Source: Gemmatimonadales bacterium (GTDB taxonomy: Bacteria > Gemmatimonadota > Gemmatimonadetes > Gemmatimonadales > GWC2-71-9). From it: a stretch of 42,978 bases of DNA. This document shows, one piece after another, positions 1 to 42,978 of this stretch. The notes under the pieces were generated by a model that was not told where the DNA came from, searched no databases, and saw only the letters and a list, made by a program, of their open reading frames with translations. The position numbers were made by a program, and so were the translations under genes. Position 1 is the first letter of the stretch; every line of letters begins with the position of its first letter. The stretch lies in NCBI GenBank assembly GCA_013140635.1, contig JABFSM010000108.1, positions 1-42,978 on the forward strand, given 5' to 3'.

Positions 1-603
1 ATCCCGGAGATGAGTCTCGATTTCGGGCTTGGTGAGGTGCGGATTCCGGTTCGGGTTGAGCAGGCACTGCTCGGTGGTGATCAGGGTGCCCAGGCCGTTC
101 ACGTCGATGCTTCCCCCCTCGAGGACGAGGTCGGGAGACTCGACTGGAATCCCAAGCTCGGCACCGATGCGCGTGGGAATCACATCGTCGAGGTCGAACG
201 GGGGATACTTGCCACCCCAGGCGTTATATCCCCAGTCGAGGATCAGCTGTTCGCGCCCATCGCCCGTCTCCCGCTGCACGAAGATCGGCCCATGATCTCG
301 ACACCAGGAGTCGTTGGTCGGATGGCGGTGAAAGAAGACTCGATCGAGCGGAACACCGGCGCGGGCGAGCTCACGCCGCGCGGAGGCTTCGAGCGCCGCG
401 GTGCCGGTGTTGATGTGCACTTCCTCGTGGGGAACGAGGTGCCGGACCATGGTCGCGAAGATGGCCGGCACCGGCTCGAAGCGTCCGGGCCAGGAGGCCT
501 CCTTGTGGGGCCAACTGAGCCAGGTGCCGCGGTGCCGCGCCCATTCGGCGGGCATCCGGAAGCCGCGCCTCGCGGGAGGCGCGCCGGGGCCGGACGCGCT
601 CAC
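1..603 (-). CDS. aguA: Agmatine deiminase (peptidylarginine deiminase family), C-terminus cut by window edge
   Basis: Minus-strand translation from GTG at 603: VSASGPGAPPARRGFRMPAEWARHRGTWLSWPHKEASWPGRFEPVP...FFHRHPTNDSWCRDHGPIFV...LDWGYNAWGGKYPPFDLDD...LEGGSIDVNGLGTLITTEQCLLNPNRNP; typical agmatine deiminase motifs; 3 nt from the aguB stop. Confidence 0.9.
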   Translation of the reverse strand, partial: MSASGPGAPPARRGFRMPAEWARHRGTWLSWPHKEASWPGRFEPVPAIFATMVRHLVPHEEVHINTGTAALEASARRELARAGVPLDRVFFHRHPTNDSWCRDHGPIFVQRETGDGREQLILDWGYNAWGGKYPPFDLDDVIPTRIGAELGIPVESPDLVLEGGSIDVNGLGTLITTEQCLLNPNRNPHLTKPEIETHLRD

Positions 604-606
604 CGC

Positions 607-1506
607 TCAAGCCTCGGCGTCGATGTACCGGCGGGTGATCGCGCCGTAGGCGTCGATCCGGCGGTCGCGGAGAAAGGGCCAGTGGGTCCGGACGGTGTCC
701 ACGTCGCGCAGGTCGCAGGGGACGATCAGCAGCTCCTCGCCCTGGCCCGCCTTGGCGAGGAGACGACCGTTAGGGTCCGCCACGAAGCTCCCGCCCCAGA
801 ATTCGAGCCCGCCCGCCGGCCCCGGCTCGAATCCAACCCGATTGACCGAGGCCACGAAGCATCCGTTGGCGATGGCGTGGGAGCGCTGAATGGTTTCCCA
901 TGCGTTGGCCTGCCGCTCGCCGTATTCGGCCTTCTCGGGCGGGAGCCAGCCGATGGCGGTCGGGTAGAAGAGGATCTCCGCGCCGCTCATGGCCGTAAGG
1001 CGCGCCGCTTCCGGGTACCACTGGTCCCAGCAGATCAGCACGCCGATCTTGGCGAACCGGGTTTGCCAGGTGCGAAAGCCGAGGTCGCCGGGGGTGAAGT
1101 AGAATTTTTCGTGGTATTGCGGATCGTCGGGGATGTGCATCTTCCGGTACTTCCCCAGGTACGTCCCGTCGGCGTCGATGACGGCCGCGGTGTTGTGGTA
1201 GAGCCCTTCCGCCCGCTTCTCGAAGAGCGAGGCGACGATCACCACGCCGAGCTCTTTCGCAAGCGCGGCCAACCGCACGGTGGTCGGGCCGGGAATCGCT
1301 TCGGCGCGGGCAAAGTTCGCGTGCTCCTCGGATTGGCAAAAGTACGGTCCGAGAAAGAGCTCCTGGGTGCAGACGATCTGCGCCCCCCGGGCCGCGGCAT
1401 CGCGGATTCGGTCCATGGTCCGCGCCAAGTTGTCCTCAGGATCGGCTCCACCCCGCATTTGCGGCAGAGCAACCGTGACGGTTCGCGGCGGCGCCTGGGT
1501 AGTCAT
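607..1506 (-). CDS. aguB: N-carbamoylputrescine amidase (carbon-nitrogen hydrolase)
   Basis: ORF 607..1542; likely start MTTQAPPRTVTVALPQMRG at 1506; nitrilase-family motifs CTQELFLGPYFCQ, KYRKMHIPDDPQYHEKFYFTPGD, GVLICWDQWYPEAARL; adjacent to agmatine deiminase. Confidence 0.92.
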   Translation of the reverse strand: MTTQAPPRTVTVALPQMRGGADPEDNLARTMDRIRDAAARGAQIVCTQELFLGPYFCQSEEHANFARAEAIPGPTTVRLAALAKELGVVIVASLFEKRAEGLYHNTAAVIDADGTYLGKYRKMHIPDDPQYHEKFYFTPGDLGFRTWQTRFAKIGVLICWDQWYPEAARLTAMSGAEILFYPTAIGWLPPEKAEYGERQANAWETIQRSHAIANGCFVASVNRVGFEPGPAGGLEFWGGSFVADPNGRLLAKAGQGEELLIVPCDLRDVDTVRTHWPFLRDRRIDAYGAITRRYIDAEA

Positions 1507-1535
1507 GAGGGCAAAAGGTAATGATATTGTTCGCC

Positions 1536-2603
1536 ATGTCACGGCTCCGGTTGTTCGCGCTCGTTCTGGTTTTCTCCGCCGCCGCGTCGGGCGCGGCAGG
1601 GCAGACCCTCACCTGGTCCACGACCGCCACCCTCTACGGCGACAACACCGAATTCTTCACCCCCTACCGCGTGGGGGAGACCCTGCTTGGCGGGCAGTTC
1701 CACTCCACCCTCCGTATGAAGACGGGTACCCGGACCGCCATCGTGGCCGGGGTGTTCGGTGACCACCGTTCCGGCGCCGATGAATTCTTGGAAACGGTGC
1801 GGCCGATCCTCTCCTTTCGCTATCAGACCCGTACATCCACCGGTGTGCTCGGCACCCTCATTCCCGAGCGGCGGCACGGGTTTCTCGAGCCGCTCCAGGT
1901 CAGCACGCTGGAACTCGTGCGTCCGATCGAGTATGGACTGCAATGGATCGAGCGGCGCCGCCACTGGGAGGGGGAGATCTACGTCAACTGGCAGGCGCTC
2001 AATACGCCCGACCAACGCGAGGTGTTCGACTACGGGTGGGTCCTTCGGGTCCGCCCGCTTCCTTTCTTGGCGGTCGAGTCGCAGTTGCACGGATTGCATC
2101 ACGGCGGCCAGCTCCACGATGCCGGGGTGCCGGTCACGAACAACGTCGCCTCGGGTTTTGGGGTGGTGGTCAGCGAATCGCTCGGCGTACTGGGCAAGAG
2201 CGCGCTCTCGGTATATCGGCTCCGCAGTTCGGGAAATATCGATCCAGGCGCGCCGAGCGAACGGCCGGGGAAGGGGAGCGGCTGGTACGCCCGCGCTTCC
2301 GTGACGCCGAAGGGGTGGTTCGAGCTTTATTCGATTTCCTGGTGGGGGCGCGATTTCCTCTCGCAGGAGGGAGACAACAACTACAATTCGGTCGGCGCCG
2401 ATCCCGCCTTCTACCGTTCCAAGCGCAAGTACTGGGAGCTCGGACTCCTGCGGCGAACCCGGATCGAAGGGGATGTAACGTTCGACGGAGAGTTCCGGCT
2501 CCACCGGATCGACCACGTTCGAAGCATCGCCCTCGGCACTTCCCGATGGGAGTACTCGTACCGGCTGGTGGTGCGCGCGCCGTTCGAGCTGGTGCTCAAG
2601 TAG
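1536..2603 (+). CDS. Hypothetical secreted protein, possibly an outer-membrane or periplasmic beta-rich protein
   Basis: ORF 1521..2603; N-terminal signal peptide MSRLRLFALVLVFSAAASGAAGQ; alternating aromatic/hydrophobic pattern; no recognised family. Confidence 0.6.
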   Translation: MSRLRLFALVLVFSAAASGAAGQTLTWSTTATLYGDNTEFFTPYRVGETLLGGQFHSTLRMKTGTRTAIVAGVFGDHRSGADEFLETVRPILSFRYQTRTSTGVLGTLIPERRHGFLEPLQVSTLELVRPIEYGLQWIERRRHWEGEIYVNWQALNTPDQREVFDYGWVLRVRPLPFLAVESQLHGLHHGGQLHDAGVPVTNNVASGFGVVVSESLGVLGKSALSVYRLRSSGNIDPGAPSERPGKGSGWYARASVTPKGWFELYSISWWGRDFLSQEGDNNYNSVGADPAFYRSKRKYWELGLLRRTRIEGDVTFDGEFRLHRIDHVRSIALGTSRWEYSYRLVVRAPFELVLK

Positions 2604-2635
2604 TCACTGCGAGGGCCGTGGGCCCTCGCAGTGAC
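2603..2635. repeat. Perfect 15-bp inverted repeat, 3-nt loop (GTCACTGCGAGGGCC-GTG-GGCCCTCGCAGTGAC); convergent-junction repeat, likely bidirectional terminator
   Basis: Arms are exact reverse complements; the element fills the spacer between convergent stop codons (TAG 2601-2603; complement stop 2636-2638). Confidence 0.9.
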
Positions 2636-4561
2636 CTATTCGACGCGCCGCCCCACTTCCAGCTCCCCCGTACCCGCCGGGGCCGGCCAGCAAACCAGGA
2701 TCGCCTGTCCCTGAACGGTTCGGTCGAAGCCCCGCTCGGACTTGGACAGCGTTTCGACCGGATAACCAATCACGATCGCATTGGCCACATCGACGGCGAG
2801 TGGCCGAGAGAGCGACAGCTCAGTCGAGAAGACCGCTCCCTCCGGCCACTCGGGACGGACCTCCCAGGTATAGCGAACGGTAAGGCGGCCATCGGCATGG
2901 ACCCGGATCTCTTTCTCGAGCCCTGGCAGGTGAAACGCCACGTGGAAGCCGTCATTCATCCGCTGGATCTCCGCCGCACCGCGCGTCCGCGCCCAACTCA
3001 TGATCGGGATCCCCTCCGCGCCGATCAATTCCTCGGCCGTCGGTAGCCGCGCCCAGACCCGTTCCTGGAGGATAGCTCGCGCATCGCGATCGACCGGCGG
3101 AAGCACAGACAGAGCCAGCGACTTCTCGATGTCGTGGATCGAGGCGCTTCCCCCCTCGGTGGCCGCCACAGTGGCGCCCCGTTCCAGCGCCTCGAAGTGG
3201 TATGCCTCGCGGCGCCGAGTGAGCACGGAAGCGTAGTTGATTCGATCGCCGAATCGGGTGAGCTCTTCGATCGCGCCCCCGCGGGCCGGGCTCATCACCA
3301 CAGCCGCCTCGGCGGAATGGAGATACAACTCGAGCTCTCCGTCGTGATCGAGATCGAGCGTTTCAGCTTCCGCCGGTTCGCCGAGCCGCAGCAGCTCCTC
3401 GGCGCGGGCGAGTTCCTTCCAGAGCGCCTCACGAAGGTGCGGCAGGTAGAGCCCGCCGAACACCCCATGCCAGTAGGCGTCGTTGCACTGGGCCCGGGCG
3501 AGGTGGCGGCGAACCTCCGGTGAATCACCGCGCCGGCGGGAGAGCGCCGAAAGCGCCAGCACCCGCTTATGAAGGCGATTGGACTCCGGGTACTTCGTGA
3601 AGAAGTTGCGCCAGTGCGACCCCCGCACGAGAGGCCCCTCGGCGCCTTGCACCCGTTCCGGACCGAGCTCCTTTTCGAGGGCGGCCAGCCGGCGGGCGGC
3701 CGGCACCGGGAGTGACCAGCCCTCCATTTCGTGGTACGAGGCGCTAGGCAGATAGGCGGGGCCGTGAATCGGCACTTCGTCCAGCGCCTGGCTGAAGGTG
3801 ACGAGCCGCAGGTCACCCGCCTCCCGGAGCGTATCGAGCGTGGCCAGGAAATCTCTGAGCCACCCTCTCTCGTATACCCATTCGCGAGTCCCCGGCCATC
3901 CGCCAAACTTCTCGCCGTCATCGGCCAGGACGGCAAGTTCGTGGCCCGCCTGGCGGAGGCTTCGGAGGTACTCCCCCAGCTCCGCCGGCGGGCGGAAGGG
4001 GACCAGGTACCGAAGCTTCTGGTCGATCGGGAAGAGATCGAGCGTGCGGCCGCCATGCTCGGTGCGCCACGGCCGGTGCAGTTCGGCCCGTTCGAATCCG
4101 GACACAAGGAAATGCCGGTCGTCGACGAGCACATACCGCACGCCGGCGTCGTGGAGATCGCCGGCCAGGTCGGGCTCCCAGACCCGCTCGGTGAGCCAGA
4201 GGCCGGTGGCGGCAACCCCGAATCTGGTGCGAAGGGCCTCGTGCATTCGGCCGATCTGCTCCAGCCGATCCTCTCGCGAAATCGCCGCCAGGATCGGTTC
4301 GTCGTACCCGGCGAGGAGGAGTTCCACTCGGCCATCGGCGACCTGCCGTCCCAATTCGTCGAGGAAGTGCGGGGCATGCGCGCCGAGCCAATCGAGGAGC
4401 GGGCCGGAGAGGTGGAGAGAGACGGGAGCGCACCCGCCTCCCACCACCTCGCGAAGGAGCGGGGCGTACACCTCGCGGAGGTGCTGCTCGAACACCGAGT
4501 CGAAATTGCCGACCGGCTGATGCAGGTGAAGCCCGAAGGCAAAGCGAAGCGGCGGGCTCAT
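2636..4561 (-). CDS. GH57-type 4-alpha-glucanotransferase / alpha-amylase-like (DUF1925/DUF1926 type)
   Basis: MSPPLRFAFGLHLHQPVGNFDSVFEQHLREVY...LLLAGYDEPILAAISREDRLEQIGRM...GLWLTERVWEPDLAGDLHDAGVRYVLVDDRHF; GH57 HLHQPVGN and WLTERVWEP motifs. Confidence 0.85.
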   Translation of the reverse strand: MSPPLRFAFGLHLHQPVGNFDSVFEQHLREVYAPLLREVVGGGCAPVSLHLSGPLLDWLGAHAPHFLDELGRQVADGRVELLLAGYDEPILAAISREDRLEQIGRMHEALRTRFGVAATGLWLTERVWEPDLAGDLHDAGVRYVLVDDRHFLVSGFERAELHRPWRTEHGGRTLDLFPIDQKLRYLVPFRPPAELGEYLRSLRQAGHELAVLADDGEKFGGWPGTREWVYERGWLRDFLATLDTLREAGDLRLVTFSQALDEVPIHGPAYLPSASYHEMEGWSLPVPAARRLAALEKELGPERVQGAEGPLVRGSHWRNFFTKYPESNRLHKRVLALSALSRRRGDSPEVRRHLARAQCNDAYWHGVFGGLYLPHLREALWKELARAEELLRLGEPAEAETLDLDHDGELELYLHSAEAAVVMSPARGGAIEELTRFGDRINYASVLTRRREAYHFEALERGATVAATEGGSASIHDIEKSLALSVLPPVDRDARAILQERVWARLPTAEELIGAEGIPIMSWARTRGAAEIQRMNDGFHVAFHLPGLEKEIRVHADGRLTVRYTWEVRPEWPEGAVFSTELSLSRPLAVDVANAIVIGYPVETLSKSERGFDRTVQGQAILVCWPAPAGTGELEVGRRVE

Positions 4562-6558
4562 GCGCCGAACTCCTGCGCGAGGGAAGCGGCAAAACCGAAT
4601 CGCTCGGCAAAGGGCAGCAGCCAGCGCCGCACCCCCGGCGGCCCATTCACGGCCAGCGCGTGGTACCGCGTCTGGGCGTCGAAAAACATCGGGAAGCGCT
4701 CCAGCTCGAACAGATCGAGCGCCGCCACCATTCGCTCGACGTCCGCGCTATTGAGCAGGGCCGGGTCGGGAGGGAGATGGCGGAGCAGCGCCTCCCCCAG
4801 AATCGCGCGGTAGTCCGCGGTGCCGCCCGCGAGCCGCTCCCGGTCGCCATCGGAGAGGACCAGCGCCTGCAACTCCCGGCGGATGGCGCGCCGCGCCTCT
4901 TCGGCCTCCCACTCGGGAAGGTCGCCGAGTTCGAGGACGCGCCCGTCGCCGGCGGGGAGCGGCTGGAGGTCGACTTCGGGGCGGGTGCGCGCCGGGCGCC
5001 GCACCTGGGTGCGGATCTCGGTGTGCGCGCCGGTGCGGCGGTGCCTGACCGTTATGACGTCGTCATTGGCCGGGCCGACCAAATAGGCCCCGACGGTCGA
5101 ACGGCCCCGGTCGGGCGCCAGGTCGCGGACGACGGCGTATCCGGCGGCGGCGCGTATCGGGCCGGGGTGTCGCGGCAACGCGGCATCGAAGACGTCGGCC
5201 CCGGTGCCGAGGGCTGGATCGTTGCTCCGCGCCGCGGCGAGAAAGTCTCTGAGGCCGGCGGCCAGGCGAGGGCCGTCCGCCCCCGCGAGCTCGATCGCCC
5301 GCGCGGCGTAGCGGAGGCAGACGATCGTCTCCAACCCGCCGATGTCATCGAAGAACCAGCCGCAGGAGGTGAACATCCGGAGCGCATTACGCTCCATTTC
5401 CAGCAGCTCCCGAGCCCGCACCGGAAGATGTGACGGCGGGCCGAGGGTGCCGTACGCGTCGCGGGCGCGCCAGGGATCGGACAGGAGCGGGGTCGCCTCC
5501 GCCTCGAAGATTCGGTGAATCTCCCCGGCCAGCCAGTTGAGCCCGTTCCGGAGCGGCGCTCGCCACGCCTGGTCGGTGTGCGGCTTGGTGCGGCAGCCGC
5601 AGTCCGAGCGCCACCGCTCGATGCCGTGGCTGCAGCTCCACGACGTATTCTCGACCAGGCGCACCGGATGTTCGGCGGGATGCCGCGCCAGAAAGGCGGC
5701 GTAGTTCTCGATGACCACCCCGCGCTCGGTCGCAAGCCGGTTCAGCACCGCGGCGAGCGCCATCTCGCCGAAGCGATGGTGGTGTCCGTAGGTCTCGCCG
5801 TCGGTCGCGATGGAGACGACGCTCGGGCCCGCCGCCGGCGTGGGCCGGGCGAGCATCGCGTTGCCCCAGCGCACCGCGTCGGTGATCAGCGGACCGAACG
5901 CGACACCGTGCGACAGGTCGCCGTCGTAGAGGAAGAGGGCGATCGAGCGCCCGTGCCGAGTGGTGTACTTCCCCGGAAGGCCGAACGGGGGGGGCGACTC
6001 GACTTGATGCGGGGCCAGCACGGTGAACCGGATTCCCTGCGCGGCGAGGACGTCCAGCGTCTCGTCGTCGACCGCCGTTTCGGGAAGCCACATCCCTTCC
6101 GGCTCGCGGCCGAACCGCCGCCGGAAGTCGGCGATCCCCCAAAAGACCTCGGTCTCCTTGTCTCGCCGTGAAGCAAGGGGCAGGATGCTGTGGTGGTATG
6201 GCATCGCCATGGCGTTGCCGTGGCCGCCGTGGCGCTGGCGGCTCTTGTCGTCGGCGTGGAGCATCGCTGCCCAGGTAGCTGGCGCTTCCCGCTCGAGCCA
6301 TTCCACCAGCGTCGGGCCGACGTTGAAGCTGATCTGCTCCAGCGTATTCGCGATGCGGGCGATCCGCCCGTCGCTGGCCGGGATCCGCGCGGCCACCACC
6401 GCGCGATAGCACTCCTGCTCGATCCGTTCGTTCCAGTCGTGCGCCGGCGCCGCGCTCGCCTCGCGCTCCACCAGATCGAGCCAAGGCTCTTCGCGGGGGG
6501 GTTGATAGAAATGCGCGTGGACAACGACCGATTGGCGGGCGCCGGGCTCCCGGATCAT
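4558..6558 (-). CDS. DUF3536-type GH57-like glycoside hydrolase
   Basis: Real start MIREPGARQSVVVHAHFYQPPREEPWLDLVEREASAAPAHDWNERI at 6558 inside ORF 4558..7374; 4-nt overlap with downstream gene; GMWLPETAVDDETLDVLAAQGIRFTVLAPHQ. Confidence 0.85.
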   Translation of the reverse strand: MIREPGARQSVVVHAHFYQPPREEPWLDLVEREASAAPAHDWNERIEQECYRAVVAARIPASDGRIARIANTLEQISFNVGPTLVEWLEREAPATWAAMLHADDKSRQRHGGHGNAMAMPYHHSILPLASRRDKETEVFWGIADFRRRFGREPEGMWLPETAVDDETLDVLAAQGIRFTVLAPHQVESPPPFGLPGKYTTRHGRSIALFLYDGDLSHGVAFGPLITDAVRWGNAMLARPTPAAGPSVVSIATDGETYGHHHRFGEMALAAVLNRLATERGVVIENYAAFLARHPAEHPVRLVENTSWSCSHGIERWRSDCGCRTKPHTDQAWRAPLRNGLNWLAGEIHRIFEAEATPLLSDPWRARDAYGTLGPPSHLPVRARELLEMERNALRMFTSCGWFFDDIGGLETIVCLRYAARAIELAGADGPRLAAGLRDFLAAARSNDPALGTGADVFDAALPRHPGPIRAAAGYAVVRDLAPDRGRSTVGAYLVGPANDDVITVRHRRTGAHTEIRTQVRRPARTRPEVDLQPLPAGDGRVLELGDLPEWEAEEARRAIRRELQALVLSDGDRERLAGGTADYRAILGEALLRHLPPDPALLNSADVERMVAALDLFELERFPMFFDAQTRYHALAVNGPPGVRRWLLPFAERFGFAASLAQEFGA

Positions 6559-8246
6559 CGCGCGAGTGCCGCCTCGCGGCTGCCCGCGGTGGCCCGAAGG
6601 ACCGGCAGGATATTGGGGAAGACATCGTCGGTCTGCTGGAGCGCGCGCGCGCGTTCCCGGGCGGCCCCACGGGTGCGCCGGGCGCCCGGTTCGAGCGCGT
6701 CGAGCAGCTCGGTCAGCGCCTCCGCATGCTCGTTGAAGCGCTTCGTGGCGTAGTCGCCCGCGGCGCCGGTCGAAATGATGAACTGCCAGTCGCTCGACTG
6801 GAGGAGGAGGAGTTCGCGGGCCGCTTGGGCGGTGATCTCGTCGCACTCCGGATCGGCCAGCGCCGCCGGCATCATCGACCAGAATCGTTCTTCGAGCGGC
6901 CAGATCCGGGCCCAGGTCCACCGCGTCTCCGGGTTGAGCCACATCGAGTAGTCGCCGTTGGCGCCCCACGATCCCGAACCGAGTGCGATCCCCACCGTCG
7001 CCGGACGCCAGGCGAGATGGCGTGACGCCGTGCGCGGCGCCGGGCCGCCGTAGGCGGCGAGCCGGCGGTAGAGATCGGCCACGAAGTCCACCCCCTCGAA
7101 CCACCAATGGCCGAAGAGCTCGGTGTCGAACGGGGCCACGATGACCGATTCGCCGGCCCGGCGGGCGCGTTCCTCGCGCTGCCGGAGGGTCCAGTGCATG
7201 TGTCCCGCGTGGCCCCACGCCCGTGCCCGCGCGGTGTTCGGCTCGTAGGGCTCCTTCAGGCCGAGGTCGGCGTCGGGCGACGTAACCCGCCAGAGCTTGA
7301 GCCCGCCGGGAAAGCGAATCTTGTGGAACTCGAGGTAGCCGCCGTCGCCGGGAAAACCTCCGTGCCGGCTCCAAACCTGCCGGGTGGCTTCCGGATCGCG
7401 CACGAAGGCTGTGACCACGGGCCGTCCCGCCCGCGGCGCCACCTCATAGGTTCGATAGGGCGACCGGCGCGCCGGGCGCCGGGGGTCGTCCGGGTCGGTG
7501 AGCGGGAGTCCGTCGGGCCGGCCGGTTTCGCGGTAGAGGCCGAGCGGCTGCCCCGCTTCGGCCAGGTGCGCGTCGACGAAGAAGAAGCCGAACCCCGCCC
7601 GGGCCAGATGCTCCTCCAGCCCGGGCCGGTCCGGCACGAACGGCGCCTCGGCGTCGGGCTGCCAGTCGCCCCGCGGCCGATAGGCGCACTCGGGAACCCA
7701 GCACCCGACCGCGTGCTGGCCGAACAGGCGCAGGTGCTCGGCCTGCCCGACCGCGAGTTGGAGCGCGATGCTCTCCTCTCGGGCGAGCAGCGGCAGGAAG
7801 CCGTGGGTGGCGGCGGAGCTGAGCAATTCGATGCGGCCGGAGGCGGCGTGGCGGCGGAGCGCCTGCACCAGATCGCCGTCATAACGCTCGAAGACTCGGC
7901 GCAGCCGCCGGAACCGTTCGCGCCAGAAGCCGGCGAGCGCGATCAGATCCTCCTCGCCGTTGGCCCCGAAGGCGGCGGCCGCCTCGTCGCACGCCTCGAG
8001 CCGCTGGGTGAAGAACGCCGACAGCTCGGTCCCGAAGGCCGGGTGAGCGAGCTGATTGGCCAGGACCGGGGTGACCCCGATCGTCATCGGCGAGGGCACC
8101 CCTTCGTGCTCGAGGGTGTCGAGCGCCTCGACGAGCGGGAGGTAGGTGTCCACCGCCGCTTCGGCAAGCCAGTCGCTGCCGTGCGGCCAGCGCCCGTGGT
8201 TGAGCACGTAAGGCAAGTGGCTATGGAGCGTGAGGATGAAATCCAC
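6555..8246 (-). CDS. GH57 1,4-alpha-glucan branching enzyme (DUF1957 type)
   Basis: GTG start at 8246: VDFILTLHSHLPYVLNHGRWPHGSDWLAEAAVDTYLPLV...VGCWVPECAYRPRGDW...VIVAPFDTELFGHWWFEGVDFVADLYRRL; characteristic GH57 branching-enzyme motifs. Confidence 0.87.
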   Translation of the reverse strand: MDFILTLHSHLPYVLNHGRWPHGSDWLAEAAVDTYLPLVEALDTLEHEGVPSPMTIGVTPVLANQLAHPAFGTELSAFFTQRLEACDEAAAAFGANGEEDLIALAGFWRERFRRLRRVFERYDGDLVQALRRHAASGRIELLSSAATHGFLPLLAREESIALQLAVGQAEHLRLFGQHAVGCWVPECAYRPRGDWQPDAEAPFVPDRPGLEEHLARAGFGFFFVDAHLAEAGQPLGLYRETGRPDGLPLTDPDDPRRPARRSPYRTYEVAPRAGRPVVTAFVRDPEATRQVWSRHGGFPGDGGYLEFHKIRFPGGLKLWRVTSPDADLGLKEPYEPNTARARAWGHAGHMHWTLRQREERARRAGESVIVAPFDTELFGHWWFEGVDFVADLYRRLAAYGGPAPRTASRHLAWRPATVGIALGSGSWGANGDYSMWLNPETRWTWARIWPLEERFWSMMPAALADPECDEITAQAARELLLLQSSDWQFIISTGAAGDYATKRFNEHAEALTELLDALEPGARRTRGAARERARALQQTDDVFPNILPVLRATAGSREAALAR

Positions 8247-8248
8247 GG

Positions 8249-9742
8249 TCAGGCCACCAAGGTCCGGTACACGTCGAGGTAGCGCTCCACCGAACGTTCC
8301 CAGCTGAAATCCCGCGACATCGCGTTCCGGCGCATCCGGGTCCATTCGGGCGGGTTGGCGTAGCAGTCGAGCCCGCGGAGCGCCGCGCCGAGCAGCGGTT
8401 CGCCGTGGTAGGGCTCGAAGACGAATCCCGTGACCCCATCCTCCACCGTGTCGGCGAGCCCGCCGACCCGCCGCACCACGGGAATGGCGCCGTAGCGCTG
8501 GGCCCGCATCTGGGTCAGGCCGCACGGTTCGTACTGGCACGGCATGAGGAGGAAGTCGGCTCCGGCCATCAGCAGGTGCTCCAGCCGGTCGGTGAAGTCG
8601 GTGTTCACCGCGATCCGGTCGGGATATCGGGTGGCAAGGGCGGTGAGCGCCTGCTCGAAACGCGCCTCGCCTGCGCCGATGAAGACGAACTGGGCGTCGA
8701 GCGAGAGGATCGCCGACTTGTCGAGCATCAAGTCGAGCCCCTTTTGAGTGACCAGCCGCGCGGCCATCGAGAAGAGCGGCAAGGCCGGATCTTCCGTGAG
8801 GCCGAAGAGCCGTTGCACCTCGCGCTTGCACGCGATCTTGCCGTCGGGGTGGTCGCGGGTGAACCCGGCGGGGATCATCGCGTCTCGGGCCGGGTCCCAG
8901 GCGTGCTGATCGATGCCGTTCAGGATGCCGCTGAACCGGGGGCCCAGCCACTCGAACACCTCTTGGAGTCCGAACCCGCCCGCGGCGGTGCGGAGTTCGA
9001 CGGCATGGTTCGGACTCACCGTCACCACCCGGTCGGCGAACACCAGCCCACCTTTGAGCAGATTCACTTTGCCGTACCACTCGAGCTGCCGCCAATTGAA
9101 GAACTCCCACGGCAGACCGAGCTCCGCCATGGCGCCGGACGGGTAGTGCCCCTGGTAACCGGCGTTATGCACCGAGAGGACGGTGCGGATCCGGTCGTAG
9201 CGGGGGTTGCCCGCGTGGCGGGTGCGGAGATACACCAGCGCGAGCGCCGCGTGCCAGTCGTGCACGTGCAGCACCATCGGGCCGTCGACGACCCGCGGCA
9301 GCGCCTCGAGAGCCGCCAGAGTGAAGAAGGCGTACCGGCGATGGTTGTCGGAGTAGTCGCCTCGGGCGTCGCCGTACAGGCGCTCGCGGTCGAAGAAGTC
9401 GTCCTGCTCGATGAAGTAGAGTTGGGTGCCGGCCTGGGGTTCTTTCTGCCGAAGGAGGCGCCCCTCGATCGGGCCGTCGCCGAGCCGGATCTGGAGGGGA
9501 CCCCCGACGGGCACCAATTCGCCGGCGGCGCGGCGGGCCGAACGATAGAGCGGGAGGAACGCGATCGAGCGGAAACCGGCCTCCGATTGGAATCTCGCCA
9601 GGTTGGCTACCGCCTCCGCCAGCCCGCCGCTCCGGGCGTAGGGGTAGTACTCGGCGGCCAGGTGGGCGACCGTGACCGGCGTTCCCGTTGGGGTGCGAAG
9701 CGCGGCGTACTCGGCGCGAGAGGGGGCGCGGCGCTCGTCCAT
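8249..9742 (-). CDS. glgA: Glycogen synthase (GT5)
   Basis: MDERRAPSRAEYAALRTPTGTPVTVAHLAAEYYPYARSGGLAEAVANL...HVHDWHAALALVYLRT...LSVHNAGYQGHYP...NGIDQHAWDP...PCQYEPCGLTQMRAQRYGAIPVVRRVGGLADTV. Confidence 0.93.
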   Translation of the reverse strand: MDERRAPSRAEYAALRTPTGTPVTVAHLAAEYYPYARSGGLAEAVANLARFQSEAGFRSIAFLPLYRSARRAAGELVPVGGPLQIRLGDGPIEGRLLRQKEPQAGTQLYFIEQDDFFDRERLYGDARGDYSDNHRRYAFFTLAALEALPRVVDGPMVLHVHDWHAALALVYLRTRHAGNPRYDRIRTVLSVHNAGYQGHYPSGAMAELGLPWEFFNWRQLEWYGKVNLLKGGLVFADRVVTVSPNHAVELRTAAGGFGLQEVFEWLGPRFSGILNGIDQHAWDPARDAMIPAGFTRDHPDGKIACKREVQRLFGLTEDPALPLFSMAARLVTQKGLDLMLDKSAILSLDAQFVFIGAGEARFEQALTALATRYPDRIAVNTDFTDRLEHLLMAGADFLLMPCQYEPCGLTQMRAQRYGAIPVVRRVGGLADTVEDGVTGFVFEPYHGEPLLGAALRGLDCYANPPEWTRMRRNAMSRDFSWERSVERYLDVYRTLVA

Positions 9743-9746
9743 CGGC

Positions 9747-11912
9747 CTAACCGCGTGGTGGATCGTCGGGGAAGGGGTCGCCGCGCATGGCGGGAACATA
9801 GTACCGCTCGGCATACTCGATGAGCATGCGCCGCGCCGTGAAGCGGCTGCCGGCCACCCGGAGGGCGTTCCGCATCCGGTCGGCCCAGCCCACCGGCACG
9901 TCCCGCCCATCTCGATTGTAGTAGAGCGGCACGATCTCTTCTTCAAGCAGCCGGTAGAGCTGCTCGGCGTCGTGCCCGTCTTGCGCCTCCAGATCGTCGG
10001 AGGGCTGGGCGAGCGGAATCGCCCAGCCGTTGGTGCCGTCGTACCCCTCCTCCCACCAGCCGTCGATGGTCCCGACCTGCGGTACGCCGTTGAGCGCCGC
10101 CTTCATGCCGCTGGTGCCGCTCGCCTCGAGCGGGACTCGCGGCAGGTTCATCCAAATGTCCACCCCATGCACCAAGGCATGGGCCAAATGCATATCGTAG
10201 TCCTCCAGAAACGCGACTCGGCCCTCGAAGAAGGAGCCATGGCTCTGCCGGAAGACCTGCTGCAACAGCTCTTTGCCGGGATTGTCGGCCGGATGGGCCT
10301 TCCCCGCAAAGATGATCTGCACCGGCCGGCGGTGGTCGCAGAGGAGCCGCCGCAACCGCTCCGGATCGCGGAAGAGCAGCGAGGCGCGCTTGTACGTGGC
10401 AAAGCGGCGGGCGAACCCGATCGTCAGCGCGTACGGGTGCAGCAGGGTACCGGCCGCGACGGCTTGATTGGCCTCGGTCCACTGGGTCGCGAACCGGCGC
10501 CGCGCCTCCTCCCGGATGAACCCCATCAACGTGCCCTTGAGCTCCTGATGGACCGCCCAGAGCGCCGCCGGGTCCAAGTGCCGGAGCTGTTCCCACAGGC
10601 TGGAATCGTCGAGGCGGTCGCCCCAATCGGGCCCGAAATGACGGTCGAGAAGCTCCATCATCGGGTTCGCCATCCAAGTGGCCAAATGCGCGCCGTTCGT
10701 GATCGCGCCGATCGGCACGTCATCCTGCGAATGATCGGGCCAGAGGTCGTGCCAGATTTCCCGGGAGACATGCCCATGTCGCTGGGAGACGCCGTTGACA
10801 CGGCCGGCGAGGTGAATCGCGAGGACGGTCATTTGGAAACGGGAATCGGCGCGGCCGGGATGGCGCCCAAGCGCCAGCACCTGCTCCGCGCTTGCGCCCA
10901 TTTCTTCCCAGATCGGCCCGGCGCAGGCCAGTACATGATCGGCGTCGAAGGCGTCGTGCCCCGCCGGCACCGGGGTGTGGGTGGTAAAGACAGTGGTCCG
11001 GCGCACTTCGGCCACGGCATCGTCCCATGACGTGCCGGCGGCGGTCAGCTCACGGACTCGCTCGAGCATCATGAAGGCGGCATGGCCTTCGTTGGCGTGC
11101 CAGACCGCGGGGGCCACACCCAGGGCGCGAAGCACCCGTACACCCGCCACACCGAGAATCCACTCCTGGCGGAGTCGGAGGTCGAGACCGCCTCCGTAGA
11201 GCTTGTTGAGGAGCCCGCGGTCGTCGGGATGGTTCTCTTCGAGATTGCTGTCGAGCAGATAGAGTGGCACCCGGCCGGCGCGCATGGTCCAGATCCTGAC
11301 GTGTACCGGACGGCCGAAGGTATTGACGACGGCCAATAGCCTCTCGCCGTCGGGGCCATTCAACTCGACGAGGGGCGTGGAATCGGGATCGACCACCTCG
11401 TCGCTGTCCTCCTGCCATCCATCTCCGCGAAGGCGCTGATCGAAATAGCCCTGCATGTACGAAAGCCCGACTCCGATGAGCGGCAAGCCGAGATCCGACG
11501 CCTGCTTGCAGTGGTCGCCCGCCAGCACGCCGAGGCCGCCGGAATAGATCGGCACCGAGCTGTGTAACCCGAACTCGGCACAGAAATAGGCGATCGGACG
11601 CGTGGTGAGCTCCGGATAGCGGCGGCCGAACCAGGTTCGCTCATTCTGCTGGTCGCTGGCCAGCCACTCCATTACGCGGTCGTACCGGCGCACCCAGTCC
11701 GGGTTACTCGCAAGCTCCTCTAATCGCTCCGCCGCCACTTCACGGAGCAACAGGATCGGATTGTGCCGATACTGCCGCCAAAGCGGGAGGTCGATCGAGC
11801 GGATGAGATCCCGCGCCTCCCGGTTCCAGCTCCAGGAGAGATTCGTCACCAGCGCGGTAAGGCCCTGCAGGCGCGGCGGGAGGGCGGCGACCTTGGCCCG
11901 GCTATGCGGCAT
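9747..11912 (-). CDS. glgP: Alpha-glucan phosphorylase (GT35, short type)
   Basis: MPHSRAKVAALPPRLQGLTALVTNLSWSWNREARDLIRSID...RPIAYFCAEFGLHSSVPIYSGGLGVLAGDHCKQASDLGLPLIGVGLSYMQGYFDQRL...VPLEASGTSGMKAALNGVPQVGTIDGWW. Confidence 0.93.
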   Translation of the reverse strand: MPHSRAKVAALPPRLQGLTALVTNLSWSWNREARDLIRSIDLPLWRQYRHNPILLLREVAAERLEELASNPDWVRRYDRVMEWLASDQQNERTWFGRRYPELTTRPIAYFCAEFGLHSSVPIYSGGLGVLAGDHCKQASDLGLPLIGVGLSYMQGYFDQRLRGDGWQEDSDEVVDPDSTPLVELNGPDGERLLAVVNTFGRPVHVRIWTMRAGRVPLYLLDSNLEENHPDDRGLLNKLYGGGLDLRLRQEWILGVAGVRVLRALGVAPAVWHANEGHAAFMMLERVRELTAAGTSWDDAVAEVRRTTVFTTHTPVPAGHDAFDADHVLACAGPIWEEMGASAEQVLALGRHPGRADSRFQMTVLAIHLAGRVNGVSQRHGHVSREIWHDLWPDHSQDDVPIGAITNGAHLATWMANPMMELLDRHFGPDWGDRLDDSSLWEQLRHLDPAALWAVHQELKGTLMGFIREEARRRFATQWTEANQAVAAGTLLHPYALTIGFARRFATYKRASLLFRDPERLRRLLCDHRRPVQIIFAGKAHPADNPGKELLQQVFRQSHGSFFEGRVAFLEDYDMHLAHALVHGVDIWMNLPRVPLEASGTSGMKAALNGVPQVGTIDGWWEEGYDGTNGWAIPLAQPSDDLEAQDGHDAEQLYRLLEEEIVPLYYNRDGRDVPVGWADRMRNALRVAGSRFTARRMLIEYAERYYVPAMRGDPFPDDPPRG

Positions 11913-11923
11913 GATGTCGATTC

Positions 11924-13603
<1,680 letters not shown>

Positions 13604-13734
13604 GATTGGGGAACTTATCACCCACCCCCCTATCGGAGGAACGCCCGCGCGCGTTGCCGCGTGCTATTATTGGGTCTCGGATTCGTCACTGCTCATCAAC
13701 CGTGCTGCATCCCACTCTCACTTCGTGCGGGTCT

Positions 13735-14985
13735 ATGCATAAGCGTTTCCTGCTCTTGGCCACTGCCGCGATCCCGTCGCTCGCATGGGCCCAGCGCCCC
13801 ACCTGCGCTCCGGACAACGCCGGGTTGACCTTGCCGGCCGGTTTCTGCGCGGTGCTGGTCGGAGAAAACCTCGGTCCGGTCCGCCACCTTGCGGTGGCTC
13901 CCAACGGCGATCTCTTCGCCGCGAAGCGCGGTGCCCAGGGCGGCATCGTCGCGTTGCGTGACACGACCGGCGACGGCAAGGCCGACGTCGTCTCCAATTT
14001 TCTGCAAGGGGTCGGCGGGAGCGGCATCGCACTCAGTGCCGACGCGGTCTATTTCGCCGCCAACGGCAACGCCAACAACAACACCAAGGCCAGCGTGTTG
14101 CGTTTTTCCTGGAAGCCGGGCGAGTTGATCCCCTCCGGAGCGCCCGATACGATTGCCACCGACCTGCCGATCGGTGGTCATGGCGAGAAAGGAATTGCGC
14201 TCGGCCGCAACGATGCGCTCTTCGTTTCGTTTGGCTCACTGACCAACAGCTGCCTACCGCCAGGCATCGACCGGCAAATCGCCCAGGCGGGCCCGAACCC
14301 TTGCACCGAACTGGAGCAGCGGGCCGGCATCTGGCGCTTCGACGCAAAGAAAACCGGCCAAACGCCCGCCACCGGGACGCGGTGGGCCACCGGCCTCAGA
14401 AACGCCATGGCGGTGTCGGTCGATCCCGCCACGGGCACTCTCTATGCCGGAGTCCATGGTCGGGATGGCCTTGCCGAGCAATGGAAGTGGCCGGCGGAAG
14501 AGGGCAGAGAGAACCCGGCGGAGACGGTCTACGCGCTGGCGGAGGGAGCCGATGGTGGCTGGCCGTACTGCTACTTCGACTCCCGCCAGAAGGTCATGGT
14601 GCTGAATCCGGAGTACGGCGGCGACGGCACCAAGGCGGGAGACTGCGGCCGGAAGACACAGCCGGTTGCCTCCTTCCCCGGCCACTGGGCGCCGAACGCC
14701 ACCGCGTTCTCCCAGGGAACCCAGTTTCCGGCGGCTTTTCGCGACGGGATCTTCGTGGCGTTCCACGGCTCGTGGAACCGTGCTCCGGCGCCGCAGGAAG
14801 GGTACCGGGTAGTGTTTGCGCCCGTAAAGAATGGGAAAGGGACCGGCGCTCCGGTCAATTTCGCTGTCCCGGCCGGAGACCCGACCTCGATTCGCTTCAC
14901 CGGTCTCGCTTTCGGGCCCGATGGGTCGCTATACCTGAGCGCCGACCTGCAGGGGAAAATCTGGCGGGTGATGTACCGCCAGTAG
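13735..14985 (+). CDS. PQQ-dependent sugar dehydrogenase / glucose-sorbosone dehydrogenase-like, secreted
   Basis: Signal peptide MHKRFLLLATAAIPSLAWAQ; VRHLAVAPNGDLFAAKRG, GRNDALFVSFGSLTNSC, GHWAPNATAFSQGTQFPAAFRDGIFVAFHGSWNR beta-propeller motifs. Confidence 0.82.
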   Translation: MHKRFLLLATAAIPSLAWAQRPTCAPDNAGLTLPAGFCAVLVGENLGPVRHLAVAPNGDLFAAKRGAQGGIVALRDTTGDGKADVVSNFLQGVGGSGIALSADAVYFAANGNANNNTKASVLRFSWKPGELIPSGAPDTIATDLPIGGHGEKGIALGRNDALFVSFGSLTNSCLPPGIDRQIAQAGPNPCTELEQRAGIWRFDAKKTGQTPATGTRWATGLRNAMAVSVDPATGTLYAGVHGRDGLAEQWKWPAEEGRENPAETVYALAEGADGGWPYCYFDSRQKVMVLNPEYGGDGTKAGDCGRKTQPVASFPGHWAPNATAFSQGTQFPAAFRDGIFVAFHGSWNRAPAPQEGYRVVFAPVKNGKGTGAPVNFAVPAGDPTSIRFTGLAFGPDGSLYLSADLQGKIWRVMYRQ

Positions 14986-15035
14986 GAGGATGCGGTCTGA
15001 ACGGGTAGTTTGATGCACTCCCAATTGGAGGAGCA

Positions 15036-15644
15036 ATGAAGACCGGACTGCGCATCACCGCTCTTACCGCCGGCCTAGCCTTATTCGGACAGGCTCTTGC
15101 GGCTCAGCAACCGGCGCCGGCGCCGGCACCCCCGCCGCCGCCCCCAACGCCGCTTGCGGTCGGAGTCGACGCGCCTGACTTTACGCTGCCCGCCGCGACG
15201 ATGGCCGGCGTCGGCGCGCAACCATTGCGGTTGTCGGATCTGCGAGACAAGACCGTCGTCATCGCCTTCTTCTTCCGGGCGCGGACACGAGGCTGAACGG
15301 TCCAAATGGACGCGTACCGTGATCAGTACGCGCAGATTTTCGGAGACACCACCAAGGTTCGGCTCCTGGCCATCAGCGTCGACCCGGACACCATGCTGGC
15401 GGCCTGGGCCCAGGAAAAGAGCTACGTCCCCTGGACCTTCCTGAGCGACACGGGGGCGGTGGTCGGCAAGAAGTACGGCTCGGCTATCGTGCGCGCGAAT
15501 GGCTCGATGCTCGACAACCGCACCCTCTTCATCGTCGATCGGAAGGGGAAGATTGCCCATGTGATGGCCCCTTTCCGTGAAGTCGATCCGACGGCCTACA
15601 CGGAGTTGGCCGACGCGATCAAAAGGATCTCGGGCGGGAGATAG
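15036..15644 (+). CDS. Putative selenoprotein: redoxin/peroxiredoxin-like with in-frame TGA (Sec) at codon 15294-15296
   Basis: ORFs 15036..15296 and 15306..15644 are in the same frame, separated only by TGA. Joined: MKTGLRITALTAGLALFGQALA...VGVDAPDFTLP...TVVIAFFFRARTRG-U-TVQMDAYRDQYAQIFGDTTKVRLLAISVDPDTMLAAWAQEKSYVPWTFLSDTGAVVGKKYGS...NRTLFIVDRKGKIAHV...; U falls at the TxxC peroxidatic position; RBS GGAGGAG upstream of ATG. Confidence 0.85.
15311..15332 (+). promoter_or_regulatory. Candidate bacterial SECIS element (CGCGTAC-CGTGATCA-GTACGCG hairpin)
   Basis: Perfect 7-bp stem, 8-nt apical loop with G at loop position 2; loop begins 21 nt after the TGA. Confidence 0.65.
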
Positions 15645-15689
15645 GCCCTCCCCTCCACACGGACCGCCCGGAGGCGGGGGAACTCCCCC

Positions 15690-18032
15690 ATGACTGCTCC
15701 CTTCACGCGCCCCCGCCTCTCGATTGTGGTCGGCGGACATGTCGACCACGGCAAGAGCACGCTGGTCGGTCGATTGCTGGCCGATGCCGGCGCGCTCCCT
15801 GAGGGAAAGCTCGAACAGGTGAGGGCCCTGTGCGAGAAAACCGGGCGCCCGTTCGAGTACGCTTTCTTGCTCGATGCGCTCAAGGATGAGCGGGCGCAAG
15901 GAATCACGATCGACACCGCCCGCGTCTTCTTCTCGACCGGGAGCCGCGAGTACCTCCTCCTCGATGCCCCCGGCCACGTGGAGTTCGTTCGAAACCTCGT
16001 GACCGGTGCCGCGCGCGCGGAGGCGGCCCTGCTGGTCGTCGATGCGAGCGAAGGGCTGCAAGAAAACTCTCGGCGCCACGCCTACCTGCTCAGCCTCCTC
16101 GGCGTCCGGCAGTTGGTCGTCGTCATGAACAAGATGGATCTCGTGCGGTACGATCGGGCCGTTTTCGATCGCCTCTCCGCGGAATTCTCGAGCTTCCTCG
16201 AGGGCTTGGGGCTCCTTCCCTCCGCGGTGATTCCCGTGGCGGCGCGGGATGGGGCCAATGTCGTCCACCGGTCCGAGGCCCTCGGCTGGTATCGAGGTCC
16301 AACCCTGCTCGAGGCACTTGAGGGGTTTGCGACCGAAATGCCTCCGTCGAGCGGTCCTTTTCGGATGCCGGTGCAGGATGTCTACAAATTCACCGGCGAT
16401 GGCGATGACCGCCGCATCGTGGCCGGGACGATCGAGAGCGGAACCGTCCGGCCGGGCGACGAACTCCTCTTCTTTCCGTCCGGCAAGCGCGCTAGAGTTA
16501 GGCGTCTCGAGGGTATGTCCGGGGAGTCGGCCACGGAAGCGGCGGCGGGTCAGGCGGCCGGCTTCACTCTTGACGAACAGATCTACGTGACCCGCGGGGA
16601 GGTTGCCGCGCGGGCGGATCAGCCGCGGCCGGCGGTCACCTCACGGTTTCGCGCCGCCCTCTTCTGGCTGGGCAAGGAGCCGCTCCGGACCGATCGGGAG
16701 TATCTCTTGAAGCTCGGCACTGCCCGCGTGCCGATGCGGGTCGAGAAGATCCACCAGGCGCTCGATCCCGCCACACTCAGCATCCGCACCGCGGCGACGA
16801 GCGTGGCGCGGCTCGATGTGGCGGATTGCACCCTGAGCCTGGGCCACGCCATCGCCTTCGACCCCGCCGATCAGGTTACCGCCACTTCACGCTTCGTCAT
16901 CGTCGACGACTACGAGATCGCCGGTGGCGGGCTTGTCCGAGAGCCGCTGGCCGATGCGCAAGCGCCGGCGCGCGACCGCGTCTTGCTCCGGAACGCCAAG
17001 TGGGAAACGAGCTTCATCCCCGTCGAGCGGCGGGCCGAGCGCTACCGCCAGCGGCCCACGTTGCTCCTGCTGACCGGTCCGCGAGATACCGACCGCAAAC
17101 AGCTCGCCAAAGCACTCGAGGCGCGCCTCTTTGCCGAAGGGCAGGTCGTCTATTTCCTCGGAATGGCCAACGTGCTGTACGGCATCGATGCCGACCTCGG
17201 CCGCGCCGAGCTCGATCGCGCCGAGCACATGCGGCGGCTGGGGGAGGTCGCCAACCTGATGCTCGACGCCGGGGTCATCCTGCTCGTGACGGCGGCGGAG
17301 CTCACCCGGAGCGATCTGGACCTGGTCCGCGCCGCCGTCCCCGAAGGGCGTGTCGTCACCGCCTGGCTGGGCGAGGGAGTGACGACCGATCTTCCACCTG
17401 ACCTGCGGCTCGATCAGGCCGAGGGAGCCGGCGCCTTGGTGGAGCGCCTCCGCGCTTTCCTCGCCGAACGGGATGCCTTTCGGCCGTCGGCGCGCGAAGC
17501 GGCTGCCCCGCCGGCGCCAGCGGTCATCTGGTTCACCGGCCTGCCGGCGTCCGGAAAGAGCACCGTTGCCGATTGGGTCGCCGCGGAGCTAACCCGCCGC
17601 GGCAACCGGGTCGAGCGCCTCGATGGCGATTCGCTTCGCGAGCTTTTTCCCGAAACGGGATGGGATCGCCCCGCCCGTGACGCCCATGTGCGGCGGGTGG
17701 GGCACCTCGCCAGCCGGCTCGAGGCCCATGGTGTCACGGTGATCGCCTCACTCGTTTCTCCGCACGCCGCCGCACGCGATTCGGTGCGGGCCCGCTGCCG
17801 GGTCTTTGTCGAGGTGCATGTCAGCACCCCCCTCGACGAATGTGAACGGCGCGACCCGAAAGGGCTCTACGCCCGGGCCCGGCGCGGCGAGATTCCATCC
17901 TTCACCGGCGTCAGCGACAGCTACGAGCCTCCCACCGCACCCGAAGTGACCGTCGACACCAGCCGAGTGACGGTCGAAGACGCGGGTTGGGCGGTGCTGG
18001 ACGGACTCGAGCGGGTGCGGAGGCCGAAATGA
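15690..18032 (+). CDS. cysNC: Sulfate adenylyltransferase large subunit (CysN GTPase) fused to a degenerate and then an intact APS kinase domain
   Basis: G1 [24 protein letters not shown]; middle [25 protein letters not shown]...[37 protein letters not shown] resembles CysC without Walker A; C-terminal [19 protein letters not shown]...[15 protein letters not shown]...[24 protein letters not shown] is intact APS kinase. Confidence 0.88.
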
Positions 18033-18919
18033 AGACCCAGGACCACCTCGACCGGCTCGAGGCCCGGAGCATCCATCTGTTGCGTGAAGGGTACGCCAAC
18101 TTTCGGCGCCTCTGCATGCTCTGGTCAATTGGAAAAGACAGTACGGTGCTGCTCTGGCTCTCCCGGAAAGCTTTCTTCGGGCATGTCCCGTTTCCTCTGG
18201 TGCACATCGACACCAGTTACAAGATTCCCGAAATGATCTCCCATCGAGACCGGCTGGCGCGGGAGTGGCGCCTGACGATGCTGGTCGGGAGGAACGAGGC
18301 CGCCCTCGAGGCCAAGCGCACCTTCCCCGACGGCACGGTGGACCGAATCACCTGCTGCGGGCTGCTCAAGACCGAAGCGCTGGCGCGAACGCTGGACGGG
18401 GAGGGGGTGCGATATCGAATGAATCACTCGACCGGGGCGTACGAGATCGACCCCGACCGCGAGCCGTACACCGGCGTGATCGTTGGGGTACGCGCCGATG
18501 AGGAAGGGAGCCGGTCGAAGGAGCGGTACTTCTCTCCGCGCTCGACCCGGAACATCTGGGATGTGGGCGAGCAGCCCCCCGAATTCTGGAACCAGTTCAA
18601 GACCGAATTCGCACCGGGTACTCATGTGCGGATTCATCCGCTGCTCGACTGGACCGAGCTCGACATTTGGGAGTACATCGCGCGCGAAAAGATCCCCACG
18701 GTGTCACTCTACTACAACCAGGGTGACGGTACCCGCTACCGCTCGCTCGGCTGCGCGCCTTGCACCAAGCCGGTGCGCTCGGAGGCGCGGACTCCGGAGG
18801 AGATCGTCGAGGAGCTGCGGAGCGGCCAATTTGCCCGCGTGGCGGAGCGGTCGGGGCGGGCGCAGGACGCGGAGGACGGAGGCGGCCTCGAGACACTTAG
18901 GCGGGAGGGGTATATGTAG
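18029..18919 (+). CDS. cysD: Sulfate adenylyltransferase small subunit
   Basis: [69 protein letters not shown]...[11 protein letters not shown]...[18 protein letters not shown] overlap with cysNC. Confidence 0.9.
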
Positions 18920-18957
18920 TCATTGCGAGCGTGCGCAGCACGCGAGGCAATCTACCC
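18919..18957. repeat. GTCATTGCGAG-family imperfect palindrome at convergent junction
   Basis: ATTGC-GA-GCGTGC-GCA-GCACGC-GAG-GCAAT in the 32-nt spacer between cysD stop (18919) and the complementary stop of the AlkP gene (18952). Confidence 0.75.
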
Positions 18958-20391
18958 GATATACCCCAATCCGCTCAGCCGGTCACGAATCACCCGCTCC
19001 GCCTCCTCGCTGAGCACCGATCCTCCCGTGCCGGCGACCCCCGCCAGCGACCGCCCTTGCATGCTCGAGGGCACGTCATAGCCGCCGAGCTCGAGCAGCG
19101 TGGGTGAGAGGTCGAGAAGCCTGACGCCGCTGAGCTCGCCGACCGCCGGCCACCGAGGGCCCGCGAGGATGAATGCTCCGTACTGGGCGTGGTTGCAGTC
19201 GTCTGGGCCGGTGTCGTTTTCCTGGACCGTGAGCGAGGGGTATCCGACCCCACCGACCGACCGATAGGCAAGTCCGCCGAAGTGCACGATCAGATCGGGC
19301 GCCACATTGCGCACCGTTTTGTAGAGTTCCTCCGGTTTGAAGACGAGCGTTCCCGGCACCGTGGCCTCGAGGCGCCCCTTCATCTCGTCGCGGAAATGCT
19401 CGTAGTCGCCGGGAGCGATCGTGCCGTTCGGCTCCCGTCCCCGCACGTTGAGAAAGACCCGAGCGTAGTACCCCCCCTCGCTCCACACCTTGGTCTTGCC
19501 CCAATCCACCGAGAGCTTGCCGAACGGCGTAATAGCCTTTGGATACTCGGTGAGGGCCAGCAGCTCTTCCCGCACCAGCCACTCGTTCACGCAGAACCCG
19601 CCGTCGAGCTTGCGGGCGCCATGGTCCGAAGTGACCAGCACGATCGTCTCGTCGTCCAGCAATGCGAGCAGCCGGCCGATTTCCCCGTCGAGATGCAGGT
19701 AGTAGTCGCGGATCACGTCCGCGAACGGGCTCCCCGGCTCGTGGAGCAGGTGCGTGGGGTCGTGGTGCCGCCAGAAACCGTGATGCACCCGGTCGAGTCC
19801 GATATCCACGAACTGGAAATAGTCCCAGTCGTTCTTGGCCACGAAATGCCGCACCACCTGAAAGAGCTTCCGGCTCATCCGGAAGATCGCATCTCGAAGC
19901 CACCCCTTGTCGCCCGTGCGAAACCCCTTCACGTCGGTCTCGTACTCCCCGACCAGCTTGGCGATCTCGTCCTTCACCCCGCCCGGATGGGTGTAATCGT
20001 CCGTCACCGGGTCGGGGGTGAGAAAACAACCCACACAAATGCCGTTTACTTTGCGCGGCGGAAACGAGGGCGGCACCCCGATGATCACGGAGCGCTTTCC
20101 TTCGCGCGCCAACTGGTCCCAAATCGCCAGCTCCTGAATCGAGCGCGAGGTGGCAACCGTGAGCCCGCCGTAGCTGTGGTCGGCCCGGTTCCGAAACCCG
20201 TACACCCCAAGCGAGCCCGGATCTTGGCTCGTCGCTAGGCACATCCACGCCGGGACGGTGATGGGCGGGACCACGCTCTCGAGGCGGCCATACCCTCCCG
20301 CCGCCATGAGTCGGCGGAGGTTGACCAGGCGCTCGTCGCCAAGGAGGAGCTCCGGCGCGGCGCAATCGAGGCCGATGACCAGGATCTTCAT
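18952..20391 (-). CDS. Alkaline-phosphatase-superfamily protein (type I phosphodiesterase/nucleotide pyrophosphatase-like)
   Basis: MKILVIGLDCAAPELLLGDERLVNLRRLMAAGGYGRLESVVPPITVPAWMCLATSQDPGSLGVYGF...FVDIGLDRVHHGFWRHHD...VLVTSDHGARKLDGGFCVNEWL. Confidence 0.82.
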   Translation of the reverse strand: MKILVIGLDCAAPELLLGDERLVNLRRLMAAGGYGRLESVVPPITVPAWMCLATSQDPGSLGVYGFRNRADHSYGGLTVATSRSIQELAIWDQLAREGKRSVIIGVPPSFPPRKVNGICVGCFLTPDPVTDDYTHPGGVKDEIAKLVGEYETDVKGFRTGDKGWLRDAIFRMSRKLFQVVRHFVAKNDWDYFQFVDIGLDRVHHGFWRHHDPTHLLHEPGSPFADVIRDYYLHLDGEIGRLLALLDDETIVLVTSDHGARKLDGGFCVNEWLVREELLALTEYPKAITPFGKLSVDWGKTKVWSEGGYYARVFLNVRGREPNGTIAPGDYEHFRDEMKGRLEATVPGTLVFKPEELYKTVRNVAPDLIVHFGGLAYRSVGGVGYPSLTVQENDTGPDDCNHAQYGAFILAGPRWPAVGELSGVRLLDLSPTLLELGGYDVPSSMQGRSLAGVAGTGGSVLSEEAERVIRDRLSGLGYIG

Positions 20392-22238
20392 GCCAGGAGG
20401 CTCCGTCCTTCCATCGCGGTGCCGTCAGGCGCGCCAAGCGCCGCCAGGATCGTCGGGGCCAGATCGAGCATGTTCGCCCCCTCCGTTCGGAATGCCCGGT
20501 TCACGCAGAGGACGCCGGGCACCAGCGCCGGGTCGACGATATGATCGCCGCTCCAGCGCCGGGTGTTGTCCTCGAAGAGCCCCTCGCCGATGCCGCCCAA
20601 GGTCGTGGTCCACGAGGCGCGGTAGCCGGCCTCGAAGAGCACCAGCAGGTCCGGCGCGTCGGCCGTTGCCTCGCCGTGGTAGAGCTCGTCGCGATGCCTG
20701 ACGCTCCTGACCGCCCGGACGCCGCCCGCCTCATCGTGAAGCCCGCCGAGCACGCCGGCAATGCGGCTCGCCAAGGCGCCGGCGTCGGCGGGCGCGACGG
20801 TCCCGTGTCCCTCCCGTCCGGCGACGTTGAGATATATCCCGCCCAGCCCCAGTGCATAGGCTTGGGTGCGGCTCCAGTCGACGTCGCGAAAGAACTCGCC
20901 GGTCTCGGGGCCGGGGCGGCCCCCGGACTTGAGCGTCAGCAGTCCCTGCGCATGAAGCCATGCGTTGAGATGGACCCCTCGGCGAAACGAGGTGAAGCCA
21001 TGGTCGCTCAGGACGATGACCAGCGTATCCTCACCGGCGGCGTCGAGCACTCGCCCCACCACCGCATCGCACTCGCGGTAGTGGGCTTCGATGGTGCCCC
21101 GAAAGGCGGGGTCCATCCCGCCGCGGTTGGCGGGATGATCCGGCTCGCGGAACCGCCAGAAGAGGTGCTGAATCCGGTCGGGAGTGTCGAAGAGGCAAAA
21201 GAGCAGCCCCTGCTCCAGGCGCCCGAGCTCGTACATCAGCATCGCCTCACGCTGCCGCATCACCTCGGTGCACTGGTCGAGAAACGCCCCTTCGCCGATC
21301 CGGCCGTTCATCAGGCCGGTGTGATCTTCCACCATGCCGGCGGTGTAGTAGGGACCGATCTCGGTCTCGAGTTCTCCGGCGTAGTCCCAGGGCGCGCTGA
21401 TCGGGAAGGGCGGGGCGCCCGGCGCAAAGTTGACCGGCGACGCATAGAGGGCAAAGCCCTCGTCGAGGGGAGGAAGGTAGAACCGCACCTGGCCCGCCAC
21501 CGATTGAAGGAGCCCGAGCTTGAACTTCACCTTGAGCCAGTCGCTCCACTCGCCGGCGCGCACCCCGACGAACGCCTGGGAGCCCGCCGCTCGAATCGTG
21601 CAGTGCCGCCCTTCGGCTTCGATCGAGAGGGTGAGCTCGACCGTCGCGTCTCCGCCGCGCGGGTGGCGTGGGCCCACGAGCTCCGTCCTCACCGTCCCCA
21701 CCGTCCCCACCGTCACCTTCGTCACCCGTTCGCTCTCCCGGGCCGTTGCCTCACCGTTCGTCGTGCAGTAGGTAGGCGTCGCGAGGCCGCCGCGGAGATC
21801 GGGTACGCCGAGCCCGGCGAGCAACTTTCCCATCACCTTGTCGGGAGGGTAGGTGCAGGGGCATCGGATGATCGTGGCGGGAATGCCGGCAGCCGCGAGC
21901 AGCTCCCAGACCGGAACGCCGCGGCGCAGGTTCACGGCCCTTGGAGGGGTGAAGGCGTTCTTCTGCTCGTAGCGGTTGAGCGCCAGATCGGGAAGGTGCG
22001 TGGCCGGGTCTCGACGGAGAAAATCGAAGATGCCGTGGCCGCCGGGGTTCTGTCCGGTGGCGAAGGTCGACCATGCCACCGGGGTCTGCGCGGGAAAGGT
22101 CGTGGCGAGCCGCGTCATCCCGCCTCGCGCCGCGATCCGGGCCAGCGCGGGGAGTTCACCCCGGGCCAGCATGGCGTCGACGATGGTGGGCTCCAGACCA
22201 TCGAGTCCGAGGACGACGACCCGGCGGAAGACGCCCAA
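20388..22238 (-). CDS. Alkaline-phosphatase-superfamily protein (type I phosphodiesterase/nucleotide pyrophosphatase-like), TTG start
   Basis: MGVFRRVVVLGLDGLEPTIVDAMLARGELPALARIAARGGMTRLATTFPAQTPVAWSTFATGQNPGGHGIFDF...LFDTPDRIQHLFWRF...VIVLSDHGFTSFRRGVHLNAWL; 4-nt overlap with the downstream gene. Confidence 0.82.
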   Translation of the reverse strand: MGVFRRVVVLGLDGLEPTIVDAMLARGELPALARIAARGGMTRLATTFPAQTPVAWSTFATGQNPGGHGIFDFLRRDPATHLPDLALNRYEQKNAFTPPRAVNLRRGVPVWELLAAAGIPATIIRCPCTYPPDKVMGKLLAGLGVPDLRGGLATPTYCTTNGEATARESERVTKVTVGTVGTVRTELVGPRHPRGGDATVELTLSIEAEGRHCTIRAAGSQAFVGVRAGEWSDWLKVKFKLGLLQSVAGQVRFYLPPLDEGFALYASPVNFAPGAPPFPISAPWDYAGELETEIGPYYTAGMVEDHTGLMNGRIGEGAFLDQCTEVMRQREAMLMYELGRLEQGLLFCLFDTPDRIQHLFWRFREPDHPANRGGMDPAFRGTIEAHYRECDAVVGRVLDAAGEDTLVIVLSDHGFTSFRRGVHLNAWLHAQGLLTLKSGGRPGPETGEFFRDVDWSRTQAYALGLGGIYLNVAGREGHGTVAPADAGALASRIAGVLGGLHDEAGGVRAVRSVRHRDELYHGEATADAPDLLVLFEAGYRASWTTTLGGIGEGLFEDNTRRWSGDHIVDPALVPGVLCVNRAFRTEGANMLDLAPTILAALGAPDGTAMEGRSLLA

Positions 22239-22242
22239 CGGC

Positions 22243-22398
22243 CTAACGTCTGCGCGTGAGCCGGGCGAGGCCCCCGCTCACGAATCGGCCGACCGCCTTT
22301 GCGGCCGCGACGGTCCGATTCCAGAACATCACCGCCACCCCGACCACCGCCGCGATGGCGGAGGCCAGGGGCATGGCGGTCTCCGGGCCGAGATACAT
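22243..22398 (-). CDS. Small (51 aa) predicted membrane protein, absent from the ORF track
   Basis: Minus-strand MYLGPETAMPLASAIAAVVGVAVMFWNRTVAAAKAVGRFVSGGLARLTRRR*; one hydrophobic segment plus basic tail; fits between thrC stop (22414) and AlkP start (22238). Confidence 0.6.
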   Translation of the reverse strand: MYLGPETAMPLASAIAAVVGVAVMFWNRTVAAAKAVGRFVSGGLARLTRRR

Positions 22399-22413
22399 GC
22401 CGGAATATATCCT

Positions 22414-23700
22414 CTAGCCCGCGCGGTCCCGCTTGATCGCCCGGGCCAGCGCGGCGGCGGTCGGCTCGATTTCGCGCACCGCCTTCTTTCTGCCGGCGGG
22501 GCCGCCGAGGAGCCGGTCGGTGTCCTTGAGCATGTGGCCGGTGAGAATCGCGACGACGCGGGCATGCGGGTCGATCCGCCCCTCCGCGGCCAAGCGGCGG
22601 AGCCCGGCCACGCTCGCGGCGCTGGCCGGCTCGCACCCGATGCCGGCGCGGTCCACCTCCCCTTTGGCCGCGAGGATCTCCTCGTCGGAAACGGCCAGAA
22701 CGACGCCGTCGGTGGCCTGGATCACCCGGACGGCGCGATCCCAGGAGGCGGGATTGCCGATGCGGATGGCCGAGGCGACCGTCTCCGCGTCGACACGAAC
22801 CCGTTCCCGAAAGCCCTGCTCGAACCCTGCCGCAAACGGCGCCGCCCCGGCGGCCTGAATCACCGCGAGCCTCGGCAGCCGATCGATCAGTCCCCACGCC
22901 TTGGCCTCTTCGAGCGCTTTGCCGAAGGCGGAGGTATTCCCGAGGTTGCCGCCGGGGAGGACGATCCAGTCCGGCACCTCCCACCCGAGCTGCTGTAGGA
23001 GTTCGAGGATGATCGTTTTCTGCCCCTCGAGCCGAAACGGGTTCACGCTGTTGAGGAGATAGAGGCCGAGCTCGGCGCTGCTTGCTTCGATGAGCCGGAG
23101 GCAGGCGTCGAAATCCCCCTTCACGGCCAGCACCCGCGCCCCGTACCCCACCGTTTGGGCGAGCTTGCCCATGGAGACCTTGCCCGCCGGGACCAGGACG
23201 AACGCCGGAAGGCCTGCCTGCGCCGCATACGCCGCCAGCGAAGCCGATGTATTCCCCGTCGAGGCGCAGGCCACCGCCTGCGCGCCGATACGCCGAGCCT
23301 GCGTAATGCCCACCGTCATTCCCCGGTCCTTGAACGAACCGGTCGGGTTATGCCCTTCGTGCTTGAGGAAGAGGTCGGGGACGCCGGCCCACCGCGCCAC
23401 CGATTCCCGATAGAGAAGGGGGGTGTTTCCCTCCGGGTGGCTGACCGGCTCATCCGTCGCACCGGGAAGAACCAATTCGCGGAATCGCCAGACGCCGGAA
23501 TGGGTGGTATCGGGCCGAGTGCAGCAGCGGGTCTGAAAGAGAGTGCGGAGGACCGCACCCGGAAGCTCCGGCGGCCGGTGGCGCACCTCGAGCAGCCCAC
23601 CACACCCGGTGCACCGGACCGCGGGGTCGGTTTCCAGCAACTCGGAGCCGCAGGTAAGGCAGACCTGCCAACTGGCGGGACGGACGGTCGTAAAGCTCAC
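22414..23700 (-). CDS. thrC: Threonine synthase
   Basis: N-terminal zinc ribbon CLTCGSELLETDPAVRCTGCGG; HPEGNTPLLYRE; LFLKHEGHNPTGSFKDRGM PLP-lysine motif; ACASTGNTSASLAAYAA. Confidence 0.93.
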   Translation of the reverse strand: MSFTTVRPASWQVCLTCGSELLETDPAVRCTGCGGLLEVRHRPPELPGAVLRTLFQTRCCTRPDTTHSGVWRFRELVLPGATDEPVSHPEGNTPLLYRESVARWAGVPDLFLKHEGHNPTGSFKDRGMTVGITQARRIGAQAVACASTGNTSASLAAYAAQAGLPAFVLVPAGKVSMGKLAQTVGYGARVLAVKGDFDACLRLIEASSAELGLYLLNSVNPFRLEGQKTIILELLQQLGWEVPDWIVLPGGNLGNTSAFGKALEEAKAWGLIDRLPRLAVIQAAGAAPFAAGFEQGFRERVRVDAETVASAIRIGNPASWDRAVRVIQATDGVVLAVSDEEILAAKGEVDRAGIGCEPASAASVAGLRRLAAEGRIDPHARVVAILTGHMLKDTDRLLGGPAGRKKAVREIEPTAAALARAIKRDRAG

Positions 23701-24617
23701 AGGGCTCTGGCTCCGATGAGATCAGGCGCGGCCACCCGTATCGTCGCAGAAACTTCCGCTTCGGTGTACGCCCTTCGCATGGCGGCACCGACCGCCTCGC
23801 CTTGCCGTTCGCTGCCGACAATGGCGAACGCCGTCGGGCCGCTTCCTGAAATCGAGCAACCGAGCGCCCCCGCCGCCAGCGCGGCGCGTTTGGCCGCGAG
23901 GAATCCGTCGAGGAGAGGCGCGCGCGCCGGTTCGGCGATTCGGTCGTCGATGGATCGGCCAAGGAGTGCCAGATCGCCCGAATAGGCTGCGGCCACGATG
24001 GCGGCGACCTGAGCCGCCTGGTGGAGGGCGGTGTCTCGGGACACCTCCCGGGGCAGCGCGGCGCGCCCATCGCGCGTATTGAGTTTGCGGTCGGGGTGAG
24101 CGAGCACCACGAGAAGACCCTCCGGGACCGGCAGTCGAAGCACATCCAACGGATCGAGCGAACGAATCAGGACCAGCCCGCCGAGCAGAATGGGGGCGAT
24201 ATTGTCCGCGTGCCGGCCGGAGAGGACCGTCTCCGACTCGAGCGCGGCCAGGAGCAGCGCCTCAACGGGAAGAGGCTGGTCCAGCAGTAAGTTTGCCGCT
24301 ACAGCCCCGGCCACGGCGGAGGAGGCGCTCCCACCCTGGCCGCCTGAGAGGGGAAGGCCCTTCTCGAGCCGCAGGGCAAGGCCGAAGTCGGCCCCGGCGG
24401 CGCGGAGAACGGCGTGGGCCGCAATCGCGCTGGCGTGGCGCGATGGGTCGGTTGGAAGCGAGGGATCCCCCGCCTCCTCGACTACGATTCCACGCCCGGC
24501 GGTGCGCCGGGCACGGACGGCATCGCCGAGTCCGCCGATAGCCAGGCCGAGAATATCCAGGCCGGGCCCGAGATTCCCAACCGACCCGGGAGCAAAGACG
24601 TGAACCTGTTCGCGCAT
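23697..24617 (-). CDS. thrB: Homoserine kinase (GHMP family)
   Basis: VFAPGSVGNLGPGLDILGLAI, KGLPLSGGQGGSASSAVAGAVAAN (GHMP motif), CSISGSGPTAFAI; 4-nt overlap with thrC. Confidence 0.93.
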   Translation of the reverse strand: MREQVHVFAPGSVGNLGPGLDILGLAIGGLGDAVRARRTAGRGIVVEEAGDPSLPTDPSRHASAIAAHAVLRAAGADFGLALRLEKGLPLSGGQGGSASSAVAGAVAANLLLDQPLPVEALLLAALESETVLSGRHADNIAPILLGGLVLIRSLDPLDVLRLPVPEGLLVVLAHPDRKLNTRDGRAALPREVSRDTALHQAAQVAAIVAAAYSGDLALLGRSIDDRIAEPARAPLLDGFLAAKRAALAAGALGCSISGSGPTAFAIVGSERQGEAVGAAMRRAYTEAEVSATIRVAAPDLIGARAL

Positions 24618-24672
24618 GCGGGGATTGTATACTTTCTCCGACTTCTTGGCATTCTACCCCAACCATAGCCTC

Positions 24673-25767
24673 ATGATTATCGGCGTTCCCCGGGAAACCG
24701 CCCCGCACGAGCGGCGTGTGGCGCTGATCCCGCAGACGGTCAAGCGGTTGGTCGGCCAAGGTCACCGGCTCCGGGTGGAAGCTGGCGCCGGTGAGCGCGC
24801 CTTCTACCCGGACGCGGAGTATGCCGCCGCCGGCGCGGAGATCCTTTCCGATCGCGAGACGCTCCTTTCCGGGAGCGAGCTGATACTCGCTGTGCAGCGC
24901 CTCCCTCTCGCCGATATCGGCCGCCTCCCGCAGGGTGCCGTGCTTATCGGCTTGATGCAGCCTGCCGGAGCCGCAGAGTACGTGGCGGCCGCGAAGATCC
25001 GCGGCGTCACCCTCCTCGCGATGGAATTGGTGCCGAGAACCACCAAGGCCCAGGCGATGGACGTGCTCTCCTCGCAAGCCACCATCGCCGGATACCAGGC
25101 CGTCCTCTTGGCGGCCAGCCACTGCGGCCGGCTTCTTCCGATGCTCACGACGGCGGCGGGAACGATCCCTCCCGCCAAGGCATTCGTGCTCGGTGCCGGC
25201 GTCGCCGGGCTGCAGGCCATCGCCACGGCTCGCCGCCTCGGAGCCGTCGTAAGCGCCTTCGACGTCCGTCCGGTGGTGAAAGAACAGGTGCAGAGCCTCG
25301 GTGCCTCGTTCGTCGAGGCGGAGGCGGTCGGTGGCGAAGGGTCGGGCGGTTATGCCAAGGAACTCGCCGACGAACAGCAGAAGAAGGTGCTTGAGGCCAT
25401 CGGGAAGCACCTTCCCGGCATGGACCTCGTGATCACCACCGCGCAGATCCCCGGCAAGCCGGCGCCGAGGCTGGTGACCGCGGAGATGGTCGCGTCGATG
25501 AAGCCGGGGTCGACAATCGTGGACCTGGCGGTGGAGTCGGGCGGGAACTGCGCCCTCTCCCGGGCCGGAGAGACGGTCGTCGCGCACGGCGTCACCATTC
25601 TCGGCCCGGTGAATCTGCCGAGCCAGATTCCTCAGCACGCCAGCCTGATGTACAGCCGGAATCTGCAGAACCTGCTCGACCATCTCGTGCGCGAGGGGCG
25701 CCTCACGGTTGCTCCCGACGATCCTATCGCGGGCCCGATGACCCTGACCCGCCCGGAGGCGCCATGA
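24673..25767 (+). CDS. pntAA: NAD(P) transhydrogenase subunit alpha part 1
   Basis: MIIGVPRETAPHERRVALIPQTVKRLVGQGHRLRVEAGAGERAFYPDAEY...GAGVAGLQAIATARRLGAVVSAFDVRP...KPAPRLVTAEMVASMKPGSTIVDLAVESGGN. Confidence 0.94.
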   Translation: MIIGVPRETAPHERRVALIPQTVKRLVGQGHRLRVEAGAGERAFYPDAEYAAAGAEILSDRETLLSGSELILAVQRLPLADIGRLPQGAVLIGLMQPAGAAEYVAAAKIRGVTLLAMELVPRTTKAQAMDVLSSQATIAGYQAVLLAASHCGRLLPMLTTAAGTIPPAKAFVLGAGVAGLQAIATARRLGAVVSAFDVRPVVKEQVQSLGASFVEAEAVGGEGSGGYAKELADEQQKKVLEAIGKHLPGMDLVITTAQIPGKPAPRLVTAEMVASMKPGSTIVDLAVESGGNCALSRAGETVVAHGVTILGPVNLPSQIPQHASLMYSRNLQNLLDHLVREGRLTVAPDDPIAGPMTLTRPEAP

Positions 25768-26060
25768 CACTCACCACCGTCATCCAGTTCTACGTCTTCG
25801 TCCTGGCGGCCTTCGTCGGCTATCAGGTCATCACCAAGGTGCCGCCGCTGCTGCATACGCCGCTGATGTCCGCGGCCAACGCCATTACCGGCATCTCGCT
25901 GGTCGGCTCGCTGGTCGCGGCCGGCAGCGACCACGGCACCGCGAGCAACGTCCTCGGTCTCATTGCGGTCATCTGTGCCACGGTCAACGTGGTGGGCGGA
26001 TTTCTCATCACCGACCGGATGCTCAAGATGTTCAAGCGCGACGAGAGGAAGCCCAACTGA
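25764..26060 (+). CDS. pntAB: NAD(P) transhydrogenase subunit alpha part 2
   Basis: 98-aa membrane protein: GYQVITKVPPLLHTPLMSAANAITGISLVGSLV...VVGGFLITDRMLKMFKR. Confidence 0.93.
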   Translation: MTLTTVIQFYVFVLAAFVGYQVITKVPPLLHTPLMSAANAITGISLVGSLVAAGSDHGTASNVLGLIAVICATVNVVGGFLITDRMLKMFKRDERKPN

Positions 26061-27463
26061 TGGAGCCGCTTCCCCTTCGCGAGCTCGCCGTTCAGATCAT
26101 CTATCTCGCCAGTTCGGTCTTTTTCATTCTGGGCCTGGGTGGCTTGTCCAAGCCCGAGAAGGCGCGCGCCGGGATGGCCCAGGCGGCGTTCGGGATGTTG
26201 CTGGCCATCGTCGGCACCCTGCTCCACGCCGACATCGTCCGCTACGACTGGATCATGGCGGGCCTCTTCATCGGGACGGCGATCGGCGTCGTCATCGGGC
26301 GCCCCCTCTTCATTTCCGTCCCGATGACGGCCATGCCGCAGTGGGTGGCGCTCTCCCACGCGGCGGGAGCGGTGGCGGCCACGCTGGTGGGCGTCAACGA
26401 ATTCGTGCTCCTCGGCTCGAGCCTCGGCCCAGGCACGATGGCCGCCCTCGGCTTTGAGGTCGTTCTCGGCGCGCTCACCGTTACCGGCAGCGTGATGGCG
26501 TTCGGCAAGCTGCAGGAGATTCTCCCCGGGCGTCCCGTGACCTGGCCGCTCCAGAATCTTCTCAACATGGTGCTCCTGGCCGGCGCCTTTGGACTCCTGA
26601 TCGCCCTGATGGTGAATCCAGAGCTGACCTGGGCCTTCTGGGCCATGACGGCCATCGCCGCGCTGCTCGGCATTCTGATGGTCCTCCCGATCGGCGGCGC
26701 GGACATGCCGGTCGTGGTCTCGTTGCTCAATGCTTACGCCGGGCTTTCCGCCTCGGCGATGGGTTTTGCGCTCGGCAACAACCTGCTGATCATCGTCGGG
26801 GCGCTCGATGGCGCCTCCGGCTTCTTGCTGGCGGTCCTGATGTGCAAGGCGATGAACCGGAGCTTCGCGAATGTGCTCTTCGGCGCCTTCGGTGCGCCCG
26901 CACCGGCCGCGCTCAAGAGCGCGGACGGGCAGGAGATGCGCGCGCTGACCCCGGAGGACGCGGCAATCCGGCTGGCCTATGCGGCACAAGTCATCGTCGT
27001 TCCGGGGTATGGACTGGCGGTTGCCCAGGCGCAGCATGCCCTCCGGGAGCTCACTGACCTGATGGAAAAGCGGGGGGTGGAGGTCAAGTACGCCATCCAT
27101 CCGGTGGCCGGCCGGATGCCGGGACACATGAACGTGCTGCTGGCGGAGGCCAACGTTCCATACGACAAGCTCTACGACATGGACGAGATCAACGCCGAGT
27201 TCGAACGGACCGATGTGGCGCTCGTGATCGGCGCGAACGATGTGGTCAATCCGGCGGCCCGGTCAGATCCGGGGAGCCCGATTTTCGGCATGCCGATCCT
27301 GGACGTCGACCGCGCCAAGTCGGTTGTCGTCCTGAAACGGGGCAAGGGGGCCGGGTTCGCCGGGATCGAGAATGAGCTCTTTTTTCACCCCAAGACCTCC
27401 ATGCTCTTTGGGGACGCAAAAGCCTCCCTAAGTCGGTTAGTCACAGAGTTAAAGGCCCTTTGA
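26060..27463 (+). CDS. pntB: NAD(P) transhydrogenase subunit beta
   Basis: IIYLASSVFFILGLGGLSKPEKAR; MPQWVALSHAAGAVAATLVG; YGLAVAQAQHALRELTDLMEKRGVEVKYAIHPVAGRMPGHMNVLLAEANVPYD. Confidence 0.95.
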   Translation: MEPLPLRELAVQIIYLASSVFFILGLGGLSKPEKARAGMAQAAFGMLLAIVGTLLHADIVRYDWIMAGLFIGTAIGVVIGRPLFISVPMTAMPQWVALSHAAGAVAATLVGVNEFVLLGSSLGPGTMAALGFEVVLGALTVTGSVMAFGKLQEILPGRPVTWPLQNLLNMVLLAGAFGLLIALMVNPELTWAFWAMTAIAALLGILMVLPIGGADMPVVVSLLNAYAGLSASAMGFALGNNLLIIVGALDGASGFLLAVLMCKAMNRSFANVLFGAFGAPAPAALKSADGQEMRALTPEDAAIRLAYAAQVIVVPGYGLAVAQAQHALRELTDLMEKRGVEVKYAIHPVAGRMPGHMNVLLAEANVPYDKLYDMDEINAEFERTDVALVIGANDVVNPAARSDPGSPIFGMPILDVDRAKSVVVLKRGKGAGFAGIENELFFHPKTSMLFGDAKASLSRLVTELKAL

Positions 27464-27605
27464 GACGTGCTCCTTCGAGGGTCTGGGGCGTCTCCTGATT
27501 GGCGGCGATTGTTCTTGGCCAAATTGGCCGGAATGGACCGGCCAAGCCGGGCCTAGTGTCGAAAAACCGCGCAAGCTCATGGGGTGTACCGAGTTACCTA
27601 AGCTG

Positions 27606-27634
27606 TTGATTTTTCGTGGCTTAGGCCTTATATT
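27606..27634 (+). promoter_or_regulatory. Sigma-70-like promoter upstream of the sigma factor gene (TTGATT-17 nt-TATATT)
   Basis: -35 TTGATT 27606-27611, 17-nt spacer, -10 TATATT 27629-27634, in a 255-nt AT-richer intergenic region. Confidence 0.6.
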
Positions 27635-27718
27635 GGCGACCTGATTTAGGTGTGGTGGGAATTGCAGGTGCCCACCCTGTGAAATAGCCATAACACGCAA
27701 GGACGAAGGAGGCAGCAC

Positions 27719-28609
27719 TTGGCAACAGCTCCTCGCACCAAGCGTAACGCAGTGAAGCCGGCCCAGATCGCCAAAGCGGTGGACGAGGGTCGTGAAAGCC
27801 TCGATCTCTATCTGGACGAGATCAGCCGGGTTCCCCTCCTCAATCGGGAAGAGGAGATGGAGCTGGCCCGAAAGGCTTTCCGGGGCAATGTGGCGGCGCA
27901 GGAAAAGCTGGCGCGCCACAACGTGCGTTTCGTGGTGTCAGTAGCGAAGAAGTTCCAGAACCGGGGTGTGCCGCTCGTCGACTTGATCGGCGAAGGTAAC
28001 CTCGGTCTGATGACCGCTGCCCGGAAGTTCGATCCGGACCGCGGCGTCAAGTTCATCAGCTACGCCGTTTGGTGGATTCGTCAGGCGGTCCAGGCGGCCA
28101 TTGCCCGCCATGGCCGCCCGGTACGGGTACCGCTCAACCGGACCGCCGATCTGAGCCGCCTGGGCCGCACCACCACGCTCCTCAAGGAAAAGCTCGGTCG
28201 CATGCCGACCACCGAGGAGCTGGCGCGCGCCACCGGTCTCACGCCGGAAGCGGTGCGTTCGCTCTCCGCACTCAATTCCGAGGCGGTTCGGCTCGACCAC
28301 CCCACCCGGGATGGCGATGGCAACGAGCGCATTGAGCGCTTCGCGGCCGACCAGGAGGGCACCGACGCCGGCACGATGGCCAACAGCCAGACGCAGGACA
28401 TCGAGGCGGCGCTGGCCACCCTTCCTCCGCGGGACGCCAAGGTGCTGCGGCTCTACTTCGGCATCGAAGATGGCCAGAGCCGGACCCTCGAGGAAATCGG
28501 CCGGATGATGGGCGTTACCCGCGAGAGAATCCGCCAGTTGCGCGACCGGGCGCTCATCCGCCTCCGCGAAGGTGAAACCGGCGAGCGGCTTAAGGATCTC
28601 GTCGCCTAA
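27719..28609 (+). CDS. RNA polymerase sigma-70 family factor (RpoD/RpoS-like; regions 2, 3, 4; no region 1.1)
   Basis: SLDLYLDEISRVPLLNREEEMELARKAF; RFVVSVAKKFQNRGVPLVDLIGEGNLGLMTAARKFDPDRGVKFISYAVWWIRQAV; TLEEIGRMMGVTRERIRQLRDRALIRLR; TTG start preceded by AAGGAGG. Confidence 0.9.
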   Translation: MATAPRTKRNAVKPAQIAKAVDEGRESLDLYLDEISRVPLLNREEEMELARKAFRGNVAAQEKLARHNVRFVVSVAKKFQNRGVPLVDLIGEGNLGLMTAARKFDPDRGVKFISYAVWWIRQAVQAAIARHGRPVRVPLNRTADLSRLGRTTTLLKEKLGRMPTTEELARATGLTPEAVRSLSALNSEAVRLDHPTRDGDGNERIERFAADQEGTDAGTMANSQTQDIEAALATLPPRDAKVLRLYFGIEDGQSRTLEEIGRMMGVTRERIRQLRDRALIRLREGETGERLKDLVA

Positions 28610-28695
28610 GTCATTGCGAGTTGCTTGACGTCATTGCGAGCGTAGCGAAGCAATCTCGGCAGATTGCTTCGGCCCCTGCGGGGCCTCGCAATGAC
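28610..28695. repeat. GTCATTGCGAG-family nested palindrome (partial copy plus full copy)
   Basis: 28610 GTCATTGCGAG; 28630-28695 GTCATTGCGAGCGTAGCGAAGCAATCTCGGCAGATTGCTTCGGCCCCTGCGGGGCCTCGCAATGAC: nested arm pairs GTCATTGCGAG/CTCGCAATGAC and GAAGCAATCT/AGATTGCTTC. Confidence 0.9.
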
Positions 28696-28700
28696 AGCGT

Positions 28701-28742
28701 AAAGAGAACGGCCCCGAGATCTCTCCCGGGGCCGTTCTCTTT
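28701..28742. terminator. Bidirectional Rho-independent terminator, 16-bp perfect stem
   Basis: AAAGAGAACGGCCCCG ... CGGGGCCGTTCTCTTT between the convergent sigma factor and acnA. Confidence 0.85.
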
Positions 28743-28769
28743 CTACCGACCTACCGACCTACCGCCCCG

Positions 28770-31550
28770 CTACCGCGCCAGGAACATCCTGAGCACCCGG
28801 GGCAGGATCCCCCCGTGCGCGAGGTAGTCCACTTCGACCGGTGAATTCAGCCGAACCACGGCGTTGAAGCTGATCTCCGAACCGTCGTCCCGGCGGGCGA
28901 TGATCTTGAGCCTTCCGCCCGGCACCGCCCCGGCCGCAAGCCCCGCGATGCTGTACGATTCGAAGCCGGTGAGCCCGAGGGTCTCCCGGGTCTCGCCCGG
29001 CTGGAACGCGAGGGGAAGAACCCCCATGCCGACAAGATTGCTGCGGTGAATCCGCTCGTAGCTTTCCGCGATAACCGCCCGCACGCCGAGCAGCGTGGTT
29101 CCCTTGGCGGCCCAATCTCGGCTCGAGCCGGTGCCATATTCCTTGCCCGCGAGCACGATGAGCGGCGTGCCCTCGGCGATGTACCTCATGGCGGCATCGT
29201 AGATGGAACTGAGCTCGCCCGACGGAAGATGCACCGTCCAGTTGCCTTCCTTGTCCGGCACCAGCCGATTCTTGATCCGGACGTTGCCGAAGGTGCCCCG
29301 CATCATCACTTCATGATTGCCGCGCCGGGCGCCGAAGGTGTTCCACTCATGTTGGGGGACGCCATGCTCGAGCAGATAGCGCGCCGCGGGGCCGTTCTTC
29401 GGAATGGCCCCCGCGGGAGAGATGTGATCGGTCGTCACCGAATCGCCCAGTGAAGCGAGGACACGCGCCCCGGCAATGTCCTGGAGCGCGGTCGGCCGTG
29501 GACTCAACCCCTGGAAGAACGGCGGCTCCTGGACGTAGGTCGAACTCTGGCTCCAGGCAAAGCGGTCGCCCGCGGGCACCTCGAGCGCCCGCCACTCCTC
29601 GTCACCGGTGAAGACCGATGCATAGCGCTCCTTGAAGAGCTCGGGACGGAGGGCGGCATTCATGGTGCTCTGGATTTCCGCCAGACTCGGCCAGAGGTCC
29701 GCCAGAAAGACCGGCTTACCCTGTTGGTCTTGGCCAAGCGGCTCGGTGGCGAGGTTGACGTCGACCCGGCCCGCCAGCGCGAAGGCAACGACGAGCATCG
29801 GTGAAGCGAGATAGTTGGCGCGGACGAGCGGATGGACCCGCGCCTCGAAATTCCGGTTTCCCGAGAGGACCGACGCCGCCACGAGCTGGTGTTGTTCGAT
29901 GGCATCGGCAATCGGTTCGGGAAGGGGGCCGCTGTTCCCGATGCAGGTCGTGCAGCCATAGCCGACGATCTGAAAACCCAACCGGTCGAAGTACGGCATG
30001 AGGCCGGCGCTCTCGAGGTATGCCGTCACCACGCGGGAGCCCGGAGCCATGCTGGTCTTTACCCACGGTTTGCTGGCCAGTCCCTTTTCCACCGCCTTCT
30101 TGGCGAGAAGCCCCGCTCCGACCATCACCGACGGGTTCGACGTGTTCGTGCAGCTGGTGATCGCGGCAATGACCACCGAGCCGTCGCGGAGGGGAAAGTC
30201 CTCGCCGTTGAGCGAGCAGCTCACTTCGGGAGGCGCTTCAAGCGCCGTCGACACCGCCCCTGCCGATCCGCCTTCGCCGACCCACCTGGAATAGTTTGCG
30301 TCGGCGACGGCGCGGCGGTCCGCCGGGGCGGCGCTGGGCAGGAGGCCGGGAAGCGAAACCACGAAGTTCTTCTTGAGCTCGGTGAGCGGGACGAGATCCT
30401 GCGGCCGCCGCGGGCCGGCCAAGCTCGGTTTGATCGTGCCGAGGTCGAGGTCGATCGCCGTGGTAAACTCGGGATCGGGTGTCGCTTCGGTACGGAAGAG
30501 GCCGGCCTCACGGCAGTACCGTTCAGCCCGCTCCGCCGCCTCCTCACGCCCCGTTCGGCGGAGATACCGGATGGTCTCCGCATCCACCGGGAAGAATCCC
30601 ATGGTGGCGCCGTACTCGGGGGCCATATTGGCGATGGTGGCGCGGTCGGCCAGGCCCAGATGCGCGAGTCCGGGGCCGAAGAACTCCACGAACTTGTCCA
30701 CCACGCCCTGCTTCCGAAGCATCTGGGTGGCGTGGAGCACCAAGTCGGTGGCCGTCGTTCCGGTCGGGAGCGCGCCGGTCAGCTTCACGCCGACGACCTC
30801 GGGAACCAGCATGAAGTACGGCTGCCCGAGCATGACCGCCTCGGCCTCGATGCCCCCGACGCCCCAGCCGAGCACGCCGAGGCCGTTGATCATAGTGGTA
30901 TGTGAATCGGTGCCGACCAAGCTGTCGGGATAGGCCGTCATCTCCCCGTACTGGTCCCGCATTTGGACTACCGGAGAGAGGTACTCAAGGTTGACCTGGT
31001 GCACGATGCCGGTGCCGGGCGGGACGACGCTGAAGTCCCGGAAAGCGCGCTGGGCAAACTTGAGGAGTTGATAGCGCTCGGCGTTCCGGTCAAATTCAAG
31101 GGCCACGTTCTGGCGGAAGGCATCGGCGGTTCCGTAGTGATCCACCTGCACCGAGTGATCGATCACGAGGTCGCATGGCACGACAGGGTTGATTCGCCCG
31201 GCATCGCCCCCCATGCGCGCCATGGCATCGCGCATCGCGGCGAGATCGACCACGCAGGGCACGCCGGTGAAGTCCTGGAGCACGACCCGCGCCGGCATGA
31301 AGGGAATTTCACCTCCCGCACCTGGCGCGGGGCTCCAGCGGGCCAGTGCCGCGACATGTTCCTCGGTGACAAACCCCCGGCCCGCGTGGCGGAGGGCATT
31401 CTCGAGCAGCACACGTATCGAGAAGGGAAGGCGGTCGAGCGAGCCCACACCCTGGCGTTCGAGCTCCCCGAGGCGGAACATCACCGCGCCTCCACTTCCG
31501 ACCGAAAGGCGGGACCGGGTGCCGAATGGATTGGGAGGGCTGGCGGCCAT
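28770..31550 (-). CDS. acnA: Aconitate hydratase AcnA-type
   Basis: Likely start MAASPPNPFGTRSRLSVG at 31550; LPFSIRVLLENALRH, RVVLQDFTGVPCVVDLAAMRDAM, VGTDSHTTMINGLGVLGWGVGGIEAEAVMLGQP, ITSCTNTSNPSVM, GKEYGTGSSRDWAAKGT. Confidence 0.95.
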   Translation of the reverse strand: MAASPPNPFGTRSRLSVGSGGAVMFRLGELERQGVGSLDRLPFSIRVLLENALRHAGRGFVTEEHVAALARWSPAPGAGGEIPFMPARVVLQDFTGVPCVVDLAAMRDAMARMGGDAGRINPVVPCDLVIDHSVQVDHYGTADAFRQNVALEFDRNAERYQLLKFAQRAFRDFSVVPPGTGIVHQVNLEYLSPVVQMRDQYGEMTAYPDSLVGTDSHTTMINGLGVLGWGVGGIEAEAVMLGQPYFMLVPEVVGVKLTGALPTGTTATDLVLHATQMLRKQGVVDKFVEFFGPGLAHLGLADRATIANMAPEYGATMGFFPVDAETIRYLRRTGREEAAERAERYCREAGLFRTEATPDPEFTTAIDLDLGTIKPSLAGPRRPQDLVPLTELKKNFVVSLPGLLPSAAPADRRAVADANYSRWVGEGGSAGAVSTALEAPPEVSCSLNGEDFPLRDGSVVIAAITSCTNTSNPSVMVGAGLLAKKAVEKGLASKPWVKTSMAPGSRVVTAYLESAGLMPYFDRLGFQIVGYGCTTCIGNSGPLPEPIADAIEQHQLVAASVLSGNRNFEARVHPLVRANYLASPMLVVAFALAGRVDVNLATEPLGQDQQGKPVFLADLWPSLAEIQSTMNAALRPELFKERYASVFTGDEEWRALEVPAGDRFAWSQSSTYVQEPPFFQGLSPRPTALQDIAGARVLASLGDSVTTDHISPAGAIPKNGPAARYLLEHGVPQHEWNTFGARRGNHEVMMRGTFGNVRIKNRLVPDKEGNWTVHLPSGELSSIYDAAMRYIAEGTPLIVLAGKEYGTGSSRDWAAKGTTLLGVRAVIAESYERIHRSNLVGMGVLPLAFQPGETRETLGLTGFESYSIAGLAAGAVPGGRLKIIARRDDGSEISFNAVVRLNSPVEVDYLAHGGILPRVLRMFLAR

Positions 31551-31602
31551 GGGTGCTGGTGCTCCGTGGGATATTGTTGGGATCGTGCGCGGGGAAAGAT
31601 AA

Positions 31603-31929
31603 ATGCGGAACCCGATCCCCGTGGCCATCACCCGTCGTGACGACGGCGTGCTCCTCGACTGGGATGGCCTGGGCCACCGGGCGCTCTTTCCGGCTCGTGA
31701 GCTTCGTTTAGCCTGCCCTTGCGCAGAATGTGTAGAGGAAATGAGCGGCCGGCCGCTGCTCGATCCGGCCAGAGTTCCAGCCGAGGTTCGGCCCCTCGAG
31801 CTTCAGTTGGTTGGCGCGTATGGCTTGAGAGTGCGGTGGTCCGACGGGCATAGTACCGGTATCTACACCTTCGACCGCATGCGCCGGGACTGTCCCTGCG
31901 CGCGGTGCGCACCCGCACTGATGGACTGA
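31603..31929 (+). CDS. DUF971 domain protein (gamma-butyrobetaine hydroxylase-like N-terminal domain)
   Basis: LLDWDGLGHRALFPARELRLACPCAECVEEMSGRPLLD...VGAYGLRVRWSDGHSTGIYTFDRMRRDCPCARC. Confidence 0.85.
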   Translation: MRNPIPVAITRRDDGVLLDWDGLGHRALFPARELRLACPCAECVEEMSGRPLLDPARVPAEVRPLELQLVGAYGLRVRWSDGHSTGIYTFDRMRRDCPCARCAPALMD

Positions 31930-31938
31930 GGAGGCGGG

Positions 31939-32268
31939 ATGGTCGCTGGCCGAGACTTCTGGATCGTGATCTGGTTCGGCATCCTGCTCCTCGGGTTGCT
32001 CGGACTGGGGGCGTCCATCTACTGGGGGCGAGAGACGCATTGGCGCAACCTCGACGAGCTGCTGCGGGCGGTGGGGACGATCACCGTCTCGACCGGCATG
32101 CTCTTGCTTCTCCGCGGCGTCGCGACCGGATTGGGCCAGGGTCTGCTTGTTGCCGCCCTGCTCTCCTTCATCTTGGCATTCATCTTCGGGCGGAAGCTCT
32201 CGGCGCGGCCGGTAAAGGAGAACGCGCCCACTCCCGACCCGCCGGAGCCGCCGCAGGCCGTCGCGTGA
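31939..32268 (+). CDS. Small membrane protein, hypothetical
   Basis: 109 aa with three hydrophobic segments (FWIVIWFGILLLGLLGLGASIYW; TITVSTGMLLLLRGVA; LLVAALLSFILAFIFG); overlaps next start (TGATG). Confidence 0.6.
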   Translation: MVAGRDFWIVIWFGILLLGLLGLGASIYWGRETHWRNLDELLRAVGTITVSTGMLLLLRGVATGLGQGLLVAALLSFILAFIFGRKLSARPVKENAPTPDPPEPPQAVA

Positions 32269-34691
32269 TGCGGCACCTGGCGCCGCTCGGCGCGATAGGC
32301 TGTCTGGTTGCGTCCCTCCTCCCCGCCGCCGCCGCCGGCCAACAGTCGATCGGGGCCTCGACCGGCGGAACGGTTGCCCAGCGGCAGGCCGAGCGCATGC
32401 TGGGATCGACCAAGCGTGTGCTGATGATTGCCGCCCATCCGGACGACGAGGATACGGAACTCCTCACCGTTCTGGTTCGCGGTCAGGGCGCCGAAGCCGC
32501 CTACCTGTCGCTCTCCCGCGGTGAAGGAGGCCAGAACCTCATCGGGCCGGAGCTCGGTGAAGAGCTCGGCCTGATCCGTTCCGGGGAGCTTCAGGGCGCC
32601 CGCGCCCTCGACGGGGCGCGCCAGTATTTCACCCGCGCCTTCGACTTCGGCTTCTCCAAGAATATCGAAGAGGCGTTCCGCTTCTGGCCCCGCGATTCGG
32701 TGCTCAAAGATGTCGTCCGCATCGTGCGCCGGTTCCGTCCCCAGATCATCGTCTCGATCTTCTCCGGCACCACCCGGGATGGACATGGGCAGCACCAAGA
32801 GGCAGGATGGGCGGCGCAGGAGGCGTTCAAGGTGGCGGGGGACCCCGCGGCCTTTCCGGAATTGGCCCGGGAAGGGCTGACCCCCTTTGCCCCGTCCAAG
32901 CTCTACCGTTCGGCTCGGTTCGACGGTAGCGGCGCTTCGCTCACGCTCGACGGCGGGGTGCTGGACCACGACATCGGCCAGTCGTATCGCCAGGTGGCCA
33001 TGCGGGGCAGGAGCCTCCACCGCTCTCAGGACATGGGGGTGCTCCAGGAACCGGGTCCGTCGAACATTCGCCTGGCGCTGCTCAGCGACCGGACCGGCGC
33101 CGGCGGCGGCACGCTCTGGAGCGGCATCGACACCGCCGCCGCTCCGCTCGGAGGGCCGGGCATCGAGTCGGCGGACCAGCGGCGCCACGCCGACGATGCC
33201 GCCGCGATTCGCGCCGCGCTGGTCGTCGACGCCTCCACCGCAGACGGCCGGCTGGTTCCGGGGCAGATGGTCTCGGTGCGCCTAACTGTCTGGAACGCCG
33301 GAACCCGCCCTGCCACGGCGGAATTCGCCCTGGAGGCGCCGGACCGGTGGGTGGTGTCGGCCTGCCCCGCGCCGCGGGCCGTGGTGGCGCCGGGGACGGT
33401 GGCGGCGTGCGTGGTCGAGGTCACCCTCCCCGACGACGCCCCGTTGACGACCCCCTACTTCCTCCGCGAGCCGCGGGACGGGGCGATGTATCGGTGGACC
33501 GGCGACCCCGCGGTTTGGGGGGAGGCGTTCGAGCCGCCACCCCTTCGGGCCCGGGTCGGGCTGCTTCCCGAGGGGGGCCGCCGGATCGAACAGGTGCGGG
33601 AAGTCGTGCACCGCTATCGGAATCAGGCGATCGGCGAGATCCGCCGCCCCGTCTTCGTGGTCCCGCGCGTCGACGTCAAGCTCGCTCCCGCCGAAAAGGT
33701 GTGGCCCACCGGCGGCCGCGGCGCCAAGGCGTTCGTCGTGACCCTTCAGCACGGATCGGCGGCCCCCACCGAGGGCACCGTGGTCCTCGAGCTCCCCTCC
33801 GGCTGGCCGGCGGTTCCGCCGCAGCCGTTCCGCCTGACGCGCGAAGAGGAGCGCGAAACGCTGGTCTTCGAGGTCCGCGCCCCGGAGCGGACGCCGGCGG
33901 GAAGCTACGAGGTGCGAGCGGTGGCCCGGGACAGCTCCGGCCGGCGTTATGCGGCCGGGATCTACGCGGTCGAGTACCCGCACATTCGTCCGATGGGCCA
34001 CGCTCGGCAGGCGGTGAGCGCGGTGCATGCGGCGCCGATCGCCTTTCCGGCCCTCACCCGCATCGGGTACGTCCGAGGCGCCTCCGACCGGGTGCCGGAG
34101 GCGCTGATCGACATAGGGCTCTCGGTCGACATTCTCGATGCCGCCGCCTTGGAACGGGGAAACCTCTCGAAGTACGACGTCATCGTGGTCGGCAGCCGGG
34201 CCTACGAGACCGACCCGGCGCTGCTCGAGAACAACGCGCGGCTGCTCGACTACGCGCGGGCCGGCGGGCGGCTCGTGGTGCAGTATCAGCAGGGAGCCTT
34301 CTTCAACGGGAATTACGCCCCGGCGCCGCTCACGGTGGGACAGCCGCACGACCGGGTCACCGACGAAACCGCTTCGCCGGCGCCGCTCGTTCCCGATCAT
34401 GCCGCCTTTACCAGGCCTAACCGCATCGGAGCGCCGGATTGGGCGGGGTGGGTGCAGGAGCGGGGGCTCTACTTCGCCCGAACCTGGGATCCCTCGTATG
34501 TCCCGTTGCTCGAACTCGCCGACCCGGGGGAGCCGCCGCTCCGGGGCGGCATTCTGCTCAAACGGCTGGGCAAAGGCACCTACATTTACACCGGACTCTC
34601 GTTCTTTCGCCAACTTCCCGCTGGGGTGCCCGGTGCCTTTCGCCTCTTCGTCAACTTGCTCGATGTTCGCGCCACGCCGCCGCAACCGTAG
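32268..34691 (+). CDS. Secreted PIG-L/LmbE-type deacetylase with extended C-terminal region
   Basis: Signal peptide; RVLMIAAHPDDEDTELLTVLVRGQGAEAAYLSLSRGEGGQNLIG; C-terminal beta-rich and Rossmann-like region (SKYDVIVVGSRAYETDPALLENNARLLDYARAGGRLVVQYQ). Confidence 0.85.
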   Translation: MRHLAPLGAIGCLVASLLPAAAAGQQSIGASTGGTVAQRQAERMLGSTKRVLMIAAHPDDEDTELLTVLVRGQGAEAAYLSLSRGEGGQNLIGPELGEELGLIRSGELQGARALDGARQYFTRAFDFGFSKNIEEAFRFWPRDSVLKDVVRIVRRFRPQIIVSIFSGTTRDGHGQHQEAGWAAQEAFKVAGDPAAFPELAREGLTPFAPSKLYRSARFDGSGASLTLDGGVLDHDIGQSYRQVAMRGRSLHRSQDMGVLQEPGPSNIRLALLSDRTGAGGGTLWSGIDTAAAPLGGPGIESADQRRHADDAAAIRAALVVDASTADGRLVPGQMVSVRLTVWNAGTRPATAEFALEAPDRWVVSACPAPRAVVAPGTVAACVVEVTLPDDAPLTTPYFLREPRDGAMYRWTGDPAVWGEAFEPPPLRARVGLLPEGGRRIEQVREVVHRYRNQAIGEIRRPVFVVPRVDVKLAPAEKVWPTGGRGAKAFVVTLQHGSAAPTEGTVVLELPSGWPAVPPQPFRLTREEERETLVFEVRAPERTPAGSYEVRAVARDSSGRRYAAGIYAVEYPHIRPMGHARQAVSAVHAAPIAFPALTRIGYVRGASDRVPEALIDIGLSVDILDAAALERGNLSKYDVIVVGSRAYETDPALLENNARLLDYARAGGRLVVQYQQGAFFNGNYAPAPLTVGQPHDRVTDETASPAPLVPDHAAFTRPNRIGAPDWAGWVQERGLYFARTWDPSYVPLLELADPGEPPLRGGILLKRLGKGTYIYTGLSFFRQLPAGVPGAFRLFVNLLDVRATPPQP

Positions 34692-35724
34692 ACGGCGGGC
34701 GGCGCTCGCCGCCTTCGCGCTCCTCGCCGGCTGTTCGGGCGGCGGGGGGCGGACGCCGGTCGTCATCTACTCCCCGCACGGCCCGGATCAGTTAGGCGCG
34801 CTCGAAAAGGCTTTCGAGGCGCTTCACCCCGGTATCGATGTCCGCTGGCTCGATATGGGGAGCCAGGAGGTCTTCGACCGGCTCCGGTCGGAGCGGGCCA
34901 ATCCGCAGGCCGATATCTGGTTCGGCGGGCCGACCACGATCTTCGACCGCGGAGTGGGCGATTCGCTCCTCGCGCCCTATCGGCCGGCCTGGGCCGGACG
35001 GGTCGGACCCCGCGGTGTCGGCCCCGGCGACCTGTACTGGCCGGTCTACCGCACGCCGGCGGTGATCGCGTTCAACGCGCAGGCGGTGCCGAGAGATTCG
35101 GCGCCCAAGGATTGGGACGACGTGCTGGAACCGAAGTGGCGGGACCAGGTCCTGATTCGGGACCCGATGGCGTCGGGCACGATGCGAGCCATCTGGGGGC
35201 ACATCATCTACCGCGGCATCAAGGCGACCGGCGATACCGCGGCCGGGATGGCGTGGCTCCGGAAGCTCGATGGTCAAACGCGGGCCTACGTGCTGAGTCC
35301 CCTCCTGCTCACCGAAAAGCTCGGTCGCCAGGAGGGACTGGTGACCCTCTGGGATTTGCCCGACGTGCTGATCGACCGGCAGCGCGGCTTGCCGCTCGAT
35401 TATGTCTTCCCGTCCAGCGGTACCGTCGTCATCGACGATGCCATCGGGCTGGTGCGCGGCGCCAAACATCCCAAAGAGGCGCAGACCTTCATCGATTGGG
35501 CCGCGACGGACGAGGCGCTCTTGCTGGCTGCGCGCGTGGTTTTCCGTCTCCCGGCCAGGCGCGATCTCCCCCCCGATTCGATTCCTCCCTGGATCGCTGA
35601 GGTCGAGCAGGCCATGAAGGAAACCGAAGTGGACTGGGCGCTGCTGGCGCGCGAAGGACCGGGATGGATGGCCTATTGGGACCAGCGGGTGCGCAATACC
35701 GGGAAGAAGGCCGGCGCGCGGTGA
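34663..35724 (+). CDS. ABC transporter substrate-binding lipoprotein (Fe3+-type)
   Basis: Lipobox LLAGCSGGG; VVIYSPHGPDQLGALEKAFEALHPGIDVRWLDMGSQEVFDRLRSERANPQADIWFGG; overlaps the PIG-L gene 3' end by 29 nt. Confidence 0.85.
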   Translation: MFAPRRRNRRRRAALAAFALLAGCSGGGGRTPVVIYSPHGPDQLGALEKAFEALHPGIDVRWLDMGSQEVFDRLRSERANPQADIWFGGPTTIFDRGVGDSLLAPYRPAWAGRVGPRGVGPGDLYWPVYRTPAVIAFNAQAVPRDSAPKDWDDVLEPKWRDQVLIRDPMASGTMRAIWGHIIYRGIKATGDTAAGMAWLRKLDGQTRAYVLSPLLLTEKLGRQEGLVTLWDLPDVLIDRQRGLPLDYVFPSSGTVVIDDAIGLVRGAKHPKEAQTFIDWAATDEALLLAARVVFRLPARRDLPPDSIPPWIAEVEQAMKETEVDWALLAREGPGWMAYWDQRVRNTGKKAGAR

Positions 35725-36803
35725 CCGCGGTCGCTGCGGCGGCAACCGCCTACCTCCGGATTGCCGGATTGACCAAGCGGTTCACGGCCCACCTCGCGGT
35801 GGATGGCGTGAGCCTCGACATCCCTCGCGGTGATATCCTCGCTCTGCTGGGCCCGAGCGGGAGCGGCAAGACAACCACTCTTCGGCTCCTGGCCGGGTTC
35901 GAAACCCCGGACAGCGGACGGATCGAAGTGGATGGCGAGGAGGTGACCCGGACGCCGGTGGCGGGGCGCCGCTTCGGGATGGTCTTTCAGCACTACGCCC
36001 TCTTCCCTCATCTCGATGTCGGCGGCAACGTCGCCTTCGGACTCGAAAGCCTCGGAGTGCCGGCGGCCGAACGGGCTTCTCGGGTGGCGGCGGCGCTCGA
36101 AATGGTCGAGCTGTCGGGGCTCGAGCGCCGAGCGGTCTCCGCTCTCTCCGGCGGCCAGCAGCAGCGGGTGGCCCTTGCCCGGGCGCTCGCGCCCGCCCCC
36201 CGGGTGCTGCTCCTCGACGAGCCGCTCTCCAATCTCGACCCGGCGCTCCGGGAACGCACCCGCCGCGAGCTCCGGTCGCTGATTCGCCGCATCGGGATCA
36301 CCACGATTCTCGTCACCCACGAACAGGAAGAGGCGTTCGACCTGGCCGATCATGTGGCCCTCCTCCGGTCGGGGCGCCTCATGCAGGTCGGCACCCCCGA
36401 GGAGCTCTATCAGACACCGGCCTCCTCCTTCGTCGCGCGCTTTATCGGGAGGGCGAGCGTGGTCCCGGTGCAGGTGGTGGCGCACCTGGAGTCGGTGGCT
36501 CGGGTCCAGCTCCTCTCCGCGCCGGCGCCATGGGATGTTCCCCACAGCGGGCCGCTCTCCGGCCCCTGCGAGCTCTACACGCGTCCCGAGGCGCTCTCTC
36601 TGGTCGAGCCCAACGAGCAGGTGCTGACTGGGGTCGTGCACGAGCGCCGCTTCCTCGGCGCGCGGGCGCTCTTCCTGGTGGCGCTCTCCTCGGGCGCCAC
36701 CCTCGAAGTCGAGTCGGCGCCCCTCGCCGCCGGTATCGGCGATCGCGTCGGCGTGGTGCCCCACGGGGCCGGCCTTCACCTCTTCGCTCCGGACCCCGCG
36801 TGA
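35721..36803 (+). CDS. ABC transporter ATP-binding protein (Fe3+/spermidine-type)
   Basis: GPSGSGKTTTLRLLAGFETPDSG, VFQHYALFPHLDVGGNVAFGL, LSGGQQQRVALARALAPAPRVLLLDEPLSNLD; GTG start with 4-nt overlap. Confidence 0.92.
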   Translation: MTAVAAAATAYLRIAGLTKRFTAHLAVDGVSLDIPRGDILALLGPSGSGKTTTLRLLAGFETPDSGRIEVDGEEVTRTPVAGRRFGMVFQHYALFPHLDVGGNVAFGLESLGVPAAERASRVAAALEMVELSGLERRAVSALSGGQQQRVALARALAPAPRVLLLDEPLSNLDPALRERTRRELRSLIRRIGITTILVTHEQEEAFDLADHVALLRSGRLMQVGTPEELYQTPASSFVARFIGRASVVPVQVVAHLESVARVQLLSAPAPWDVPHSGPLSGPCELYTRPEALSLVEPNEQVLTGVVHERRFLGARALFLVALSSGATLEVESAPLAAGIGDRVGVVPHGAGLHLFAPDPA

Positions 36804-38461
36804 AGGGACGCAACCGGCGTGAGCTCCTGGGGCTCGGGCTCCTCCTGCTCCTCTCCTGGCTCGTGGTCTACCCCCTGGCCATCGTCCTGGTCGAAGCGGT
36901 CGGGGGGCCGGGCAAATGGACCCTCGAGGCGGTGCGCCGTTTTGTCGGCGAAGGGAACGAATGGCGCGCCCTCGGGGCCAGCCTGGGCCTCTCCGTGGCG
37001 AGTGCCGTCGGCGCCGCGCTCGTCGGGATTCCGCTCGGCGTCCTGACCACGAGTATCGCCTTCCCGGGGCGGAGAATCGTCTCGACCCTTCTCGGGCTCC
37101 CGGCGGTGCTCCCCCCCCTGGTCGGCGTGCTCGCCTTTCTTTTTCTCTATGGGGAGACCGGGTTCGCCGCCCATCTGGTCCAGCGCCTAACCGGTCTCGA
37201 TGAGGCGCCGTGGCGCCTGCAGGGGGTCGGCGCGGTGCTCTTGGTCCATGTGGCCACGATGTACGTGTATTTCTATCTCTTCACGCGGGCCGGCCTCTCG
37301 GGGCTCGATCCGTCGCTCGCGGAGGCCGCCGCCGCGCTCGGCGCCACCCGCTGGCAGACCTTCAAGCGGGTGACTCTTCCGCTCCTTCGCCCCGCGCTGG
37401 CGGGGGCGGGCCTCCTCGTCTTCATGACCTCGCTCGCCTCCTTCAGCGCCCCGTACATCTTCGGGGGGGGCTTCCGGGTAATGACCACGCAGATCACCGC
37501 CACCAAACTCAACGGTGACGACCGGCTCGCGATGGTCGAGACCGCGGCGCTGCTGATCGTGGCGCTGATCGGACTTTTGTTGTTGCGCGCCACCGAAGGG
37601 AAGGCCGACGCCACGGGGGCGCGGAAAGGGGTGGGCCCCGCGCCTGCGCGGGTCGTGCGGCCGATGGCACGGCTCGGCGCCACGGTGCTCGGGTGGGTGG
37701 CGGCGCTGGTGCTGGCGCTTCCGCTCGCCACGCTCATCCTTGTCTCGTTCGTTCCGAGGGGGACGTGGACCATGGAGCCACTGCCACCGGTCTACTCCCT
37801 CGTGAATTACCGGACGATGCTGAACGAGCCCTCCCGCCTTGCGCCGATTCTCACCAGTCTCTGGATGGCTGGGGTCGCCACGGCGGGGGCGCTCCTCCTC
37901 GCGATTGCGGTGGCGGTCTTGAGCCGGCGCGGGCGGGTCCGAAGCGGTGCTCTCCTCGAAGGGCTCATGGCGCTACCTTGGGCGGTGCCCGGGACCGTCT
38001 TTGCCATCGCGCTGGCCACCACCATGAGCATCCATGCCCCCTGGGTGGGGCGCTTCGTGCTGGTGGGAACGATCTGGATCCTTCCTCTCGCGTACCTCGT
38101 AAGGAATCTGCCGATCGCGGGGCGCGCGGTCCTCACCGGATTTCGGCAGCTCGATCCATCGCTCGAAGAAGCGGGTGCGTCGCTCGGGGCGGGCCGCGGC
38201 CGGATCTTGCGCCGTATCACCCTGCCGCTCTTGCGGCCCGCCCTCGCCGCCGGCGCGAGTCTGGCGTTCGTCACCGCATTTGGAGATTTCGTCACCTCGA
38301 TCATGCTGTACACCTACGACACCCGTCCTATCTCGATCGAAGTGCTCTCCAGTCTCCGTCAGGCCGATGTCGGGCAGGCCGCGGCATTCGGCGTGGTGCT
38401 GATGGCTCTTTCGGCCGCGGTGTTCTTTCTGGCCGGAGAAGGGCAGGGCACCACCGGGTGA
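36800..38461 (+). CDS. ABC transporter permease, duplicated/fused type (FbpB-like)
   Basis: Two permease halves with EAA-type loops (LSGLDPSLAEAAAALGATRWQTFKRVTLPLLRPAL; FRQLDPSLEEAGASLGAGRGRILRRITLPLLRPAL). Confidence 0.9.
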   Translation: MKGRNRRELLGLGLLLLLSWLVVYPLAIVLVEAVGGPGKWTLEAVRRFVGEGNEWRALGASLGLSVASAVGAALVGIPLGVLTTSIAFPGRRIVSTLLGLPAVLPPLVGVLAFLFLYGETGFAAHLVQRLTGLDEAPWRLQGVGAVLLVHVATMYVYFYLFTRAGLSGLDPSLAEAAAALGATRWQTFKRVTLPLLRPALAGAGLLVFMTSLASFSAPYIFGGGFRVMTTQITATKLNGDDRLAMVETAALLIVALIGLLLLRATEGKADATGARKGVGPAPARVVRPMARLGATVLGWVAALVLALPLATLILVSFVPRGTWTMEPLPPVYSLVNYRTMLNEPSRLAPILTSLWMAGVATAGALLLAIAVAVLSRRGRVRSGALLEGLMALPWAVPGTVFAIALATTMSIHAPWVGRFVLVGTIWILPLAYLVRNLPIAGRAVLTGFRQLDPSLEEAGASLGAGRGRILRRITLPLLRPALAAGASLAFVTAFGDFVTSIMLYTYDTRPISIEVLSSLRQADVGQAAAFGVVLMALSAAVFFLAGEGQGTTG

Positions 38462-39684
38462 GCGCCTCCCCTGCTCCCGCCGGCGATGCGAAGCGCGATC
38501 AGCTCAAGCGTCTCTCGGTGCTCATCGCGACCGCCGGTATCGATCAACTCGGGTTCGGCATGGTCTTGCCGATCATGCCGTTCTATGCCTTGAACATGAA
38601 GGCGTCGCCCGAAATGATCGGGGCGATCATCGCTTCTTTTTCCGTGGCGCAGCTGCTCGCCTCGCCGATCTGGGGCCGAGTCTCCGATCACTACGGCCGT
38701 CGGCCCGCCCTCCTGGCCGGCCTGATCGCCTCGGCGGCGGCCTTCGCCACCTTCGGCCTCGCGAACGCAGTGTGGCTCCTCTTCGCGTCCCGCATCATTC
38801 AGGGCGCGGGCGGCGGCACTACCGGCGTGGCCCAGGCCTATGTGGCCGACACGGTGGCCCCCGGCGACCGGGCTCGCGCGCTCGGCTGGCTCTCTTCGGC
38901 CACGGCGGTTGGGCTGATGATCGGTCCGGTGCTCGGGTCCTTCGCCGCGCATTGGGGACAGGCGGCCCCGGGGCTCGTGGCGGCGGCGCTCTGTCTTCTC
39001 AACGTCGTCTTCGCATGGAAGTGGCTCCCCGAGTCGAAGCCGCCATCCACGCTCGGCGAGCGCTCGGAGCGGAAACCGCTCTGGCACGCCGCGTGGGTGG
39101 TGGTTCGCCATCCGAGCACCCCGGTCAACCGGCTCATCTGGATCTATGCCGCGGGCATGTTAGGCTTTACCGGTATGACCTCGGTGCTCGCCCTCTTCCT
39201 GGGGGCCGATTTCGGCTTCAACGAGAAGACGATCGGCTACGTCTTTCTCTATTTCTCGGCCCTCTCGCTGGTGATGCGCTCGGTCTTGTTAGGCACCATC
39301 GTCCAGCGCATCGGTGAAACCGGCGCCATGCGCGCCGGGACGGTGGCGCTCACGCTGGGCCTCTTCCTCTCCCCGCTGGCCACCTCGCTCTGGGTGCTGG
39401 CGCCGATCATGGCCCTGGTGCCGATCGGCACGGCGCTCCTCTTCCCGGCCACCACCGCGCTGATGTCGCATGCGTCGGTGCGCGCGGAGCTTGGCACCAC
39501 CATGGGCGTGGCGCAGACCTTCGCGGCGGTCTCCCGGGTCATCGCGCCGGTGGTGGCCACCTCGGCGTTTCAGCGCTTCGGCACCGGCGCGCCCTTCTAT
39601 ATGGCCGGAGGTATCGTGGCGCTCGTCGGGGTGCTCGCCTTTCGCTTGACGCCGGTGCCCCGAACCGCGGAAGGGGGGTCATGA
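38458..39684 (+). CDS. MFS transporter (multidrug/TetA-like)
   Basis: IDQLGFGMVLPIMPFYALNM, SPIWGRVSDHYGRRPALLAGL, RIIQGAGGGTTGVAQAYVADTVAPGDRARALGWLSSATAVGLMIGPVLGSF; GTG start with 4-nt overlap. Confidence 0.88.
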   Translation: MSASPAPAGDAKRDQLKRLSVLIATAGIDQLGFGMVLPIMPFYALNMKASPEMIGAIIASFSVAQLLASPIWGRVSDHYGRRPALLAGLIASAAAFATFGLANAVWLLFASRIIQGAGGGTTGVAQAYVADTVAPGDRARALGWLSSATAVGLMIGPVLGSFAAHWGQAAPGLVAAALCLLNVVFAWKWLPESKPPSTLGERSERKPLWHAAWVVVRHPSTPVNRLIWIYAAGMLGFTGMTSVLALFLGADFGFNEKTIGYVFLYFSALSLVMRSVLLGTIVQRIGETGAMRAGTVALTLGLFLSPLATSLWVLAPIMALVPIGTALLFPATTALMSHASVRAELGTTMGVAQTFAAVSRVIAPVVATSAFQRFGTGAPFYMAGGIVALVGVLAFRLTPVPRTAEGGS

Positions 39685-41387
39685 CCGTGGAACTCCCCGC
39701 CACGTCGGCCGGACTCGCGCATACCACCTGGGAGGAGTGTCGAGCCTATTACGAGGCGTTTGCGGAGGCGCCCCTCGACGTCGCCTCCCTCGAGTCGTGG
39801 CTCCGGCGGTGGTCCCGGTTCGAGGAGCTCTTGACCGAGGCGGCCTCGCCCGCCATGATCGCCTATACCTGCGATACCGGCGATGCCGCCAAGGAGGCGG
39901 CGCACCTCCGCTTCTACACCGACATCATCCCGAAGGCCGAAGAACAAGGCGTTAGGCTCGCTCGCCGGTTCGTGGCGCTCGGCGTCGTCCCCGAGGGCCT
40001 GGAAACGACGGTGGCGCGGTTCCGCGCCTCGATCGACATCTTCCGCGAAGCCAACGTGCCGCTCTTCTCCGAGCTCGAGGAGCTGGGGAGCCGTTACCAG
40101 CGGATGACCGGCGGCATGATGACGGAATGGGAGGGGGAACAGCGGCCCCTCCCGATGCTCGCGCCCTTCCTGCAGGCCTCCGACCGCGCCGTCCGGGAAC
40201 GCGCTTTCCGCGCCACGGTGGCGCCTTACGTGGCCGCGCGGGACGCGCTGGCGGAACTCTTTACCCAGATGGTGGAACGCCGTCAGGCGGTGGCGCGGAA
40301 CGCCAATTTCAGCGATTTCCAGACCTTCTCTTTCGCGGCCAAGCACCGGTTCGACTATGCCACCGGCGACTGCGCCCGGTTCCACGATGCGGTGGAGTCG
40401 GTGGTGGTGCCGGCCCATTCGCGGGCGCTCCAGGCCCGGCGCCGGCGGCTCGGGCTCGACGCGTTGCGGCCCTGGGACGTGGCGGTGAATCCGTATCGTG
40501 CCGAACCGTTGCGGCCGTTCAAGGATGGGGTGGAACTCGCTCGCGGGGTTCGCCGCATTCTTGGCGCCCTGGATCCGGTACTGGGGGCTGAGTTCCAGAC
40601 GATGATGGACGAAGAGCTTCTCGATCTCGACAGCCGGAAGGGAAAGGCGCCGGGAGGCTACTGCGATACCCTGCATGCCCGCGGGCGGCCCTTCGTCTTC
40701 ATGAACGCGTCGGGGGTGCTCGAAGATGTCATGACCCTGCTGCACGAGGCGGGGCACGCCTTCCACGCCTTTGCGTCGCACGAGCAGCCCCTCATCTGGC
40801 AGCGCCATCCCGGCGCCGAGGCCGCCGAACTCGCCTCGATGAGTATGGAGTTGCTGGCTGGGAGTCATCTGGGCCCGCCGGCGGGGATGCTCGACTCGCG
40901 CGACGCCGCCATCGCTCGGCTCGAGCACCTGGAGGATGTGCTGATGAGCCTGGCGCACATCGCCTCGGTCGACGCCTTCCAGGGGTGGATCTACACCAGC
41001 GGCGAGGGGCTCGACCCCGAGGCGCGGGACCTCGCCTGGCTGCGCTACCGGCAGCGGTTCGAGCAGGGGGTAGACTGGAGCGGGCTTACCGCCGAGCGCA
41101 CCGCCCGCTGGTATCGCCAGCTGCACATTTTTCTCTACCCCTTCTACTACATCGAGTATGGGATCGCTCAGTTCGGCGCCCTCCAGGTCTGGCGCAATCA
41201 CCGCCGGGAGGGGGCGGTGGCGCTCGAGGCGTACCGGCGTTTTCTCGCGGAGGGGGCGGTGCGCCCGCTGCCGGAGCTCTATCGGACCGCGGGGGCCGGG
41301 CTGATCTTCGATCCGGTCTCGATGCGGCCGTTGATCGATCTGGTGGAGGAGGAGATGGAGCAGTTGCGGGGGTTGGTCGGGGCGTAG
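39681..41387 (+). CDS. M3 family oligoendopeptidase
   Basis: VMTLLHEAGHAFHAF (HExxH zinc motif), AELASMSMELL, FYYIEYGIAQFGALQVW. Confidence 0.92.
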   Translation: MTVELPATSAGLAHTTWEECRAYYEAFAEAPLDVASLESWLRRWSRFEELLTEAASPAMIAYTCDTGDAAKEAAHLRFYTDIIPKAEEQGVRLARRFVALGVVPEGLETTVARFRASIDIFREANVPLFSELEELGSRYQRMTGGMMTEWEGEQRPLPMLAPFLQASDRAVRERAFRATVAPYVAARDALAELFTQMVERRQAVARNANFSDFQTFSFAAKHRFDYATGDCARFHDAVESVVVPAHSRALQARRRRLGLDALRPWDVAVNPYRAEPLRPFKDGVELARGVRRILGALDPVLGAEFQTMMDEELLDLDSRKGKAPGGYCDTLHARGRPFVFMNASGVLEDVMTLLHEAGHAFHAFASHEQPLIWQRHPGAEAAELASMSMELLAGSHLGPPAGMLDSRDAAIARLEHLEDVLMSLAHIASVDAFQGWIYTSGEGLDPEARDLAWLRYRQRFEQGVDWSGLTAERTARWYRQLHIFLYPFYYIEYGIAQFGALQVWRNHRREGAVALEAYRRFLAEGAVRPLPELYRTAGAGLIFDPVSMRPLIDLVEEEMEQLRGLVGA

Positions 41388-41396
41388 GCGCCGGCC

Positions 41397-41470
41397 GTCA
41401 TTGCGAGGGGCCGTAGGCCCCGAAGCAATCTCGGGACAGGGCCAGATTGCTTCGCTTCGCTCGCAATGAC
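41397..41470. repeat. GTCATTGCGAG-family palindrome
   Basis: GTCATTGCGAGGGGCCGTAGGCCCCGAAGCAATCTC...AGATTGCTTCGCTTCGCTCGCAATGAC, 9 nt after the M3 peptidase stop codon. Confidence 0.9.
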
Positions 41471-41477
41471 TAAGGAC

Positions 41478-41562
41478 GCAGTCGTCGTGAGGGGCACAGC
41501 CCCGTGGCGACCCCCGAAGCCGAAGCCGCGAGGGACCGAAGGTCCCGTGGCGGAATCTCCCG
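41478..41562. repeat. Divergent relative of the same repeat family
   Basis: GCAGTCGTCGTGAGGGGCACAGCCCCGTGGCGAC...GAGGGACCGAAGGTCCCGTGGCGGAATCTCCCGG; same GAGGGxx...CCC architecture. Confidence 0.5.
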
Positions 41563-41634
41563 GTTGCGCCCCGCACCCATGACAGTGACATTTCCCCCCG
41601 TTCCCGACCGCTTACCTGGCTTGGAGGAGATTGG

Positions 41635-41853
41635 ATGGCGAAGGAAGAAGGGATTGAGATGGAGGGGGTCGTTCAGGAGGTCCTGCCGGACCGGAACTAC
41701 CGCGTCCTGCTGGAGAACGGCCACACGATCCTGGCCTATGCCGCCGGCAAAATGAGCAAGTTCAAGATCCGGGTACTCGAGGGAGACCGGGTGAGCGTAG
41801 TGCTTTCGCCTTACGATCTGACCCGCGGCCGGGTGATTTACCGGCATAAATAG
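41635..41853 (+). CDS. infA: Translation initiation factor IF-1
   Basis: [72 protein letters not shown]. Confidence 0.95.
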
Positions 41854-41856
41854 GAG

Positions 41857-41966
41857 GTCATTGCGAGGCGGCGAAGCCGCCGAAGCAATCCCCAAGATTG
41901 CTTCGCTGCGCTCGCAATGACTGAGATGGCTTCGCTTCGCTCGCCATGACCTGCGCTCGCAATGAC
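41857..41966. repeat. GTCATTGCGAG-family palindrome plus degenerate half copies
   Basis: 41857 GTCATTGCGAGGCGGCGAAGCCGCCGAAGCAATC..AGATTGCTTCGCTGCGCTCGCAATGAC 41921, then TGGCTTCGCTTCGCTCGCCATGAC and GCGCTCGCAATGAC. Confidence 0.88.
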
Positions 41967-41971
41967 CGCCG

Positions 41972-42014
41972 GAAACGACAACGGGCCGCCCAATGGGCGG
42001 CCCGCTCTCGTTTC
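41972..42014. terminator. Terminator hairpin between convergent infA and csp
   Basis: GAAACGA-caa-CGGGCCGCCC-AAT-GGGCGGCCCG-ctc-TCGTTTC; 10-bp perfect inner stem and 7-bp outer stem. Confidence 0.8.
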
Positions 42015-42028
42015 CCGGGGGCCGGGAA

Positions 42029-42244
42029 CTACTTGCTGGCCTTGGTCACATTCTCGGCGGCCGGGCCCTTGGCGCCCTGCACGATGTCGAACTCGACCCG
42101 CTCGCCCTCGGACAGGCTGCGGAACCCATCCATGCGGATCGCCGAGTGATGGACGAAGCAGTCCTTTTCGCCGTTTTCCGGGGTGATGAAGCCGAACCCC
42201 TTCGCGTCGTTGAACCACTTCACGGTGCCAGTAACACGAGCCAT
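42029..42244 (-). CDS. Cold-shock protein (CspA family)
   Basis: [71 protein letters not shown]. Confidence 0.95.
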
Positions 42245-42339
42245 GTTGCCCTACTCCTTGTTGTGTTTCCCTACCGGCTCCCGCGGAAGTGCGGTTCCCG
42301 GCCCCCTTGAGGTCGCGAGCCCATCTCGCGCCACAAAAG

Positions 42340-42371
42340 AATAAAAGACCCACGGCGACTGGCCTGGGTCT
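42340..42371 (-). terminator. Rho-independent terminator-like hairpin with U-rich tail, minus strand
   Basis: Minus strand: AGACCCA-GGC-CAGTC-GCC-g-TGGGTCT followed by TTTATTCTTTT. Confidence 0.6.
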
Positions 42372-42486
42372 GTCTGTCTCACTCGCTCTTGGTATCGAAG
42401 AGGAATGCCACGAGCCCTGCGATTTAGCGCCGCTACAAGGTGGGGATGAGTCGCGGAAAAGTCAAGATTTTTGTCTCTTGAGACAG

Positions 42487-42978
42487 TCAGCAGCCGGGGC
42501 CGCGAACACCGGGCGGGATGGCGCGCGCACCGGGTGGGGCCATGTCCCCGGTCGGGCGGGTACTACTCGTGGCCCGCCCGACTCGAGCTGATCCCATCAC
42601 TTCCGACAGCGCCGGAACCGCGCTTCCGAATACCACCACCTGGCGAACCGGCCGGTCGGCCAGACGTGCCGGCCGATAGCGCAGCGAATCCACGATGGGA
42701 CGGATCATATCTGCCAGCGCGGTGCTGTTCGCCGATGTCAGGGCCACCGTGGGAAGTTCAACCCGGCCCAGCGTGTCCACGACAAATTGGAACTCCGCCC
42801 GGAGGCAGCGGTCGTCGGCGGGCGGGGTCGTGGGCAGCGCCAAGTAATTGAGTACGAGATTCCGGCTCCGCAGGTCCGCTTTCTTGTCGACCTCGCAATC
42901 GCGATAGACCGGCCCCGCCGCCAGCGCGAGCGAATCGGGAGGGGCGCCGGTGCACTTTTTGTCGCGGTCTTGAGCCGG
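42487..42978 (-). CDS. TonB C-terminal-like/energy-transducer-like protein, N-terminus off window
   Basis: Frame open to window edge: ...CEVDKKADLRSRNLVLNYLALPTTPPADDRCLRAEFQFVVDTLGRVELPTVALTSANSTALADMIRPIVDSLRYRPARLADRPVRQVVVFGSAVPA; resembles a TonB C-terminal domain. Confidence 0.5.
   Translation of the reverse strand, partial: PAQDRDKKCTGAPPDSLALAAGPVYRDCEVDKKADLRSRNLVLNYLALPTTPPADDRCLRAEFQFVVDTLGRVELPTVALTSANSTALADMIRPIVDSLRYRPARLADRPVRQVVVFGSAVPALSEVMGSARVGRATSSTRPTGDMAPPGARAIPPGVRGPGC

Follow-up and report, generated by a model that had tools for sequence, protein, structure and literature searches.

A probable selenocysteine peroxiredoxin with a putative export signal in mostly uncultured Gemmatimonadota

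The window, that is the whole stretch of 42,978 nucleotides analysed here, carries on its forward strand a redoxin gene (15036..15644) whose reading frame contains one internal stop codon, the TGA at 15294..15296. When this TGA is read as selenocysteine (Sec, U), the frame encodes 202 residues before a TAG stop, with Sec as residue 87 in the context ...FFFRARTRGUTVQMDAYRDQY... and not a single Cys. A Shine-Dalgarno-like GGAGGAG (15027..15033, +) is found in the sequence 2 nt upstream of the ATG, its GGAGG core ending 4 nt upstream of this codon. In the ORF listing the two halves of the gene, of 86 and 112 amino acids, appear as separate ORFs, the second one spanning 15306-15644. The initial annotation had described two ORFs in the same frame split by one TGA, a joined protein devoid of any other Cys codon, and U at the Cys position of the TxxC motif. 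The translation bears out the first two points, and the third was affirmed by the location of the TGA at the peroxidatic column of related enzymes, U in TxxU taking the place of the peroxidatic Cys of AhpC/TSA-type peroxiredoxins in the joined ORF. A genome-wide reassignment of TGA was ruled out, as this codon is the normal stop in 5 of the 12 Pfam-confirmed window genes checked.

Upstream of the redoxin gene lies a glucose/sorbosone dehydrogenase-like gene (GSDH; 13606..14985, +; Pfam PF07995), which we regard as context only; 9 of the 58 assessable loci, including that of the window, have a gene of this type upstream of the redoxin gene. A fused sulfate adenylyltransferase GTPase/APS kinase gene of the CysN-CysC type (15690-18032, +) follows directly downstream. 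Further along in the same direction, the window contains genes for the NAD(P) transhydrogenase alpha (AlaDh/PNT) and beta (PNTB) subunits (24616-27463, +). Raw ORF clusters of the neighbours consisted in part of antisense shadow ORFs, and only Pfam-confirmed neighbours were used.

The product matches the Pfam models AhpC-TSA (5e-23, 81.8 bits against a cut-off of 26) and Redoxin (8.9e-17), both over residues 42-180 and thus across the TGA. With 29 homologues as input, AlphaFold2 gave a model of mean pLDDT 88.6, for which Foldseek retrieved Bcp4 with an E value of 3e-13, the best PDB fold matches being peroxiredoxins of the BCP/PrxQ and AhpE types. Concordantly, archaeal PrxQ/BCP proteins and mycobacterial AhpE are among the best solved relatives by sequence. 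A thioredoxin fold of the PrxQ/AhpE-like kind is predicted for the protein, in which Thr84 and Arg162 occupy conserved peroxiredoxin positions. Throughout the 29-sequence alignment Arg162 does not vary, and the position three residues before Sec, T84 in the window protein, is Thr or Ser in all 83 Sec homologues. No other Cys occurs from 45 residues before Sec to the C-terminus in 82 of these 83 proteins and, because a second Cys is missing from this region, the predicted product is a 1-Sec enzyme that lacks a resolving Cys.

Moreover, the N-terminus (15036..15104, +), which reads MKTGLRITALTAGLALFGQALAA followed by QQ, resembles a cleavable signal peptide, and a crude test for a hydrophobic segment followed by A-x-A was positive here and in nearly all homologues. 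The peroxiredoxin is therefore probably exported, as judged from these sequence features.

The window protein deviates from the peroxiredoxin motif PxxxTxxC/U in its Pro, which is replaced by Phe at residue 80 (codon 15273-15275), seven residues before Sec. Among the 83 Sec homologues this column holds F in 32, Y in 32, P in 14 and other residues in 5 (69 non-Pro in total), whereas all 34 Cys homologues have Pro; loss of Pro is thus confined to Sec forms. Since the tree contains few changes between Pro and non-Pro, namely five, the tie between Pro loss and Sec in these sequences is suggestive but not proven; an independent-pairs test of motif Pro against Sec pointed on balance in the same direction, with too few supported pairs for significance. 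Since most Sec members are without the motif Pro, the motif by itself does not suffice to assume peroxidase activity.

The set of homologues comprised 118 genes from 151 searched genomes (the window's genome and 150 relatives), and the relatives named in a genome collection are nearly all Gemmatimonadota. At the column of the window TGA, 83 of these genes have TGA, 34 have a Cys codon (TGC/TGT) and one has Asp (GAC). The latter, L126 of genome G003, is a distant homologue and, because of the Asp at the peroxidatic column, its product is probably not a peroxidase. Purifying selection acts on the codons 3' of the TGA. Nine closely related pairs of Sec genes gave dN/dS values of roughly 0.07-0.17 by Nei-Gojobori counts that start 15 codons past the TGA; a tenth pair, the window gene and L022, had been compared across gaps and was left out. 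On the tree, Sec and Cys must have replaced each other at least nine times. One member species of genus g28 (G027/L027) carries Cys and has neither a hairpin of the kind described below nor a tRNA-Sec match, and its Cys sequence clusters with the Sec sequences of its own genus, inside a larger Sec clade.

Several loci showed additional features. In genus g52, a Cys and a Sec paralogue of the redoxin gene stand in tandem (L082, L083, L084, L106, L127), and L232 has two Sec copies separated by about 0.6 kb. Two further copies, L143 and L168, come from genomes labelled as Terrabacteria group ANGP1 and Acidobacteria. The names of their contigs share the style of many Gemmatimonadota entries, and these copies possibly represent misbinned contigs rather than gene transfer.

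Downstream of the TGA the coding sequence contains a bacterial SECIS-like hairpin (15311..15332, +), which starts 14 nt past the TGA and consists of the stem CGCGUAC/GUACGCG (15311-15317 / 15326-15332) and the 8-nt apical loop CGUGAUCA (15318-15325). This loop begins 21 nt past the UGA and has the G expected in the small apical loop of such elements. Folding energy of the downstream RNA was by itself unremarkable compared to shuffled sequences (z -1.8 to 0), and the hairpin is argued from its conservation. A 6-bp core was unchanged in all 111 distinct Sec sequences and the loop was kept in 102 of them, while all seven pairs were retained in 68 of 70 Sec sequences as opposed to 2 of 34 Cys homologues. 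The codons GCG-TAC-CGT-GAT are nearly fixed in Sec genes; in the Cys homologues, by comparison, CGC prevails and GAC is more frequent. When genomes were sampled from the phylum, a strict hairpin pattern was detected in 168 of 395, and in none of the 6 sampled genomes from outside the class. An Rfam scan of the window gave no match, and an independent-pairs test of Sec against the hairpin again pointed in the same direction on balance, the supported pairs being too few for significance.

The outermost pair of the stem covaries in most, but not all, Sec sequences. In a 52-sequence alignment it was CG in 19, GC in 18, UA in 12 and AU in 1 sequence and unpaired in 2, and 31 cells were changed on both sides compared to 11.2 in shuffles. 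The prediction that sequences with A on the 5' side would form an A-U pair at this position failed, as 15 further sequences of this kind had A.A (12), A.C (2) or A.G (1). Sequences with A at the 5' side belong partly to the same family and partly to other families of the class, and mostly have the A.A mismatch. Since the seventh pair is not universal, we claim universality for the 6-bp core only.

The genome from which the window derives encodes a tRNA-Sec with UCA anticodon (70 bits), a complete selD (391 bits), a selB that is cut by a contig start (209 bits over model positions 76-579) and, at a contig end, the C-terminal piece of selA. With presence defined as a match above 60 bits, tRNA-Sec was found in 87 of 100 genomes with the TGA form compared to 3 of 21 genomes with Cys forms only (Fisher p about 1.5e-10, a value not corrected for relatedness). 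Several of the 13 TGA-form genomes without tRNA-Sec above this threshold are incomplete. When Sec was tested against tRNA-Sec with independent pairs, just five pairs were supported and the result, with the same direction on balance, was not significant. Altogether, recoding of the UGA as Sec is strongly supported.

One in-frame stop in one draft assembly, with the two halves listed as separate ORFs, would usually point to a pseudogene, or to a sequencing or assembly error for TGC or TGT. However, the identical TGA column recurs in the 83 homologues from many genera, the sequence 3' of it is under purifying selection, and a hairpin conserved at the nucleotide level accompanies the TGA and is missing in most Cys homologues. 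Recurrence across independent assemblies refutes the reading of the TGA as a true stop of a decayed or misread gene, to which we assign a negligible probability. The same data favour the initial annotation on the computational checks that it had proposed: homologues show U or C at the column in question (TGA 83 and Cys 34 of 118), the downstream codons are constrained in the nine close pairs, a SECIS-like hairpin conserved in Sec genes lies directly 3' of the TGA, and tRNA-Sec, selD, the cut selB and the end of selA all occur in the same genome, while a sequencing error is excluded by the presence of the TGA in dozens of independently assembled genomes. A gene split into two cooperating polypeptides, in which the TGA terminates translation and the in-frame ATG at 15306, 9 nt downstream, reinitiates it, could draw on the ORF listed at 15306-15644 and on the presence of this ATG 9 nt past the TGA in most Sec homologues. 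Yet most Cys homologues have the same Met codon, where it specifies an ordinary residue, and some Sec genes are devoid of an in-frame ATG at this place (CAT in L116 and L117, GTG in L089). Furthermore, the fold would be incomplete in either half, and this reading explains neither the hairpin nor the association with tRNA-Sec, so that we consider a split gene very improbable. We are thus highly confident that the locus is a genuine Sec-peroxiredoxin gene.

Sec-peroxiredoxins with a TxxU motif are a known family of bacterial selenoproteins (PMC1088965, PMC2398784, PMC1794560, PMC13188914), with PrxU of Eubacterium acidaminophilum and the Prx selenoproteins of the Sargasso Sea and GOS data sets as examples belonging to PF00578/COG1225 (PMC1088965, PMC2398784, PMC13188914). 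The Gemmatimonadota protein shares with them the AhpC/TSA fold, Sec at the peroxidatic TxxU position and a SECIS within the coding sequence after the UGA, but differs in that it is probably exported and in that the motif Pro is mostly Phe or Tyr. It is not a member of the NCBIfam family PrxU (NF040737), for which it scored 45.1 bits against a curated cut-off of 270, and it stayed below the cut-off of every NCBIfam model that it matched. Compared to PrxQ/BCP and the 1-Cys AhpE, which provide its best sequence and fold matches (2ywn, 3hjp, 5epf, 1xxu), it has a single chalcogen residue like AhpE; on the other hand, it has Sec in place of Cys and a signal peptide-like N-terminus, and identity in the best fold matches is 25-30%. 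The word stem Gemmatimon- was absent from the selenoproteome papers searched for it, and full-text searches for selenoproteins together with Gemmatimonadetes or Gemmatimonadota, covering mainly open-licence papers, yielded no report of the protein as judged by titles and the beginning of abstracts. The Sec-peroxiredoxin arrangement is present in many related, mostly uncultured Gemmatimonadota, and we found no description of it in the searchable (open-licence) papers.

Gene neighbourhood offers a hint at the reductant. Among 63 loci with at least 2.5 kb of sequence 3' of the redoxin gene, 34 have a gene for a TlpA-like protein within 2.5 kb, and in 33 of the 63 a gene for a membrane protein of the DsbD_TM/CcdA type is present as well. 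The TlpA-like neighbour is a CxxC thioredoxin with a signal peptide, and its gene is convergent with the redoxin gene, so the two do not form one operon. In the window's genome, the TlpA/CcdA pair is located on another contig (C86), away from the redoxin gene. A related arrangement is the cell-envelope peroxide pathway ScsB-TlpA-PprX of Caulobacter (Cho et al. 2012, as described in PMC5403849). Its members, a membrane electron carrier, a TlpA-like thioredoxin of the periplasm and a peroxiredoxin of the envelope, correspond to those of the chain proposed here, with the differences that in Gemmatimonadota the peroxidase would be a selenoprotein, the carrier is of the DsbD_TM/CcdA type and the link is drawn from gene neighbourhood alone. 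Because of the TlpA/CcdA neighbourhood and the likeness to the Caulobacter pathway, we propose re-reduction by a CcdA-TlpA pair.

In the proposed mechanism, the tRNA-Sec(UCA)/SelB system of the genome itself inserts Sec at UGA 87 under the guidance of the hairpin in the coding sequence, a step that the sequence supports. After export, Sec would attack the peroxide and be converted to a selenenic acid. Without a resolving Cys, the enzyme would have to be reset by an external thiol, most likely that of the exported TlpA-like CxxC thioredoxin, which in turn may receive cytoplasmic electrons via the CcdA/DsbD-type membrane protein. Export, peroxidase activity and the reductant are what we infer here, and taken as a whole an envelope peroxidase with CcdA-TlpA as its reductant is a proposition that we see as evenly balanced.

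Small thiols, mycothiol for instance, can serve 1-Cys enzymes of the AhpE type. A peroxidase that is reduced by a low-molecular-weight thiol or by a different thioredoxin would agree with the PDB entry on AhpE with mycothiol among the fold matches and with the non-adjacent position of the TlpA/CcdA pair in the window and in roughly half of the relatives. The pair recurs next to the redoxin gene, in 33 of the 63 loci that could be assessed, and Caulobacter provides a precedent in ScsB-TlpA-PprX (PMC5403849); both points argue against another reductant, which we nevertheless treat as a serious, if not the favoured, possibility. It is also conceivable that the selenoprotein has a peroxiredoxin fold and another substrate, acting as a Sec-dependent thiol/selenol reductase or sensor of the envelope. 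The missing PxxxTxxC/U Pro of 69 of the 83 Sec members, kept by all 34 Cys homologues, and the thioredoxin-like redox proteins encoded nearby are in line with such a function. We consider it unlikely in view of the Thr/Ser retained at -3 throughout the Sec homologues, the invariant R162 of the 29-sequence alignment and the similarity to BCP/PrxQ and AhpE peroxidases in both sequence and fold.

More broadly, we tentatively suggest a clade that spans the class and consists of exported 1-Sec peroxiredoxins; selenium would have permitted these proteins to lose the motif Pro, and they would act as terminal peroxidases in an envelope pathway run by CcdA-TlpA. If true, the change from Pro to an aromatic residue would be an active-site design specific to Sec, as the Cys lineages keep Pro. 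Sec and Cys relatives whose motif residue changes in the Sec forms only constitute a natural data set for asking why selenium is used over sulfur, and the tandem pairs of g52 together with L232 add a natural side-by-side set of Sec and Cys forms. Since a gene caller that treats TGA as a stop splits this gene, the peroxide defence of Gemmatimonadota is probably under-annotated.
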